A stretch of 50,007 nt of DNA from positions 1-50,007 of the forward strand of contig LDYB01000017.1 in NCBI GenBank assembly GCA_001442985.1. The letters are read 5' to 3'. The notes beneath the pieces were generated by a model. The model had not been told where the DNA came from. It was given only the letters and a program-made list of their open reading frames with translations, and made no database searches. Origin of the DNA: Armatimonadetes bacterium DC (lineage in GTDB: Bacteria > Armatimonadota > Fimbriimonadia > Fimbriimonadales > GBS-DC). The first letter of the stretch is position 1; every line of letters begins with the position of its first letter. The position numbers and the translations under genes were made by a program. Positions 1 through 50,007 of the stretch are shown here, one piece after another.

Positions 1-69
1 TGGATATTGAACGAATATTGGGTTGACCGTGTTCTGCGTGAGGTGGAGGAGGAGTTTGGGGAGGGGTGA
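1..69 (+). CDS. 3' end of a gene cut by the window edge
   Basis: Frame 1 is open from the first base and gives 22 residues (WILNEYWVDRVLREVEEEF then GEG) before TGA. The acidic, helical C-terminus followed by a clean stop looks like a real protein end. There is too little to name a family. It lies just upstream of the toxin-like tip and could belong to the same polymorphic-toxin island. Confidence 0.4.
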   Translation, partial: WILNEYWVDRVLREVEEEFGEG

Positions 70-355
70 GTTGCTGGGGGTTTCGGCGTTGTAGCGTAAA
101 GCATTCTGTGTTTGAGCTGGCGTGGGCGATTGACCCCCAGGCGGGCTGACGAAAAGCATTCGCGACTGGCTTTGCGACCTGTTAGACCTGCCGCGCTGGG
201 AGCCGCGCGATCCGTGTGATGAATGGTATCTGGCGGGTCATGTGGGTGGGGCGGTTCACGATCGGTTGCTCACACGCGGGGCTGGTGGGGGAGTGGGGTT
301 TGCGAAACGGCAGCGGGGTAGAGCAAAAGCCTCGCAAACGGTGGAAGAAGGTATA

Positions 356-643
356 ATGAGTTCCAGCCGAGCCGCACGGAGGGAAGCGCAGAGGCAGGCA
401 GGCATACCGACCAGTCAGCAGCCAATTGAGCAAGGTGGACATGGAGAGTATCGCTGGTACCGCTACAAAGACAGCGAGGGGTATGATGCTGCTGTCGTAC
501 ACCATCCAGCAGATTCACATCATCCTTACCCACACTGGGAAGCAGGGCGTATCAAAAAGGACGATGGAGGGCAGATACGCCGAAATATATACGGCGCTCC
601 GCGAATAGAAAGTGGCAAAAAGAAGGTTCCCTATCGCAGGTAG
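356..643 (+). CDS. displaced polymorphic-toxin C-terminal tip, putative nuclease
   Basis: This 95-aa protein opens with SSSRAARREAQRQAGIPTSQ and ends with HWEAGRIKKDD, PRIES and KKKVPY. That arrangement resembles C-terminal toxin domains carried by Rhs, filamentous-haemagglutinin and similar exported proteins, which are often described as nuclease-like; I recognise it by motif only. ATG 356 is preceded by AGAAGG. The same frame is open back to about 134 (including KSIRDWLCDLLDLPRWEPRD), so the piece may once have been the end of a longer toxin. No Rhs core is attached. The next gene starts 5 bases after the stop, a toxin-immunity arrangement. Confidence 0.5.
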   Translation: MSSSRAARREAQRQAGIPTSQQPIEQGGHGEYRWYRYKDSEGYDAAVVHHPADSHHPYPHWEAGRIKKDDGGQIRRNIYGAPRIESGKKKVPYRR

Positions 644-648
644 AGCAT

Positions 649-1476
649 ATGAAAAACAAACAACTGGAATCAAAATGGCGACAGTATCGTATACGACAAA
701 ACCGCGAAGCGCTGCGGGAGCGGTTATGGCACTGCCTCGGCTCAGAGGCATCGGCGGCAACGATACGCGCTCCCTCGGCTCGCTCCTGGATAAGCAAGGG
801 GTCCATTCAGACTTCGCCTTTGCTGAATGTGTACCCCGAAACCCTCGCGCAACTCCGCGAACTGGTCGATTCCTTCTGGCAGGCGGTACCCTCTGACCGC
901 TGGGTTGTTTGGGTAGGGGCGGATTACCCGGAGTTTGTGCTTTCAGACAATCTCCTGAAACGGCGCCTCTGGCAGCTGGTGGAGGCGTTTGAGGGACTGG
1001 CAATTCGCAAACCGGGAGCGCATAGCGCGCTGTATCTGGATGCCAGTGAAAATGACTTCTATGCTTCGGTCAGAGGGAGGCGTTGGGCGTCTGTTCTCTA
1101 CGATACCTACACACAAATCGCTAAAAGGGATTATGGGTGGGAGCCGTTCCGTGAACGCTTGCCCTCCATGCACGCTTTTGTGGGACTGCTTTTTCGGGAA
1201 CAGGACGCTTTTCAGATAGCCCAGCTCTTTGAGAAGGTCAGGCTTTGCTTGTCTGGCGTCTCTCTTGAACGCAACGAGATGGAGCAGGGACTGAGATTGA
1301 CAGATGCACGCACAGATCAGTTCGTGCGTATCACGCGCCTTAGTGAATCGGGAGTATGGTGCGTGGAAGCAGCCGGAACCGATTTCACGCGCAGGCTGGA
1401 GCGGATTTATGGCTACCTGCGCGGGAAAATGATGACCAGAGTAGAGGGGTATCCCAAACTGCATGGCTATGCGTAG
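649..1476 (+). CDS. putative immunity protein for the upstream tip
   Basis: A soluble 275-aa protein with no signal peptide or membrane segment. I do not recognise a family. It is rich in aromatic residues and arginine (for example SFWQAVPSDRWVVWVGADY and YGWEPFRERLPSMHAFVG), like many cytoplasmic immunity proteins. It starts 5 bases after the stop of the toxin-like tip, so the two are probably co-transcribed, and its role as cognate immunity rests on that position alone. After it a short spacer carries TACAAT (1545-1550) and GGAGG before the next gene. Confidence 0.5.
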   Translation: MKNKQLESKWRQYRIRQNREALRERLWHCLGSEASAATIRAPSARSWISKGSIQTSPLLNVYPETLAQLRELVDSFWQAVPSDRWVVWVGADYPEFVLSDNLLKRRLWQLVEAFEGLAIRKPGAHSALYLDASENDFYASVRGRRWASVLYDTYTQIAKRDYGWEPFRERLPSMHAFVGLLFREQDAFQIAQLFEKVRLCLSGVSLERNEMEQGLRLTDARTDQFVRITRLSESGVWCVEAAGTDFTRRLERIYGYLRGKMMTRVEGYPKLHGYA

Positions 1477-1566
1477 CGCGCCCTCAGTTGCCTCAAAGCG
1501 CAGCGATCCGGGTTATGGCTGTGCCCGCTCAAGAGAAGATAGGGTACAATACGGAGGTCTTCAGAC

Positions 1567-2487
1567 ATGCCGCGCAAGCAAGTTTTGCCTTTTGAGGAAG
1601 GGGACTGGATGGCAGCGCCGTTACCCTCAGGGGGCTACGCCGCGATTCTGATTGCACGCGCGCCCCAGAAACTGCGCCCCCCGCGCTTTCTGGCGTACTG
1701 CTTCACACCCCGCTACCCGCACATCCCCACGCTCCACGAACTCGCGCACCTGACCGCTCAAGACGCTTTCTACACAGAAATCGTGCATGTGTTCCGCCCC
1801 ATAGACCGCCAACACTTAGCGAGCTGGCACAAAATCGGACGCCATCCCCACTGGAACCGCGACCACTGGCCCGTACCCCCGTTTATCTTTATGGTGTCCG
1901 GGCATCCCTACTTGTTTTTGCAACACTATAGCGAAGCTGACCTGGAGACCATAATCGCCCAGGAGGAATGCACGGTAGAGGAACTGCTGGGACGACGGCT
2001 CACGACACGAGATGTAACGGATGTCAACTTCTTTGTGTCGGAGCTGGATCGAATGATAGACGCGCCGCCTGGCGATGCCGAGTGGGTGGAAGAGTGGTAC
2101 AAGCGGCGCCGTGAGGCGGAGGAGTTTCGAGAGTGGGTGTTGCAACGGGCTGAGCAAGAGCGTGCGGCAGCGCAGTCGCTCAGTGAGGACGATCGGCACG
2201 CGCTGGAGCTGGCGTATCAGGCGGGGGTAGACCCCGACAAGCCCGCGTGGGTGGAGCATTTTCTGTATTTTCCGAAGCGGCGTCTGGCGAAGCAAGCTGC
2301 GGAGGAGTTGCAGGCGCAGGGCTACACGGTGGAGATAAGCCCTTCGGGACGGGAGTGGTTGCTACTGGCAACGCACCAGCTATTGCCGACGGAGGACGCT
2401 CTGGACGAGGCGATTGAGGCGATGGAGCGTTTTGCGGAACGCTGGGGGGCTGTGTATGATGGTTGGGGCATGCCGACGCGACAGTAG
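1567..2487 (+). CDS. Imm26-like / RraB-like fusion immunity protein
   Basis: 306 aa. Residues about 8-125 (EEGDWMAAPLPSGGYAAIL, YCFTPRYPHIPTL, WHKIGRHPHWNRDHWPVPPF) resemble immunity family Imm26. A charged helical linker follows (about 150-200). Residues about 205-305 (WVEHFLYFPKRRLAKQAAEEL, GYTVEISPSGREWLLLATHQ, DEAIEAMERFAERWGAVYDGWG) match the RraB (regulator of RNase E activity B) fold, which also occurs in immunity contexts. Known RraB binds RNase E; here a role in neutralising an RNase-type toxin is inference. GGAGG lies 10 bases before ATG. It follows the first toxin-immunity pair and has no adjacent Rhs tip of its own. Confidence 0.65.
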   Translation: MPRKQVLPFEEGDWMAAPLPSGGYAAILIARAPQKLRPPRFLAYCFTPRYPHIPTLHELAHLTAQDAFYTEIVHVFRPIDRQHLASWHKIGRHPHWNRDHWPVPPFIFMVSGHPYLFLQHYSEADLETIIAQEECTVEELLGRRLTTRDVTDVNFFVSELDRMIDAPPGDAEWVEEWYKRRREAEEFREWVLQRAEQERAAAQSLSEDDRHALELAYQAGVDPDKPAWVEHFLYFPKRRLAKQAAEELQAQGYTVEISPSGREWLLLATHQLLPTEDALDEAIEAMERFAERWGAVYDGWGMPTRQ

Positions 2488-2489
2488 CC

Positions 2490-2606
2490 TTGTCTGACCT
2501 GTATGTGGGGGATCCAGTGGACGCCCTGCGATGGCGGGCGGATCTGGCGCGACAGTTGCGTGGACTGCCCCCAGGTACCCCAGTTCGCCTCGTGATAGAG
2601 GATTAG
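2490..2606 (+). CDS. possible small protein or gene remnant, 38 aa
   Basis: A TTG-started frame (SDLYVGDPVDALRWRADL, then ARQLRGLPPGTPVRLVIED) fills the gap between the fusion gene and the next open frame. It looks like ordinary protein rather than noise and ends 1 base before the next TTG. No convincing ribosome site is visible. It may be the tail of an older, displaced cassette. Confidence 0.25.
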   Translation: MSDLYVGDPVDALRWRADLARQLRGLPPGTPVRLVIED

Positions 2607-2607
2607 T

Positions 2608-3213
2608 TTGGGGCGGGGAGCAAACGCGGATTCAAGTGAGCGACTGCAGAAAGCCCTACGCGCGTTTCATTTTCGGCGGTGGGAGCCGCAAATCCGTCAG
2701 GAACTGGCGGCTTTGCTGGAGTGCCCGCCTGACATGATTGCTTTTGTGGATTGGGAAGAGCATGACCAGCTCCTTTCACAACGAAGTCAGCTTTACGCGC
2801 TGGCAGAAGCGGGGCACTGTCCGCAAGTCAGGCGCGAGTGGCAGGAAGCAGAGCGGGCGGCTCTCGAAAGCGCACTGGCGTCGTTGGCAAGTAGTGTGGG
2901 TGAACGCTCTGGATACCTCTATTTCCCAGAATATCTCGCAAATTTTGTGCCTTATCATGGGTACGAGCGCTGTGAGGTTCCTCTGGTGCAAATAGACTGT
3001 CTTGACAGGGTAGTGCTGAAAGCAACCCAGTTTCTGAATGTTCCAGGGCTGTCGGGGTACTTTGAATGTATCTTTGATGATTTGTCTAACGCTATTAGTT
3101 TTGACTTTAGTACGGTGGTGGATTACGGAGTTGCGCCGAAGCCTGTTCGGCTGGAGCTTTATACCGTCGCGGGTACAGGTTCGCTTGCGGCGCGCTGGGT
3201 GTCTGAGATGTAG
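2608..3213 (+). CDS. hypothetical protein, possible immunity gene
   Basis: About 200 aa without membrane segments and not recognised. The only start near the 5' end of the frame is TTG 2608, with stop codons just upstream, so the N-terminus may be truncated. Features include a helical first half (WEPQIRQELAALLECPPDM) and a beta-rich second half (GYLYFPEYLANFVPYHGYER, SFDFSTVVDYGVAPKPVRLEL). It lies directly before the first Rhs tip, so it could be immunity to a toxin that has since been lost. Confidence 0.4.
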   Translation: MGRGANADSSERLQKALRAFHFRRWEPQIRQELAALLECPPDMIAFVDWEEHDQLLSQRSQLYALAEAGHCPQVRREWQEAERAALESALASLASSVGERSGYLYFPEYLANFVPYHGYERCEVPLVQIDCLDRVVLKATQFLNVPGLSGYFECIFDDLSNAISFDFSTVVDYGVAPKPVRLELYTVAGTGSLAARWVSEM

Positions 3214-3275
3214 AGGGTAGATTAGCGCTATATCCGCAGGTAGGAAGCGGGGAGAAAGGCAATTCACCCCCGATT

Positions 3276-4388
3276 TTGCCCAATCTGCCCCCTTCGCGCG
3301 CCAAAAATGCGGGAATCTGCCTGTACGATGGCGACGCGCTGGTGGCGGAGATTGACCCGTGGGGGAATGGGCTGGCGGAGTATGTGTGGGGGCAGTTGGG
3401 ACCTGTGGCGCAGATGGAGCGTTCGGGTCTGTACGGTTATCGGGTGTTGCTGTATGTGTGCGACGCGCTGGGGCATGTGCGCATGCTGATTGATGCCAGC
3501 ACGGGTCAGGTGACGGATCGGTATGCTTATGACGCGTGGGGGAACCTGATTGCTCGTGAAGGGAGCACGCGCCAGCCGTTTCTCTGGAACGGGGCGTATG
3601 GGTATGAGTGGACTGCTGGGGTGGGTTTATATCATGTCGGCACCCGCGCCTATGACCCCCGCACCGCCCGCTGGCTGCAGCGAGACCCGATAGGTATCTG
3701 GGGTGGACGGCCTAATCTCTATCTATATCTGGACGGCGATCCTATCAATTGGGCAGATCCTGAAGGGGCTCAACCGCGTAGAAAGAAGCCAGCCACCGAA
3801 GAAGAATGTAATCAAATCTTGGACGAGATTGAAAAGCTTTTAAATAGTATTGACACTGAAATGGATAAAAACGAAAAATTTCACCCTGTTCAGGATGTTG
3901 TAGGATGTCAAGGCAAATGGACACCCGCTGGTCATTCCAGAGAACTGAACCAGTGGCTCGAGGCACTCGATAAGCTCTGGGCAAAATACTCTAATTTGGG
4001 TTGCCATTCCTACGCCCGAATTCGCGTTCGTGCAGGACAAATGGCTAAACGACAGAGTTTGTTGGAAAAGCGTATTGCCAACTGGTTAGCAAAATTGCAA
4101 CAGCTACCAGATAACTTACTGCGTCAAATAATCGACAAGTTTGTCAAGGATCCAGACAATCTCAAGCACTTAATTCGGATTCTGCGTCGAGCAGCCAAAT
4201 TTGTACCATATCTTGGGCAGATATTGACAATAATTTTATTCATTTATGACTGGTATCAGGGTGGTTTTTGGCATGCAGTCAAAGGACTTGTCGTCCAAAA
4301 CACTCCTCTTCAAAGTAACCCTCAGAAAGGTACAATCGTTGCTACAGGAGGCACTTGGAGGTATGTTTCATCGCTATTATACGCTTGA
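3276..4388 (+). CDS. Rhs tip with helical C-terminal effector domain (tip 1)
   Basis: The fragment begins inside Rhs repeats (ICLYDGDALVAEIDPWGNGL, SGLYGYRVLLYVCDALGHV). It contains the Rhs-associated core end (NGAYGYEWTAGVGLYHVG, YDPRTARWLQRDPIG, DPINWADPEG; residues about 105-165). The variable tip (166-370) starts EEECNQILDEIEKLLNS, carries AGH about 55 residues on, and ends in the hydrophobic stretch FVPYLGQILTIILFIYDWY followed by QGGFWHAVK. The same tip family recurs at 6.8-7.5 kb. TTG 3276 is only the first possible start; no secretion N-terminus is present, so this is a displaced 3' fragment. It overlaps the downstream gene by 26 bases. Confidence 0.7.
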   Translation: MPNLPPSRAKNAGICLYDGDALVAEIDPWGNGLAEYVWGQLGPVAQMERSGLYGYRVLLYVCDALGHVRMLIDASTGQVTDRYAYDAWGNLIAREGSTRQPFLWNGAYGYEWTAGVGLYHVGTRAYDPRTARWLQRDPIGIWGGRPNLYLYLDGDPINWADPEGAQPRRKKPATEEECNQILDEIEKLLNSIDTEMDKNEKFHPVQDVVGCQGKWTPAGHSRELNQWLEALDKLWAKYSNLGCHSYARIRVRAGQMAKRQSLLEKRIANWLAKLQQLPDNLLRQIIDKFVKDPDNLKHLIRILRRAAKFVPYLGQILTIILFIYDWYQGGFWHAVKGLVVQNTPLQSNPQKGTIVATGGTWRYVSSLLYA

Positions 4389-5049
4389 GGTTGACTGGCT
4401 ACAGCTTGAATGTGAAGTTCACAACCCTAAGTGGAGTGAGCTTCGCAGTGTAGCTTCGAGGAATTGGCATGAACCTGATACCAGCAAGGTCGACTTTGCG
4501 TGGGGTCTTCGCTTCTACGAGTTAACCCGTGATCCGCAGCAGCGACAGAGGGCATTAGAGTATCTTAAAACAATGTACGGGTGGCATGAGGCGCTCAATA
4601 GTGGTACTTTTTTGGTGCTAAGGAGAGGGTATCCTCCTCTCCCTGATGCGGGGCGATGTTCCAGTCCCTCTTACCCCCTCGATGTGCATGTTATCTCACC
4701 GCGCGCGAAGATATTCCTAGAAAACATAGGATTACAGGATGAGTTAGAGTTCGAGGGATACCCTCTCTATACAGCTGACAGAACAACACCGCTGGGAACA
4801 TATTACTGTGTGCGCTATTTGGTACATCTGGAATGTGTCGATGAGAGTCGTTCATTTGTGGAGCGAGAGCCTTTTCCCTTTTATCGTTGGCAATTGGTTC
4901 TGAAGAAAGCCATGATAGGAGTGCATCGGATATTTCTGGTCACGAACTTCGAGACCAAGATGGTGATAGTACGCTCGGATGTTAAGGAAGCAATAGAGCA
5001 GGCAGGTCTAACAGGCTTTGAGTTTCATAGGGAAGTAGAAACGGTTTGA
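4363..5049 (+). CDS. Imm11 (DUF1629)-like immunity protein, first copy
   Basis: 228 aa from ATG 4363, which follows a purine-rich GGAGG and overlaps the end of tip 1. Earlier starts in frame lie inside the toxin and are less likely. The pattern LDVHVISPRAKIFLENIGL, PLYTADRTTPLGTYYCVRYL, VRSDVKEAIEQAGLTGFEF is the Imm11/DUF1629 layout, which ends in a residue-binding strand and G-hydrophobic-F element. Two paralogues lie at 7.6 and 8.3 kb. Its position implies it neutralises tip 1; the mechanism is unknown. Confidence 0.6.
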   Translation: MFHRYYTLEVDWLQLECEVHNPKWSELRSVASRNWHEPDTSKVDFAWGLRFYELTRDPQQRQRALEYLKTMYGWHEALNSGTFLVLRRGYPPLPDAGRCSSPSYPLDVHVISPRAKIFLENIGLQDELEFEGYPLYTADRTTPLGTYYCVRYLVHLECVDESRSFVEREPFPFYRWQLVLKKAMIGVHRIFLVTNFETKMVIVRSDVKEAIEQAGLTGFEFHREVETV

Positions 5050-5137
5050 ATTTATTTGCTCGCAGATGGTTGATTTGTGAGTAGCGTAGTTAGCATCTGT
5101 TGGTCTGCAGGGCTTTAGGTAGCGGAAGTGAGAGGAA

Positions 5138-5350
5138 GTGCACCAGCCGTTCACCTGGAACGGGGCGTATGGGTATGAGTGGATACCAGAGGTAGGCTTG
5201 TACCATGTGGGCGCCCGTGCCTATGACCCTCGCACCGCCCGCTGGCTGCAGCGCGACCCAATAGACGCCGACTTGGGCATCCCGAACCTGTATCGGCATT
5301 GCGGGAATGACCCTGTTAGCTGCACCGATCCAGATGAGGAACGGAGGTAA
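5138..5350 (+). pseudogene. Rhs core end fragment (tip 2), cut by a stop
   Basis: Starting at GTG 5138, the frame gives HQPFTWNGAYGYEW, IPEVGLYHVGARAYDPRTAR, WLQRDPIDADLG, CGNDPVSCTDPDEERR, then TAA. That is the conserved Rhs core end with no preceding Rhs repeats. The nuclease-like domain that should follow lies in another frame from about 5365, so a frameshift or deletion separates core and tip. The DNA start of the homology (CACCAGCCGTTCACCTGGAA) is shared with the other tips. Confidence 0.7.
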
Positions 5351-5364
5351 AGGATGATTAATAC

Positions 5365-5886
5365 TTGCGACGTTTATTCAGTCGTCCACTACGCCTTGTG
5401 CCCCCTCATTCTGCAAGCAAGAAAGCCCAAGAACAAGTACAGAGATCAACTCGCTCTACAACTCCTTCACGGAATCAACCCCGAGAAGTTAATCAAAGCA
5501 CCCAAAAGCCTCGAAATGCCAATATTAGCGTGGGGCAGGCGGAAAAGAAGCCACCTCGTGGAGGATGGAAAGCGAAAGCAAAATGCTCAATTGCAAGTCA
5601 AGACTGCAAGGAAACAGTTGGGCATCATGGACTACCCAAAGAGTGCCGTGAAGAGTTTATAGAACGATTCGGGCTTGATGTAGATGATTATATTGTGGAA
5701 ATGGACAAGGCAATTCCCCAGAAGCTGCATGGCACATGGAACCAAGAATGGAGACAGTTTCTGAATGACCCAACCATTACTAAAGATGATGTTCTTAATC
5801 AACTGAAAAAGATGTTCGAGGATCGGGGTCTTCCTCAGGCTATATCCTGCCTGTTTGGGAGTATGGAAAGTCAGGCAAAGAGGTAG
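5365..5886 (+). CDS. DUF2380 / SitA-type nuclease-like toxin domain
   Basis: 173 aa; the first 60 are a basic, low-complexity linker. From about residue 85: TVGHHGLPKECREEFIERFG, LDVDDYIVEMDKAIPQKLHG, TWNQEWRQFLND, DVLNQLKKMFEDRGL. The HH...F...GLD.DDY....D...H..H...W...W..F order is that of the DUF2380/TIGR02269 family, known from Myxococcus SitA toxins and thought to have an HNH/EndoVII-like fold. The paired histidines at about 87-88 would be catalytic. TTG 5365 follows a stop in frame and is not a natural start; the domain has been separated from its Rhs core. The next gene encodes the partner family. Confidence 0.6.
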   Translation: MRRLFSRPLRLVPPHSASKKAQEQVQRSTRSTTPSRNQPREVNQSTQKPRNANISVGQAEKKPPRGGWKAKAKCSIASQDCKETVGHHGLPKECREEFIERFGLDVDDYIVEMDKAIPQKLHGTWNQEWRQFLNDPTITKDDVLNQLKKMFEDRGLPQAISCLFGSMESQAKR

Positions 5887-5909
5887 AATTTTCGCAGGAT
5901 TTGACAGCC

Positions 5910-6809
5910 ATGATGGAAGCTTATGAGATGACTTATCGGGAACCTGCTGGTGTGAGAAGTGCGCCGATAGAGGAGGTAGGCACGGAACTACGCTTGCCTG
6001 GTATGTTTTGCCCAGATTGCCGTGCCTATCCTCCATCCCCCTTCTACGCCAAAGCTACAAGACTCCCCATTCTACCTACAAGCGAACTGTCTGCGCTGAT
6101 TGAGTACTACAAAGCAAGAGCCGTATCCGCGGAGGGCGGAAGTTATCTATTGCCTGAAGACTTTTCTATCTTAGCCGAACAGGTGCGCCAACTGCTTCTG
6201 GTACCCCCTCAATATCGTGTCCGCCCTCATATTGGAATCGGACAAACTCGTATTCGGCTGACAAAGTACCCCCCGAAATGGGATATCTGCGGTTTGGGAC
6301 CCTATACAGGACTATATCTGACCCCGCACGCTGCTAACTTACTCCTCCATTCAGGGTTGACAGGGTTTGATATTCATCCTGTTTTGGTGCTCAATCGCTC
6401 GTATTCCCTTTATCAGGGAGCTGAGCTTTACGAGATGGTTGTGTGGGGCAATGGGGGAGTTCCCTACACCGAACCAGCCGACTGTTGGTGGCAGTGCAAG
6501 CGTTGTGGGCGCTGGCAGTTGCGGTGTCTTCAGATTCGCCGAATGGAAATAGACCCAACCAGCTGGGACGGAAGTGATTTCTTTCATTTTGTGGGGTACG
6601 GTGGCTTGATGGTAACTCAGCGTGCGCGTGAATGGCTTGAAAGTGCTGGCTTACACTTATGGGTCGGCTTTATTGAGCCAAGAGCAGAGTGGTATTTGGA
6701 CAGAGAATCACGAGATGCTGCACGCGCCAGCCGTTCACCTGGAACGGGGCGTATGGGTATGAGTGGATTCCTGAGGTTGGGTTGTATCATGTGGCGCTCG
6801 CACCTATGA
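5910..6809 (+). CDS. double-CXXC(G) immunity protein, SitI-like, with run-on C-terminus
   Basis: ATG 5910 lies behind an AGGA. CPDC at about residue 34 and CKRCG at about 196 form the double CXXCG layout of the TIGR02264/Gmx_para_CXXCG family, the immunity partner of SitA-type toxins; the first motif has lost its glycine (CPDCR). Between them is an Imm11-like beta region (YTGLYLTPHAANLLLHSGLT). Up to about residue 270 it reads as the family. The last 30 residues (ARASRSPGTGRMGMSGFLRL) are the next Rhs tip read in the wrong frame, so the true C-terminus was replaced when that cassette was joined on. Whether it still folds is unknown. Confidence 0.6.
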   Translation: MMEAYEMTYREPAGVRSAPIEEVGTELRLPGMFCPDCRAYPPSPFYAKATRLPILPTSELSALIEYYKARAVSAEGGSYLLPEDFSILAEQVRQLLLVPPQYRVRPHIGIGQTRIRLTKYPPKWDICGLGPYTGLYLTPHAANLLLHSGLTGFDIHPVLVLNRSYSLYQGAELYEMVVWGNGGVPYTEPADCWWQCKRCGRWQLRCLQIRRMEIDPTSWDGSDFFHFVGYGGLMVTQRAREWLESAGLHLWVGFIEPRAEWYLDRESRDAARASRSPGTGRMGMSGFLRLGCIMWRSHL

Positions 6810-7539
6810 CTCCCGCACCGCGCGGTGGCTGCAGAGGGACCCTGTAGGAGCTAAAAGCGGGTACCCCAGTCTCTATCGCTACTGCCAGAACGATCCCATC
6901 AACCGTGCCGATCCAGATGGAACCAAACCCAAATCCAAAGCAGAATGTGATCAACTCCTGAACGAGATAGAAAATGCGGTGCAAAAGGCTGAGAACGAAC
7001 TATCCAAACTCACACCCGAGGATGCCGTCGGTGGACACGAACACGCTGGAGGCATTACCAAACCACTGGGACATTGTGAGGAGACAGCCGACTGGCTTAA
7101 CAGAGCAAAGAATCTATGGGGCGAGTTTGCACGAGGTGGTTGCTGGCAATACTATGCGAACGACAAGCGTCCTGGCAGCCTTGCTAAAAAAACGGATAAT
7201 CTTCAAAGTCGCCTTATCTCAAAATTGGAAGAAGTTCTCGAGGCTCTGGAAAAAGCAGTCAGGGAAGGAAAGATTACACAGCAGCAAGCGCTTGACGCTA
7301 TCACGAGAATCAAGCCAAAGCTTACACGGTTTGGACCAACGGCACAGAGACTACTCAGTAGAAGTGCTGATAAGCTTGCTGAGAAGCTTGTAAGAAGGGT
7401 CTTGAAAAAGGTGGGAGGGGCGGTAGTCAGAAAAATTCCTGGTGTTGGGTGGGGTTTTTTCGCCTATGACTGGTATACGGGTGGCTTCCAGCATGCGGTC
7501 AATGAAGCCCTCTGGCCGATTAGTGAGTTGTGGGATTAG
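6722..7539 (+). pseudogene. Rhs tip 3, frameshifted, with the same helical effector family as tip 1
   Basis: Homology starts abruptly at about 6721 with the shared motif (TRQPFTWNGAYGYEW, IPEVGLYHV). Relative to the other copies one G is missing near 6793 (CATGTGGCGC against CATGTGGGCGC), moving ARTYDSRTARWLQRDPVG and the rest into another frame, open to 7539. The C-terminal part (KAECDQLLNEIENAVQKAE, KPLGHCEETADWLNRAKNLW, GVGWGFFAYDWYTGGFQHAV) parallels tip 1 position by position, including the final hydrophobic DWY.GGF.HAV element. The 5' part overlaps the run-on end of the double-CXXC gene. Confidence 0.65.
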
Positions 7540-7588
7540 TTGGGTATCCTCAAAGTGATTGAGTGACAGCCAGGAGGTATCCTATTGG

Positions 7589-8269
7589 ATGAGCAGGGCT
7601 TCGTCATTCCAATCCAGTCTTTATGTGTGGAAGCCAAGCGCGTCCAGCATGGTCGCCTACCCCAGCACAGCTGAGATTGACCACCGCAGGGCGCTTTATT
7701 ACGAGTCTTCCGACTACACGGGCGACATCCCAAACAGTGCTGATCTGGGCGGCGCGCTCCTTGCCCAGTGGAGCCACGAGGTGGAGCGGGTTTTGCGCCC
7801 ACTTCAGGAGTTTCGCTGGGTGCGTCCCGATGTTCTGGGCAACGATTTTCGGCTGGTCGTTTATGGCGAAATTCCCCTGCAAATCACCGATGTCATCAGC
7901 CTCAAGCACACAAAGCTGTTTGGCATCTCCGAGCGTGTTGTGGAAGTTCTCCAGCGCTTTGGGCTTATTGGGCGTCTGGTTCAGACCATCCCTGTCCCTC
8001 TCTATGCAGGGGGCGAGAACCACCTTCTGGGAACTGTTTACCTGATGAATCCCCTGCTGGGTCTCAACTGTACCGACGCGGAAGCCTCCAACTGGGAGGA
8101 GGAGCGTCTGGTGCTGCATGCAGGGTTAGTCCCCCACGAAGTGATGTTTTGCACCCCTTCAGGGCAAATGGCTGACTTCGATTTGGTAATACTCCATCAG
8201 GAGCTGAAGCAGGGATTAGAATCCATACCGATTACGGGCGCTCGGTTCATCCCTGTAGCAGTCAAGTGA
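7589..8269 (+). CDS. Imm11 (DUF1629)-like immunity protein, second copy
   Basis: 226 aa from ATG 7589, with AGGAGG 11 bases upstream; an in-frame TTG at 7559 is less likely because it lies before the ribosome site. The sequence follows the Imm11 plan: an N-terminal region with the bulky partner side, then LFGISERVVEVLQRFGLIGR, PVPLYAGGENHLLGTVYLMN, and a final LHQELKQGLESIPITGARFI. It sits 49 bases after tip 3, whose effector domain is homologous to tip 1, matching the tip 1 plus Imm11 pairing. Confidence 0.6.
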   Translation: MSRASSFQSSLYVWKPSASSMVAYPSTAEIDHRRALYYESSDYTGDIPNSADLGGALLAQWSHEVERVLRPLQEFRWVRPDVLGNDFRLVVYGEIPLQITDVISLKHTKLFGISERVVEVLQRFGLIGRLVQTIPVPLYAGGENHLLGTVYLMNPLLGLNCTDAEASNWEEERLVLHAGLVPHEVMFCTPSGQMADFDLVILHQELKQGLESIPITGARFIPVAVK

Positions 8270-8288
8270 ATGTGGCGGGGTGTGGGAG

Positions 8289-8906
8289 ATGAAATACTAT
8301 GAGGTGATTGGTGGGAGCAGTCCCTTCTGGGATTTGGGTCCTGCGGCAGCCTTTCAGGTCACGCTGTCGGATATTGTGCGCTGGTGGCGTTTGTTAGACC
8401 CGCACACAGGGCTACAGGAGCCAGCGGCAGAGACCATGCGCTTGCCGCGCTGGTGGGTTGAAAAGCTGTGGGGCAACGACAGTGATTTTTGCACCGTCAC
8501 TGTTTTCGCGTCGCGACCCCCTGTCCACCTCTACTCGCCACGCTTGCGGTGGATGGTGCAACAACAGGGTTTGGCGGAAGGAATGCAGTTCTTTCCAGTG
8601 AGCGTATACACGCAGGGGCGGCTTGTGGATACTTTCTTTGCGGTGCGTTATTCGGCGTCGGTATGCGTGCCGTGCCTGAAGTCTCTTCCCATTTATCGCC
8701 CCGTAGCGGACTCTCATAAAGGCTATAAAGTCTACCGTCGTCGCGGGAGTCAGCTGATTCTGGACGCGACAAAGATAGGCGATTTAAGGTTGTTTCGTGT
8801 GGTGAATGAAGAGGGTGCGCCTCTGGTGGTGCGGGAAGATGTCGTTGAGCAGTGGTGGCAGGCGGAGATAGACGGTTTTGAGCTTGAGGAAGTAGTCCTT
8901 GGGTAG
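8289..8906 (+). CDS. Imm11 (DUF1629)-like immunity protein, third copy
   Basis: 205 aa from ATG 8289, behind GGGGTGTGGGAG. SDFCTVTVFASRPPVHLYSP, RLRWMVQQQGL and VREDVVEQWWQAEIDGFELE reproduce the spacing of the two other Imm11-like genes, but identity is low. It starts 19 bases after the second copy, with no toxin between, so either both protect against tip 3 or a tip has been lost. Its TAG (8904-8906) is in the frame of the following Rhs tip. Confidence 0.55.
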   Translation: MKYYEVIGGSSPFWDLGPAAAFQVTLSDIVRWWRLLDPHTGLQEPAAETMRLPRWWVEKLWGNDSDFCTVTVFASRPPVHLYSPRLRWMVQQQGLAEGMQFFPVSVYTQGRLVDTFFAVRYSASVCVPCLKSLPIYRPVADSHKGYKVYRRRGSQLILDATKIGDLRLFRVVNEEGAPLVVREDVVEQWWQAEIDGFELEEVVLG

Positions 8907-9741
8907 GATAGGAGGACTCGTTCAACGCGCGAGGGAACCACGCGCCAGCCGTTCACCTGGAACGGGGCGTATGGGTATGAGTGGATTCCTGAGGTTGGGT
9001 TGTATCATGTGGGCGCCCGTGAATATGACCCCCGCACCGCCCGCTGGCTGCAGAGAGACCCGATTGATGCCGCCTCCGGCGACCCGAACCTGTATCGGTA
9101 TTGCGGGAACGACCCGATAAGCCGAAAAGATATTCAAGGCGCTTCTGACAGACCCAAAAACCGCCCGCATGACAATACGCCCACTATTGCAAGTGATGGT
9201 TTTAGACGCGATTGTGCTAAAGCAATGGACGAGCTCAAACGCGCTATTGATAACCTCAAGAAGGATGTAAAACAGTGGGGGTACTCTCCCAGAGAAGAAA
9301 AAACGCGGTCATGCCAATGAAATGGCAGGACGGTGCGTGGACGCACTCAAACTCTTATCAACAGCTCTTGCCCAGTGCACGGAGCGTGAAATATCGAAAA
9401 ACGCCTCGTGGCGCGATCTCATACAGGAAGCGTTCCCCTTCCTGTATCAACACTGCAATCCGGACTCTAAGAAAAATCCTGTTTGGTCTTATGCTCCATC
9501 GGATAAAGTAAAACACCTCAGAGAAGTCTATAGGGAAAGTCCAGTTTACACTTATGAGCCTGGGCTAAATGATCTGACCTCTCTTATGGTTCCTGCGGTT
9601 GCTGCGGCGCGATGCGGCATCGGCTTAGGCGGGCTGGTGCAGGGTATAATTGAGTGGCTGGAAAACTTGTTTTCAGCTCCATCACCCCAACCAGCGCCAG
9701 CACAAGAAGAGGCGCCAAAGAAGCAAAAGAGGGCTGCTTGA
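8907..9741 (+). pseudogene. Rhs tip 4, frameshifted in an A6 run
   Basis: REGTTRQPFTWNGAYGYEW, YDPRTARWLQRDPID and CGNDPISRKD mark the core end. The tip begins FRRDCAKAMDELKRAIDNLK, the same helical start (C....E...I) as tips 1 and 3. The frame closes at 9320. Skipping one base within AAAAAA (about 9297-9303) joins it to KRGHANEMAGRCVDALKLL and onwards to a stop at 9739-9741, restoring the GH element that the family has there. The tail is hydrophobic and then Pro/Lys-rich (SAPSPQPAPAQEEAPKKQK). There is no start codon before the Rhs core. It is either a broken gene or one needing +1 (or -2) slippage. Confidence 0.6.
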
Positions 9742-9743
9742 AA

Positions 9744-10532
9744 ATGGGAGCTTTTGGGGAGCATCCGAGAGTGCCGTTGCCGTTGGTTCACATCGATGCA
9801 GTGCCCTTCGTGGGCAGGTGGGCGTACCTGCTCTGGCGACTCCGCTGCCCACAGGCAATAGTTGAGTTCCCCCTGCCCGACGAGCGCCCCAAGCTGGTGC
9901 ATACGGAGGTCCCCCCGCCGTCTGATGCAGACCCCATCGAGCATCTGGATTACGCACTCGAACGCGCCGTCCTTCTGGCAGAACTTTGCTTTGCCCGTTT
10001 GCTGAATACTTACGAGCGCCTGCCGTTATACCCCAAAGAAGTGTGGGGCTCCTCCCCTTCACGCCAATATCTGGAACTCTCTATCGCCTTTCGGTATTCC
10101 GAATGGAAGCCTGAAAAGACCTTATTCGGGATGCTCAGTGAGTTCTGGGAGACCATTTTTGAGGCGTGGGAGATGTGTCGGCGCAGAGGAGGGGTCATTC
10201 CCCTTCTGGATGCCGAACCCAGCAGACTGTTTCAACAACAGCTGGAGGGATGGGCCTCGGAGGATCTTTCGGGACATGCGTTCTGTTTTCGGCGAGAGCC
10301 GTGGTTTGTCTGGCATGCGGAGCAAGAAGAGCTGGATGAAAGCCTCGTAGAACATCCTGTGGGACAGTTTCGGGAGTTGTGCGAGCGTATTTTCCGCTCT
10401 CTGGCGGACTGGAACGCGACGCCCTATCGGCTCTCAGCGTTGATGCCAAAGGCGGCAGAGCTGGTGGACTACATGGGCGCCCTGGTGGAGTTGATTGAAG
10501 TCCGATGCCGTCACGAGATGGAAGAGTTTTAG
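9744..10532 (+). CDS. putative immunity protein for tip 4
   Basis: 262 aa from ATG 9744, two bases after the tip 4 stop, so translationally coupled. Soluble, mostly helical, aromatic-rich (HLDYALERAVLLAELCFARL, YLELSIAFRYSEWKPEK, EFWETIFEAWEMCRRRGG). I do not recognise the family. The position directly behind the tip argues for a cognate immunity role. Confidence 0.5.
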   Translation: MGAFGEHPRVPLPLVHIDAVPFVGRWAYLLWRLRCPQAIVEFPLPDERPKLVHTEVPPPSDADPIEHLDYALERAVLLAELCFARLLNTYERLPLYPKEVWGSSPSRQYLELSIAFRYSEWKPEKTLFGMLSEFWETIFEAWEMCRRRGGVIPLLDAEPSRLFQQQLEGWASEDLSGHAFCFRREPWFVWHAEQEELDESLVEHPVGQFRELCERIFRSLADWNATPYRLSALMPKAAELVDYMGALVELIEVRCRHEMEEF

Positions 10533-10547
10533 GGAGGCACAAGCGAG

Positions 10548-11324
10548 ATGGCGCGCGAGGTGATTCACTGGTCGTATCGGCACGGCGATTGGCAGGGCGT
10601 GCCGTGGCAGGAGATGCAACCCTATGAACTTCTGTCACGCCTTCTTTATCTGCACGGGTTCAATCACGAAGATTTCTTGAAGGCGCTGGAGCAAGGCGAG
10701 CTGTCGCTGGAGTCGGAAGGGCGCTTCGTTCCTTCGGCGTGGCTGAGGGTTCGCCCAGACGCATCGCCTTTGAGTGAAACCGTGTGGAATCTGGAAGCGG
10801 GGGGAGGCAAGGGAGTTCGCGAAAGCTGGTGGGTCGGTTTATTTTTTTATCAGCTGCCGTGGGAGTGGTATCGGCTGGTGAAGGGAGTGGCACACGAGCC
10901 GGATTCTTTGTTGGAGATAGCTCCCTTTTTGCGTCAGATGTGGCATATTTGGTACGATATGGAAGTTGTGCTGAGTGGCTACGGCGACTCGTTTTATCCT
11001 GCGGTGGCAGTGGGGTGGAGCCTGCGTCATCAACGGGAGTTAGAGCGGATAGCGCAAGCGTATTTGCATGATTACGAAGTGCCCGAATGGTGGTTAGCCC
11101 TGCGCGTAGAGGGGAAGTGGCCGTTCAGTGGCTCTTTGCCGCGCCTTCGGGAAAGCGAGTGGACACGGCTGCAGGCGATAGAAAGGGCATTCAGCTGGCT
11201 TGCGAAGTTTGTGTCGGTGCCCTATGACGCGTGGTCGTTGCACTGGGTTTTTCTGGAAGTGATGTCGGTCTTTCGGCAGTTGCAACAGGGCTGGCTGGCG
11301 TGGATGCGGCATTTCGGCAGATAA
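10548..11324 (+). CDS. hypothetical protein, possible second immunity gene
   Basis: 258 aa, starting 15 bases after the previous stop with GGGAGG in between, so the two genes form one unit. Tryptophan-rich (SWWVGLFFYQLPWEWYRLVK, VPEWWLALRVEGKWPFSG), helical and without a signal peptide or clear membrane segment. Size and composition resemble its neighbour, but I see no shared motif. Function unknown. Confidence 0.45.
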   Translation: MAREVIHWSYRHGDWQGVPWQEMQPYELLSRLLYLHGFNHEDFLKALEQGELSLESEGRFVPSAWLRVRPDASPLSETVWNLEAGGGKGVRESWWVGLFFYQLPWEWYRLVKGVAHEPDSLLEIAPFLRQMWHIWYDMEVVLSGYGDSFYPAVAVGWSLRHQRELERIAQAYLHDYEVPEWWLALRVEGKWPFSGSLPRLRESEWTRLQAIERAFSWLAKFVSVPYDAWSLHWVFLEVMSVFRQLQQGWLAWMRHFGR

Positions 11325-11408
11325 TATGGTTTTGTGAACCGCGCGAAGCCTTAGCTTTTGAACTGCCTTCGTAAATACAGGCTGCGTCGCGGAGAGGACC
11401 CGAATTGG

Positions 11409-11466
11409 GGTTCCCCCCGCGGGCAGGGGAACCGAGTTGTGGTTTCCCTCGCTTGCGGGGGGAACC
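11409..11466. repeat. pair of GGTTCCC...GGGAACC palindromes
   Basis: Two imperfect palindromes stand side by side: 11409-11433 and 11441-11466, each GGTT(T)CCC, a GC-rich centre with GC(G/T)GGC or CTTGC, then GGGGAACC. The same unit occurs at 20441, 27037, 46215 and 46289, always outside genes. The rest of the 11325-11576 gap shows no gene; a weak TAAAAT stands at about 11552 before the next start. Confidence 0.7.
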
Positions 11467-11576
11467 TGCATTGGGGGGCATTTTACGAACTGTGATGCAC
11501 CGTTTGGCATGGGAAGCTCAATCTTTTCGCTTTAGGCGCTGGCAATTCAGGTAAAATCCAGATAGGGTGGATTGCG

Positions 11577-11972
11577 ATGCAACGAACACTGCAAGCGAAG
11601 TTAGGGGACTACACCGCTAAGGTGCTTCTGCGTCCCTATGACCTGCGTCTTGACAAGGGGCTCTGGCACGGCGGTAGCGAGTCGGCGCCGCATATGGTCG
11701 TTCAACAAATCGAGATACGCTATCGTGGAAAGGTTGTGCCTTTGATGCGCGGCGCATACAGCGATCTGGCAGAGGTCAACGCAATCAGTTTCTACAAAAA
11801 TCAACGCGGGGAGATGGTGCTGAAAATCGAAGGGGGCGACGCCGCCGACTCCTATCGAGCGTATCTCGTGTTTTCGAAGGGGATGCTCGTGCGTCGTCGC
11901 GTGGAGAATAGCGGATTTCCGAACAACTTCTCCGAAGAGACACGCTATGCGAACATTCCCGTGCGCGATTAG
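11577..11972 (+). CDS. 131-aa conserved hypothetical protein (copy A)
   Basis: ATG 11577 opens a 131-aa soluble protein with YDLRLDKGLWHGGSESAPH, VVPLMRGAYSDLAEVNAISF, KNQRGEMVLKIEGGDAADSY and SGFPNNFSEETRYANIPVRD. No family recognised. A second copy stands at 47.87-48.27 kb. The central 130 bases of the two are nearly identical while the first third differs, which suggests gene conversion. Copy B has an N-terminal frameshift, so this is the intact version. The following genes also correspond (see 12012). Association with SUKH and Rhs remnants suggests a toxin-immunity role, unproven. Confidence 0.65.
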   Translation: MQRTLQAKLGDYTAKVLLRPYDLRLDKGLWHGGSESAPHMVVQQIEIRYRGKVVPLMRGAYSDLAEVNAISFYKNQRGEMVLKIEGGDAADSYRAYLVFSKGMLVRRRVENSGFPNNFSEETRYANIPVRD

Positions 11973-12011
11973 AAGGGGGATGGTTCCATTCTTTCTATCC
12001 AGTTCAAGATG

Positions 12012-12095
12012 ATGTGGCGTCTGTTCAGTATCCTGCGCCGTCGTTCGCCGTTTGCGCCTGTAGAGCGCGCCCTGCTCTGTCGCAAAGATACCTGA
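12012..12095 (+). pseudogene. truncated 5' end of the SUKH-like gene found at 48.8 kb
   Basis: MWRLFSILRRRSPFAPVERA followed by LLCRKDT and TGA matches the start of the 280-aa gene at 48834 (MWSLLKAWRRRSPFAPVERA, LLQALQ). Homology stops exactly where the sequence becomes GCTCTGTCGCAAAGATACC, a motif found at other element borders in the window. An insertion or rearrangement therefore removed the remaining 90 per cent of the gene. Confidence 0.75.
12074..12092 (+). repeat. terminal-repeat-like motif GCTCTGTCGCAAAGATACC
   Basis: This 19-base motif marks the junction between the truncated gene and the decayed insertion sequence. Close matches occur at 26991-27010, 45727-45745 and 47820-47833, and inverted forms at 27151-27166 and 46352-46367. 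It behaves like the end of a mobile element. No inverted partner was found on the far side of the IS remnant. Confidence 0.5.
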
Positions 12096-12147
12096 GTGCC
12101 TCGACACATCCACGCGCCAGAACGCCCCGCCCCCGCGAGCAAAAAAA

Positions 12148-12774
12148 CTAACGATACAGATTGTAAACCAGTTCCTTCACCACCAACTCCTGACGCGCCA
12201 ACCACCCCAAACGGCTCTGAACTCCATCCTCAAGCTTCCGCTTGATCACCGAAATCACTGTCTCGCTCTTCCAGCGTTGCCTATAAATCCCCAGCGCCCG
12301 CAACGGACGCACGAACGAACGCAATCGCCTTCCCCGCCGAATCGGCGGAACGCCATCCATCCATGCCACCGTCTGCCCGTCAAACCCTTTATCCGCCACC
12401 AGCCACACCCGCGCCGACCGCCCCGCACGGGGCACATACCGCTGGGCTTGCCGACGCAACGAGGGTAGCCAGTGAACCTCCGAACACACCCCCCGCCCTA
12501 TGGTCATCCCCAGGCAGTTTCAGTACCGCGCGGATTTCGGCGCTGGCGCGGAGCAGTTCTTCGGTGTCGCGATAGGTGGCGTTGCGGTAAATCTTGAGCA
12601 GAACACAGGCGGCGAGTTAGGGGAGGGTGTAGTGATGGGGCTTTTGGGATGGGCTTAGCGGGGGAGTCCTTGTTGAGCGAGGGCGTAGGCGAGGCGTGCG
12701 AAACGCCCGTAGAGACTTTTGGGCTGAACGGTTTGCTTCAGTATGCCCTGAACCGTGTCTCGTACCCCTGTGGG
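12148..12774 (-). pseudogene. decayed DDE transposase (IS4/IS5 type)
   Basis: Read on the minus strand: an N-terminal part with VRDTVQGILKQTVQPKSLYG and RFARLAYALAQQGLPR then a stop; a middle part LAACVLLKIYRNATYRDTEE, LLRASAEIRAVLKLPGDDHR preceded by a stop; and a C-terminal part (12148-12507) with VWLVADKGFDGQTVAWMDG and YRQRWKSETVISVIKRKLED. DKGFD and the YRQRW..ET region are the second aspartate and the catalytic glutamate motifs of DDE transposases. At least two stops and frame changes show that it is inactive. Confidence 0.75.
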
Positions 12775-12834
12775 GGATCTATGTGATAAAAAACACAGAC
12801 TCTTGCTCGACGCACGGGTACACTCAATAGCGTC

Positions 12835-13452
12835 ATGGCACGCACGGGACGATTGGTGGTGGGAGTCACGGGTGCGAGCGGCGGCATCTACGCCCTGCGA
12901 TTCCTGCGCTACGCCATAGAGTATTTTCAGGAAATCTATCTAATCGCGACCGATCAGGCGTTTCAGGTGTTCCAGACCGAGCTGGGGCTGGACATCAATC
13001 GGGAAACACTGAGTGCCGAGCGTCTGCTGGGCGTGCCGTTTGAAGGCTTGCAGGTGCTTCAGCCGCGCGATTACTTTTCACCCCCTGCCAGCGGCAGCTT
13101 CCGCCACGATGGGATGGTGATTATCCCCTGTTCGATGGGCACGCTGGGACGGATTGCGCAGGGCATCTCCGACGACCTGATGACCCGCAGCGCGGATGTG
13201 TGCCTCAAAGAGCGGCGCCCGCTGATTCTGGTGGTGCGCGAGACCCCGTTCAATCTGGTGCATTTGCGCAACATGGTGCAGGCGTGTGAGGCAGGCGCGA
13301 CGATTTTGCCCGCCAATCCGTCGTTTTATAACCGCCCCCAAACTGTGGAGGCGGTGGTGGACACCGTGATAGCTCGCGTGTTGCAACATCTGGGGATTGA
13401 GCAGCGCCTTGTGCCGGAGTGGGGCGTACCCGAATCGGAGAGTCGGCGGTAG
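12835..13452 (+). CDS. ubiX: flavin prenyltransferase UbiX
   Basis: UbiX joins dimethylallyl phosphate to reduced FMN, making the prenylated flavin used by UbiD-type decarboxylases. The 205-aa protein has the flavin-binding start VVGVTGASGGIYALRFLRY, the IIPCSMGTLGRIAQGISDDL region, RPLILVVRETPFNLVHLRNM and a C-terminal NRPQTVEAVVDTVIARVL. Length and motifs are typical. No ubiD is adjacent. TACACT (12819-12824) lies 10 bases before ATG with no ribosome site, suggesting a nearly leaderless mRNA. Confidence 0.93.
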   Translation: MARTGRLVVGVTGASGGIYALRFLRYAIEYFQEIYLIATDQAFQVFQTELGLDINRETLSAERLLGVPFEGLQVLQPRDYFSPPASGSFRHDGMVIIPCSMGTLGRIAQGISDDLMTRSADVCLKERRPLILVVRETPFNLVHLRNMVQACEAGATILPANPSFYNRPQTVEAVVDTVIARVLQHLGIEQRLVPEWGVPESESRR

Positions 13453-13475
13453 ATACCCTCCTGGGAGGCAAGTGT

Positions 13476-16400
13476 TCACGCCGCCTCTGGATTCTGAAGC
13501 GCCTGTAGCGCCTTCAGCACCATCAATAGGGTTTCCAGCGGTTGCGCTGTGAGCGGCAGGCTGATGTGTTCAGGGCGCGTGGCAACCCCAGCGAACTGCT
13601 TCTGAAGCGCGACCTGCCATTGCGCTTTGAGCCGTCGGTTCGTGTGGAACTTCACCAGCACGCGCTTGCCCTCCATCTCAATACTTTCTGCGCCCACGGC
13701 GTGCGCCACGATTCGCACCTCCATCAGGCGCAGCAGGTGTCGCACAGGCGTGGGGAGTTGCCCGTAGCGATCACGCAGCTCGCGCACGAGGTCTTTCAGC
13801 TCGTCGCGGGTGCGGCTGCCCGCGATGCGCTTGTAGTAGCCCAGCCGTTGCGCTACATCGGGAATATAACTGGCAGGGATGTAGGCGTCTATGGGAATCT
13901 GGATGGGCGGCAGTTCGTCCTGCAGGGGGCTGTCGAGCGCCCAGTGGGTTTCGCCCTTGCGCAGGTGGCGGATGGCGTCGCGCAACATCGCCTGATAGAG
14001 TTCCAGCCCGACGGCGCGCATCGCGCCATGCTGTTCCGTGCCCAGCAGGTTGCCCGCGCCACGGATTTCTAAATCGCGCATCGCCAGCGCGAAACCCGAA
14101 CCGAGATGCGAAAACTCCTTGAGCGCCTGCAGGCGTTCCTCCGCCTTATCGTTCAATTTGCCCGCTTTGAACAGGAAGTAGGCATACGCCTGACGGTCCG
14201 AGCGCCCCACGCGCCCGCGCAGCTGATAGAGCTGCCCCAAGCCAAACCGCTCGGCGTTCTCCACAATCAGCGTGTTCACATTCGGCATGTCCAGCCCGTT
14301 CTCAATAATCGTGGTGCAGACCAGAATATCGTAGGCGTGCTGATAGAAGTCCAGCACAATCGCTTCCATCGTGGCGGGGGGCATCTGCCCGTGCGCAATT
14401 GCGATTCGGGCGTGGGGCACTAACTGCTTGAGGCGCTCGGCGACATGCTCAATCCCCTGAATGCGCGGCACGACATAGAACACCTGCCCGTCGCGCTGAA
14501 GCTCGCGCAAAATCGCCTCGCGCACCGCCCAGTCGGTGTAGGGCATCACGCTGGTACGAATGGGCAGCCGTCCGGGCGGCGGGTCGGTGATAAGACTCAT
14601 GTCGCGAATCTCGGTGAGCGCCATATAGAGCGTGCGCGGGATGGGCGTGGCGGTCATCGTCAGCACATCCACCGTGCCGCGCAGCTGTTTGAACCGCTCT
14701 TTTTGCATCACGCCGAAGCGCTGCTCCTCATCAATAATCACCAGCCCCAGATTTTTGAACTGCACATCGTCGGAGAGCAGGCGGTGCGTGCCAATCACCA
14801 TATCAATCGCGCCCGTTTTCAGCCCGTGCAGAATGCGTTTCTGCTCGGCAGGGGAAATGAGCCGACTCAGTAGCGCCACCTGCACCCCGAACGGCTCAAA
14901 CCGCTCCTTGAAGTTCTGCCAGTGCTGATAGGCTAACACGGTCGTGGGGCACATGAGCGCCACCTGCCGCTCCGCCATAATCACTTTGAACGCGGCGCGA
15001 ATTGCCACCTCGGTCTTCCCAAAGCCGACATCGCCCACCAGCAAGCGGTCCATCGGGTGGGGCGATTCTAAGTCGCGTTTGACCTCTTCAATCGCCTTCA
15101 GCTGCCCCGGTGTTTCAATATAGGGGAACATCGCCTCCATTTCCGCTTGCCAGGGGGTGTCGGGTCCCGTGGGCGGGCGTGTGGCTTTTTCGCGCAGGGC
15201 GTAGATTCGAATCAGCTCCTGCGCCACCTCTTTGGCTTTCTGCCGCGCCTGCGCCACGGACTTGACCCACAGGCTGCTGCTGAGCCGCCGAATTTCGGGC
15301 GGTTTGTCGTCGGGACCGATGTATTTCTGAATGCGATCCAGCTGGTCTACGGGCACGAAGATTCGGTCGGGGTGGGCGTACTCAATCAGCAGGTATTCGC
15401 GCGTGACGCCCTCGCGCTCCAGCGTGGTCAGCCCGCGAAAGACGCCCACGCCGTGATGGATATGCACCACATAATCGCCCGGCTTGAGATCCATGATGGA
15501 GGTGATGGGCACGCCTTCGTTGAAGCGGCGTGGGGGCATGCGCAGGCGGTGGCGCTCAAAGAATTCCGCGTCGGTCAGCAGGGCGAACCGCTGGGCGTCC
15601 CAGATGAACCCGCCCCCAAGGTTGCCCCGAAACAGCAGGGGCACGGCGTGGTTCTCAGCGCTCTCGCTGGGGGCGGGCAGGTCGGCGTCCTGAAACGCGC
15701 GCGCCACCTGATTGGGGCGGTCGGTCGCCACCACAATCTGATAGCCCCCCTCCAGCCAGCGGCGGATAGAATTCCACAGGTCGGGCAGGCGTCCGCGCGT
15801 CGTTTCGGTGGAGCGCGTACCGAGCTCGTGCGCCACGCCTGTCAGGTCGGGCTTGGGCATCGCTTCCAGCGTCAGCACAGGATGGGGGCGCGAGGCATAA
15901 AGTCGTTCTATCGGCTCCACATAGTCCGCAATTCGCAACGGAATCGTGTCGCCCCGTTCGGCACGGGAGTTGAGCGCCTGCTGAATCTCATCCTGCATGC
16001 GCTGGAATGCCGACTCCAGCAGCAGCGGCTCGTCTAAAATCAGCAGGGCGTTTTCGGGCAGGTAGTCCAGCATGCAGGCGCGCTCCTGCGCCAGCCACGG
16101 CAGGTAGAGCTCCAGTCGGTCAAACGGCGCGCCCATCGCAAGGGGGCGCAAATCGTCTTCCAGATTCTGCCTGAGAGTAGGCTGGAGCGCAGGCGGTTGC
16201 TGGGCAATCGCGCGTTCCCAGTCGTGGCGGATGCGCTCGGCAACTTCGGGGTTGCCCATCGGGGTCTCGCGGGCGGGCGGAATCTCGGCATGGCGCACTT
16301 CCCGAATCAGGGAGCGCTGGGTAGCGGGGTCAAACTTGCGCAGGCTGATAATCTCATCGCCCCAGAACTCGATTCGCAGGGGCAACACCGCCCCCATCGG

Positions 16401-16964
16401 GAACACATCCACAATCCCACCGCGCCGCGCGAAGTGCCCTGGCAGGCGCACAGGCTCCTGATACTCGTAGCCGTCTTCCACAAGGCGCTGAATCAGCGTT
16501 TCGGGGTCTATGGCGTACTGGTAAGGCGCGGGCACGGGGTTTTCGGAAACGGTCAGGCGCAGCCACTCCTGTTCAAAGAGCGCGGGGGGCATCGTGCGCT
16601 GGAGCGCGGAGCCAACGGGCGCAATCACCACCACTGGCTCGCCCAGACGGAGCGTGTGCAGGGCGCGAATGCGCTCATGCAGCACCTCCAGCTCCACGCC
16701 TGTTGGCTCCATCAGGGGCGTTAGCCCAAGGGGAGCGCGAACCAGTCGCTCTTCGGGGATGCCCAGACGGAACAGAATCGCGAACCACTGCTCGGCGCGT
16801 TCCAGCGTGGGCACGACAATCAGCGTCGGCGACGGGCGTTCTGCCACCAGAGTCGCCGTCAGCACGGGCTTCGATTCGTTGCACACTTCGAGCCAGCGGT
16901 GGCGTGCGGCATCCTGAACGGGAGGCAGGGTATCACGAAGTGTGCGTAGCCACTCCAAATTCAT
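13476..16964 (-). CDS. mfd: transcription-repair coupling factor Mfd
   Basis: Mfd removes RNA polymerase stalled at DNA lesions and recruits UvrA. 1162 aa, the usual full length. It has a UvrB-like N-terminal part, then the RNA-polymerase-interacting CarD-like domain (LKPGDYVVHIHHGVGVFRGL), followed by the RecG-like translocase with Walker A GDVGFGKTEVAIRAAF (near residue 645), DEEQRFGV (near 745), TMTATPIPRTLYMA and ENAERFGLGQLYQLRGRVG. The TRCF C-terminal domain ends in LETLLMVLKALQALQ. TACAAT lies 10 bases before ATG. It stands alone, leftward, convergent with ubiX. Confidence 0.97.
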   Translation of the reverse strand: MNLEWLRTLRDTLPPVQDAARHRWLEVCNESKPVLTATLVAERPSPTLIVVPTLERAEQWFAILFRLGIPEERLVRAPLGLTPLMEPTGVELEVLHERIRALHTLRLGEPVVVIAPVGSALQRTMPPALFEQEWLRLTVSENPVPAPYQYAIDPETLIQRLVEDGYEYQEPVRLPGHFARRGGIVDVFPMGAVLPLRIEFWGDEIISLRKFDPATQRSLIREVRHAEIPPARETPMGNPEVAERIRHDWERAIAQQPPALQPTLRQNLEDDLRPLAMGAPFDRLELYLPWLAQERACMLDYLPENALLILDEPLLLESAFQRMQDEIQQALNSRAERGDTIPLRIADYVEPIERLYASRPHPVLTLEAMPKPDLTGVAHELGTRSTETTRGRLPDLWNSIRRWLEGGYQIVVATDRPNQVARAFQDADLPAPSESAENHAVPLLFRGNLGGGFIWDAQRFALLTDAEFFERHRLRMPPRRFNEGVPITSIMDLKPGDYVVHIHHGVGVFRGLTTLEREGVTREYLLIEYAHPDRIFVPVDQLDRIQKYIGPDDKPPEIRRLSSSLWVKSVAQARQKAKEVAQELIRIYALREKATRPPTGPDTPWQAEMEAMFPYIETPGQLKAIEEVKRDLESPHPMDRLLVGDVGFGKTEVAIRAAFKVIMAERQVALMCPTTVLAYQHWQNFKERFEPFGVQVALLSRLISPAEQKRILHGLKTGAIDMVIGTHRLLSDDVQFKNLGLVIIDEEQRFGVMQKERFKQLRGTVDVLTMTATPIPRTLYMALTEIRDMSLITDPPPGRLPIRTSVMPYTDWAVREAILRELQRDGQVFYVVPRIQGIEHVAERLKQLVPHARIAIAHGQMPPATMEAIVLDFYQHAYDILVCTTIIENGLDMPNVNTLIVENAERFGLGQLYQLRGRVGRSDRQAYAYFLFKAGKLNDKAEERLQALKEFSHLGSGFALAMRDLEIRGAGNLLGTEQHGAMRAVGLELYQAMLRDAIRHLRKGETHWALDSPLQDELPPIQIPIDAYIPASYIPDVAQRLGYYKRIAGSRTRDELKDLVRELRDRYGQLPTPVRHLLRLMEVRIVAHAVGAESIEMEGKRVLVKFHTNRRLKAQWQVALQKQFAGVATRPEHISLPLTAQPLETLLMVLKALQALQNPEAA

Positions 16965-16985
16965 AGGCGGGAGAATTGTACCCGT

Positions 16986-17732
16986 TTAGAGATGCTCTCT
17001 GAACCAGCGCACGGTTTGCTCCATCAGGCTCTGCTCCCACTGAGGCTGGCTGAAGATGTGGTCAGCGTCGGGGATGAGTCGGAACTCGCAGCGGCTGGCG
17101 TTCTGGAAGGCTGATTCATAGGCGCGTCCTTCATCGGGTCGCACCGCCTGATCGTTCGAGCCGTGCAGAATCAGCACCGCCCCCTTGAAGGCGCGTGCCG
17201 CCTCCAGTGGCTTGAGCTCGGGCAACTCCCGATAGAAGGCAGGTCCCACCAGATTACCCCCGATATTAACAGGCTTTTCGGGCACGCCCTGTGGGGGCAT
17301 CCAGCGCAGGGGGTTGGAGACAGGCGCCCACAGCACGAGCGCTTTGAGTGCGCCCGCACGCGGCTGGCTCAACGCCGCCACACACCCACCCAGCGAGAAG
17401 CCCAGCATCGCCATGCGCGCCGTGTCCACACGCGACTGGGCGCGGAAGAACTGGAGCGCGTTCAGCGCGTCCTCCACTTCGCCAGAGATGGTCATCTCCT
17501 CAAAAAGCCCTTCGCTATCCCCAGAGCCGAGGAAGTCAAACCGCAACACGGCGAACCCCTCGCTGGCAAGGCGTCGGGCAGTATGCACGAACAGGCGGTG
17601 GGTCTCTGCCTTATGCCCCGTGAAGCCATGGAGCATCAGCACCCCGGGCGCACGCCGACGCCCCGTGGGCAGGTGCAGAACCCCCGCCATGCGCTTGCCA
17701 CGACTGGGAATCCACAACAATCGCTCATCCAT
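16986..17732 (-). CDS. alpha/beta hydrolase (S33-type esterase or acylhydrolase)
   Basis: 248 aa. [20 protein letters not shown] carries the oxyanion-hole [15 protein letters not shown] the nucleophile elbow (G-F-S-L-G), LHGSNDQAV the acid and DADHIF the histidine. The cytosolic enzyme probably cleaves an ester or thioester; the substrate is unknown. ATG 17732 overlaps the end of cmk by 8 bases, which is preferred to the ATG at 17756 that lies deeper in cmk. It is the last gene of the leftward parB-cmk-hydrolase unit. Confidence 0.85.
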
Positions 17733-18420
17733 GAGGCGCCTCCGCAGGCAAGCCAAGTCGCTCCCGACAGATTTGCAGCGCGTAGGCTAAGGTCTGCTCT
17801 TTGGTCCAGCCGTCGTTGACGATGCGAACCGCGTCGGGCGCTTCCGTAAGGGGCGATTCGGCGCGGGTGCTGTCGCGCTGGTCGCGCTCCAGAATCTCCT
17901 GAAGCACCTGCTCATAGGGCACTTCGATTCCCTGCATCTGCAGCTGGTGCTGGCGTCGGCGGGCGCGCTCTTCGGGCGAGGCGGTCAGGAAAATTTTGAG
18001 CGTCGCGTTGGGGAACACAACAGTGGTGGTGTCGCGCCCTTCGGCAACCAGCCCTGACACCTGCGCCCCGATCGCGCGCTGTCTGGCGACCATCGCCTGA
18101 CGCACGCCTTTGTGAACCGAAATCTGCGACGCCAGATTGCTCACTTCGGGCGTGCGAATCGCTTCCGAAACATCTTCGCCGTCCAGATAGACCCGTTGCT
18201 CGCCGCTGGCGTCGCGTCGGAACTCGACGGCGAGGCTCTCTGCCAGCTGCGCAAGGCGCTCGGCATCGTCGGGGCGGATGCCCAGCCGCTGTGCCTTCAG
18301 CGCCAGCGCCCGATACATCGCGCCCGTGTCTAAATAAACAAACCCCAGCGCCTGCGCGAGGTTTTTCGCCAGCGTGCTTTTGCCCGACCCTGCTGGACCG
18401 TCAATCGCGATTACAATCAT
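17725..18420 (-). CDS. cmk: cytidylate kinase
   Basis: Phosphorylates CMP and dCMP using ATP. The 231-aa protein begins [20 protein letters not shown] (P-loop), then [37 protein letters not shown] (the GRD motif), [12 protein letters not shown] and [13 protein letters not shown], all typical of Cmk. Its ATG overlaps the parB stop by 4 bases (ATGA) and its stop overlaps the hydrolase start, so the three genes are translationally coupled. Confidence 0.95.
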
Positions 18421-19262
18421 TGAATCTCTGCCCGAATCTCCTGAAGTTTCTCGGCGATAATCTCAATCAGCAGTTCCAGCTCTTCCTCGAGGGGTTCAAG
18501 ATGGCTGGGGTGCATGGCGCTCACATCCAGCCCTTCAAGATAGCGTCGGAATTTGCGCACTTCGATGGCGGGACCGCGCACCTCCATCGCCGCCAGCACC
18601 TGCTCGGCGGGTTGCTCCAGAATCTCTTCGGCGCGTTCGGGCGCTTCGCGGAGCGTGCGCACCAGTGCGGCGGTCTCGTCGCTGGTGAGTTCCTCTTCGC
18701 GAATCTTCTCGGCGACGCGGGTCTGCAGTTCGGGGTCTTCCAGGTCCATCAGGCTTCGGGCGTGGCTTTCGGTGATGCTCCCTGCGGGCGGGCGCCCGGA
18801 GGCAGAAATCACCTGCTCGCCGATTTCCTCTGGCAGTTCCAGCAGCCCCAGCCAGATGCTGATGGTGCGCTCGCTCAGCCCCAGCATCTGCGCCAGCTCG
18901 CGGTTTGTGAGCTTGCGGGAGTCTTTGAGCTGTTTCAGCGCGCGCGCCTTGTCAATCGGCGCGAGGTCTTCGCGCTGAAGGTTCTCGATCAACTGCTCGG
19001 TGAGGGCGGTCTCGTGTTCTATCGGTTTTACGATACAGGGGATTTCGGTGAGTCCTGCCAGTTCGGCGGCGCGCCAGCGTCGCTCGCCCGTGACAATCTG
19101 ATAGGTTTTGCCATCCGGAAGCGGGCGCACTGTAATCGGGTTGAGCAGACCATAGCGGCGAATGCTTTCTGCCAGTCCGTGCAGACCTTCCTCATCGTAG
19201 CCCTTGCGGGGCTGGTCGGGGTCTTCTACAATCTGATGAATCGGGATGAGCCTGACCTCCAT
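18417..19262 (-). CDS. ParB/Spo0J-family partition protein
   Basis: 281 aa. The N-terminal CTPase/ParB domain has HQIVEDPDQPRKGYDEEG, GLAESIRRYGLLNPITVRPL and TGERRWRAAELAG (the GERRWRA phosphate motif). An HTH region follows (NRELAQMLGLSERTISIWLG) and a helical C-terminus. Such proteins load on parS and spread as CTP clamps to segregate the chromosome. No parA is adjacent and no parS-like site was noted, so a Noc- or KorB-like regulator is an alternative. AGGAGG precedes ATG, with TATACT further upstream (19285-19290). Confidence 0.85.
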   Translation of the reverse strand: MEVRLIPIHQIVEDPDQPRKGYDEEGLHGLAESIRRYGLLNPITVRPLPDGKTYQIVTGERRWRAAELAGLTEIPCIVKPIEHETALTEQLIENLQREDLAPIDKARALKQLKDSRKLTNRELAQMLGLSERTISIWLGLLELPEEIGEQVISASGRPPAGSITESHARSLMDLEDPELQTRVAEKIREEELTSDETAALVRTLREAPERAEEILEQPAEQVLAAMEVRGPAIEVRKFRRYLEGLDVSAMHPSHLEPLEEELELLIEIIAEKLQEIRAEIQ

Positions 19263-19410
19263 ATCGAACGCCTCCTGCTCCCAAAGTATACCCGTCCCAG
19301 CGGCGCCTCGCAGAGCTCACTCGCCGTTGCAAACAGCTTCCGGGCACAGGGTGTGAACAGTGATACCAGCAAGTAAACCGTAGAAACGGAACCAGCGGGG
19401 CGTGTGGCGG

Positions 19411-20406
19411 CTAATCACTTGCGTAGAAGGTGTAGCCTGCGAGAGCGCGCACGACCCCTTTGCGCTCGCCCCGCACAGTACTCTCTACGGTCGCTTCCGA
19501 CACTTTGAGGCTATCGCGCACGGAGGGCGGCTCGAACGGGCGAATGTAGTCCAGCGCCTCGTCGGGTGTGTCGGCAATTACCCAGTAGTTGGCGAAAAAG
19601 CCTGCTGGGGTGCGCATGCCCTCCAGAGGCTCATGCCACACGCCTTCTACCAGAATGTGCCAGAGTGGGGTCGGCTTGTCCGCGATAGGGTTGCCCGCCC
19701 GCATGAGTGCAATGGCGTCGGGGTTCGTCTTGTCCCAGTGCAGGGCGCGTTCGGCATGTTCTCTGGCGCGTGCAAGGTCGCCGTCGCGCTGCCAGTAAAG
19801 CAATCCCGTATACGCATGCACCATCGCCTCTACAGCACCGCGCGTCCAGGGATCGTCCAGTGTATTGAGGGCGTGCTGGGCGCGCTCGAGCGATCGCTCC
19901 GCCTCGGCGTAGCGTTTCTGTTGAATCAGGCAGTACGCACGCGCCGCCTCCAGCCACGCAAGGGGCAGATTACTTCGAACGCTTTCTGCCTGCTCCAGCA
20001 TCTGCAGCGCGTTGTCGTACTCTCCAAGCCGCTGGTAAACAATCGCGAGGTTGAACAAGAAGCCGTCCTGTGGCGCGTTCGGGCACGCCAAGCCGTTGCG
20101 GAAGGCGTTGAGCGCTTCGCTGTAGCGCCCTGCGTCCGAGAGGTAGCGCCCCAGATACTCCCAGAGAATCCAGACTTCAGGGGCAATCGCGACACCCTCC
20201 TGTAGCGTGGCAATCGCGTCTTCGGGGCGTCCCATAGCCCAGAGGGCGCGCGCCTTGATTTCGAACCCCGCCGTGTGGCGCATGCGGAGCAGTTGCTCGG
20301 CGAAACGCGCGGCTTTGCGGGGATCACCCTGCTCCAGCGCGCGCTCGGCGGCTTCCATCAGCTGCTCTGGCTCCCTGCGAAACAGCATACGCCTTGAATT
20401 ATACAA
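19411..20406 (-). CDS. tetratricopeptide-repeat protein
   Basis: 331 aa with several TPR-like helical pairs: LMEAAERALEQGDPRKAARF, EYLGRYLSDAGRYSEALNAF, LAIVYQRLGEYDNALQMLEQ, ARAYCLIQQKRYAEAERSLE and YWQRDGDLARAREHAERAL. The last 80 residues form a separate, non-repeat region (PLWHILVEGVWHEPLEGM, ANYWVIADTPDEALDYIRPF). No signal peptide. It probably acts as a cytoplasmic protein-binding scaffold. It is transcribed alone, between parB and a repeat. Confidence 0.8.
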   Translation of the reverse strand: MYNSRRMLFRREPEQLMEAAERALEQGDPRKAARFAEQLLRMRHTAGFEIKARALWAMGRPEDAIATLQEGVAIAPEVWILWEYLGRYLSDAGRYSEALNAFRNGLACPNAPQDGFLFNLAIVYQRLGEYDNALQMLEQAESVRSNLPLAWLEAARAYCLIQQKRYAEAERSLERAQHALNTLDDPWTRGAVEAMVHAYTGLLYWQRDGDLARAREHAERALHWDKTNPDAIALMRAGNPIADKPTPLWHILVEGVWHEPLEGMRTPAGFFANYWVIADTPDEALDYIRPFEPPSVRDSLKVSEATVESTVRGERKGVVRALAGYTFYASD

Positions 20407-20440
20407 CGCTTTTCAAACACTGAGTCGTGAACTTATTTCG

Positions 20441-20473
20441 CCCGGTTCCCCTTGCAGAGCAGGGGGAACCGGG
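20441..20473. repeat. CCCGGTTCCCC...GGGGAACCGGG palindrome
   Basis: A 33-base near-perfect palindrome between the TPR gene and a gene fragment. It belongs to the dispersed GGTTCCC family found also at 11409, 27037, 46215 and 46289. There is no T-run, so a terminator role is unlikely. Confidence 0.7.
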
Positions 20474-20510
20474 CGGGGGCGTCCTGGGTCCCGTCGAGCT
20501 CACCGAACCC

Positions 20511-20831
20511 CTAACACCCATTCCCGAAGTTGAATAACACTATCAGCAGGTCAGCGTCGTCCACCACCCGGTCGTAGTTCACATCTTCGGGGCGGGCGCC
20601 TGTCGCGCCGAAGTTGAACAGCACGCTCAGCAGGTCGGCGTCGTCAATACAGCCGCTGAAGTCCACATCACCCGGCAGACGCACCCGCACGACGCCCGTC
20701 ATTCCGACCAGTTCGTGGGGAATGTAATAATACTCATACGCGCCAGGCTCGTTGAAGGTGTAGGTGAAGGTGCGGTGAACGGAGTCGATGGGCGCATCCC
20801 AGGGACCGTCATATCTGCGGGAAGGGGTACA
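20511..20831 (-). pseudogene. 3' fragment of a secreted cupredoxin-like protein with dockerin-like repeats
   Basis: Open on the minus strand for 106 residues up to a stop, with no start codon of its own. The first half (HRTFTYTFNEPGAYEYYYIP, HELVGMTGVVRV) is the end of a plastocyanin/cupredoxin-like fold in which the usual Cys ligand of YYC.PH...GM is Tyr. The second half has two repeats (GDVDFSGCIDDADLLSVLFN, FGATG, and DVNYDRVVDDADLLIVLFNF) like dockerin or EF-hand-like C-terminal modules. The 5' part of the gene is missing; the DUF3054 gene starts 10 bases away in the opposite direction. Confidence 0.7.
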
Positions 20832-20841
20832 CTAATTCCCG

Positions 20842-21228
20842 ATGCGACTGGGTTGGGCGTTGTATGATCTGGCGGCGCTGGTGGCGTTCACGCTGATAGG
20901 CATCTATTCGCACCATCAGCGTTTGCCCTCGGTGGAGCATTTCTGGGGCGTGTTCTGGCCCTTCGCGGCAGGCTGGTATGGGCTGGGGCTGCTCACGGGG
21001 TTGTATCGCGCTCGGTCATGGGGGGGCGCGTTCTGGCTCACATGGCTGGCGGGGTGCGCCGTGGGCGTGATGCTCTACTCCTGGGTTTCGATGGCGCGTC
21101 CTGTAGCGTGGTGGAGCATCAGCGTGCCGTTCTGGGTGCTTTCCACCCTGTTTATCGGCTTGATGACGGGCGGGGCGCGGTTGATTGCGTTCGCGGTCAA
21201 CCGTTCACGCCAGCGTCTGGCGAGTTAG
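20842..21228 (+). CDS. DUF3054-family integral membrane protein
   Basis: 128 aa with four predicted membrane helices (ALYDLAALVAFTLIGIYSHH, VFWPFAAGWYGLGLLTGLY, AFWLTWLAGCAVGVMLYSW, PFWVLSTLFIGLMTGGARLI). The IGIYSHH and WPFAAGW elements are typical of DUF3054. Function unknown. TACACT (20828-20833) ends 8 bases before ATG, suggesting a leaderless transcript. mltG starts 3 bases after the stop, so they form an operon. Confidence 0.8.
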   Translation: MRLGWALYDLAALVAFTLIGIYSHHQRLPSVEHFWGVFWPFAAGWYGLGLLTGLYRARSWGGAFWLTWLAGCAVGVMLYSWVSMARPVAWWSISVPFWVLSTLFIGLMTGGARLIAFAVNRSRQRLAS

Positions 21229-21231
21229 CCG

Positions 21232-22266
21232 ATGGGCAAAGCACGCTGGTTGTGGGGGGCGCTGTTGCTGCTGGGGCTGCTGCTGGGCGCGGCAGTGGGC
21301 TGGTTCTACTGGCAGGCGCGCCCGGTGAGCCAGCGTTTCGCCCCCCAGCTGATTCGACTGCGGGAGCCGACGCCTGCGGAAGCGCTCGCCGAACGGCTGG
21401 CTCGCCGACGGCTCGTGCGCAACCCCAGCCTGCTCGCTTGGTGGCTCCGGGTGCGCGGCAAACCCCTTCTCACCCCAGGCGACTACGAGTTCAGCCCGAA
21501 TCAGTCCATGCTGGAGATTGCGGATATTCTCCTCCACGAGCGATTTACCCGAAACTGGGTGACCATCCCTGAAGGGTGGACGATTCAGCGTATCGCGGAG
21601 CGTCTTGAGGAGCGGGGTATCGCCGACGCCAACAGTTTTCTCAACCTCTGCCGACAACCTCAACTTTGCAAAGAGGTTGGCTTACCGGAACCGCCCATCA
21701 ACTGGCTGGAGGGGTATCTGTTCCCCAGCACTTACCGCCTGCCCCCCGGCAGTGGCGCCGAGACCGCAGTCAAAACGATGCTCCGCGCCACCTATCAGTC
21801 CGTCTATCTGCCGCACAAGGACGAGATGGCGCGTCAGGGACTGAGCTTGCATGAACTGCTCACCCTCGCCTCGATGGTCGAAAAAGAGGTGATGATGGAC
21901 GACGAGCGCCCCAAAGTGGCATCGGTGATTTTCAATCGGCTCAGGCGCAACATGCCCCTGCAGATAGACGCCACTGTGCTGTACGGCATGGGAGTCTGGA
22001 AAGAGCGGGTTTTGTATCGCGATCTGGAGCATGACTCGCCCTACAACACCTATCGCCGTCGGGGGTTGCCGCCCGGACCGATTTGCAACCCCGGGATGGC
22101 GAGCATTCGGGCGGTGCTGGCGCCTGCGCAGACCGATTACCTGTTTTATGTGGCGCGCGGCGACGGCTATCACCACTTCTCCCGCACCTACGAGGAGCAT
22201 CTGCAGGCGATTCGGGCGATTCGAGCGCAAAAAGGGGCAGGAAAGGTTCCTGCCCCAGCGCGATGA
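21232..22266 (+). CDS. mltG: endolytic peptidoglycan transglycosylase MltG
   Basis: Cleaves nascent glycan strands in the periplasm, setting their length. 344 aa: an N-terminal membrane anchor (WGALLLLGLLLGAAVGWFYW), a LysM-like part (GDYEFSPNQSMLEIADIL, VTIPEGWTIQRIAERL), then the YceG catalytic domain with LASMVEKEVMMDDERPKVAS (catalytic Glu), VIFNRLRRNMPLQIDATVLY and PPGPICNPGMASIRAVLAPA. Full length. The last 30 bases of coding sequence also contain the terminator of the opposing flagellin gene. Confidence 0.93.
   Translation: MGKARWLWGALLLLGLLLGAAVGWFYWQARPVSQRFAPQLIRLREPTPAEALAERLARRRLVRNPSLLAWWLRVRGKPLLTPGDYEFSPNQSMLEIADILLHERFTRNWVTIPEGWTIQRIAERLEERGIADANSFLNLCRQPQLCKEVGLPEPPINWLEGYLFPSTYRLPPGSGAETAVKTMLRATYQSVYLPHKDEMARQGLSLHELLTLASMVEKEVMMDDERPKVASVIFNRLRRNMPLQIDATVLYGMGVWKERVLYRDLEHDSPYNTYRRRGLPPGPICNPGMASIRAVLAPAQTDYLFYVARGDGYHHFSRTYEEHLQAIRAIRAQKGAGKVPAPAR
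22229..22256 (-). terminator. intrinsic terminator of the flagellin gene
   Basis: On the minus strand the stem GGGGCAGGAA, a three-base loop and TTCCTGCCCC is followed by TTTTTGCG. It starts 29 bases after the flagellin stop and lies inside the 3' end of mltG. Confidence 0.8.
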
Positions 22267-22284
22267 ACGGCACGGCAAGGCGCT

Positions 22285-23754
22285 TTAGCCGCGCAAGAGG
22301 GACAGCACCGTCTGCGGGATGTTGTTCGCCTGCGCCAGCACCGACATCCCCGACTGCATCAGAATCTGCTGCTTGGTGAACATGGTGATTTCGGCAGCGA
22401 AGTCGGCGTCGCGAATGGTGGACTCGCTGGCGGTAACATTCTCTTTGGCGACATTCAGCGAGCGGATGTTGCTTTCCAGCACATAGCGCTGGAACGACCC
22501 CATATCGCCGCGCATTTTGGAGATTTCAGAGATGGCGGCGTCAATAATGCGCAACGCCTCATCAGTGGAATTCTGCTGGGTTACATCGATGGTGGCGAGG
22601 CTTTTGCCCGGCACGACGGTTGTGCCCAGCTTGGTCGCATGCACATCCATCAGGGAGAAGCGCACGAACTGCCCTGCGTTCGCGCCGACCTGGAACTGGA
22701 GCATGCCTGCGGTCACCAGCGCGACGCGCTGAGCGCCGCTGCCCGCGTAGTCAAACAGGTTGCCGTTCTCGGTGAGCAAAATCGTGTTGCCGTAGCCATC
22801 GGTGAGTCGCAAGCCCGAGTCGCCCGTGCCGCGCCCCCCGGTGAAGGTAACCGTTGTGGGTCCCTGTACCGTGTTGACCGTTACCTGCGCTACGGCGTCG
22901 GTGCCTGCACCCGAAAAGTTGGTGCCTGCCGCCGCAGAAAGCACCCCCGTGGCGTCGTGGAAAGTGATTCGGTACTGGGAGCCATACTCTTTCTGGCGCA
23001 GGCGCACACTGTAGTTCGCGCCCACCGCCACAATCTCCGCCACCACCCCCGTCTGATTGGAAACTGCATTGATCTTATCCACAAACGAGCGCAGGGTGTC
23101 TGTCGTGTCCGCCTGAATCGACAGCCCGTTAATCACGATACTGCCCCCGACGGGCAGAAAGGTCTCTGTGGTGGAGAAGGTGCGTGTGGTGGTATACATC
23201 GCGCGGGTGGCTTGCGTCGTTACATTGATGGTGACATAGCCACTGGCGGTTGCCAGTCCATTGAAGAGTCCCCCAATAAATACCCCTGAAATCAGGTTCG
23301 GGTCGGTTACCTGTGCGGTGATGCCCGAGGTGCCGTCCAGCAGTTTTTTGGTGCCGAAAGCGGTCTGTTCGGCGATGCGGTTGATGCTGTCGATGAGGGC
23401 GCGGATTTGAGTCTGGTCCGCCATCAGCGCGGCGTAGTCGTTGACGCCTGTGTTGGCGGCGTGCAACACCAGCTGGCGCATCGTGCGCAGGGCGGTATGC
23501 ACCTCGTCCAAGGCGGCTTCGGCGGTTTTGATCATGTTGGTGGCGTCCTGCGCGTTATTGATGGCTTGCTGGAGTCCTGTAATCTGGGCGCGCAGGTTCT
23601 CGGAGATAATCAAGCCCGCAGGGTCATCGGCAGCGCGATTGACCCGCAGTCCCGAAGCCAGCCGCTCGATGGTACGCCCCAGCGCGTCGGAAGTCAAACT
23701 GACATTCCGCAAAGCGTTTTGCGCCTGTATGTTCGTATTGATTCGCAGACTCAT
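22285..23754 (-). CDS. flagellin
   Basis: The filament subunit, exported through the flagellar type III pathway. 489 aa. The N-terminal D0/D1 region (RINTNIQAQNALRNVSLTSD, RTIERLASGLRVNRAADDPA) and the C-terminal D1/D0 region (SNIRSLNVAKENVTASESTI, RDADFAAEITMFTKQQILMQ, ANNIPQTVLSLLRG) are strongly conserved. The middle of about 280 residues is a variable, beta-rich surface domain with a flagellar-hook-like IN segment (SIVINGLSIQADTTDTLRSF). No other flagellar gene is nearby. It has its own sigma-28-like promoter and terminator, so it is a one-gene unit. Confidence 0.95.
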   Translation of the reverse strand: MSLRINTNIQAQNALRNVSLTSDALGRTIERLASGLRVNRAADDPAGLIISENLRAQITGLQQAINNAQDATNMIKTAEAALDEVHTALRTMRQLVLHAANTGVNDYAALMADQTQIRALIDSINRIAEQTAFGTKKLLDGTSGITAQVTDPNLISGVFIGGLFNGLATASGYVTINVTTQATRAMYTTTRTFSTTETFLPVGGSIVINGLSIQADTTDTLRSFVDKINAVSNQTGVVAEIVAVGANYSVRLRQKEYGSQYRITFHDATGVLSAAAGTNFSGAGTDAVAQVTVNTVQGPTTVTFTGGRGTGDSGLRLTDGYGNTILLTENGNLFDYAGSGAQRVALVTAGMLQFQVGANAGQFVRFSLMDVHATKLGTTVVPGKSLATIDVTQQNSTDEALRIIDAAISEISKMRGDMGSFQRYVLESNIRSLNVAKENVTASESTIRDADFAAEITMFTKQQILMQSGMSVLAQANNIPQTVLSLLRG

Positions 23755-23804
23755 TCCATGAACCCCCTTGTGTTTGGGTTACTCCGCAAATTTGCTGGGG
23801 GATA

Positions 23805-23832
23805 TTATCGGAAGGGGGACACCCCTTCTTTA
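23805..23832 (-). promoter_or_regulatory. sigma-28 (FliA)-type promoter of flagellin
   Basis: Minus strand: TAAA (23829-23832), 16 bases, then TCCGATAA (23805-23812). This compares with the sigma-28 consensus TAAA-N15-GCCGATAA (7 of 8 in the -10 box, one base longer spacing). It lies about 50 bases before the flagellin ATG. Confidence 0.75.
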
Positions 23833-23845
23833 GAGGGGGGCTTGC

Positions 23846-24511
23846 TTACCCAATCGGCGACTGATTAATCATCAGGTGGAACTGACACTCCAGCGCCTCG
23901 GCGGCTTTGCGACACATCACCATGCGGTCCAGAAAAATCTCAAAGTATTCCATCAGGCTGGCGACGCTGGTGTCAATCTCCAGATTGAGCTCGATGACCC
24001 TTTCTTTCGCCAGCACACGCAGTCGGGAGCGCTGAGTGGCGAAGTTCACGCGGTCATGGATATCGAACTGATCGCGGTGGGGGTTCTGAACGCGCGAGAA
24101 ATGCACATCGGATTTATCCGCCAGAATCACCGTCGCCGCCGCGTAGTTGACGGGGTAGCCTGTGGCTTCTTCGTGGTTGCCAATCGCGCTGATGATGATA
24201 GCAATCTCTTCAGCGGGCATGCCCATCTGGGTCAGCAGGTGATACGCCAGCATCGCGCCCGTTTGCGCATGGTGGTCGCGGTTAATCACATTCCCAATGT
24301 CGTGCAGGAAGCCTGCAATCGCGGCGAGCTCAGCCTGACGCTCGGTGTAGCCCAGTTTCAAGCACAGGCGACGGGCGTTGTTAGCAACCAGCCCCGCGTG
24401 GCGCAAGCCATGCTCGGTGTAGCCCATCGCATAGAGCATCTGGTTCGCCATCTGAATGTAGGTGCGCACGGTTTCGTTGTTGCGCACATCGTCCAGAGTC
24501 ACGACTTTCAT
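23846..24511 (-). CDS. HD-domain phosphohydrolase
   Basis: 221 aa from the ATG at 24511; an open frame extends further upstream but over the opposing ATPase gene region. Metal-binding HD motifs are H..HD...D: EHGLRHAGLVANNARRLCLK, AAIAGFLHDIGNVINRDHHA and IISAIGNHEEATGYP, with ADKSDVHFSRVQNPHRDQF. The domain probably hydrolyses a phosphoester of a nucleotide; the substrate is unknown. The C-terminal 70 residues are specific. It lies back to back with the pilus ATPase gene. Confidence 0.85.
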   Translation of the reverse strand: MKVVTLDDVRNNETVRTYIQMANQMLYAMGYTEHGLRHAGLVANNARRLCLKLGYTERQAELAAIAGFLHDIGNVINRDHHAQTGAMLAYHLLTQMGMPAEEIAIIISAIGNHEEATGYPVNYAAATVILADKSDVHFSRVQNPHRDQFDIHDRVNFATQRSRLRVLAKERVIELNLEIDTSVASLMEYFEIFLDRMVMCRKAAEALECQFHLMINQSPIG

Positions 24512-24601
24512 ACCTCTATGATTCTCGGCATGCTCGGTGTGTTCCTGTAAAAGGAGGCGTGCAGGAATCGGTTCTGAGCCGTCTAAATAGAGCGACGAGG
24601 T

Positions 24602-25873
24602 GTGAATGGCTCTATGTATGGCATGCGTGGCTCTGGGCGAATGTTTCGGTTGCTGATGCGTCATGCGGGCGTGGCACGCGAAATGGGCGGCGAGGAACTC
24701 TCGCTCGCCGTGCAGCGCGTGGATCAGATGTTCATTCAGGCGCTGGAGATGGGCGCCTCGGATATTCATATGCATCCCGAACATAACGCGCTCCGAATCC
24801 GCTTCCGCATCGACGGCGTCCTGCACGAGCAGGAAGTGATTTCGCAGATGGATCTGGCACAGGCGATGATTGCGCGCATCAAGCTCGCCGCGAACATGCA
24901 TCTGGACGAGAAGCGCGATACTCAGGATGGGCGCATCGATATGGAGTATATGGATCGGCGTTTGAGCGCGCGCGTCTCCTGCATCCCGACTCTGAACGGA
25001 GAGCGTATCGTGATGCGCATTCTGGACCCTGCCAAAACGCAGGTCAAACTGGACGCGCTCGGCATGCCGCAGGATGTGTTAGCCAACTGGCGTCGTGCGC
25101 TGCAGGTCGCCTACGGCATGCTGGTCGTAACGGGTCCCACTGGCTCTGGAAAGACCTCCACGCTCTATGCCTCGCTCCATACCCTGGATCGCGTCCATCG
25201 GAACATCGTCACCGTGGAAGACCCGGTGGAGTATGAATTCCCCGATAATGTGATGCAGGTGCAGGTCACGGAAAAGATTACCTTCCCGCGCGCCCTGCGG
25301 GCAATGCTTCGCCACGACCCCGATGTGATTATGATTGGCGAGATTCGCGATAAAGAATCGCTTCAAATCGGCATTCAGGCAGCGCTCACGGGGCATCTGG
25401 TGCTTTCCACTCTTCACACGAATAACGCCATCGAGACCATCAGCCGCATGATCGATATGGGCGCAGAAGATTATCTGATTGCCGCCACGCTACAGTGCGC
25501 AATGGCACAGCGACTGGTGCGTCTTATCTGTCCCGATTGCCGTGTGCCTTATCAGCCGACTGCGGACGAGCTGAGCGCGCTCAAGATTCCCCGTGAAGTC
25601 GCCAGCCAGAGCCAATTCTTCATCGGCAGGGGGTGCAACAACTGTCGGGGCACGGGCTATCGGGGGCGCACGGGCATCTTTGAGCTGTTGCGTATCAGCC
25701 CCGCCATCCGCGAGGCGATTGTGAGCCGCGCCTCGGGCGACGCGATTGCCGAAATTGCCCGTAAAGAGGGCTTCCGCACGATGCTGGACGACGGGCGCGA
25801 CAAAATCCTGCGCGGTCTCACCACACCCCACGAGGTGATTCAGGCGGTCTACGCGGGGGTCTACGAATCCTGA
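24602..25873 (+). CDS. type IV pilus / type II secretion assembly ATPase (PilB/GspE family)
   Basis: Powers pilus extension or secretion at the inner membrane. 423 aa. N2-like region ALEMGASDIHMHPEHNALRI then the RecA-like ATPase: Walker A VVTGPTGSGKTSTLYASLHT (near residue 177), Asp box EDPVEYEF, Walker B DPDVIMIGEIRDKES, His box TGHLVLSTLHTNNA, and a zinc-binding tetracysteine (ICPDC ... CNNCRGTGYRGRTGIFELL). That zinc motif is specific to GspE/PilB, not PilT. It lacks the long N-terminal MshEN domain. GTG 24602 or ATG 24614 may be the start. pilT and pilC lie 10 kb away. Confidence 0.9.
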   Translation: MNGSMYGMRGSGRMFRLLMRHAGVAREMGGEELSLAVQRVDQMFIQALEMGASDIHMHPEHNALRIRFRIDGVLHEQEVISQMDLAQAMIARIKLAANMHLDEKRDTQDGRIDMEYMDRRLSARVSCIPTLNGERIVMRILDPAKTQVKLDALGMPQDVLANWRRALQVAYGMLVVTGPTGSGKTSTLYASLHTLDRVHRNIVTVEDPVEYEFPDNVMQVQVTEKITFPRALRAMLRHDPDVIMIGEIRDKESLQIGIQAALTGHLVLSTLHTNNAIETISRMIDMGAEDYLIAATLQCAMAQRLVRLICPDCRVPYQPTADELSALKIPREVASQSQFFIGRGCNNCRGTGYRGRTGIFELLRISPAIREAIVSRASGDAIAEIARKEGFRTMLDDGRDKILRGLTTPHEVIQAVYAGVYES

Positions 25874-25880
25874 ACGGGCG

Positions 25881-26957
25881 ATGGGAATCCAGTTTGAGAT
25901 AGTTCAGACCTCCACACGCTCGCACGCCCGCCTGGGACGCCTGACGACCCCGCACGGGGTGATTGAGACCCCCGTGTTTATGCCTGTTGGCACGCAGGCG
26001 ACGGTCAAAACGCTCAGTCAGGACGAGCTGGAGCAGCTGGGCTACCGCCTGATTCTGGGCAACACCTATCACCTGTACCTGCGCCCGGGCGCGGAGCGGA
26101 TTGCACGCATGGGCGGGCTACACCGCTTCATGAGCTGGTCGGGCGCGATTCTGACCGACAGCGGCGGGTTTCAGGTGTTCAGCCTCACCAGCCTGCGCCA
26201 GATTGATATGGAGGGCGTCACTTTCCGTTCCCATCTGGACGGCTCGGAGCATCGGTTCACGCCGGAGCTTTCCATTAAGGTGCAATCCTTGCTGGGGAGC
26301 GACATCATCATGGCGTTTGACGAGTGCCCGCCTTATCCCGCCTCGCGGGAGGAGGTGGCGCTGGCGGTGGAGCGCACCTATCGCTGGGCAATTCGCTCTC
26401 GCGCGGCGTGGGAGGAGGCTCAGCCCGCTGGCGCGCTGTTCGGAATCGTGCAGGGGGGCGTTTATGAGGATTTACGCCTGATGAGCCTTCAGCAGATTAC
26501 GGAGCTGAACCTGCCCGGCTACGCGATTGGGGGTGTGTCGGTTGGCGAGCCTGTGGAAGAGATGCGCCGTATCACCGCTCTGGTGGCGCCGCGCCTGCCT
26601 GCAGAGAAACCGCGCTACCTGATGGGTGTCGGCACACCCGACGATATTCTGCACGCGGTGCAGGCAGGAGTGGACATGTTTGATTGCGTGCTGCCAACCC
26701 GACTGGGCAGGCATGGGGCGGTGTTCACGCAAAATGGGCGTCTCAACCTGCGCAACGCCCGCTTCGCAGAGTGCATGGAGCCGATAGACCCCACCTGCGA
26801 TTGCTGGGTATGTCAGCGCTACACCCTGGCGTACCTGCACCACCTGTTCCGCGCAGGCGAGATGCTGGGCTATCGGCTCGCCTCGTATCATAACCTCGCC
26901 TTTTATGCCCGCCTGATGGCGCAGATTCGCCAGCGCATTCGGGAGGGGACGCTTTGA
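25881..26957 (+). CDS. tgt: tRNA-guanine(34) transglycosylase
   Basis: Exchanges G34 of tRNAs with GUN anticodons for preQ1 on the way to queuosine. 358 aa, usual length. VETPVFMPVGTQATVKTL is near the N-terminus; ILTDSGGFQVFSL holds the catalytic Asp; GSDIIMAFDECPPYPASRE; YAIGGVSVGE; DCVLPTRLGRHGAVFT; and the zinc site CDCWVCQRYTLAYLHHLF. It starts 7 bases after the ATPase stop and is probably co-transcribed. Other queuosine genes are not in the window. Confidence 0.97.
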   Translation: MGIQFEIVQTSTRSHARLGRLTTPHGVIETPVFMPVGTQATVKTLSQDELEQLGYRLILGNTYHLYLRPGAERIARMGGLHRFMSWSGAILTDSGGFQVFSLTSLRQIDMEGVTFRSHLDGSEHRFTPELSIKVQSLLGSDIIMAFDECPPYPASREEVALAVERTYRWAIRSRAAWEEAQPAGALFGIVQGGVYEDLRLMSLQQITELNLPGYAIGGVSVGEPVEEMRRITALVAPRLPAEKPRYLMGVGTPDDILHAVQAGVDMFDCVLPTRLGRHGAVFTQNGRLNLRNARFAECMEPIDPTCDCWVCQRYTLAYLHHLFRAGEMLGYRLASYHNLAFYARLMAQIRQRIREGTL

Positions 26958-26981
26958 CTTTTTAGTCGAGGCGGGTCAGAG

Positions 26982-27174
26982 GGCTAAAGCGGCTCTGTCG
27001 CAAAGATGCCCGATAGAACACAGAATGCCCCCTCCGCCCGGTTCCCACCGCAAGCGAGGGGAACCGGGACCGTAGCTTCTGCACGCCTGAACGCGCCCCC
27101 TGCGTGGCATGGGAACCAACGGAGGAGGTCGCGAGATACATCGCCCAACCCTTACAACAGAGCAGCTAAAGCCA
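26982..27174. mobile_element. small inverted-repeat element (MITE-like), about 190 bases
   Basis: The left end GGCTAAAGCGGCTCTGTCGC (AAAG follows) is matched in inverted form by the right end CAACAGAGCAGCTAAAGCC. Inside is a GGTTCCC-family palindrome (27037-27068) and no open frame. The same end motif with an inverted partner also brackets 45727-46367. It resembles a non-autonomous element mobilised by a transposase elsewhere. Confidence 0.5.
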
Positions 27175-27294
27175 TTCCCGGTAGACAAAGCCCGCCTGTG
27201 CAGGCTCCCCGTAGCAAGGGCATCCTGCCCCTGTCCACACGCAGGATGCGCGTGCTACTTGAGTTGACGAAGTCAGCTTCGCTTGAGGAAACGA
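27175..27294. repeat. degenerate stem-loop repeat tract
   Basis: No gene. Pieces of the neighbouring three-way-junction repeat are visible: AAAGCCCGCCTGTGCAGGCT, TTGACGAAGTCAGCTTCGC, and GCAGGATGCGCGTGCTACTT which pairs loosely with GTAGCAAGGGCATCCTGC. It looks like a decayed copy. Confidence 0.45.
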
Positions 27295-27391
27295 GACGGC
27301 TAAAGCCGTTCCTACGAAACAAAGCCCGCCTTCGCGGGCTATTTCAGCCGACGCAGGTCGGCTTCGTCTATTAGGAACGGCTTCAGCCGTC
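27295..27391. repeat. three-way-junction repeat, copy 1
   Basis: An outer stem of about 20 bases (GACGGCTAAAGCCGTTCCTA with TAGGAACGGCTTCAGCCGTC) encloses two hairpins: AGCCCGCCTTCGCGGGCT and AGCCGACGCAGGTCGGCT. Copies stand at 27420 and, inverted, at 44794. No coding capacity. Confidence 0.8.
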
Positions 27392-27419
27392 TGGCTAATC
27401 CCACGCCCCTATAAACCCT

Positions 27420-27518
27420 GACGGGTGAACCCGTTCCCAGTAAACAAAGCCAGCCTTCGCTGGCTAAATCAGCCGACGCAGGTCGGCTTCGTTTTATAGG
27501 AACGGAACCTCAGCCGTC
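27420..27518. repeat. three-way-junction repeat, copy 2
   Basis: The same architecture as copy 1. The outer stem is weaker on the right (GACGGGTGAACCCGTTCC with GGAACGGAACCTCAGCCGTC). The first hairpin is AGCCAGCCTTCGCTGGCT, in which both arms have changed together relative to copy 1; the second hairpin AGCCGACGCAGGTCGGCT is identical. Confidence 0.8.
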
Positions 27519-27540
27519 AGAGCCTCACCCCCCCACAAAC

Positions 27541-27576
27541 AAAAAACGCCCCTCCCTCGCGCGAGGAAGGGGCGTC
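27541..27576 (-). terminator. intrinsic terminator of the CRISPR array transcript
   Basis: On the minus strand CGCCCCTTCCTCG pairs with CGAGGGAGGGGCG and is followed by TTTTTTG. It begins 5 bases beyond the last repeat and ends transcription coming leftwards through the array. Confidence 0.8.
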
Positions 27577-27580
27577 TTCC

Positions 27581-27804
27581 GTTTCAATCCCTCACAGGTA
27601 GGCTACAAACCCCGGGGAGATATCCCGTTGATTTCACGGGTGTTTCAATCCCTCACAGGTAGGCTACAAACTCAAGTGCGTCGCCCACTGCGACGCACAC
27701 ATCAAATGTTTCAATCCCTCACAGGTAGGCTACAAACTTATGACCCGACGCGCGGCGCGCCGACTGTGTTCTTTGTTTCAATCCCTCACAGGTAGGCTAC
27801 AAAC
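27581..27804 (-). CRISPR. CRISPR array, 4 repeats and 3 spacers
   Basis: Four identical 30-base repeats start at 27581, 27642, 27708 and 27775. On the plus strand they begin GTTTCAATCCCTCACAGG and end GGCTACAAAC. Spacers are 31, 36 and 37 bases. On the minus strand the repeat ends in ATTGAAAC, the usual crRNA 5' handle of type I/III systems. With the promoter at 27891-27920 and terminator at 27541-27576, this fixes transcription leftwards. No cas gene lies in the window. The absence of repeat decay suggests the array is still maintained. Confidence 0.95.
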
Positions 27805-27890
27805 CAACCCGCTCTTTGCGGGTCGGTCCCCAAAATGAGTTCAAAACGGTTCCGATTGTCAAGGTTCGGGCGTTGCCCGTTGGCGGGTTT

Positions 27891-27920
27891 ATTATACCCC
27901 ATCGGTGTCGGTGAAGTCAA
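27891..27920 (-). promoter_or_regulatory. promoter in the CRISPR leader
   Basis: Minus strand: TTGACT (27915-27920), an 18-base spacer and TATAAT (27891-27896), pointing at the array. The transcript would start near 27884 and enter the first repeat about 80 bases later. Confidence 0.75.
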
Positions 27921-27923
27921 GCT

Positions 27924-27983
27924 TTGGCGTCGATCGGACTCGGATTTGAACTCAAGTGCCCAAAAGCCGGCGATCGACGCCAA
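27924..27983. repeat. 13-base perfect inverted repeat just upstream of the CRISPR promoter
   Basis: TTGGCGTCGATCG (27924-27936) and CGATCGACGCCAA (27971-27983) are exact inverse copies separated by 34 bases and abut the -35 box of the leader promoter. They could be an operator, an integration-host or Cas1-2 docking site, or a remnant of a mobile end. Confidence 0.7.
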
Positions 27984-28239
27984 GTGGGTTTTTGGGGTAC
28001 AGGATGTGGTGTGTGATAGTGCAGACAACACGCTACCTGTGGTGTATCGCCTCTCGGTTTGTCGTCGAACGAAGGGTTAGTCAAAGAATCGGGCAAAATG
28101 CGTTCAAAATTAGCCCCTTTGAGCAGATGGCTTTCGTTGCAAGAATCCCTCTCTGTTCAGTGGCTCCCCATAACTGGCGCTCCCCAAAAGTCCGCTGGCT
28201 CACAGGGGGGTATAATTGCGCTCTGCAGGAGAGGAAGCG
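27984..28239. other. non-coding stretch between CRISPR leader and metC-like gene
   Basis: No convincing gene. AAAATGCGTTCAAAA (28095-28109) repeats the leader sequence AAAATGAGTTCAAAA (27832-27846). TATAAT at 28211-28216, preceded by no clear -35 box, probably starts the transcript of the downstream gene, which has GGAGAGGAAG as ribosome site. Confidence 0.5.
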
Positions 28240-29382
28240 ATGCGATTCGAAACGGCAGCCATCCACGCAGGACAGCCGCCCGACCCGACCACCGGCTCGG
28301 TGATTGTGCCCATCTATGCCACCTCCAACTTCGTGCGCACCAGTATTGACCAGACCGACGGCTATGAGTATTCGCGCGTCTCCAACCCCACACGCGCGGC
28401 AGCGGAAACCTGCCTCGCCACGCTGGAAGGGGCGCGCTATGCCCTGCTGTTCGGCTCTGGCATGGCGGCGGAAACGGCGGTGCTGGGACTGTTCAAGCCA
28501 GGCGACCATGTGGTCTGCACGCGCGATGTGTATGGCGGCACCGTCTCGCTGATGAACCGAATCGCCCCCCAGCGCGGCATTCAGGTGTCGTATGTGAACG
28601 CTTTAGACCCCCAGCAGGTCGCCGACGCAATTCAGCCCAACACGCGCATGCTCTGGCTGGAATCGCCCACGAACCCCCTCACTTATGTGCTGGAGACGCC
28701 CGCGCTGGTGGAAATCGCGAAAGCACACGGGCTGCTGACCGTCTTCGATAACACCTTCGCCACCCCCTACCTGCAGAACCCCCTGCAGTGGGGCGTGGAT
28801 ATTGTGGTGCATAGCGTCACGAAATATCTGGGCGGGCACAGCGATATTATCGGCGGCGCGCTGGTCTACAACCGCGACGACCTGCATGACCCCCTCTGGG
28901 ACCAGCAGGCGGTGGGGGGCGGGATTCTCTCGCCGTTTGAGAGCTGGCTGCTGTTGCGCGGGATGAAAACGCTCGCGGTGCGCATGCGGGCGCACTGTGA
29001 GAATGCGATGGCGGTTGCCCGATTTCTGGAAGAGCATCCCAAAGTGGAGCGTGTGCTGTATCCGGGGCTGCCCAGCCATCCGCATCATGAGCGGGCGAAG
29101 CGCCTGATGCGCGGCTTCGGCGGGATGGTGGCGGTCTATCTCAAAACCGACCGCGCGGGCGTGAACCGATTCTGCACAGGCATGCGCTACTTCCGGCTCG
29201 CCAGCAGTCTGGGCGGGGTGGAGTCGCTGGTGGGCTATCCTGCCACGATGTCGCACAGCAGCCTCACGCCCGAAGAGCGCGCTGCGCAGGGCATTACCGA
29301 CAATCTCGTGCGCCTCTCCGTCGGAATCGAGCATATTGACGACCTGATTGCCGATTTAGACTCGGCGCTGGCGGCACTCTGA
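28240..29382 (+). CDS. cystathionine gamma-synthase/lyase-family PLP enzyme
   Basis: Transsulfuration-type enzyme moving sulfur between homoserine, cysteine and homocysteine compounds. 380 aa from ATG 28240. It has TAAIHAGQPPDPTTGSVIVP, YEYSRVSNPTRAAAETCLA, FGSGMAAE, DVYGGTVSLMNR, ESPTNPL, DNTFATPYLQ and the PLP lysine in HSVTKYLGGHSDIIGG (near residue 198), ending SLGGVESLVGYPATMSHSS and LVRLSVGIEHIDDLIADL. Sequence alone does not separate synthase, gamma-lyase, beta-lyase or methionine gamma-lyase. It overlaps the next gene (TGATG). Confidence 0.92.
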   Translation: MRFETAAIHAGQPPDPTTGSVIVPIYATSNFVRTSIDQTDGYEYSRVSNPTRAAAETCLATLEGARYALLFGSGMAAETAVLGLFKPGDHVVCTRDVYGGTVSLMNRIAPQRGIQVSYVNALDPQQVADAIQPNTRMLWLESPTNPLTYVLETPALVEIAKAHGLLTVFDNTFATPYLQNPLQWGVDIVVHSVTKYLGGHSDIIGGALVYNRDDLHDPLWDQQAVGGGILSPFESWLLLRGMKTLAVRMRAHCENAMAVARFLEEHPKVERVLYPGLPSHPHHERAKRLMRGFGGMVAVYLKTDRAGVNRFCTGMRYFRLASSLGGVESLVGYPATMSHSSLTPEERAAQGITDNLVRLSVGIEHIDDLIADLDSALAAL

Positions 29383-31382
29383 TGCGCACGATAGGCGTCG
29401 ACACGGGCGGCACTTTCACCGATTTCGTCTTCTGGGAGGACGGGCGCCTGCGCCTGCTGAAAGTGCCCTCCACGCCCGACGCGCCAGAGCAGGCAGTGTT
29501 GCAGGGCATCCGCTACTGGCTGAATGAGGGCGCGCCGTTTCGGCTACTGCATGGTACGACTGTCGGCACGAACGCGATTCTGGAGGGCAAGGGCGCACGC
29601 ACGGCGTTTTTGACCACGCGCGGCTTCCGCGATATGCTCCACATCGGGCGTCAGGAGCGTCAGGAACTGTATAGCCTCTGCCCGCGACCGCGCCCGTGCC
29701 TTGCGGAGCGCGCCCTGTGTGCCGAGGTGGCAGAGCGCATCGCCTACGACGGCACGGTCCTGTATCCCCTGCACACGGAGGGGCTGGAGCGGCTGGTTCG
29801 CCGCTGGAAGCGGGCGGGCGTGGAGGCAGTGGCGGTGTGTTTGCTGTTTTCGTATGTGAACCCCAGCCACGAGCGCGCCCTGAAAGCGATTCTGGAGCGT
29901 TATTTTGCGGTCTCTATCTCCAGCGAGGTGGCGCCTGAGTTTCGTGAATACGAGCGCGCCAGCACCACTTTTCTGAACGCGACGCTGACGCCCATTATGG
30001 GTCGCTATCTGGAGCGGCTGCAGGCTTCGGCAGGGGCGCTGGGCGCGGAGCCGATTCTGCTGAGCGGCTCATCGGGCGGGCTGATGAGCCTGCCACGGGC
30101 GCGCGCCTATCCGCTGGGCACGGTGCTGTCGGGTCCTGCGGCGGGCGTGATGGGCGCGTGGGCGCTCGCGCGTCAGGTGGGCGCCCACAAAGTGCTGACC
30201 CTCGATGTGGGCGGCACCTCCTCGGATATGGCGCTGATAGACCACGAGCCGCTGCGTGCCACACTGGGCGAGATTGGGGGCATGCCGTTGCGCATGCCGC
30301 GTCTTGACATTCACACGCTGGGCGCGGGGGGCGGCTCGCTGGCGTATCTGGACCCTGCGGGCGGGTTGCGAGTCGGTCCCCAGAGCGCGGGCGCCGACCC
30401 CGGTCCTGCGGTCTACGGCAAAAGCCTGCAGCCGACGCTGACCGACGCCCACTTCGTGATGGGGCACCTGCTCACGGAAACTTTCGGGTTCGGGCAGATT
30501 CCGCTGGAGCCAGAGCGGGCGTGGCGTGCGATAGAGCCGCTGGCGCAATCGCTGGGGCTGACCATCCCCGAAACAGCGGAGGCGATTGTGGAGCAGGCGC
30601 GCGCCCGAATCGCGCGGGGGCTACGCACGCTCTCGGCAGGCAAGGGCTACGACCCTGCACAGTTCACCTTAGTGGTGTTCGGCGGCGCGGGCGCCCTGCA
30701 CGCCTGCGTCCTCGCGCGATTGCTCCAGATTCCGCAGTGGCTGGTTCCCCCTTATCCGGGCGTGCTGTCGGCGTATGGCTTGCTCTGGATGGAGATTCTG
30801 CACGAGTCGGTGCGCACGGTGTTGCGCGCGTTGCCCGACCGCGCCGACCCCCCTCTGGAGCGCGTGCTGATAGACCTGCGCGAGGAGTGCGAAGCAATTA
30901 TGCGCGAGGCGGGCGTGCCGATTGGGAGCTTTGAACTGCACCCCTACGCCGACCTGCGCTATATGGGGCAATCGCACGAGATGACCGTGCCCCTGAATCT
31001 GGCGCGGCTCCCCCAGACGAGGGCGGAGTTTGAGCGGCTCCATCAGGTGCGGTATGGGTTCACCCTGTCGGGACGCCCGGTGGAGCTGGTGAACCTGCGC
31101 TTGCGAGCCGTTGCGCTTCAGCCAAAGCCCGCAGGCGCTTCGTGGGAACCGCCCGCCGACTGGCTCCCCCCGAACCTGCCCGGCACCACGAAGGTAATTC
31201 TGAACGGTGAGACGCTGGAAGTGCCTGTAATCCCGCGCCACACGCTCGCACCCGATGAGGTTGTGCCCGCGCCCGCGCTGGTGGTTCAACCCGACGCCAC
31301 CGTGCTGATCGAACCGGGCTGGCATGTGCAGGTATGCCGTCGCACCGGCGCGCTGATGGGGCGCTGGCAGGGGGGGCAATAA
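29382..31382 (+). CDS. HyuA-type hydantoinase / oxoprolinase subunit A
   Basis: 666 aa. The N-terminus RTIGVDTGGTFTDFVF is the ATP-binding start of the hydantoinase A/oxoprolinase family. It continues with LLHGTTVGTNAILEGKGARTA, ILLSGSSGGLMSLPRARAYP, VLTLDVGGTSSDMALID, FGGAGALHACVLAR and a C-terminal region GFTLSGRPVELVNLRLRA. These enzymes open cyclic amides such as 5-oxoproline or N-methylhydantoin with ATP, usually with a HyuB partner. No hyuB is present here. One-base overlap with the upstream PLP-enzyme gene implies a joint role, perhaps in sulfur amino acid or glutathione-type turnover (inference). Confidence 0.9.
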   Translation: MRTIGVDTGGTFTDFVFWEDGRLRLLKVPSTPDAPEQAVLQGIRYWLNEGAPFRLLHGTTVGTNAILEGKGARTAFLTTRGFRDMLHIGRQERQELYSLCPRPRPCLAERALCAEVAERIAYDGTVLYPLHTEGLERLVRRWKRAGVEAVAVCLLFSYVNPSHERALKAILERYFAVSISSEVAPEFREYERASTTFLNATLTPIMGRYLERLQASAGALGAEPILLSGSSGGLMSLPRARAYPLGTVLSGPAAGVMGAWALARQVGAHKVLTLDVGGTSSDMALIDHEPLRATLGEIGGMPLRMPRLDIHTLGAGGGSLAYLDPAGGLRVGPQSAGADPGPAVYGKSLQPTLTDAHFVMGHLLTETFGFGQIPLEPERAWRAIEPLAQSLGLTIPETAEAIVEQARARIARGLRTLSAGKGYDPAQFTLVVFGGAGALHACVLARLLQIPQWLVPPYPGVLSAYGLLWMEILHESVRTVLRALPDRADPPLERVLIDLREECEAIMREAGVPIGSFELHPYADLRYMGQSHEMTVPLNLARLPQTRAEFERLHQVRYGFTLSGRPVELVNLRLRAVALQPKPAGASWEPPADWLPPNLPGTTKVILNGETLEVPVIPRHTLAPDEVVPAPALVVQPDATVLIEPGWHVQVCRRTGALMGRWQGGQ

Positions 31383-31389
31383 AGCAGCA

Positions 31390-31414
31390 CCCCCTGCCCA
31401 TCACGGGCAGGGGG
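31390..31414. terminator. hairpin between convergent genes
   Basis: CCCCCTGCCC, ATCAC and GGGCAGGGGG form a perfect 10-base stem between the HyuA stop and the stop of the opposing gene. There is no T-run on either strand, so termination there is plausible but not certain. Confidence 0.5.
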
Positions 31415-31441
31415 CATCAGGACGCTCAGCACAGGGCTTGT

Positions 31442-32221
31442 TCAGAACCCCACCGCCACGCATCCCGAATCGCCCCAGATGCGCTCGTCGGCGAGGGTGC
31501 GCTTCAACACGGCGCGCGCGGTCTCCTGATTCTCAGGCGTGACGCCCACCGCAATCACCACCGTCGAGCTGGAAACGCGCAAGCCAATCAGATCCTTCAG
31601 GATGTCCAGAATCGGGTCAGGGTCAGGGTAAATGCACACGCAGAAAATCCACCAGCGGAAGCATGGGAAATTGCATCCGCCCGAACCGCCCCCGCTCTCT
31701 TTGTTGTTGAAAACCGTGACCCATCCCACATTCTGTACCGGCGAGGCGCGGAACAGGTCACCAAGAGTGCGCACGGGGCGCGGGCTGGGACGAATGTCCT
31801 TTTTCTCAATCCCGCGTGCGTTCTCGCTGGGGTTCGCCTGTGGCGCAGGGGTCAACTGGGGTCCGAACACGCCGCGCAGGAACTCTTCAATCGGGATGTT
31901 CTGCCAGTTCGGGTTCGGGGTGGGCGCGGCTGTGCGTCCAGTGGCAGCGGATGGGTTCTCTTTAACCGTGGAAGACTTCTGTTTAATCGTGACCTGCGCT
32001 CCCTCCACCATCTGGGAAACCGTTTGCGGCGGCGTGGTCGCCTGATGGTAGAGGATGATGACCCGGAAGGGCGGCGTGGTGGTTTCGGGGTCTTTCGGGG
32101 CGGCCTCGCGCACATTGATTACCTGTGGGCGCGTGGGGGTGTTCTGCTGTTCTTCCGCATAGGCAGCAACGCCCAACAACGCCACAACACTCACTACAGT
32201 CAGCCAAAAGCGTGTGAACAT
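31442..32221 (-). CDS. secreted protein of unknown function
   Basis: 259 aa from the ATG at 32221, with AAAGGAGG upstream; a longer frame would add 11 residues before the ribosome site. Signal peptide FTRFWLTVVSVVALLGVAA then YAEE. The middle is Pro/Thr/Asn-rich and probably disordered (PPFRVIILYHQATTPPQTV, NPSAATGRTAAPTPNPNW). Near the C-terminus a cysteine/tryptophan cluster (GGCNFPCFRWWIFCVCIYPD) precedes DPILDILKDLIGLRVSSSTV and VVIAVGVTPENQETARAVLK. The last part recalls BON or secretin-like periplasmic modules; unproven. Single gene. Confidence 0.6.
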   Translation of the reverse strand: MFTRFWLTVVSVVALLGVAAYAEEQQNTPTRPQVINVREAAPKDPETTTPPFRVIILYHQATTPPQTVSQMVEGAQVTIKQKSSTVKENPSAATGRTAAPTPNPNWQNIPIEEFLRGVFGPQLTPAPQANPSENARGIEKKDIRPSPRPVRTLGDLFRASPVQNVGWVTVFNNKESGGGSGGCNFPCFRWWIFCVCIYPDPDPILDILKDLIGLRVSSSTVVIAVGVTPENQETARAVLKRTLADERIWGDSGCVAVGF

Positions 32222-32361
32222 CAACAAACCTCCTTTGAAAGTTTCTTGAGGCACAGGTATACCTGCGTCCAGCGTGCTTCAGATATTAGGTTAATTCGCC
32301 GTCAGGAAATCCATGACGATTAATGAGGATTATGGAATGTGAGAGGTTTTTCTGGAGTCCT

Positions 32362-32394
32362 GGTGCGAAGGGTTGCCCCCTTCGCACCGTTTTT
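32362..32394 (+). terminator. terminator-like hairpin downstream of the sigma-GGDEF gene
   Basis: GGTGCGAAGGG, TTGCC and CCCTTCGCACC followed by GTTTTT on the plus strand. The nearest gene ending here is on the minus strand, for which the T-run is on the wrong side, so the element may simply be a strong 3' stem for the minus-strand operon or block antisense reads. Confidence 0.4.
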
Positions 32395-32397
32395 CAT

Positions 32398-33684
32398 CTA
32401 TGCCGCCTGCTCGCTTGCTCGGTGGGCGGCGAGTCGCTCTTCAGCGTGCTGGAGCAGGTTCTCGAACTCCCTGCCGTCGCCCGGATAGAACGCCCAGCCG
32501 TAGTGCAGGCTGAAATGGCGACTGACGCTTTCCTGAAAAGTGTTCTGGAGCCATTCGGTAAGCGCCTCATATACGCGCTGGGCAATAGAGGGTGTATGTT
32601 CCCCAGCGTAGGGCAGAATCACGCCCAGCGAGGCGCGCCCGTAGCGTCCCACGATATCGGCTTTGCGCACGGTCTCGCGCACCACCGCCGCCGCCTGCAG
32701 CAGCAGCTCCCCCAGCGCGAACTCGCCCAGCGCGTCCAGCGTCTGGCGGTCGGAAACGAACTCAAAGATAGCGAACCCGACCACATTATGGTAGCGTGCA
32801 GAGCGCTGAACCTCTTCCCGCAGGCGTACCTGCAGGTAGTCATAGGAATACAGCCCTGTCTGGGGGTCTAAAATCCGCGCTTCGAAGTCGCCGCGCTCCA
32901 GCCCGCGCGCTCGCAAGCGCTGCTGATCCAGCCACTCCTCTTCGCTGATGATGCGGCGCAACTTCTGCGTGGCGTTGCGTAAAATGTGCGACACATAGTT
33001 GCACGAGATTTTGAGCATATGCGCAATCTCGGTCTGGTTGTAGCCCTCGTTGAAGAAGAGCTCCAGCACCTGGCGCTCTATCTGCTTCAGCTGACGCATC
33101 GCGTTTTCTATCACCACACGCTCCTCTATCGGCAGGTTGAAGGTCTGGCACGGCTCGCACTCCAGTTTCTCGATATCGTAGCCGTTCCACTCATCCTCAT
33201 CGTCAGAGCTCAACACATCGAGCGAGCTGACCTTGAACACCTCGCGCGTCATCAGCACATCTTCCACCGCCCTGGTGGTCATGCCCAGAAACTGGGCAAT
33301 CTCCTGGGTGGTGGGGGGGCGCCCGTACTGGGCGCTGAGTTCGTTAATCACCCGATTGATTTTGCTGTTGAGCTCTTGCAGCCACGCAGGCTCTTTGATG
33401 ATTTTGCCCTTATCGCGCAGGTAGTGTTTGATTTGCCCGATAATCAGGTGCGTGGCGTAGGTGGTGAACTTCACGCCCTTGTCGGGGTCATAAAGGTCCA
33501 GCGCGTTCAGCAGCCCGAGGTAGCCCTCTTGAATGAGGTCTTCAATCGGTTCCCCTGAGCCGACGAACTTACGGGCGGCGCTCTCCACCAGCCCCGATAG
33601 CTGAAGCGTAATCATATCCCGAATCTCCAGGTCGCGCGTGCGACAATATTCGCGAACCAGCTCTTCCGTGTCCCGCTTGATCAT
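32398..33684 (-). CDS. sigma-70-family factor fused to a degenerate GGDEF domain
   Basis: 428 aa. Residues 1-245 are a SigB/F/G-like sigma factor: region 2 (IEDLIQEGYLGLLNALDLYD, GVKFTTYATHLIIGQIKHYL), region 3 (YGRPPTTQEIAQFLGMTTRA) and region 4 HTH (IERQVLELFFNEGYNQTEIA, ISCNYVSHILRNATQKLRR). Residues about 272-425 have a diguanylate-cyclase-like fold (DPQTGLYSYDYLQVRLREEV, RKADIVGRYGRASLGVILPY), but the GGDEF signature is GRASL, so catalysis is not expected. The domain could sense a nucleotide or protein partner and control the sigma part. It ends the pilT-pilC operon, suggesting regulation of surface motility (inference). Confidence 0.85.
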   Translation of the reverse strand: MIKRDTEELVREYCRTRDLEIRDMITLQLSGLVESAARKFVGSGEPIEDLIQEGYLGLLNALDLYDPDKGVKFTTYATHLIIGQIKHYLRDKGKIIKEPAWLQELNSKINRVINELSAQYGRPPTTQEIAQFLGMTTRAVEDVLMTREVFKVSSLDVLSSDDEDEWNGYDIEKLECEPCQTFNLPIEERVVIENAMRQLKQIERQVLELFFNEGYNQTEIAHMLKISCNYVSHILRNATQKLRRIISEEEWLDQQRLRARGLERGDFEARILDPQTGLYSYDYLQVRLREEVQRSARYHNVVGFAIFEFVSDRQTLDALGEFALGELLLQAAAVVRETVRKADIVGRYGRASLGVILPYAGEHTPSIAQRVYEALTEWLQNTFQESVSRHFSLHYGWAFYPGDGREFENLLQHAEERLAAHRASEQAA

Positions 33685-33722
33685 TGTTGCTCCTCCTGAG
33701 CCAACCGAGTTCGTCCGTGTGA

Positions 33723-34934
33723 TTATTGAATCGTGTTAATCAGCTTGAACATGGGCATCATAATCGAGATGGCGATGAAGCCGACGATTCCGCCGAGAAA
33801 CACAATCAGCAGAGGTTCAATCATGGAGGTCAGCCCCTTGATGGTGGCGTCCACTTCCTGCTCGTAGAAGTCGGCGATTTTGACCATCATCTCGGAGAGG
33901 CGCCCCGACTCTTCGCCGATGTCCATCATATGGATGACCATCTGGGGGAACAGATTGGTCGCGGCGAAGGGGGCGCTGAGGGGTTGCCCTTCGCGGATAC
34001 TGGCGCGCGTGCCCTCGATGGCGGTTGCCAGCACCGCGTTCCCCGAAGTTTGCCCCACAATCTCCAGCGTGCGCATCAGCGGCACACCGCTGGCGACCAG
34101 CGTGCCCAGCGTCCGCGCGAAGCGCGCCACTGCCAGCTTCAACACCAGCTCGCCGAAAATCGGCAACCGCAACTTGAGATAGTCATACTGATAGCGTCCC
34201 TTCGGCGTGCGAATGTAGCGCCGTATCACAAACAGCCCGCCCGCAATCGCGCCCGCAAGCATCCACCAGTAGCCAATCAGGAAATCGCTGGCGCTGAAAA
34301 TGAACTGCGTCATCGCGGGCATCTCCACATTCATGCTCGCGAAAATCTCCTTGAAGCGCGGCAGCACGAACATGAAAATCGCAATCAGCACCAGAAACGA
34401 GAACACCAGCACCATCACGGGATACATCATCGCCGACTTGATTTTCTGGCGCACTTCGAGGTCTTTCTCCAGGAAGGTGGCTAACCTGTCCAGAATCTGG
34501 TCTAAAATCCCTGCCACTTCCGCCGCGCGGATCATGTTCACGAACAGCTCGGAAAACACCGTGGGGTGCTTTTCCATCGCCTCGTTGAGCGCCATGCCCG
34601 ATTTGACATCCTTGCGCACGGCGTCGAGCGCGTGCTTGAGGGCAGGGTCTTTGGTCTGCGTGTAGAGGATATCCAGACAGCGCAGAATGGGGATGCCTGC
34701 ATCGATCATGGTGGCGAACTGACGGGCGAACAGCACCATCGCCTGCAGTTTGGGCTTCTTGGGCTTGCTGAAGCCCGAAAAGAGCTTCGCGCGGCTTTTT
34801 TGCTCCTCCACGCGCACCACATGCAGCCCCTGCTCGTGCAGTTTGGCAATCAGGAGCTGTTCGCTCTCTGCCTCCAGAGCGCCCCGCAGGACGCGCCCCT
34901 TGTTATCTACTGCTTCATATCCGAACACAGGCAT
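33723..34934 (-). CDS. pilC: type IV pilus inner-membrane platform protein PilC/GspF
   Basis: 403 aa with two GspF domains: VLFARQFATMIDAGIPILRC in the first and FARTLGTLVASGVPLMRTLE in the second. Membrane helices include MMYPVMVLVFSFLVLIAIFM and WWMLAGAIAGGLFVI, and near the C-terminus LLIVFLGGIVGFIAISIMMP. It anchors the ATPases PilB and PilT to the pilus base. It starts 14 bases after pilT and is followed by the sigma-GGDEF gene. Confidence 0.93.
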   Translation of the reverse strand: MPVFGYEAVDNKGRVLRGALEAESEQLLIAKLHEQGLHVVRVEEQKSRAKLFSGFSKPKKPKLQAMVLFARQFATMIDAGIPILRCLDILYTQTKDPALKHALDAVRKDVKSGMALNEAMEKHPTVFSELFVNMIRAAEVAGILDQILDRLATFLEKDLEVRQKIKSAMMYPVMVLVFSFLVLIAIFMFVLPRFKEIFASMNVEMPAMTQFIFSASDFLIGYWWMLAGAIAGGLFVIRRYIRTPKGRYQYDYLKLRLPIFGELVLKLAVARFARTLGTLVASGVPLMRTLEIVGQTSGNAVLATAIEGTRASIREGQPLSAPFAATNLFPQMVIHMMDIGEESGRLSEMMVKIADFYEQEVDATIKGLTSMIEPLLIVFLGGIVGFIAISIMMPMFKLINTIQ

Positions 34935-34948
34935 TGTGCATCTCCCTC

Positions 34949-36124
34949 CTACGCGGCGTTCTTGAGCAGCTGCATGAAGTTCTCTTTATCCATCGCGCGG
35001 TTGACTGCTTCCTCGAAGCTAATGTAGCCGTTGCGATGGAGGTCTGCCAGCACGCGATCCATGGTAATCATGCCCTGTCCCGCGTTGGTCTCCATAATGG
35101 AGTAAATCTGATGCGTTTTCCCCTCGCGAATCAGGTTGCGGATGGCGGCGTTTGCCAGCATCACTTCGATGGCTGCGATGCGCCCACCGCCAATCATCGG
35201 AATCAGCTGCTGGGCGAAGACCGCCTCGATGGTGTTGGCTAACAGCACCCGAATCTGCTCCTGCTGGTGTGGTGGGAACACATCGATGATTCGGTCAATC
35301 GTTTGCGGGGCGTTTCGGGTGTGGAGCGTGGCGAACACGAGGTGTCCTGTCTCGGCGAGGGTGAGCGCCGCCTGAATCGTCTCCAGGTCGCGCATCTCGC
35401 CAATCAGGATCACATCGGGGTCTTCACGCAACACCGCGCGCAGGGCGTTATGGAAGCTCTCCGTGTCGGCATGCACCTCACGCTGGTTCACCATCGCCCG
35501 CTTATGCGTATGCACATACTCAATCGGGTCTTCGATAGTGATAATATGGCATGGTCGGCTCTGGTTAATCAGGTCAATCATGCACGCCAGCGAGGTGGAT
35601 TTTCCCGAGCCAGTGGGTCCTGTAACCAGCACCAGCCCGCTGTGTTTTTTGACCACCTCGTAAATCACCGAGGGCAATCGGAGCGATTCGATAGAGGGGA
35701 TTTTGGAGGGGATGACGCGCATTGCTGCGGCGACCGCGCCTTTTTGCATGTAGACATTGAATCGGAACCGCGCCACATCCTTGACTGAGTAGGCGAAATC
35801 GATATCGTGATGGCGCTCAAACTGCTCCAGCTGGGTGTCGTTGAGCGCCTCGTAGACCAGTCGGCGCGTGTCGTGTTCGGTTAGGGGCTGGTATGGCAGG
35901 GGCGTGAGCTGCCCGTTCAGGCGAATCGTTGGGGGCAGCCCCACCGTGAGGTGCAGGTCGGAGCCGCCTCGCTCCACACATTCGCGGAGCAGGTCATCGA
36001 TGCTCACATCGTCGATGGGTTTCTCCTCACCGGCGATCCGCAGTTCCACATCGGCGGCGCCAGATGTGGCTTGTTCGCTATCGGGTTCCAGCCCTACCAG
36101 TTTTCTCCAGTCGAAGTGTTCCAT
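34949..36124 (-). CDS. pilT: pilus retraction ATPase PilT
   Basis: 391 aa from the ATG at 36124, behind GGAGGGG. The first 45 residues are an acidic extension (WRKLVGLEPDSEQATSGAAD) not found in most PilT. Then IDDLLRECVERGGSDLHLTV, Walker A VLVTGPTGSGKSTSLACMI (about 165), EDPIEYVHTHKRAMVNQREV, LREDPDVILIGEMRDLETI, TGHLVFATLHTRNAPQTIDR and the PilT-specific AIRNLIREGKTHQIYSIMET. No tetracysteine zinc motif, which separates it from PilB. First gene of the pilT-pilC-sigma unit; divergent from the gene at 36228. Confidence 0.94.
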   Translation of the reverse strand: MEHFDWRKLVGLEPDSEQATSGAADVELRIAGEEKPIDDVSIDDLLRECVERGGSDLHLTVGLPPTIRLNGQLTPLPYQPLTEHDTRRLVYEALNDTQLEQFERHHDIDFAYSVKDVARFRFNVYMQKGAVAAAMRVIPSKIPSIESLRLPSVIYEVVKKHSGLVLVTGPTGSGKSTSLACMIDLINQSRPCHIITIEDPIEYVHTHKRAMVNQREVHADTESFHNALRAVLREDPDVILIGEMRDLETIQAALTLAETGHLVFATLHTRNAPQTIDRIIDVFPPHQQEQIRVLLANTIEAVFAQQLIPMIGGGRIAAIEVMLANAAIRNLIREGKTHQIYSIMETNAGQGMITMDRVLADLHRNGYISFEEAVNRAMDKENFMQLLKNAA

Positions 36125-36227
36125 CGTCCCCTCCGTCGTGGTATGCTGGGGATATTTTGGGCAGGCGGGGTCAAAATCTTTACCGTCCAATTACGGGGGA
36201 GGGGCTGGCTTCGGGTACACTTGAAGT

Positions 36228-36830
36228 ATGCGGTGGTGGATCGGGCTGAGTTTGCTGGGTTGTCTGCCGCTTTATGCCGACCGTGTGCTGGAGATTCCCA
36301 CAGGGCGTGCCATCTACCCGGAGCGTCTGCGCCTGGAGGCGGGCTTTCTGGCGCGCTCCCCCGAACAGGAGCGCCTCTCCCTGCACTGGCGCCCCCTTGA
36401 ACGGCTGGAACTTTATGGTGAGCGCACAGGCTTTGACGAGATCAACCTGTATGGGGTGCAATATACCGTCTTTCCAGAGATACCGGGCTACACGCCCGGC
36501 GTGTCGATTGGCATCTCCGATTTAGGCAATCGTACCCCTGAAAGGCGGGGCTATTATGTGGCACTCTCGTATGGGCTGCCAGCACTGGGCGAAACCCCAC
36601 TGGACCACGACCTGCGGGTGCATCTCGGCTTTGGCACAGAGGGCATGCCCGATTTTTTTATCGGCTTTGAGATACCGCTGAACAACTCGATGTTTCTGCT
36701 GGCGGAGCATACGGGGCGTTATCTGAATGCGGGGCTGGCATGGTCACCGACGCCGAACGCGCAGGTGCGCGTGAGCGTGATTCGCCAGCGAACCGTGTGG
36801 AGTGTCGTACTGCGACTCTGGGAGGAGTGA
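36228..36830 (+). CDS. exported, probably outer-membrane beta-barrel protein
   Basis: 200 aa. Short signal peptide RWWIGLSLLGCLPLYA. The rest alternates polar and apolar residues in strands (LSLHWRPLERLELYGERTG, GVSIGISDLGNRTPERRGYY, VRVSVIRQRTVWSVVLRLWE), like a small outer-membrane barrel. No family recognised. TACACT (36216-36221) lies 6 bases before ATG, suggesting a leaderless message. The next gene starts 1 base after the stop. Confidence 0.6.
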   Translation: MRWWIGLSLLGCLPLYADRVLEIPTGRAIYPERLRLEAGFLARSPEQERLSLHWRPLERLELYGERTGFDEINLYGVQYTVFPEIPGYTPGVSIGISDLGNRTPERRGYYVALSYGLPALGETPLDHDLRVHLGFGTEGMPDFFIGFEIPLNNSMFLLAEHTGRYLNAGLAWSPTPNAQVRVSVIRQRTVWSVVLRLWEE

Positions 36831-36831
36831 G

Positions 36832-37293
36832 ATGGAGCCTTCGTTCTCGCCCACACGCCGAGAGATGCTTGTGCGGATTGTGCCTGTGGCGCCCATGGCA
36901 CGACTGGGGCACCTGCTAATTCTGATTGCGGTGCTGGCGTTCTGGGGGGTTGGGCTATACCTCACGCCCGACCCGAGCGGGCACGGCACGCATCAGCAAC
37001 TGGGGCTGCCGCCGTGCGCCATCTATTTCCTGACGGGGCGTCCGTGCCCTTCCTGTGGCTTGACGACCAGCGTGAGCGCGACGCTCCATGGCAATTTGGC
37101 GCTGGCATGGCGTGCCAACCCGTTCGGGATTGTGATTGTGGCAGTTTCGGCAGGTCTCTGGCTCAACAGCCTGATGGCGCTCCTGTGGCGACGCTCGCTG
37201 TGGCTCCACTCACGGCTGGTGACATGGCTGCTTCTGCTCTTTCTGGGGGGCTGGGGGCTTCATGGGCTGGCGCGGTTTCTGCTGAGGGGGTGA
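36832..37293 (+). CDS. DUF2752-family membrane protein
   Basis: 153 aa from ATG 36832 with GGAGGAG just upstream, overlapping the end of the previous gene region. The DUF2752 signature GRPCPSCGLTTSVSATLHGN then LALAWRANPFGIVIV is clear, and there are three or four membrane helices (LGHLLILIAVLAFWGVGLYL, LVTWLLLLFLGGWGLHGL). Function unknown; the conserved C..CG motif may bind metal or form a disulfide. Confidence 0.85.
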   Translation: MEPSFSPTRREMLVRIVPVAPMARLGHLLILIAVLAFWGVGLYLTPDPSGHGTHQQLGLPPCAIYFLTGRPCPSCGLTTSVSATLHGNLALAWRANPFGIVIVAVSAGLWLNSLMALLWRRSLWLHSRLVTWLLLLFLGGWGLHGLARFLLRG

Positions 37294-37356
37294 GCCTATC
37301 GCTCACCGCTGTTGACCGAAGCGGGGGCAAAAAACAAATAAAAAATAACCCTCCCA

Positions 37357-37387
37357 CTTGCAAAACGCGGCAAGTATGGGGTATACT
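37357..37387 (+). promoter_or_regulatory. promoter with MerR-type operator
   Basis: TTGCAA (37358-37363), an 18-base spacer and TATACT (37382-37387), 9 bases before the ATG of the MerR gene. The dyad CTTGC (37357-37361) / GCAAG (37370-37374) sits in the long spacer, as in autoregulated MerR-family promoters. Confidence 0.6.
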
Positions 37388-37396
37388 GAAGGTACT

Positions 37397-38059
37397 ATGA
37401 AACCTCTCGATGCACTGAAGCGGTACAAGGATCAGGACGGCTTCACCATCGAGGAGCTGGTGGCGGTGGCGAACAGCCTGCTGGAGCAGTGGGCGCCTGT
37501 TCAGCCCCGCTACAAGGTGGTTCCGTTTCCCGATGTGCGCACCGTGCGCTTCTACACGGCGCACCGGCTGATAGACCCTCCCACCCGCCGACGCGGGAAC
37601 CGCGTGCTGTATGACTATCACCATCTCCTTCAGCTGATTGCGCTGAAGACCCTCCAGGCGCAGTATATCCCGCTGCGTGCGGTACGGCGCATGATGGAGG
37701 GCAAGAGCGTGGAGGAGCTGGAGGAGCTGATTCAGACCGTCCTGGAGAGCCGCTCGGATATCGGGCTGGCGACCAAGATGGGCGACGCGGCTCGCGCGCT
37801 GGTTCGCGAGCAAGCCGCGGTCTACGCCGCCCCGCGCGCGGAAGAGGATAGCCCCTACCCGCGCCCCCACGAGATGCATGAGTTCCATCTGACCCCGTGG
37901 GCGGTGCTGAAGGTAGACCCGAACGCCGCGCGCAACGCGGGGGTCACCGAGATCAATCGGGTCTCGGACCTGGTGCGCTTGAGCTTGCTCAAGGCGTATG
38001 TAGAAAGCGAAGAAACACCTAAGTCGGAAACCACCACTCCTCAGAAGAGAAGTCGGTAA
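37397..38059 (+). CDS. MerR-family transcriptional regulator
   Basis: 220 aa from ATG 37397. The winged HTH is at about residues 40-105: VRTVRFYTAHRLIDPPTRRR, NRVLYDYHHLLQLIALKTLQ, YIPLRAVRRMMEG. It is preceded by an unusual 40-residue helical extension (DALKRYKDQDGFTIEELVAV). The C-terminal half has no cysteines for metal binding and no known ligand domain; it ends in HEFHLTPWAVLKVDPNAARN and NRVSDLVRLSLLKAYV. Ligand unknown. The next gene starts 10 bases on, so the two are co-transcribed. Confidence 0.85.
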   Translation: MKPLDALKRYKDQDGFTIEELVAVANSLLEQWAPVQPRYKVVPFPDVRTVRFYTAHRLIDPPTRRRGNRVLYDYHHLLQLIALKTLQAQYIPLRAVRRMMEGKSVEELEELIQTVLESRSDIGLATKMGDAARALVREQAAVYAAPRAEEDSPYPRPHEMHEFHLTPWAVLKVDPNAARNAGVTEINRVSDLVRLSLLKAYVESEETPKSETTTPQKRSR

Positions 38060-38069
38060 TCCTGATCCG

Positions 38070-38795
38070 ATGCGTGTAGCGATTATTGGCGGTACAGGTG
38101 TGCAGAGTCTGCCGGGCTTGGAAATCACGGCAGAGCATGCGCTGGAAGCGCACTGCGTGCTGTACGAAGGGAGCCTGGCAGGCAACCCTGTGCTGCTGCT
38201 TCCTCGGCACGGCAGGGGGCACAAAGTGCCCCCCCATCGCATTCCACATGCGCTCCATGTGCGCCTGCTGAAAGAGCGCGGGGTGCAGGGCGTGCTTTCC
38301 ACTTCTGCCGTCGGCTCCCTGCGAGCCGACTGGACGCCGGGCACTCTGGTCATTTTGAGTGATTTTCTGGACTTCACCCGCAGCGTGCTAACCCTCTACG
38401 ATGACGCGGTAGTGCATACCGATTTTTCGCAGCCGTTCTCGCCCCTTCTACGCGAGGCGCTGATTGCTTCGGCACGCGAACAGGGCATCCCTGTGCAAAC
38501 GGAGGGCGTCTATGTGTGCGCCCCTGGACCGCGCTACGAAACGCCCGCCGAGATCCGCATGTTCCGCATGCTCGGCGGTGATGTCATCGGCATGACCGTC
38601 GTGCCAGAGGCGGTGCTGTTTCGGGAAGCAGGAATCCATTACGCCTCGGTTTCGGTCGTAACCAATCTGGGCACAGGGCTGAGCGAAACGCCGCTGACCC
38701 ACGAAGAGGTCACCGAAGTGATGACGCATGCCACCGAGACCCTCGCACGCCTGTTTGCTGGCGCGGTGGCGCGCCTGAAAGCCACACCCCTTTAG
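38070..38795 (+). CDS. MTA/purine nucleoside phosphorylase family protein
   Basis: 241 aa. RVAIIGGTGVQSLPGLE, LLLPRHGRGHKVPPHRIPHA, GVLSTSAVGSLRADWTPGTL, VYVCAPGPRYETPAEIRMFR, GGDVIGMTVVPEAVLFREAG, SVVTNLGTGLSETPLTHEEV. It splits the N-glycosidic bond of a purine nucleoside with phosphate. The base-binding residue is Asn (VTNLG) rather than the Asp of adenine-specific MTA phosphorylases, suggesting a 6-oxopurine such as inosine or methylthioinosine. It is slightly short for the family. Together with the upstream PLP-type enzyme it may serve methionine salvage (inference). Confidence 0.88.
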   Translation: MRVAIIGGTGVQSLPGLEITAEHALEAHCVLYEGSLAGNPVLLLPRHGRGHKVPPHRIPHALHVRLLKERGVQGVLSTSAVGSLRADWTPGTLVILSDFLDFTRSVLTLYDDAVVHTDFSQPFSPLLREALIASAREQGIPVQTEGVYVCAPGPRYETPAEIRMFRMLGGDVIGMTVVPEAVLFREAGIHYASVSVVTNLGTGLSETPLTHEEVTEVMTHATETLARLFAGAVARLKATPL

Positions 38796-38890
38796 CCCTC
38801 ATCTGCCCATTTGTGGCATAATACCCCTACGGAAACCGGGCGGTTTCCCAAACCGTATACGAGATTACCTCGTCTAATCAGGAGGCGACG

Positions 38891-39733
38891 ATGCAGCCGA
38901 TGACCGAGCCAGCGGCGCAGGCGCAACGGGTTGCCCAGTTGCTGATGTGCGCACCCAGCGCCTACGACCTGCTCTATGAGATTAATGCGTGGATGCACCT
39001 GAGCCAGCGCCCCGACAAGCGACTGGCGTGGAAGCAGTGGGAGCAGCTCTATCAGACGCTCACCGAGAAGGTGGGCATCCCGGTGGTGCTGATAGAGCAG
39101 GCATCGGAGGCGCCCGATATGGTGTTCACTGCGAATGCAGGGCTGCCCCTGCCCGGGCGGCGCGTGGTGCTATCCCGCTTCCGCCATCCCGAACGGCAGG
39201 TGGAGGAACCCTACTTCGAGCAGTGGTTCTGCGAACACGGCTACGAAGTGATCCGCATGCCTCCCAATTGCGCTTTTGAGGGCGAGGGCGATGCTTTCCT
39301 GATAGACCATCTGATTGTGGCAGGCTACCGGAAGCGCACCGACATCTGCGCCCATCGCTACCTCAGCCAGATTACGGGGCTGGAAACCCTGAGTCTGGAG
39401 CTGGTGGATGACCGCTGGTATCACCTGGACACCTGCTTTTTGCCGCTGGGCGGGCGTCTGGTCGCTTACTATCCGGAAGCGTTTGACTGGTACGCACGGC
39501 GTGTGATTGAGCAACACTTTGAGACGATTCCCGTCACGCCCGAAGAGGCGTTGCGCTTTGCATGTAATTCGGTCGTGGTGGGCAAGCATGTGGTGATGCC
39601 CGCAGGATGCCCCATTCTACGCTTCCATCTGGAAGAGCGCGGCTACACGGTGTACGAGGTTCCCATGAGCGAGTTCATTAAGTCGGGGGGCGCGTGCAAG
39701 TGCCTCGTGTTATACCTGCTGGAGCCTGTGTGA
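38891..39733 (+). CDS. arginine deiminase/dihydrolase-like amidinotransferase-fold hydrolase
   Basis: 280 aa. LLMCAPSAYDLLYEINAWM is close to the start of DDAH and cyanobacterial ArgZ/AgrE-type arginine dihydrolases. EAPDMVFTANAGLPLPGR, FEGEGDAFLIDHLIVAG (catalytic acid), WYHLDTCFLPLGGRLVAY (catalytic His) and SGGACKCLVLYLLEP (catalytic Cys) follow. The active site is complete. The substrate, arginine, dimethylarginine or another guanidine, is undecided. CATAAT lies about 70 bases upstream and AGGAGG before ATG. Confidence 0.88.
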   Translation: MQPMTEPAAQAQRVAQLLMCAPSAYDLLYEINAWMHLSQRPDKRLAWKQWEQLYQTLTEKVGIPVVLIEQASEAPDMVFTANAGLPLPGRRVVLSRFRHPERQVEEPYFEQWFCEHGYEVIRMPPNCAFEGEGDAFLIDHLIVAGYRKRTDICAHRYLSQITGLETLSLELVDDRWYHLDTCFLPLGGRLVAYYPEAFDWYARRVIEQHFETIPVTPEEALRFACNSVVVGKHVVMPAGCPILRFHLEERGYTVYEVPMSEFIKSGGACKCLVLYLLEPV

Positions 39734-39772
39734 GGCAGGAAAGGTTCGGCAGGTGGCGAATCGGGAGCCGCG

Positions 39773-41197
39773 ATGAAAGTGTGGCTTTTCCGACTGCTGT
39801 TTGGCGCAGCAGTGCTGGGCGTGATCGGGAGCGCGGTCTGGAACAATATCGCCACCAACCGCCTGATCGAGCAGGCAACCGGCACAGACCCTGCCGCTCA
39901 GGTGCAGGCGCTCCAGCAGATGGCACAGCGCGACGACTTTTTTGACCTGATTCAATCGCGCCGCACGCCCGCACGCCTGCGCGTGGCAGAGGGCGTGGAG
40001 CGACTCAATAGCCCCGACGCCGTGAAGATTGCGCTTGCGATGCTACGCGACCCAGAACCCAAAGTGCGCGACCGTTTTCTGGACGCCCTGCGCAAAATCG
40101 GAGGGAATCATCTGGAGGCACTTGCGGAAGGGCTGAAAAACGGCGACAGCAAAGTCAAAAACGGCACGATTCAGGTGATGTCGGAGCTGGGTCTCAAATG
40201 CCTGCCTGTCGCGCTCAAGGCGTTTGAGGATAGCGGGGCGCGAGACGCCGCAGGCGAAGTGCTGACCCGCTTCGGCAGCGCCAGCGTACCCGGTCTGCTA
40301 AAGCTGTTGCGCAATACCCAAGACGAGGGACTCCAGCTCAGCGCCATCAGCGTGCTGGGGCGAATCGGCGACCGCCGCGCAGTGGACGCCATCCTGCCGT
40401 TTTTGAAACTCCCGCCCGAAAAACGGCGTGTTGTGCTGACTGCCTTAGCCAGTATCGCCGATCCGCGCACCGAGTCGGTATTGATTAAAGCGCTCCGTTC
40501 TCCCGATGAAGACCCCGACGCGCGGGCGCAGGCGGCGCTGGGACTGGGACAGATGGCGACGCCGGGCGCCCTGCGTGCCCTGCGCGCGGGGCTGGAAGAC
40601 CCGAACCTGATTGTGGCAGACGCCTGCGTGTCGGGGTTTCAGCGCGCGGGCACGAAGGCGCTGGGCATGCTTCAGGACGCCCTGCAGAGCCAGAATGCCG
40701 CCACGCGCCGACGCGCGGTGCTGGCGCTGGGAGTTCTCAACGACGCGCAGGCGGTGGTGATGCTCACCCGCGCCCTCAACGACCCTGACGCCACCGTGCG
40801 CCGCACTGCCGCCGACGCGCTGGGCACAACGGGACACCCGAACGCCATCCCGGCGCTCATCGCCGCGTTAGCCCATCCCGACGGCGGGGTGGCGCGCAAT
40901 GCGACTCGCAGTCTGGTGAAAATCGGTGCGCCGGCAATCCCTGCTCTCATAATACAATTGCGCTCTCCCAATCCGACCGTCGCCTACTTTGCGGCGCACG
41001 CGCTCAGCCAGATTCCAGAGGCGGAACCCGCACTCCTGCAAGCGGCTGAAAACCCCGCCACGCAACGCTATGCACTGGTCGCCCTCAAGGAGCGTGCCTC
41101 CTACGCCGCGAAACCGCTTTTCGAGCGCGCCGCCCGTTCCGAAGACCCCGTCATGCGCCAGATTGCCGAATCGGCGCTCCAGCAGCTGAGCCAATGA
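39773..41197 (+). CDS. membrane-anchored HEAT-repeat protein
   Basis: 474 aa. N-terminal membrane helix (VWLFRLLFGAAVLGVIGSAV), then about eleven HEAT or PBS-lyase-like repeats, for example VKIALAMLRDPEPKVRDRFL, QLSAISVLGRIGDRRAVDAI, TRRRAVLALGVLNDAQAVVM and TVRRTAADALGTTGHPNAIP. Such solenoids bind proteins; no catalytic residues are visible. The protein should face the periplasm. It overlaps the next small membrane gene by 4 bases (ATGA). Confidence 0.85.
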   Translation: MKVWLFRLLFGAAVLGVIGSAVWNNIATNRLIEQATGTDPAAQVQALQQMAQRDDFFDLIQSRRTPARLRVAEGVERLNSPDAVKIALAMLRDPEPKVRDRFLDALRKIGGNHLEALAEGLKNGDSKVKNGTIQVMSELGLKCLPVALKAFEDSGARDAAGEVLTRFGSASVPGLLKLLRNTQDEGLQLSAISVLGRIGDRRAVDAILPFLKLPPEKRRVVLTALASIADPRTESVLIKALRSPDEDPDARAQAALGLGQMATPGALRALRAGLEDPNLIVADACVSGFQRAGTKALGMLQDALQSQNAATRRRAVLALGVLNDAQAVVMLTRALNDPDATVRRTAADALGTTGHPNAIPALIAALAHPDGGVARNATRSLVKIGAPAIPALIIQLRSPNPTVAYFAAHALSQIPEAEPALLQAAENPATQRYALVALKERASYAAKPLFERAARSEDPVMRQIAESALQQLSQ

Positions 41198-41520
41198 AAC
41201 CCCATCGCGACTGGTTGGGACGGATTTTCGCCCTGCTGATTTTGCTCGTGGGAGTCGGGCTCATGCTCCTCTGCTTCGGACTCGCCTACCAGATGTTTCA
41301 AACCCCGCCCCAGCGATTGATGAATAATCCCCAGACCAACAGCCCTGACCTGAATAGTCTGGTGACGGGCGTCTGGGCAAGCGTGCGTTCCATTCTGCTG
41401 CTGGTGCTGATGGCAATCGTGGGCGGGATGATTGCCAACCGCGGCATCACGCTCTATCTGCATGTGCGCCGCGCCGAATACGAAGAGCGCCAGCAGCAGG
41501 AGAAAAACCCGCCGACTTGA
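41194..41520 (+). CDS. small membrane protein, two helices
   Basis: 108 aa. Two hydrophobic segments (IFALLILLVGVGLMLLCFGL and SILLLVLMAIVGGMIANRGI) joined by a polar loop (PPQRLMNNPQTNSPDLN), with a charged tail. No family recognised. It is coupled to the HEAT-repeat gene through ATGA and may be its membrane partner. Confidence 0.6.
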   Translation: MKPHRDWLGRIFALLILLVGVGLMLLCFGLAYQMFQTPPQRLMNNPQTNSPDLNSLVTGVWASVRSILLLVLMAIVGGMIANRGITLYLHVRRAEYEERQQQEKNPPT

Positions 41521-41545
41521 CAACCCCGTCGAAATGGTGTATAAT
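41517..41545 (+). promoter_or_regulatory. strong promoter of the DUF1559 prepilin gene
   Basis: TTGACA (41517-41522), exactly 17 bases, TATAAT (41540-41545): both boxes match the consensus. The -35 box includes the TGA stop of the upstream gene. GGAGG precedes ATG 41569. Confidence 0.88.
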
Positions 41546-41568
41546 AAGGCAGTGGAGGTCCGTATCCG

Positions 41569-42465
41569 ATGAAAAACCGAGCGTTTACGCTTATTGAGCT
41601 GCTGGTTGTGATTGCGATTATCGCCATTCTCGCCGCGATCCTGTTCCCTGTGTTTAACCAGGCGAGGGAGAAGGCGCGCCAAACGCAGTGCTTGAGTAAT
41701 GTACGCCAGAGTATTCACTCAACCCTCATGTACGCGACGGACTACGACAGCACCTATCCGCGCGGAATCAGCGGAACAGGCTATACTGTGGTTCACCTGT
41801 TTGACCTGCTTCACCCGTACCGGCGCAGTGCTGAGATATTGACCTGTCCCTCTTACCCTGCGGATGGGGGCGGGATGGACTGGCCCGCGCGACTGCGACA
41901 CCGAAACAGCGCTCTGCGTAGTGTGGGCACTTTCCGCTACTTTGCCTATGTGCCGAACTACGGGATTTTCAGCTATGATACCTGCCGCCTCAGCGTGGGG
42001 CGCCAGATGATTGGAAAAGTCATCACCGAGTCGTATATTCCACGCCCTGCGGAAACGATTGCGCTGGTGGATGGCTACTGGTACTACAACGCAGGCACCT
42101 ACTGGTTTGACTACTGGTTCAAGGTTGATATCTGGCCGCGCCATACGCTGGGGGCCAACCTTGCTTATATTGATGGGCATGTGAAGTGGTCGCACCATCT
42201 GGGCATCCCGCGCGGTGGCGAAATTCCGCCTGCATGGCGCAACCCGCCCGATGGCGGAGTCTGTTCCCAGCGCAACACGATTTACTACTACTGGTTCGGT
42301 TATCCGCCCGGCTGGAACAACCGTGTGCCTCGGAATGAAACCGAGTTCAACCGGGTAGACCCGCACCAGACCTGCTTTGGTGACTTCTTCGGCATTCCTG
42401 ACACGCCTATAAAGAATGTCTGCGAGCGCTATTGCTCCACCACGCAAAATCCTCCTTGCTGGTAA
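41569..42465 (+). CDS. DUF1559 (H-X9-DG) type IV prepilin-like protein
   Basis: 298 aa. The prepilin leader and hydrophobic helix ([20 protein letters not shown], cleavage after the short RA leader before FTLIE) give way to [20 protein letters not shown], then [12 protein letters not shown] and the C-terminal [16 protein letters not shown], which fits H-X9-DG. These surface proteins are numerous in Planctomycetes and Armatimonadota; they are processed by prepilin peptidase and exposed as pseudopilins. It has several tyrosine- and tryptophan-rich loops and six C-terminal cysteines. Confidence 0.9.
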
Positions 42466-42480
42466 TCGCTTTGGGGGCGG

Positions 42481-43500
42481 TTAGAGAGATGCCGCCCCCA
42501 CCAGCCACTCCCAGAAACCTGCCTCTGGCTCGGCGAGAAGCGGCAGGGCGTAGGCGCGACAGGAAGGCGGTAGCACCGCGCTGAGTTTAACGCCATCTTT
42601 CACGGTGGTCAGCACGACCGTGTTCTGGTAACCGCTCAGATTCGCACGCCGAAAGTCTGCATGGTCAGGGAAAACCGCAACCGATTCGATTCGCCAGCCA
42701 CCCTGATGCAACGCCTCCACAAAGCGTTCAGGGCGCGCGATACCCGTCATCACATGCACAGGCGTTTGAGGATTCAGGGGAGGGAAGTCCCGCCGAAGGG
42801 GAACGGGTTCTGCCATGCGCAACGCCACACGGAAGGTGGGCAGAGGCAGTTCCGTTTTCGGTTCTCCCTCGCCCATCCACAGCACCGCGCTGGCGCGGCG
42901 TAGCCCCGAAGGTGGCTCCCGGAGCGGTCCTGCAGGCAGGCAGTAGCCGTTGCCGAAAGGCGATTCATCAGCGGGCAGCAGCACTAAGTCCACACAACGC
43001 GCCAGCGGCAGGTGCTGAAACCCATCGTCCATCACCATCAGGTCGGGCTGCCAGCGCTCGAGGGCGGCGCGGGCGACCGCCACACGCCATTTGCCGACTG
43101 CGAGGGGCACTTCGGGCAGCGTCCAGCGGATTTCGCACGCCTCATCGCCCACCTCGTAGGGGTCGGCAACCTCGCCCGGCTCCAGAAGCGTTACCTGCCG
43201 ATAGCGACGCCCCCCGTAGCCATGCGCCAGCACCACCACACGCCGCCCCTGCTGATGAAAATAGCGGGCAATCGCAATCGTCAGCGGCGTCTTGCTCACA
43301 CCCCCCACCCACAGCGAGCCGACGCCAATAATCGGCACCGGCAACACCTGCCGACGCTTCAGCCCCAGCCGATAGGCTCCCTCGTAGGCACGCCAGCCCA
43401 GCGCATAGAGATGCGACAGCCATCGCAATAAAAGCGGCGGACGCGCCTGCGACCAGACCGCGCTCACTCCAGAAACGCCAGCGCGACCTCCGAGTGCCAT
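42481..43500 (-). CDS. lpxK: tetraacyldisaccharide 4'-kinase LpxK
   Basis: Adds the 4'-phosphate to the lipid A precursor at the inner membrane, so the cell has a lipid A-bearing outer membrane. 339 aa. PVPIIGVGSLWVGGVSKTPL is the P-loop region, where the usual GGTGKTP reads GGVSKTP. Then VVVLAHGYGGRRYRQV, VGDEACEIRWTLPEVPLAVG, LMVMDDGFQHLPLARCVDLV, VLLPADESPFGNGYCLPAGP (LREP follows) and FPDHADF. The first 36 bases overlap hemW. Confidence 0.92.
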   Translation of the reverse strand: MALGGRAGVSGVSAVWSQARPPLLLRWLSHLYALGWRAYEGAYRLGLKRRQVLPVPIIGVGSLWVGGVSKTPLTIAIARYFHQQGRRVVVLAHGYGGRRYRQVTLLEPGEVADPYEVGDEACEIRWTLPEVPLAVGKWRVAVARAALERWQPDLMVMDDGFQHLPLARCVDLVLLPADESPFGNGYCLPAGPLREPPSGLRRASAVLWMGEGEPKTELPLPTFRVALRMAEPVPLRRDFPPLNPQTPVHVMTGIARPERFVEALHQGGWRIESVAVFPDHADFRRANLSGYQNTVVLTTVKDGVKLSAVLPPSCRAYALPLLAEPEAGFWEWLVGAASL

Positions 43501-44591
43501 AGCAATCCCTCGTCGGTGAGCCGAATCCAGTCGCCTTCCTGCTCCAGCCAGCCGCGCGCCTGCAACTGCGCCATCACTTCGGCATAATGGGCGCCAACAG
43601 GCAGGTTGAAACGCGCCTCCAGCGCCGCCAGATTCACCCCCGCTGTCATCCGCAAGCCCAGCATCAGCGTCTCGCCAACCTTCTCCCAGCCTTCCAGCGC
43701 TTCCGATTCCAGCACCAGCGACTCGCCCGCCTGGAGCCGACGCACATACTCGCGCGGGTGCTTGATGTTCGTCCAGCGCACGCCCTCCATGTACGAAACA
43801 GCACCCGGACCGAACCCCAGATACGGCTCGTTGCGCCAGTAAACGAGGTTATGCTGGCACTCGTAGCCAGGCTTGGCGTAGTTGGAAATCTCATACTGAT
43901 AATAGCCTGCCGCACGGGTGCGCGCCTGCGCAAGGCGGTACATCGCCACCTGCACTTCCTCATCGGGCAGGCGCAACAACCCCTTCTGATAGAGGTGGTA
44001 GAATCGGGTGTTCGGCTCCAGCATCAGCGCATAGAGCGAGAGATGTTCGGGGTTCAGCGCGATGGCTTGCTCCAGATTGCTCGCCCAGCGCTCCACCGTC
44101 TGCTCGGGAAGCGCGAAAATCAGGTCCAGATTGAGATTTTCAAACCCCGCCGCGCGCGCCCATTCCACGCTCTGGTACACCTCCTGCGGCGAGTGGATGC
44201 GATCCATGCGTTTCAGCTCCGCCTCATCGAACGACTGCACCCCGAAACTGATGCGGTTGAACCCCGCCTGCCGGAGCGCACGGAGTTGTTCTGCACGCAC
44301 ACTGCCGGGGTTGGCTTCGATGGTGATCTCGGCATTCGGCTCAATACGAAACTGTCGCGCGAGATGTTCCAGAATACCCGCGAGCGTCTTTTCGTCCAAG
44401 AAGGTGGGCGTGCCGCCGCCAAAAAAGACGGTGGGGACGCGCGCGCCCGCGTAGGGTGTTTGCGCAATCTCGCGGTGGAGGGCTTCCACAAACGCCTCCA
44501 CAATCGCCCCCGCCATCGCGTAGGAGTTGAAATCACAGTACCCGCATTTGCGATGGCAGAACGGGATATGCACATAGAGGCTCGCCTGCAT
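43464..44591 (-). CDS. hemW: HemW-type radical SAM protein
   Basis: Heme chaperone or coproporphyrinogen III oxidase-like protein. 375 aa from the ATG at 44591, with TATACT 8 bases upstream. SLYVHIPFCHRKCGYCDFNS holds the CxxxCxxC cluster motif; then VPTVFFGGGTPTFLDEKTLA, ITIEANPGSVRAEQLRALRQ, FNRISFGVQSFDE, NLDLIFALPEQTVERWASNL and the HemN C-terminal domain (YEISNYAKPGYECQHNLVYW, WLEQEGDWIRLTDEGLLWHS). The cluster motif CHRKCGYC fits HemW. Operon with lpxK. Confidence 0.92.
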   Translation of the reverse strand: MQASLYVHIPFCHRKCGYCDFNSYAMAGAIVEAFVEALHREIAQTPYAGARVPTVFFGGGTPTFLDEKTLAGILEHLARQFRIEPNAEITIEANPGSVRAEQLRALRQAGFNRISFGVQSFDEAELKRMDRIHSPQEVYQSVEWARAAGFENLNLDLIFALPEQTVERWASNLEQAIALNPEHLSLYALMLEPNTRFYHLYQKGLLRLPDEEVQVAMYRLAQARTRAAGYYQYEISNYAKPGYECQHNLVYWRNEPYLGFGPGAVSYMEGVRWTNIKHPREYVRRLQAGESLVLESEALEGWEKVGETLMLGLRMTAGVNLAALEARFNLPVGAHYAEVMAQLQARGWLEQEGDWIRLTDEGLLWHSEVALAFLE

Positions 44592-44793
44592 GTGGGTTAA
44601 GTATACCTGTAGAGTTGGCTGGTCAGAGACTGAACACGGCTTCTGCAAGTCTCCCCCTCCGGGTCAGCGTTATACCAACTGGGCGGTCAGAGTTCGTGAA
44701 TTGCCCCCCTCCGCAAGATTCTCAATAGGGTGGTTTTTTTGAGGGGTACCGTTTTATGCGCTCCTGAAGCCTGTTGGGGAACGCCTCCGCCCT

Positions 44794-44890
44794 GACGGCT
44801 GAAGCCGTTCCTATAAAACGAAGCCGACCTTCGTCGGCTAAAATAGCCAGCGCAGGCTGGCTTTGTCTACTGGGAACGGCTTCAGCCGTC
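44794..44890. repeat. three-way-junction repeat, copy 3 (inverted)
   Basis: The outer stem GACGGCTGAAGCCGTTCCTA / GGGAACGGCTTCAGCCGTC encloses AGCCGACCTTCGTCGGCT and AGCCAGCGCAGGCTGGCT, i.e. the two hairpins of copies 1 and 2 in reverse order. The rest of the non-coding gap 44592-45024 holds a run of T at 44742-44748 and no gene. Confidence 0.8.
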
Positions 44891-45024
44891 GGGTTCTCAA
44901 AGCAGCATCGTCTGGGATTCCCGAAGTTTGAAGCGCAGATTGGTATTACGCCTGCAATCAAAGCGTTCGCGGCGAGGTTCAGCATATGGAGGGGGACATC
45001 CTGTGGCAGGAATCGCGAGCCTCC

Positions 45025-45687
45025 TTAAACGGGCCACTGCTCCTGACGGTAGCCCATGTCCCAGAACATCCACTCGTAGCGGCTGGTCATCACGAAATGG
45101 GCACGCATTGCATCGCGCTGGGCATCCGTAAGCGTCTCCGCCACAGCGTCCGTCATTACCAGCACCTCGCGCACCACATCCCCGAAGGCTTCGGAGGCGT
45201 AGGTGTCAATCCAGCGCTGATAGAGCGGGTTCGGTGAACCGTGCTTTTCTAACTCTTTGCCGACCTCCCAGTAAATCCAGTAGCATGGCAGTATCGCCCC
45301 CAGTGCTTCATGAAACGGGCGTGCATAGCACACCGCCAGCAAGTAGTGAGTGTACGCCACACAGGTAGGCGCCATCGGTGTCGCGTAGACCTGCTGGGGG
45401 GTCAGCCCAAAATCCTTGAAAAAGCCTTCGTGCAACGAGCGCTCTACCAGAATCGCTGTTTTCGCATGCTCGTTGAAGGTCACTAACCAGTCGTCGTGGG
45501 GCGCTTTGGCAGCAGCAAGGCTCAAACACTGGGCATAGTACCGCAAATAGTGTGCATCCTGCACCACATAAAACTGGAAAGCCTCGCGCGGCAGACTACC
45601 GTCAGTCAGCCCTACGAGGAAGGGATGTTGCAAAATCGCCCCATAAATCGGTTCTATAGACTGCCAGAGTTGTTCGGTGTAGCGCAT
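45025..45687 (-). CDS. tenA: TenA-family thiaminase / aminopyrimidine aminohydrolase
   Basis: Salvages degraded thiamine by cleaving aminopyrimidines. 220 aa. QLWQSIEPIYGAILQHPFLV, LPREAFQFYVVQDAHYLRYY, PTCVAYTHYLLAVCYARPFH, AILPCYWIYWEVGKELEKHG (active-site Cys) and TSRYEWMFWDMGYRQEQWP (active-site Glu) are characteristic. TAGAAT lies 6 bases before ATG, suggesting a leaderless mRNA. No TPP riboswitch and no thiamine genes are adjacent. Confidence 0.93.
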   Translation of the reverse strand: MRYTEQLWQSIEPIYGAILQHPFLVGLTDGSLPREAFQFYVVQDAHYLRYYAQCLSLAAAKAPHDDWLVTFNEHAKTAILVERSLHEGFFKDFGLTPQQVYATPMAPTCVAYTHYLLAVCYARPFHEALGAILPCYWIYWEVGKELEKHGSPNPLYQRWIDTYASEAFGDVVREVLVMTDAVAETLTDAQRDAMRAHFVMTSRYEWMFWDMGYRQEQWPV

Positions 45688-45847
45688 GGTGCGATTCTAC
45701 CCAAAAAAAAAACCGACGGCGCATCCGCTCTGTTGCAAAGATGCCCCGCTTGAATCAAGGTTGGACGGATGCAGGCGAATCCCCCACGCTTCTGATGCCT
45801 GTGCATTCTATTTTCAGCACCGCGAATGTGGAGTGCCGAAGCCCAGC

Positions 45848-45910
45848 TTCCGCAGAGGGGGGATAGCGCGGAAGCGCCGCTTCCGCACTCCTTAGACCCC
45901 CTCTGCGGAA
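45848..45910. repeat. long nested hairpin
   Basis: The 14-base outer stem TTCCGCAGAGGGGG / CCCCCTCTGCGGAA encloses an inner hairpin GCGGAAGCG / CGCTTCCGC. It lies downstream of the dockerin-like fragment (minus strand) and has no T-run. Confidence 0.7.
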
Positions 45911-45928
45911 ATTATATCGCAACGGCGC

Positions 45929-46096
45929 TCAACACCCGCTGCCGAAGTTGAACAGCACCACCAGCAGGTCGGCGTCGTCTACATTCGCGTTGCAGTTCAC
46001 ATCGGCGGGGTTCGCGCCCGTCGCGCCAAAGTCAATCGTGGTCGTGAACAAGCCGTTCTGCACATTCAGGTCGTTGGCAAACTGGTCTGTACCGAA
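45929..46096 (-). pseudogene. 3' fragment with a dockerin-like repeat
   Basis: Minus-strand frame TDQFANDLNVQNGLFTTTID, FGATGANPADVNCNANVDDA, DLLVVLFNFGSGC, stop. The last part is the same module as the fragment at 20.5 kb (VDDADLLIVLFNFGNGC). The frame has no start codon and begins at a stop, so only the end of a secreted protein remains. Confidence 0.7.
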
Positions 46097-46214
46097 TTAT
46101 AGCACACTTTATCGGGAAACGGTAGGGACAAAAGCCCTGATTTGTCTTTTTGTAAGGAGCTCTCAGGGAATTTCGGAGGAATCCAGACGGGTGAACCTGA
46201 GACCCCCTCCTTCA

Positions 46215-46240
46215 GGTTCCCCCCGCAAGCGAGGGGAACC
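46215..46240. repeat. GGTTCCC palindrome
   Basis: GGTTCCCCCCGCAAGCG and AGGGGAACC form one unit of the dispersed palindrome family. Confidence 0.7.
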
Positions 46241-46288
46241 GGGGCGAGGGCTTCCGTGTGCCTGTATCGGTCAGCACGAGGCAGGGTT

Positions 46289-46317
46289 CGGTTCCCCCTG
46301 CTTCGCAAGGGGAACCG
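46289..46317. repeat. GGTTCCC palindrome
   Basis: CGGTTCCCCCTGCTTCGC followed by AAGGGGAACCG, about 50 bases from the previous unit; together they imitate the pair at 11409-11466. Confidence 0.7.
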
Positions 46318-46421
46318 AGCGGGGGGGGTCTCCAAATGCTTACGCTCCTATCCTTGCAACAGAGCAGGTTGAGCGCATGCGTTGCAGGTATACTCTTTAA
46401 GGTAGCCCATGGGAGAGAGGC

Positions 46422-46646
46422 ATGGAAAAGCACTACTTCACGGTTATTCTGGAGCGTGAGGAAGAGGGTGGGTACCACGCATTCTGCCCTGCCTTGAAGG
46501 GCTGTCATTCCCAGGGTGAGACTCTGGAGGAGGCGCTTGCGAACATTCGCGAGGCGATAGAAGCCTATCTTGAGAGTCTTCAAGCGCGGGGTGAACCGCT
46601 CCCAGTGGAGGACATCCTTATCAAGCCAGTTGAGGTTTCAGTTTGA
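46422..46646 (+). CDS. hicB: HicB-family antitoxin
   Basis: 74 aa. EKHYFTVILEREEEGGYHAF, CPALKGCHSQGETLEEALAN, IREAIEAYLESL give the HicB RNase-H-like partial fold that binds HicA. It ends in EPLPVEDILIKPVEVSV without an HTH or RHH domain, so it probably cannot bind DNA alone. Its stop overlaps the start of hicA. GGGAGAGAGG precedes ATG. Confidence 0.88.
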   Translation: MEKHYFTVILEREEEGGYHAFCPALKGCHSQGETLEEALANIREAIEAYLESLQARGEPLPVEDILIKPVEVSV

Positions 46647-46873
46647 GCGAAAGACTGCCCCGTGTTACGGCAAAAGAGGTTATTCGCGTAGCGGTCAAAG
46701 TAGGATTTGTCTTCGACCGTCAAAAAGGAAGCCATGCCGTCTACTATCGTGAACGCGACGGAGCGCGGATTGTTATTCCAGTGCATTCTGGGCAGATTCT
46801 CAAACCCAAAACCCTGAAAGGCATCATAGAGGATATGGGGTTGACCGTAGAAGAGTTTCGCGAGCTCTTATGA
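46643..46873 (+). CDS. hicA: HicA-family mRNA interferase toxin
   Basis: 76 aa. ERLPRVTAKEVIRVAVKVGF, VFDRQKGSHAVYYRERDGAR, IVIPVHSGQILKPKTLKGII. GSH holds the catalytic histidine of HicA RNases, in the usual double-stranded RNA-binding-like fold. TTG 46643, overlapping the hicB stop, gives the standard N-terminus. The order antitoxin-toxin (hicB before hicA) is the less common one. Confidence 0.88.
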   Translation: MSERLPRVTAKEVIRVAVKVGFVFDRQKGSHAVYYRERDGARIVIPVHSGQILKPKTLKGIIEDMGLTVEEFRELL

Positions 46874-46953
46874 GGATTCGAAGGCGACGTATCCCAACGC
46901 CGAGAGTTCTTTTCTCCAGTCAGAGACTGCTCCCCACTATGGAATAACCCCCC

Positions 46954-47736
46954 ATGGCGATGAAAACGCTGGTCAAGGTTCTGGTTGTGGCGTTGGTGGG
47001 AGCAGGTATTGGCGTGGGCGTGGGGCGCATGATGGCGCCTGTCAAGGAAACACCCCCCACCACACCGCTGGGCAAACTGGACTGGGGCAATCGGCACTTT
47101 GCGCAGGGCAAACTGTCTCACCCGCGCACCGACCCCGAAACACGCCAGAAACTGGCATATGAGGGGCAACACCCGTTTGCGGTGGTGCTGACCTGCGCCG
47201 ACTCGCGCGTGCCGCCTGAGATTATCTTTGATCAGGGGCTGGGTGATTTGTTCGTGGTGCGCGTCGCGGGCAATGTGCCCGATGCGCTCCAGATTGCCTC
47301 GGTGGAGTACGCGGTGGAGCATCTGGATGCGCCGCTCGTTGTGGTGCTGGGGCATACGCAGTGCGGGGCGGTCAAAGCGACCGTCGAATCGCAGGGGAAA
47401 CATCTGCCAGGCAGCCTACCCGCGCTGGTCGCCGAGATTGAACCCGCTTATCGCAAGGTTCGGGCAAACTATCCCCACCTTAAAGACAAGGCGCTGGTGG
47501 AGCGCGTGATTCGCCAGAATGTGCTGGAGAGCCTTATGAAGCTCTGGGAGCGCAGCCCGATGGTGCAGCACCTCGCACGCGAGGGCAAGCTCACCTTCGC
47601 AGGGGGCGTGTACGACCTCAAAGAGGGCACGGTAGAGTGGCTGGAACTGCCCGAAGAACTTGCGCCCTACGCCGCGCCGCTAAAGGGAGAGAAAGAGGAC
47701 AGCGCTGAGAAAAAGCAGGCAACAGAACATCACTGA
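46954..47736 (+). CDS. membrane-anchored or exported beta-carbonic anhydrase
   Basis: Hydrates CO2. 260 aa. Residues 4-25 (TLVKVLVVALVGAGIGVGVG) form a membrane anchor or signal peptide. The zinc ligands are in FAVVLTCADSRVPPEIIFDQ (Cys, with the Asp-Arg pair) and VVVLGHTQCGAVKATVE (His and Cys), with LFVVRVAGNVPDALQIASVE between. The C-terminus is charged (KGEKEDSAEKKQ). Most beta-class enzymes are cytosolic, so a periplasmic location is notable. Single gene. Confidence 0.9.
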   Translation: MAMKTLVKVLVVALVGAGIGVGVGRMMAPVKETPPTTPLGKLDWGNRHFAQGKLSHPRTDPETRQKLAYEGQHPFAVVLTCADSRVPPEIIFDQGLGDLFVVRVAGNVPDALQIASVEYAVEHLDAPLVVVLGHTQCGAVKATVESQGKHLPGSLPALVAEIEPAYRKVRANYPHLKDKALVERVIRQNVLESLMKLWERSPMVQHLAREGKLTFAGGVYDLKEGTVEWLELPEELAPYAAPLKGEKEDSAEKKQATEHH

Positions 47737-47819
47737 ACATATCCTATTCCCGTGCGAGGCTGTTCAGGAAAATAAGCAAGCAACGGAGTCGTTGGGCGTT
47801 CGTGGCTGACGGCTGAAGC

Positions 47820-47833
47820 GGCTCTGTCGCAAA
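47820..47833 (+). repeat. solo terminal-repeat motif GGCTCTGTCGCAAA
   Basis: Preceded by GACGGCTGAAGC, a piece of the three-way-junction repeat outer arm. It stands about 50 bases before copy B of the 131-aa gene. Confidence 0.5.
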
Positions 47834-47866
47834 CGGAAACTCAGGTAGAATATCAGACGAGGTGAG

Positions 47867-48265
47867 TTGCGTGCAAAGAACGCTACGCGCGAAGTTGGGG
47901 ATTACACCGCTGAGATGTATCTGCCTCCATATGACCCGCGTCTTGACAAGGGTCTCTGGCACGGTGGCAGTGAATCAACCCCGAAGGAGGTGGTTCACCA
48001 CTGCGAGATACGCTACCGTGGGAAGGTGGTGCCCCTGATGCGCGGTGCATACAGCGATCTGGCGGAGGTCAACGCAATCAGTTTCTACAAAAATCAACGC
48101 GGGGAGATGGTGCTGAAAATCGAAGGGGGCGACGCCGCCGACTCCTATCGGGCGTATCTCGTGTTTTCGAAGGGGAGGCTCGTGCGTCGTCATGTGGAGA
48201 GTAGCGGATTTCCGAACAACTTCTCCGAAGAGACACGCTATGTGGCGATCCCTGTACTGGATTAA
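47867..48265 (+). CDS. 131-aa conserved hypothetical protein (copy B), N-terminal frameshift
   Basis: From residue 10 it follows copy A (YDPRLDKGLWHGGSESTP, VVPLMRGAYSDLAEVNAISF, KNQRGEMVLKIEGGDAADSY). Homology at the 5' end points to GTG 47871 (QRTLRAKLG in that frame), but one base is missing in TTGGGGATTAC relative to TTAGGGGACTAC. The intact frame can only begin at TTG 47867 or an internal ATG. The gene may therefore be inactive or have a changed N-terminus. Function unknown. Confidence 0.55.
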   Translation: MRAKNATREVGDYTAEMYLPPYDPRLDKGLWHGGSESTPKEVVHHCEIRYRGKVVPLMRGAYSDLAEVNAISFYKNQRGEMVLKIEGGDAADSYRAYLVFSKGRLVRRHVESSGFPNNFSEETRYVAIPVLD

Positions 48266-48297
48266 GGGGCGCTTTCTATCAACAGGAGGAACTGCCT

Positions 48298-48834
48298 GTG
48301 AAGGGTTATAGTGTCTACTCTGAAAAGCGGTCGAGTAGGGTCTTCCGCTCTGGACTACGAGCGGCGATATGGGGGTTGTCTCTGGCTCTCGGAACCATTT
48401 TCGGCTCCAAACTACTGGGTTTAGATTTGTTTATAGTGGTTCGCGACTCGCTGCCAGTGCCGTGGCGCTGGCTCCATATCAGCTTTGGCAACTACAGTCT
48501 TGTCTATAATAGCATTCATAGCGCGCTGATTGGATTATTACTACTCGCCTTTCTGCGAGTTCGCGAATGGCGGCGCATCTTGCTCGAAGCCTGTTTTCTG
48601 ACAGGAATAGCGGCGGCTGTGAGTTTGTTAGTCGTGGAAGGTTTGGGACAACGCGAGGGACCGCACTTGGCGGGTCTCGATTTAGCACTTTACGCGGTGC
48701 TGGCGTTCCTCGCGGTTGTCGTAGTGGAGATTCTCATTTACTTTGGCGCAGTTGCCGTGTTGGTTAGTCCGTTGGTCAGATTAAGGCGGTGGTTTGCCAA
48801 TTTCGTTGCTTACCGTGGCAAGGGGCTTGAGTAA
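48298..48834 (+). CDS. integral membrane protein, function unknown
   Basis: 178 aa from GTG 48298, behind AGGAGG. Four hydrophobic segments: AAIWGLSLALGTIFGSKLLG, YNSIHSALIGLLLLAFLRV, LTGIAAAVSLLVVEGL and YAVLAFLAVVVVEILIYFGA (VAVLV). No family recognised. It is absent from the corresponding locus at 12.0 kb, where the 131-aa gene is followed directly by the SUKH-like gene start. It overlaps the next ATG by one base. Confidence 0.65.
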   Translation: MKGYSVYSEKRSSRVFRSGLRAAIWGLSLALGTIFGSKLLGLDLFIVVRDSLPVPWRWLHISFGNYSLVYNSIHSALIGLLLLAFLRVREWRRILLEACFLTGIAAAVSLLVVEGLGQREGPHLAGLDLALYAVLAFLAVVVVEILIYFGAVAVLVSPLVRLRRWFANFVAYRGKGLE

Positions 48835-49676
48835 TGTGGTCTTTACTCAAAGCATGGCGCCGTCGTTCGCCGTTTGCGCCTGTAGAGCGCGCCCTGCTTC
48901 AGGCGTTGCAAGATCAGCTGCCTGAGGAACCCCGCGTCATTCTCGCACAACAGATAGAAGCGGTCAACCACATCTACCGCGATAAAGAAAGCGGCGAGGT
49001 GAACCTCTACACGCCTAAGCACAAGCCACCCCCGCGCTTCCCCAATCAACGGTTAGAAGCACTGTGGTGTACGGTTCACTATCGCGTGCCCCGTCTGCCT
49101 GAACGGTTGAAAATGCGTATTTACTTAGTGAGGGGCAAGGTATTCACGCTCGCCTTTGGTAAAGTCTACAGGCAAATTGCGCGTGAGAACGAAGTCCACA
49201 TCGAGCGTGTGGTGTTCCACACTGATGTGATGGAGCCTATCTACGAGCCGCTTCCCTCCCTTGAAGGCGGAGACGCAGACTTGCTGGGGTCGTTGCCTGC
49301 GTGGTGTATTGCGTTGGGGCGCCGATGGGCGATCGAACAGGTTCTGCCTCCGCTTTCTCACGAGGAGCAACAGCAGCGCCTGCAGGCGATAGAGGCTGCT
49401 TTGCCGAAGGACTATCTGGAACTGGTTCGTGTGTGTGAGGGCTTTCGGATTGGCGAGGCGGTGGCGCTGGGGCTTTCGGAGGTTCGGGAGGTGTCGCTCT
49501 CTTCAGGCGGGTATTACCTTCTGGCGGAGCGCGGGGGTGGCTTTCTGGGTGTCCGCGAAGGGGAGCAGGAGGGTCGCGTTTACTATCTGCATCATGAGTA
49601 TCCTGAGCCGTGTGCCACATTTGGAACCTTTGCCGAGGCGCTGGAGCATCTTCTGACTCGCCCTGAACTGCCGTAG
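48834..49676 (+). CDS. SUKH (SMI1/KNR4)-like immunity protein
   Basis: 280 aa. The C-terminal third has the SUKH plan: IEAALPKDYLELVRVCEGFR, LGLSEVREVSLSSGGYYLLA, GGGFLGVREGEQEGRVYYLH, FGTFAEALEHLL. The first two thirds (RALLQALQDQLPEEPRVILA, YRVPRLPERLKMRIYLVRGK) are not recognised. SUKH proteins commonly neutralise nuclease or deaminase toxins. An Rhs core-end remnant follows directly. A truncated copy of the 5' end is at 12012. Confidence 0.65.
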   Translation: MWSLLKAWRRRSPFAPVERALLQALQDQLPEEPRVILAQQIEAVNHIYRDKESGEVNLYTPKHKPPPRFPNQRLEALWCTVHYRVPRLPERLKMRIYLVRGKVFTLAFGKVYRQIARENEVHIERVVFHTDVMEPIYEPLPSLEGGDADLLGSLPAWCIALGRRWAIEQVLPPLSHEEQQQRLQAIEAALPKDYLELVRVCEGFRIGEAVALGLSEVREVSLSSGGYYLLAERGGGFLGVREGEQEGRVYYLHHEYPEPCATFGTFAEALEHLLTRPELP

Positions 49677-49700
49677 GGTTACTGGGAGCCTTCTTCTCGC

Positions 49701-49871
49701 GAGGGGGCGTGTGGGTATGAATGGATACCTGAGAGAGGCTTGTACCATCTGAGCGCCCGTGAATATAGCCCCCGCACCGCCCGCTGGCTGCAGCGAGACC
49801 CGATAGACGCCGCCTCGGGCGACCCGAACTTGTATCGGTATTGTGGGAACGATCCCTTAGAAGCGATCTAG
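49701..49871 (+). pseudogene. Rhs core-end remnant (tip 5)
   Basis: EGACGYEWIPERGLYHLSAR, EYSPRTARWLQRDPIDAASG, DPNLYRYCGNDPLEAI then stop. Substitutions at normally fixed positions (ACGYEW, LSAREYSP) show decay. Homology ends where the transposase gene from the right begins, so the effector part has been removed or displaced. Confidence 0.75.
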
Positions 49872-50007
49872 GAATTCCGCCTTGCAATCCGACGCACCAG
49901 CCACCGCACACACGCAATCACAATCCAACCCGCCTCCACCTCACATAACTGGTCATAACAACGACCCAACCGACGACACCCCAACAACCACGCAAAACTA
50001 CGCTCCA
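49868..50007 (-). CDS. IS5-family transposase, C-terminal end (runs off the window)
   Basis: Minus strand: ERSFAWLLGCRRLGRCYDQL, CEVEAGWIVIACVRWLVRRI, ARRNS, stop. The ER(S/T)FAWL start holds the catalytic Glu of DDE transposases and the RRL..(C/D)Y(D/E) pattern is that of the IS5 family. The start lies beyond the right edge. It appears to have entered the Rhs tip. Confidence 0.8.
   Translation of the reverse strand, partial: ERSFAWLLGCRRLGRCYDQLCEVEAGWIVIACVRWLVRRIARRNS

Follow-up and report, generated by a model that had tools for sequence, protein, structure and literature searches.

What kind of element is the repeat at positions 27295 to 27518 of a 50,007-nucleotide stretch from Armatimonadetes bacterium DC (contig LDYB01000017.1; the whole stretch is hereafter called the window), and by what means has it been copied? 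A sequence-only reading had described three copies, each with an outer 20-base stem around two inner hairpins, folded as a three-way junction, and had left the choice among a structured RNA, a processing site and a DNA structure recognised by a transposase of the IS200/IS605 or REP type. Comparison of the copies in the host genome (G000) and in other Armatimonadota identifies the repeat, with a probability that we place near 75%, as a mobile DNA element, carried mainly as cargo at the centre of MITEs in the host (order Fimbriimonadales) and its close relatives, which belong to a hot-spring group, and representing an Armatimonadota class similar to REP and BIME sequences.

Copies in the window and in the host genome

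All three copies were found where they had been described (Table 1), the last of them being best read on the minus strand. The interval originally delimited holds two of these copies and leaves the third outside, and the flanks of both adjacent copies are repeats as well. A cross-genome model searched in the window scored the three copies at E-values from 5e-18 to 3e-22, the copy at 27295 being itself part of the model alignment; their likeness is not due to chance. A decayed fourth copy lies upstream of the first, with its hairpin A at 27189-27206. The third copy sits within a D-type MITE bordered by TA beside CCAA/TTGG at both sides; this element was described from the window copy and the sequences of sister copies, since a scan of the host genome for D ends (8 mismatches) gave noise.

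Table 1. Features of the repeat and its surroundings in the window
Feature	Position	Strand	Basis
Full core copy 1, 97 bp	27295..27391	+	sequence, genome-wide alignment, cross-genome model
Outer hairpin h1 of copy 1, ACGGCT-AA-AGCCGT	27296..27309	+	sequence; covariation pairs
Hairpin A of copy 1, CCCGC/GCGGG variant, loop CTTC	27323..27340	+	sequence; covariation pairs
Hairpin B of copy 1, loop GCAG, C-G closing pair	27346..27363	+	sequence; covariation pairs
Outer hairpin h4 of copy 1, ACGGCT-TC-AGCCGT	27377..27390	+	sequence; covariation pairs
Full core copy 2, 99 bp; left hairpin GGGTGAACCC; right arm with two-base insertion	27420..27518	+	
Full core copy 3	44794..44890	-	101 bp identical at host loci L027, L028
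D-type MITE enclosing copy 3, imperfect ends ATACCAACTG... ...CAGATTGGTAT	44672..44946	.	sequence; sister copies
Decayed fourth core copy (about 27161-27280)	27165..27280	+	weak model match 27161-27232; sequence
Inverted pair GTAGC...GCTAC in the middle of the decayed core	27211..27258	.	sequence; L055 arranged alike
B-type MITE lying within the decayed core's outer hairpin; ends GGCTCTGTCGCAA / TTACAACAGAGCA	26991..27164	.	
8-bp target duplication GCTAAAGC, left	26983..26990	.	
8-bp target duplication GCTAAAGC, right	27165..27172	.	

The host genome (2.85 Mb, 26 contigs) gave at least 92 DNA-search matches with both strands counted, and the core of about 97 bp occurs at no fewer than 48 places, of which 40 hold a full-length copy; all these copy numbers are lower bounds. 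For counts on the fold within this genome, the 8 partial or interrupted copies were left out and the 40 full-length copies were reduced to 37 distinct rows. Among named records, an exact 43-base core pattern was present in two, AP024673.1 (a Fimbriimonadales MAG) and JAIMAN010000094.1 (an Armatimonadetes MAG).

Fold of the repeat

Each window copy contains the hairpins AGCCNGC-loop-GCNGGCT and AGCCGAC-loop-GTCGGCT, so that the two inner hairpins are kept in all three copies, as had been proposed. The exchange of CCCGC/GCGGG for CCAGC/GCTGG, taken initially as a sign that pairing rather than sequence is preserved, is a true two-sided change, although only one of the 37 distinct full-length rows has it; in one further row (L019) this stem is half changed and broken. 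The outer 20-base stem fared worse, as it is interrupted in the copy at 27420 by a two-base insertion and mismatches, and over the 37 rows its pairs 6, 11 and 8 fail in 14, 12 and 16 rows, respectively. The outer-stem fold taken as a whole did no better than 500 shuffles of these rows: its paired cells were matched by 76 of them and its changed pairs by 330. When the same rows were read as four successive hairpins (h1, A, B and h4), 98.5% of the cells were paired and 14 cells were two-sided, and on none of three measures (paired cells, two-sided cells, covariation score) did any of the 500 shuffles reach the observed value. On most measures the outer-stem fold does not rise above shuffles, the reason being that the two-sided change seen most often, GGCTAAAGCC to GGGTGAACCC in 12 rows, has both its sides within the left arm and disrupts the outer stem. 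Since the paired changes in this genome fall within each arm, the unit is a row of four hairpins.

A 33-row alignment from ten genomes (the host and nine others) showed the same fold with 47 two-sided cells, spread over 14 of the 26 pairs, which none of 500 shuffles equalled. Across these rows the outer stem has 89.8% of its cells paired and some two-sided changes; the outer arms covary partly because the two halves of the unit repeat each other in inverted orientation. The covariation analysis over genomic copies proposed with the sequence-only reading thus yields strong covariation, for four hairpins: the stems of further copies are compensated, but as four hairpins and not as a three-way junction, and the junction with a 20-bp outer stem is rejected inside the host genome. 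Covariation speaks of helices that are kept rather than of helices that form, and minimum free energy predictions give very stable folds in which a long outer stem is still possible in single strands.

MITE carriers and exchange of cargo

In the host genome, 63 of 80 core flanks resemble another flank. The A, C, D2 and F carriers are short non-coding elements bounded by paired terminal inverted repeats, as is usual for MITEs. Elements with A ends (GAGGGTGTTCGAAAAATC) are illustrated by L013, L034 and L041, which measure 158-176 bp and hold the core centrally; target duplications of A elements are 9-10 bp long, and a duplication of at least 9 bp with at most one mismatch was seen in 8 of 16 pairs and absent from the other 8. 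Between A ends there are remnants of a DDE transposase (PF01609, E 3.9e-6), the autonomous A element being broken in relatives. C ends (CTTAAAGGGGTAGGTTTTT) are accompanied by a duplication of 11-13 bp in three of nine pairs and by none in six. One C-end pair bounds an intact 1446-bp IS with a 383-aa DDE transposase and an 11-bp duplication; this protein matches PF01609 above the cut-off (E 2.9e-11) and the IS4 model NF033591 below it (94 bits against 152), and C ends have in this IS, whose ends are exactly theirs, an IS4-like autonomous partner. In the relative G013, where A ends too enclose the core, D2 ends carry TA on both sides in 9 of 10 elements and the core inside 6 of 10. F ends (G013 and G015) are flanked by TNA on both sides in 8 of 8 cases, identically in 5, with the core inside 7 of 8.

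Target duplications alone cannot tell a MITE that moved with its core from a core that entered a resident MITE; only the identical D copies and a subtype test bear on movement of the MITE together with the core. In that test, core subtype follows the MITE family (identity 0.911 within families against 0.892 between them, permutation p 0.010, n=16), which fits joint amplification after few captures. By the motif test, 6 of the 40 full-length host copies lack a recognised MITE end on either side, including both adjacent copies of the window. Copies with mixed ends also exist (A on the left with C on the right, and B with A), and the arms of B, C and D have short stretches in common beside the core.

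The same ends may hold other cargo. Among A-end elements from G012 and G016, plus one from G008, a pair of TGTC-type REPs replaces the core in 8 of the 15 pairs read (in elements of about 146 bp in G012 and G016), and duplications of 9-10 bp accompany 6 of the 15. Between D2 ends, other palindromes occupy 4 of 10 elements, a GTAG-like pair among them. These alternative palindromes within A and D2 ends indicate that carrier and cargo are exchangeable.

As a separate observation, two D2-end MITEs of G013 (L090 1153-1297 and L100 1238-1391) are filled at the centre by a long, nearly perfect palindrome of the CCCTCACCCCC...GGGGGTGAGGG type, which brings the unrelated palindromic fillings between D2 ends to three or more. 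Elements nested several layers deep were seen in the host at L045 2858-3285 and L050 1993-2393; in one nested example an A element surrounds the core, an E element lies in the outer hairpin of that core, and each insertion is symmetric to the palindrome.

Insertions into the hairpin tips

The core is also a target for other elements. Ends of the B/E kind (TGCTCTGTTGCAA) form 24 pairs, some overlapping, in the host loci read, with 64 end matches genome-wide. An 8-bp duplication accompanies 11 of the 24 pairs (ten exact, one with a mismatch) and is absent from 13. In nine of the 11 duplicated insertions, that of the window included, the duplicated 8-mer coincides with the tip of either h1 or h4; the remaining two lie in a similar hairpin (L026) and elsewhere (L151). 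We take B/E ends to resemble those of IS6, but a search for an IS6-family transposase (PF13610) as a partner for B ends found no match, and such an enzyme was rejected as their mover.

Distribution across Armatimonadota

With the cross-genome model, the core was found in 46 of 291 Armatimonadota genomes and 28 of 156 genera (the first model had placed it in at least 10 of 41 genomes). Its distribution is patchy, with several members of one genus lacking it. The surroundings of the core vary among these genomes: in the distant genomes G042, G213 and G050 the cores stand alone, with none of 28 flanks repeated, while flanks were repeated in 12 of 14 cases in G178 and 5 of 8 in G219. Target duplications at the very ends of stand-alone cores average 2.0 bp, against 1.8 bp in mismatched controls and 6-11 bp for A and C elements. 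Being at control level, these cores give no indication that the core is itself an element that duplicates its target, and this candidate was rejected.

Alternative explanations

A structured RNA or processing site, such as a terminator, an mRNA stabiliser or a small RNA conserved for its RNA fold, would account for the very stable folds and the strong covariation, yet paired changes of this kind can also be produced by palindrome repair in DNA. If one RNA strand were under selection, G-T mismatches should prevail, and the four stems contain 15 G-T against 14 A-C (small numbers from two alignments with three rows in common and an arbitrary choice of strand), which argues against RNA. None of the 48 host places lies inside a predicted gene, and neighbouring genes are in tandem at 22, convergent at 10, divergent at 8 and cut by a contig edge at 8; the 20 places in G013 divide into 8 tandem, 7 divergent, 2 convergent and 3 edge cases. 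With a simple gene finder of our own, the core thus showed no bias toward gene 3' ends in these two genomes (the control gaps for orientation are biased because they were drawn from the same loci), and a role as terminator or mRNA end was rejected. Rfam has no family at cut-off over the core, where only matches below it appeared, such as CRISPR-DR28 with 31.8 bits against 35, so a known RNA family was rejected as well. Of the 105 cores read, 96 have C(GNAG)G as the loop of hairpin B (39/40, 19/21, 10/12 and 28/32), a count biased by the presence of these loops in the models that found the cores, and GNAG differs from the GNRA form. The tetraloop form d(cGNABg) is a stable DNA loop and a T-YY-A tip a favourable one, the outer tip of the core being of that form; loop conservation, in cores found with loop-containing models, points to DNA. 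PMC5815330 describes d(GNA) loops closed by a C-G pair as stable in DNA. The RNA and processing-site options of the sequence-only reading thus found no support, and we regard an RNA role as very improbable.

The REP-type option came closest, in that the core is a dispersed, intergenic, inverted pair of hairpins on MITEs, but the proposed link to IS200/IS605 or RAYT did not hold. Mobilisation as a REP or REPIN by RAYT/TnpA-REP, in which a Y1 tyrosine transposase, at present or in the recent past, recognises the single-stranded hairpins, would agree with this inverted arrangement, intergenic at 48 of 48 places, with stand-alone copies that lack a target duplication, with tips conserved while stems vary and with the frequency of RAYT genes in the phylum (161 of 291 genomes, called by NF047646 at E <= 1e-10). 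The search for a linked RAYT or other transposase, covering the 291 genomes and 71 Y1/RAYT loci, found no link: RAYT genes are present in 27 of the 46 genomes with the core and 134 of the 245 without it (p 0.63), no core adjoins the 71 loci save for one weak match, and the core-rich genomes G000, G013 and G014 gave no RAYT match. The only Y1 transposase of the host reads QVH in place of HUH and lacks the tyrosine, at what we take to be the positions of these motifs, and it has orthologs in core-free relatives. A conserved GTAG beside the palindrome is likewise absent (of the 40 host copies, 15 have it on the left and 1 on the right; across genomes, 2/33 and 0/33), as is an unpaired CGTC tag: CGTC ends 35 of the 40 host copies, with three of the four letters taking part in h4 pairs, and cores in other genomes end in CGCT, CGCC or CGCA. 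RAYT/IS200 was accordingly rejected as the mover, and a RAYT-driven REP is an unlikely account of the core, even though the core agrees with REP and BIME sequences broadly defined as short palindromic units between genes, in high copy and in inverted pairs. Rather unlikely, too, is descent of the core as the inherited middle of one ancestral MITE whose ends diversified by recombination or end swapping, with no capture. The mixed-end copies and the stretches common to B, C and D arms are what such a history would leave, but it accords poorly with cores free of MITE flanks in three distant genomes, with the spread over 28 genera, with A, C, D2 and F being unlike in ends and duplication length, and with unrelated palindromes between A ends (G012/G016) and D2 ends.

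The Y1-like protein of the host deserves separate mention. The locus (L046, G000:C15:64063-64392) and its orthologs in the host's family (L110-L127) encode a protein in which HUH is lost (QVH or similar) together with the tyrosine, and the C-terminus of the host protein is similar to sigma-factor region 4. Judging from these sequence features, it is likely a domesticated transposase.

Proposed mechanism and relation to known systems

For the reading of the core as MITE cargo, the unit of about 97 bp would consist of two inverted half-units, each with an outer palindrome, a linker and an inner hairpin with a conserved tip. The terminal repeats of the MITEs would be recognised by DDE transposases supplied elsewhere, and the core would have spread mainly as central cargo: each MITE family would have taken it up on one or a few occasions, in the palindrome centre, after which the two were amplified together. 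The hairpins may have been kept through forming as single-stranded or cruciform DNA, and the original mover of the core may be lost or still to be identified. A wider form of this proposal, which we hold tentatively and at somewhat less than even odds, is that an old REP-like class without a transposase of its own changes vehicles, that other REP pairs (GTAG-like and TGTC-type) share the same seats and that exchange runs both ways. Tips with loops of an unusually stable DNA kind (C-GNAG-G inside, T-RA-A outside) would then let the core enter the palindromic centres of MITEs, and DDE transposases of different families would copy it along with the MITE.

Several parts of this picture have precedents. 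According to sections of PMC3733652, REP dimers lie inside longer palindromes in A. variabilis, T. roseum and H. neapolitanus, and REPs without a dedicated transposase are already in print; that 2013 survey left the spread of such REPs open and suggested that CGTC repeats may be mobilised by a broad spectrum of transposases. As REP dimers, BIMEs and REPINs are portrayed there, they share with the core a short, intergenic, inverted pair of hairpins, high copy number, patchy distribution and use as an IS target. The core is unlike them in that its half-unit has two hairpins and theirs one, and in that it rides MITEs with several different ends; unlike the GTAG and CGTC REPs of the same sections, it has neither a conserved GTAG nor an unpaired CGTC tag, and no RAYT link was found. 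The carriers (158-213 bp, non-coding, with terminal inverted repeats and duplications, and with a matching IS for C) are similar to the bacterial MITEs presented in parts of PMC10969869, but differ from them in that one core is common to unrelated families and one family holds alternative cores. Insertion of IS into REPs (Tobes and Pareja, 2006; PMC1525189) and of IS1111 into a GTAG REP of QMITE2 in Coxiella (PMC10969869) appears in portions of both papers, and there, as here, a hairpin repeat is a preferred target of mobile elements; in our case, unlike those, an 8-bp-duplicating MITE enters the outer hairpin tip of the core. The C-end IS agrees with the IS4 family in its DDE transposase and 11-bp target duplication, whereas C-end MITEs retain little besides the ends and the core.

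In a full-text literature search of papers outside subscription, none was found on the four-hairpin class or on a core shared by several unrelated MITEs. The occurrence of one core in MITEs with several different ends bears on how REPs without a dedicated transposase spread, and the host and its relatives preserve direct traces of REP-like pairs, one of the TGTC type, lodged in MITEs with 9-10-bp duplications. The idea of broad transposase use by REPs is now testable in a few strains. The four-hairpin core in MITE centres suggests a possible route for palindromic repeats that have no transposase of their own.

Cores and CRISPR sequences

Arrays of the CRISPR repeat GTTTGTAGCCTACCTGTGAGGGATTGAAAC have a trailer in common at their end, and this trailer contains a terminator-like hairpin. 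Such arrays lie in the window at 27519-27804, at L010, L011, L012, L019 and L230, and, in another genus, at L084. A core or part of one adjoins the trailer in all six of these arrays in the host and in the single one at L084. Two stretches of the repeat without a trailer have no adjoining core, and three further ones are cut by contig or fetch ends. Hairpin A itself, at 27318-27341 and 27443-27466 of the window, resembles CRISPR-DR28 just under the cut-off, and some CRISPR-DR28 entries may be palindromic repeats similar to the core rather than CRISPR repeats.

Follow-up and report, generated by a model that had tools for sequence, protein, structure and literature searches.

Control of an alternative sigma factor by c-di-GMP is already known from the WhiG-RsiG system of Streptomyces and Rubrobacter, where c-di-GMP is sensed by a coiled-coil anti-sigma factor, a protein of its own with the motif E(X)3S(X)2R(X)3Q(X)3D; in Rubrobacter, RsiG with c-di-GMP bound holds a WhiG sigma factor whose output is type IV pili (PMC8325347). 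Degenerate GGDEF domains that act as c-di-GMP receptors have also been described, in PopA and PelD, where the catalytic signature is lost and the GGDEF fold and the RxxD motif are kept (PMC10333796, PMC12564702). The output of PopA (REC-REC-GGDEF) is ClpXP-dependent degradation of CtrA and that of PelD (a membrane GAF-GGDEF protein) is production of Pel polysaccharide, and neither contains a sigma factor. The gene analysed here lies in a stretch of 50,007 nucleotides from Armatimonadetes bacterium DC (hereafter, the window) and joins a sigma factor and a degenerate GGDEF domain in a single chain that is kept across a phylum. This combination appears to be new: the open-access journal articles searched on sigma-GGDEF architectures and on c-di-GMP in Armatimonadota yielded no account of such a protein. 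ECF41 and CorE, which are ECF sigma factors, likewise have a regulatory domain fused behind region 4, of the SnoaL-like or metal-binding kind. None of the sigma factors with fused C-terminal regulatory domains is known to us to carry a second-messenger receptor, and in the routes from c-di-GMP to sigma factors that we know of, a separate protein such as RsiG always stands between.

The fusion gene and the domains of its product are the following.

33684..32398, minus strand: sigma-GGDEF fusion gene (428 aa; ATG at 33684, stop at 32398-32400)
33403..33597, minus strand: sigma-70 region 2 (residues 30-94; Pfam PF04542 Sigma70_r2, 67.1 bits)
33196..33375, minus strand: sigma-70 region 3 (residues 104-163; Pfam PF04539 Sigma70_r3, 45.2 bits)
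32956..33102, minus strand: sigma-70 region 4 (residues 195-243; Pfam Sigma70_r4, 53.6 bits)
32416..32871, minus strand: degenerate GGDEF domain (residues 272-423; Pfam PF00990, 65.0 bits, cut-off 23.8)

All four domains lie in one frame and exceed their curated Pfam cut-offs, which places the protein in the sigma-70 family and bears out the original prediction of regions 2, 3 and 4 followed by a GGDEF-type domain; the coordinates given there are also correct. The nearest relative is 81% identical over 422 aa; the source assembly has 2.85 Mb, and among its close relatives those with names are MAGs of Fimbriimonadales and of other Armatimonadota. The description of the sigma part as SigB/F/G-like stands for the nearest named subfamily and not for membership, the score on TIGR02980 (SigB/SigF/SigG) being 168.7 bits, below the curated cut-off of 234.35. 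FliA/WhiG is more distant (TIGR02479, 116.8 bits; cut-off 189.6). Regions 2, 3 and 4 and overall similarity are thus shared with these groups, whereas the scores below both cut-offs, the recognition helix and the extra GGDEF domain set the fusion apart. The region 4 recognition helix, ISCNYVSHILR, is nearly invariant in the fused family and reads ISQMHVSRLQ in unfused SigB-type paralogues. On a tree of homologues, strong purifying selection was found on the sigma signatures, including the recognition helix, and region 2 contains many zero-change columns. The N-terminal part has the sequence of an alternative sigma factor of the SigB/F/G group and would work as one, binding RNA polymerase and a promoter class of its own.

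The distribution of the fusion was examined across genomes. By a family profile search, the full-length protein was found in 200 of 291 Armatimonadota genomes and 119 of 156 genera; in the first set searched, 53 of 61 genomes matched at E <= 1e-60, and all 44 homologues scanned singly contain sigma-70 r2, r3 and r4 together with GGDEF. A sequencing error or the merging of two genes, which would have undone the prediction, is thereby ruled out. Short patterns applied to 84,980 species genomes, a search that may pass over distant cases, matched only Armatimonadota and unclassified MAGs, and no plasmid record covers both the sigma and the GGDEF parts. The RsiG motif is absent from all 80 fused-family members inspected and from the six frames of the window. 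In two assemblies the fusion gene is broken, by an early stop near residue 336 (G047, L126 4920-6253) or by split frames near residue 178 (G274, L230 2370-4004), reflecting either a pseudogene or an assembly error. Stand-alone SigB-type sigma factors occur in deep Armatimonadota families (L214-L229, L231-L233). They were considered as unfused orthologues and rejected; having the ordinary SigB recognition helix and no pilT-pilC arrangement in the stretches examined, they look like paralogues.

Within the GGDEF domain, two short motifs have had different fates.

32626..32640, minus strand: GRASL at the position of the catalytic GGDEF signature (residues 349-353; position checked)
32656..32667, minus strand: I-site RKAD (R340, D343), the RxxD motif for c-di-GMP binding (position checked)

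The replacement of GGDEF by GRASL had been noticed in the original prediction. GG[DE]EF was found in none of 77 diverse homologues (<97% identity; tree length, 38.9 substitutions per site), and the metal-binding Asp of cyclases is Glu308 in the fusion, so that neither of the two marks of a diguanylate cyclase is present. RxxD occurs in all 77. No change was inferred on the tree at R340 or D343, compared with a median of 30.5 for the GGDEF domain, 20-44 for the former catalytic columns 349-352, and 34 for column 308. Among 65 diverse GGDEF domains (alignment A2), the R and D of this motif, to which RSSD of WspR aligns, are the sole invariant columns. The mere presence of RxxD is ruled out as a distinguishing feature, since 31 of 35 active cyclases encoded in the same genomes have it too, as product inhibition would require. 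On these alignments, the informative point is that RxxD is kept without exception where catalysis is gone. This pattern suggests that the domain is most likely a c-di-GMP receptor, neither cyclase nor relic, and that c-di-GMP would be its specific ligand, which lends comparative support to the nucleotide-binding role proposed earlier. By sequence and model, the domain shares with receptors of the PopA/PelD type a GGDEF fold, a lost A-site and a conserved RxxD.

The fold itself is predicted with confidence. Modelled alone with 65 homologues, the GGDEF domain gave a pLDDT of 95.7 and a pTM of 0.90, and the PDB entries that match it best are GGDEF domains (E ~3e-11, TM ~0.76-0.80), including PleD with bound c-di-GMP (2wb4, TMq 0.80); a C-terminal domain of some other fold, the second way in which the prediction could have failed, is thus excluded. 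In the full-length AlphaFold2 model, the GGDEF part superimposes on PleD with c-di-GMP with a Z of 19.0 and an rmsd of 2.2 over 155 aligned residues, and the overall mean pLDDT of 81 and pTM of 0.44 leave the relative placement of the domains uncertain. The cyclases PleD and WspR, which are among the best structural matches, have the GGDEF fold and the I-site in common with the fusion; the catalytic site is lost only in the latter, and in PleD and WspR the GGDEF domain is paired with a response receiver and not with a sigma factor.

A further conserved element lies on the first helix of the GGDEF domain.

32803..32838, minus strand: helix face Y283, R287, E290, E291, R294 (family-specific conservation)

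In the fused family, R287, E291 and R294 are each kept in 79 of 80 proteins, E290 in 78 and Y283 in 74, whereas the corresponding positions vary among 30 active cyclases from this phylum. The secondary I-site arginine (WspR R198, PleD R313) lies on the same helix, and its counterpart in the fusion may be R294 or R297. Conservation of this face solely in the fused family indicates that a protein interface probably matters, and the domain might accordingly be a protein-interaction or dimerisation module that binds no nucleotide, with RxxD kept for contact with the sigma part or a partner. We regard this as unlikely: the two residues without a single change coincide with R and D of the established c-di-GMP motif, and three genomes without any cyclase have lost the fusion gene too. 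It is far less probable still that the GGDEF part is a functionless remnant decaying after an accidental fusion. Its catalytic residues are indeed scrambled in every homologue, but the reading frame and fold are kept phylum-wide, RxxD is invariant and the family-specific helix face is conserved, a pattern that speaks strongly against a relic.

The co-occurrence of the fusion with other GGDEF proteins was also compared. Besides the fusion, the source genome encodes five GGDEF proteins whose GGDEF/GGEEF signature is intact, and no EAL phosphodiesterase was found in it; every fusion-bearing genome in the comparison has further GGDEF proteins. The three genomes mentioned above (G026, G043 and G044; Fimbriimonadales, 98-99% complete) have neither the fusion nor any GGDEF domain, and the same holds for two less complete ones (G141, 77%; G035, 73%). 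Five others (G041, G135-G137 and G139) lack the fusion and have 4-11 GGDEF domains (11 hits in G041), so that a strict co-loss of fusion and cyclases is only partly true. Loss of the messenger system is accompanied by loss of the fusion gene, and the reverse does not hold; the fusion-less genomes, all of which keep pilT-family genes, are close relatives and represent few independent events. In G026, G043 and G044, the whole c-di-GMP synthesis system appears to have been lost within a genus.

The connection between the two halves bears on how a receptor could act on the sigma factor.

32893..33003, minus strand: long helix 228-264 leading from region 4 into the GGDEF domain (AlphaFold2 prediction, moderate confidence)

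The structural matches to DgcB (6ttr, from residue 232; rmsd 11.3) and GCN4-WspR (3i5c, from 235; rmsd 5.9) begin within this helix and are loose there. The linker between the sigma and GGDEF parts differs in length by lineage, in clusters of 25/26, 30 and 35/36 residues; steps of about five residues speak against a rigid-lever mechanism and make a flexible tether with docking likelier. Taking these features together with the conserved residues, we consider it fairly likely, irrespective of sign, that the GGDEF domain is a c-di-GMP receptor gating the sigma factor to which it is fused. The domain would bind c-di-GMP made by the intact cyclases of the genome, probably as the usual intercalated dimer bridging RxxD to arginines of a second surface. 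Through Y283, R287, E290, E291 and R294, the bound ligand may hold two protomers together in a cross-link or bring the GGDEF domain to dock on the sigma part. The GGDEF domain follows immediately after the recognition helix of region 4, and for this reason binding would alter how well that region can reach RNA polymerase and DNA.

The gene neighbourhood points to a possible output. Two genes for type IV pili stand directly upstream on the same strand, in agreement with the operon originally proposed.

33723..34934, minus strand: pilC, T2SSF family inner-membrane platform protein (Pfam PF00482, 223.6 bits; 38 nt upstream of the fusion gene)
34949..36124, minus strand: pilT-type retraction ATPase (PF00437, 152.4 bits)

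The pilT start is likely the ATG at 36124 and not the TTG at 36190, given the conserved MEHFDWRKLVGL. Of 29 named loci, 23 have the fusion gene directly 3' of pilC and in the same orientation, often as pilB-pilT-pilC-sigma, and in four of the six remaining loci a contig end cuts close upstream. The pilC-sigma arrangement recurs in many other families, and in one family (G025, G029 and G021; L181-L183) an intact cyclase gene adjoins the pair. Several families (L106, L108-L110, L112-L114, L116, L119, L122 and L123) have no pil genes alongside, so a strict link between the fusion and type IV pili is only partly true. The earlier suggestion that the operon reflects control of motility or attachment therefore draws support from operon arrangement and synteny, for an association that is common and not universal; judged from this gene order, the pili are probably the genes governed by the fusion. 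Downstream of the fusion gene, two further elements were observed: a strong 12-pair hairpin just past the stop (32361-32389, with a T-run on the plus-strand side) and an ORF of 270 aa (31442-32254, minus strand) that begins like a signal peptide, matches nothing in Pfam and possibly encodes a secreted product.

A candidate promoter precedes the operon.

36153..36182, minus strand: FliA-like promoter TAAAGATT-N12-GCCCAAAATA ahead of the pilT-pilC-sigma operon (footprint in relatives)

The pattern TAAAG(A/T)TT-N11/12-GCCCAAAATA is kept in 10 of 11 aligned sequences upstream of pilT and has no mismatch in five of six genomes of the family; with up to three mismatches allowed, 0.04 matches would be expected by chance per window. 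Overall it is like the flagellar class (TAAA / GCCGATAA; PMC8325347), from which its -10 element differs consistently. Autoregulation of the pilT operon by the fusion protein is possible. The source genome also encodes a separate FliA (L002 at G000:C4; 241.6 bits, cut-off 189.6), by which such a FliA-like promoter could be served instead, making FliA an equally simple candidate. A genome-wide motif search for a regulon returned the pilT operon as the recurrent perfect match; the other recurrent matches, about 360 bp before cysS and about 300 bp before a glycosyltransferase gene, form no interpretable pattern, and enrichment beyond the immediate family is small (4/62 vs 2/222 upstream regions). 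Within the window, a site TAAAG...CCGATAATA (23832..23803, minus strand), closer to the flagellar type than the pilT promoter is, was also seen some 50 nt ahead of the gene for flagellin (23754..22288). Separately, a conserved non-coding stretch of about 370 bp was noted before cysS in three genomes (L207 1501-1875, with equivalents in L193 and L209); it begins with a flagellar-type promoter-like site, contains a strong G+C hairpin, has no match in Rfam and could be an undescribed small RNA.

The sign of the predicted switch is a separate question. Because the sign is not fixed by sequence, and c-di-GMP often promotes attachment, c-di-GMP could act as an activator that frees region 4 from autoinhibition, high levels then turning attachment pili on. 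This opposite-sign variant of the receptor model is a real possibility to which we give somewhat less than even weight; against it, the nearest precedent, WhiG-RsiG with its control of type IV pili, is inhibitory (PMC8325347). By analogy with WhiG, we lean modestly towards c-di-GMP switching the sigma factor off. Under inhibition, the pilT-pilC-sigma operon, possibly along with further surface genes, would be expressed when c-di-GMP falls.

The level of the protein may be set by a second feature, at its very end.

32401..32406, minus strand: C-terminal Ala-Ala, candidate ClpXP degron (conservation, tmRNA tag likeness)

The -AA end, which resembles ClpXP degrons, is present in 64 of 74 distinct fused proteins and in 7 of 584 other ORFs, counts that come from related sequences and are not independent. 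The tail before it varies freely. The same end was found in none of 44 pilC, 3 of 29 pilT and 18 of 30 active cyclase products of the phylum; the last figure rules out a sigma-specific tag, and a degron common to GGDEF proteins is a reasonable reading. Intact Fimbriimonadales cyclases (L067-L071, L148-L176) tend to have Ala-Ala ends, possibly a phylum-wide degron on c-di-GMP enzymes. The source genome encodes ClpX and a tmRNA tag, ATPNYALAA, that itself ends in ALAA, and changing the C-terminal alanines of CtrA to aspartates stabilises that protein (PMC4433202). Proteolysis might on these grounds be the main control, with c-di-GMP occupancy deciding destruction by ClpXP through Ala-Ala, as for CtrA and PopA in Caulobacter, PopA being itself a degenerate GGDEF protein with RxxD. 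Such a scheme is compatible with the receptor model and differs in the step controlled. As the principal mechanism, it seems doubtful: the Ala-Ala ends of the cyclases make a tie to the sigma switch unnecessary, no adaptor has been identified, and 12 of 77 fusion homologues lack the end. In the receptor model, ClpXP would probably be an additional determinant of protein level, acting through the Ala-Ala end, a weaker part of the proposal than ligand binding.

Taken as a whole, there is about an even chance that these proteins form a phylum-wide class of sigma factors, each with its own c-di-GMP receptor in one polypeptide, with no separate anti-sigma factor and with a lifetime set by an Ala-Ala degron common to cyclases. 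If a sigma factor does carry a fused receptor in this way, it would be the shortest route from c-di-GMP to promoter choice, and it would offer a natural two-domain part for messenger-controlled transcription. For the Armatimonadota, a widespread phylum with little genetics, the fusion may provide a defined regulator of surface life with obvious point mutants (R340A, D343A and AA to DD).
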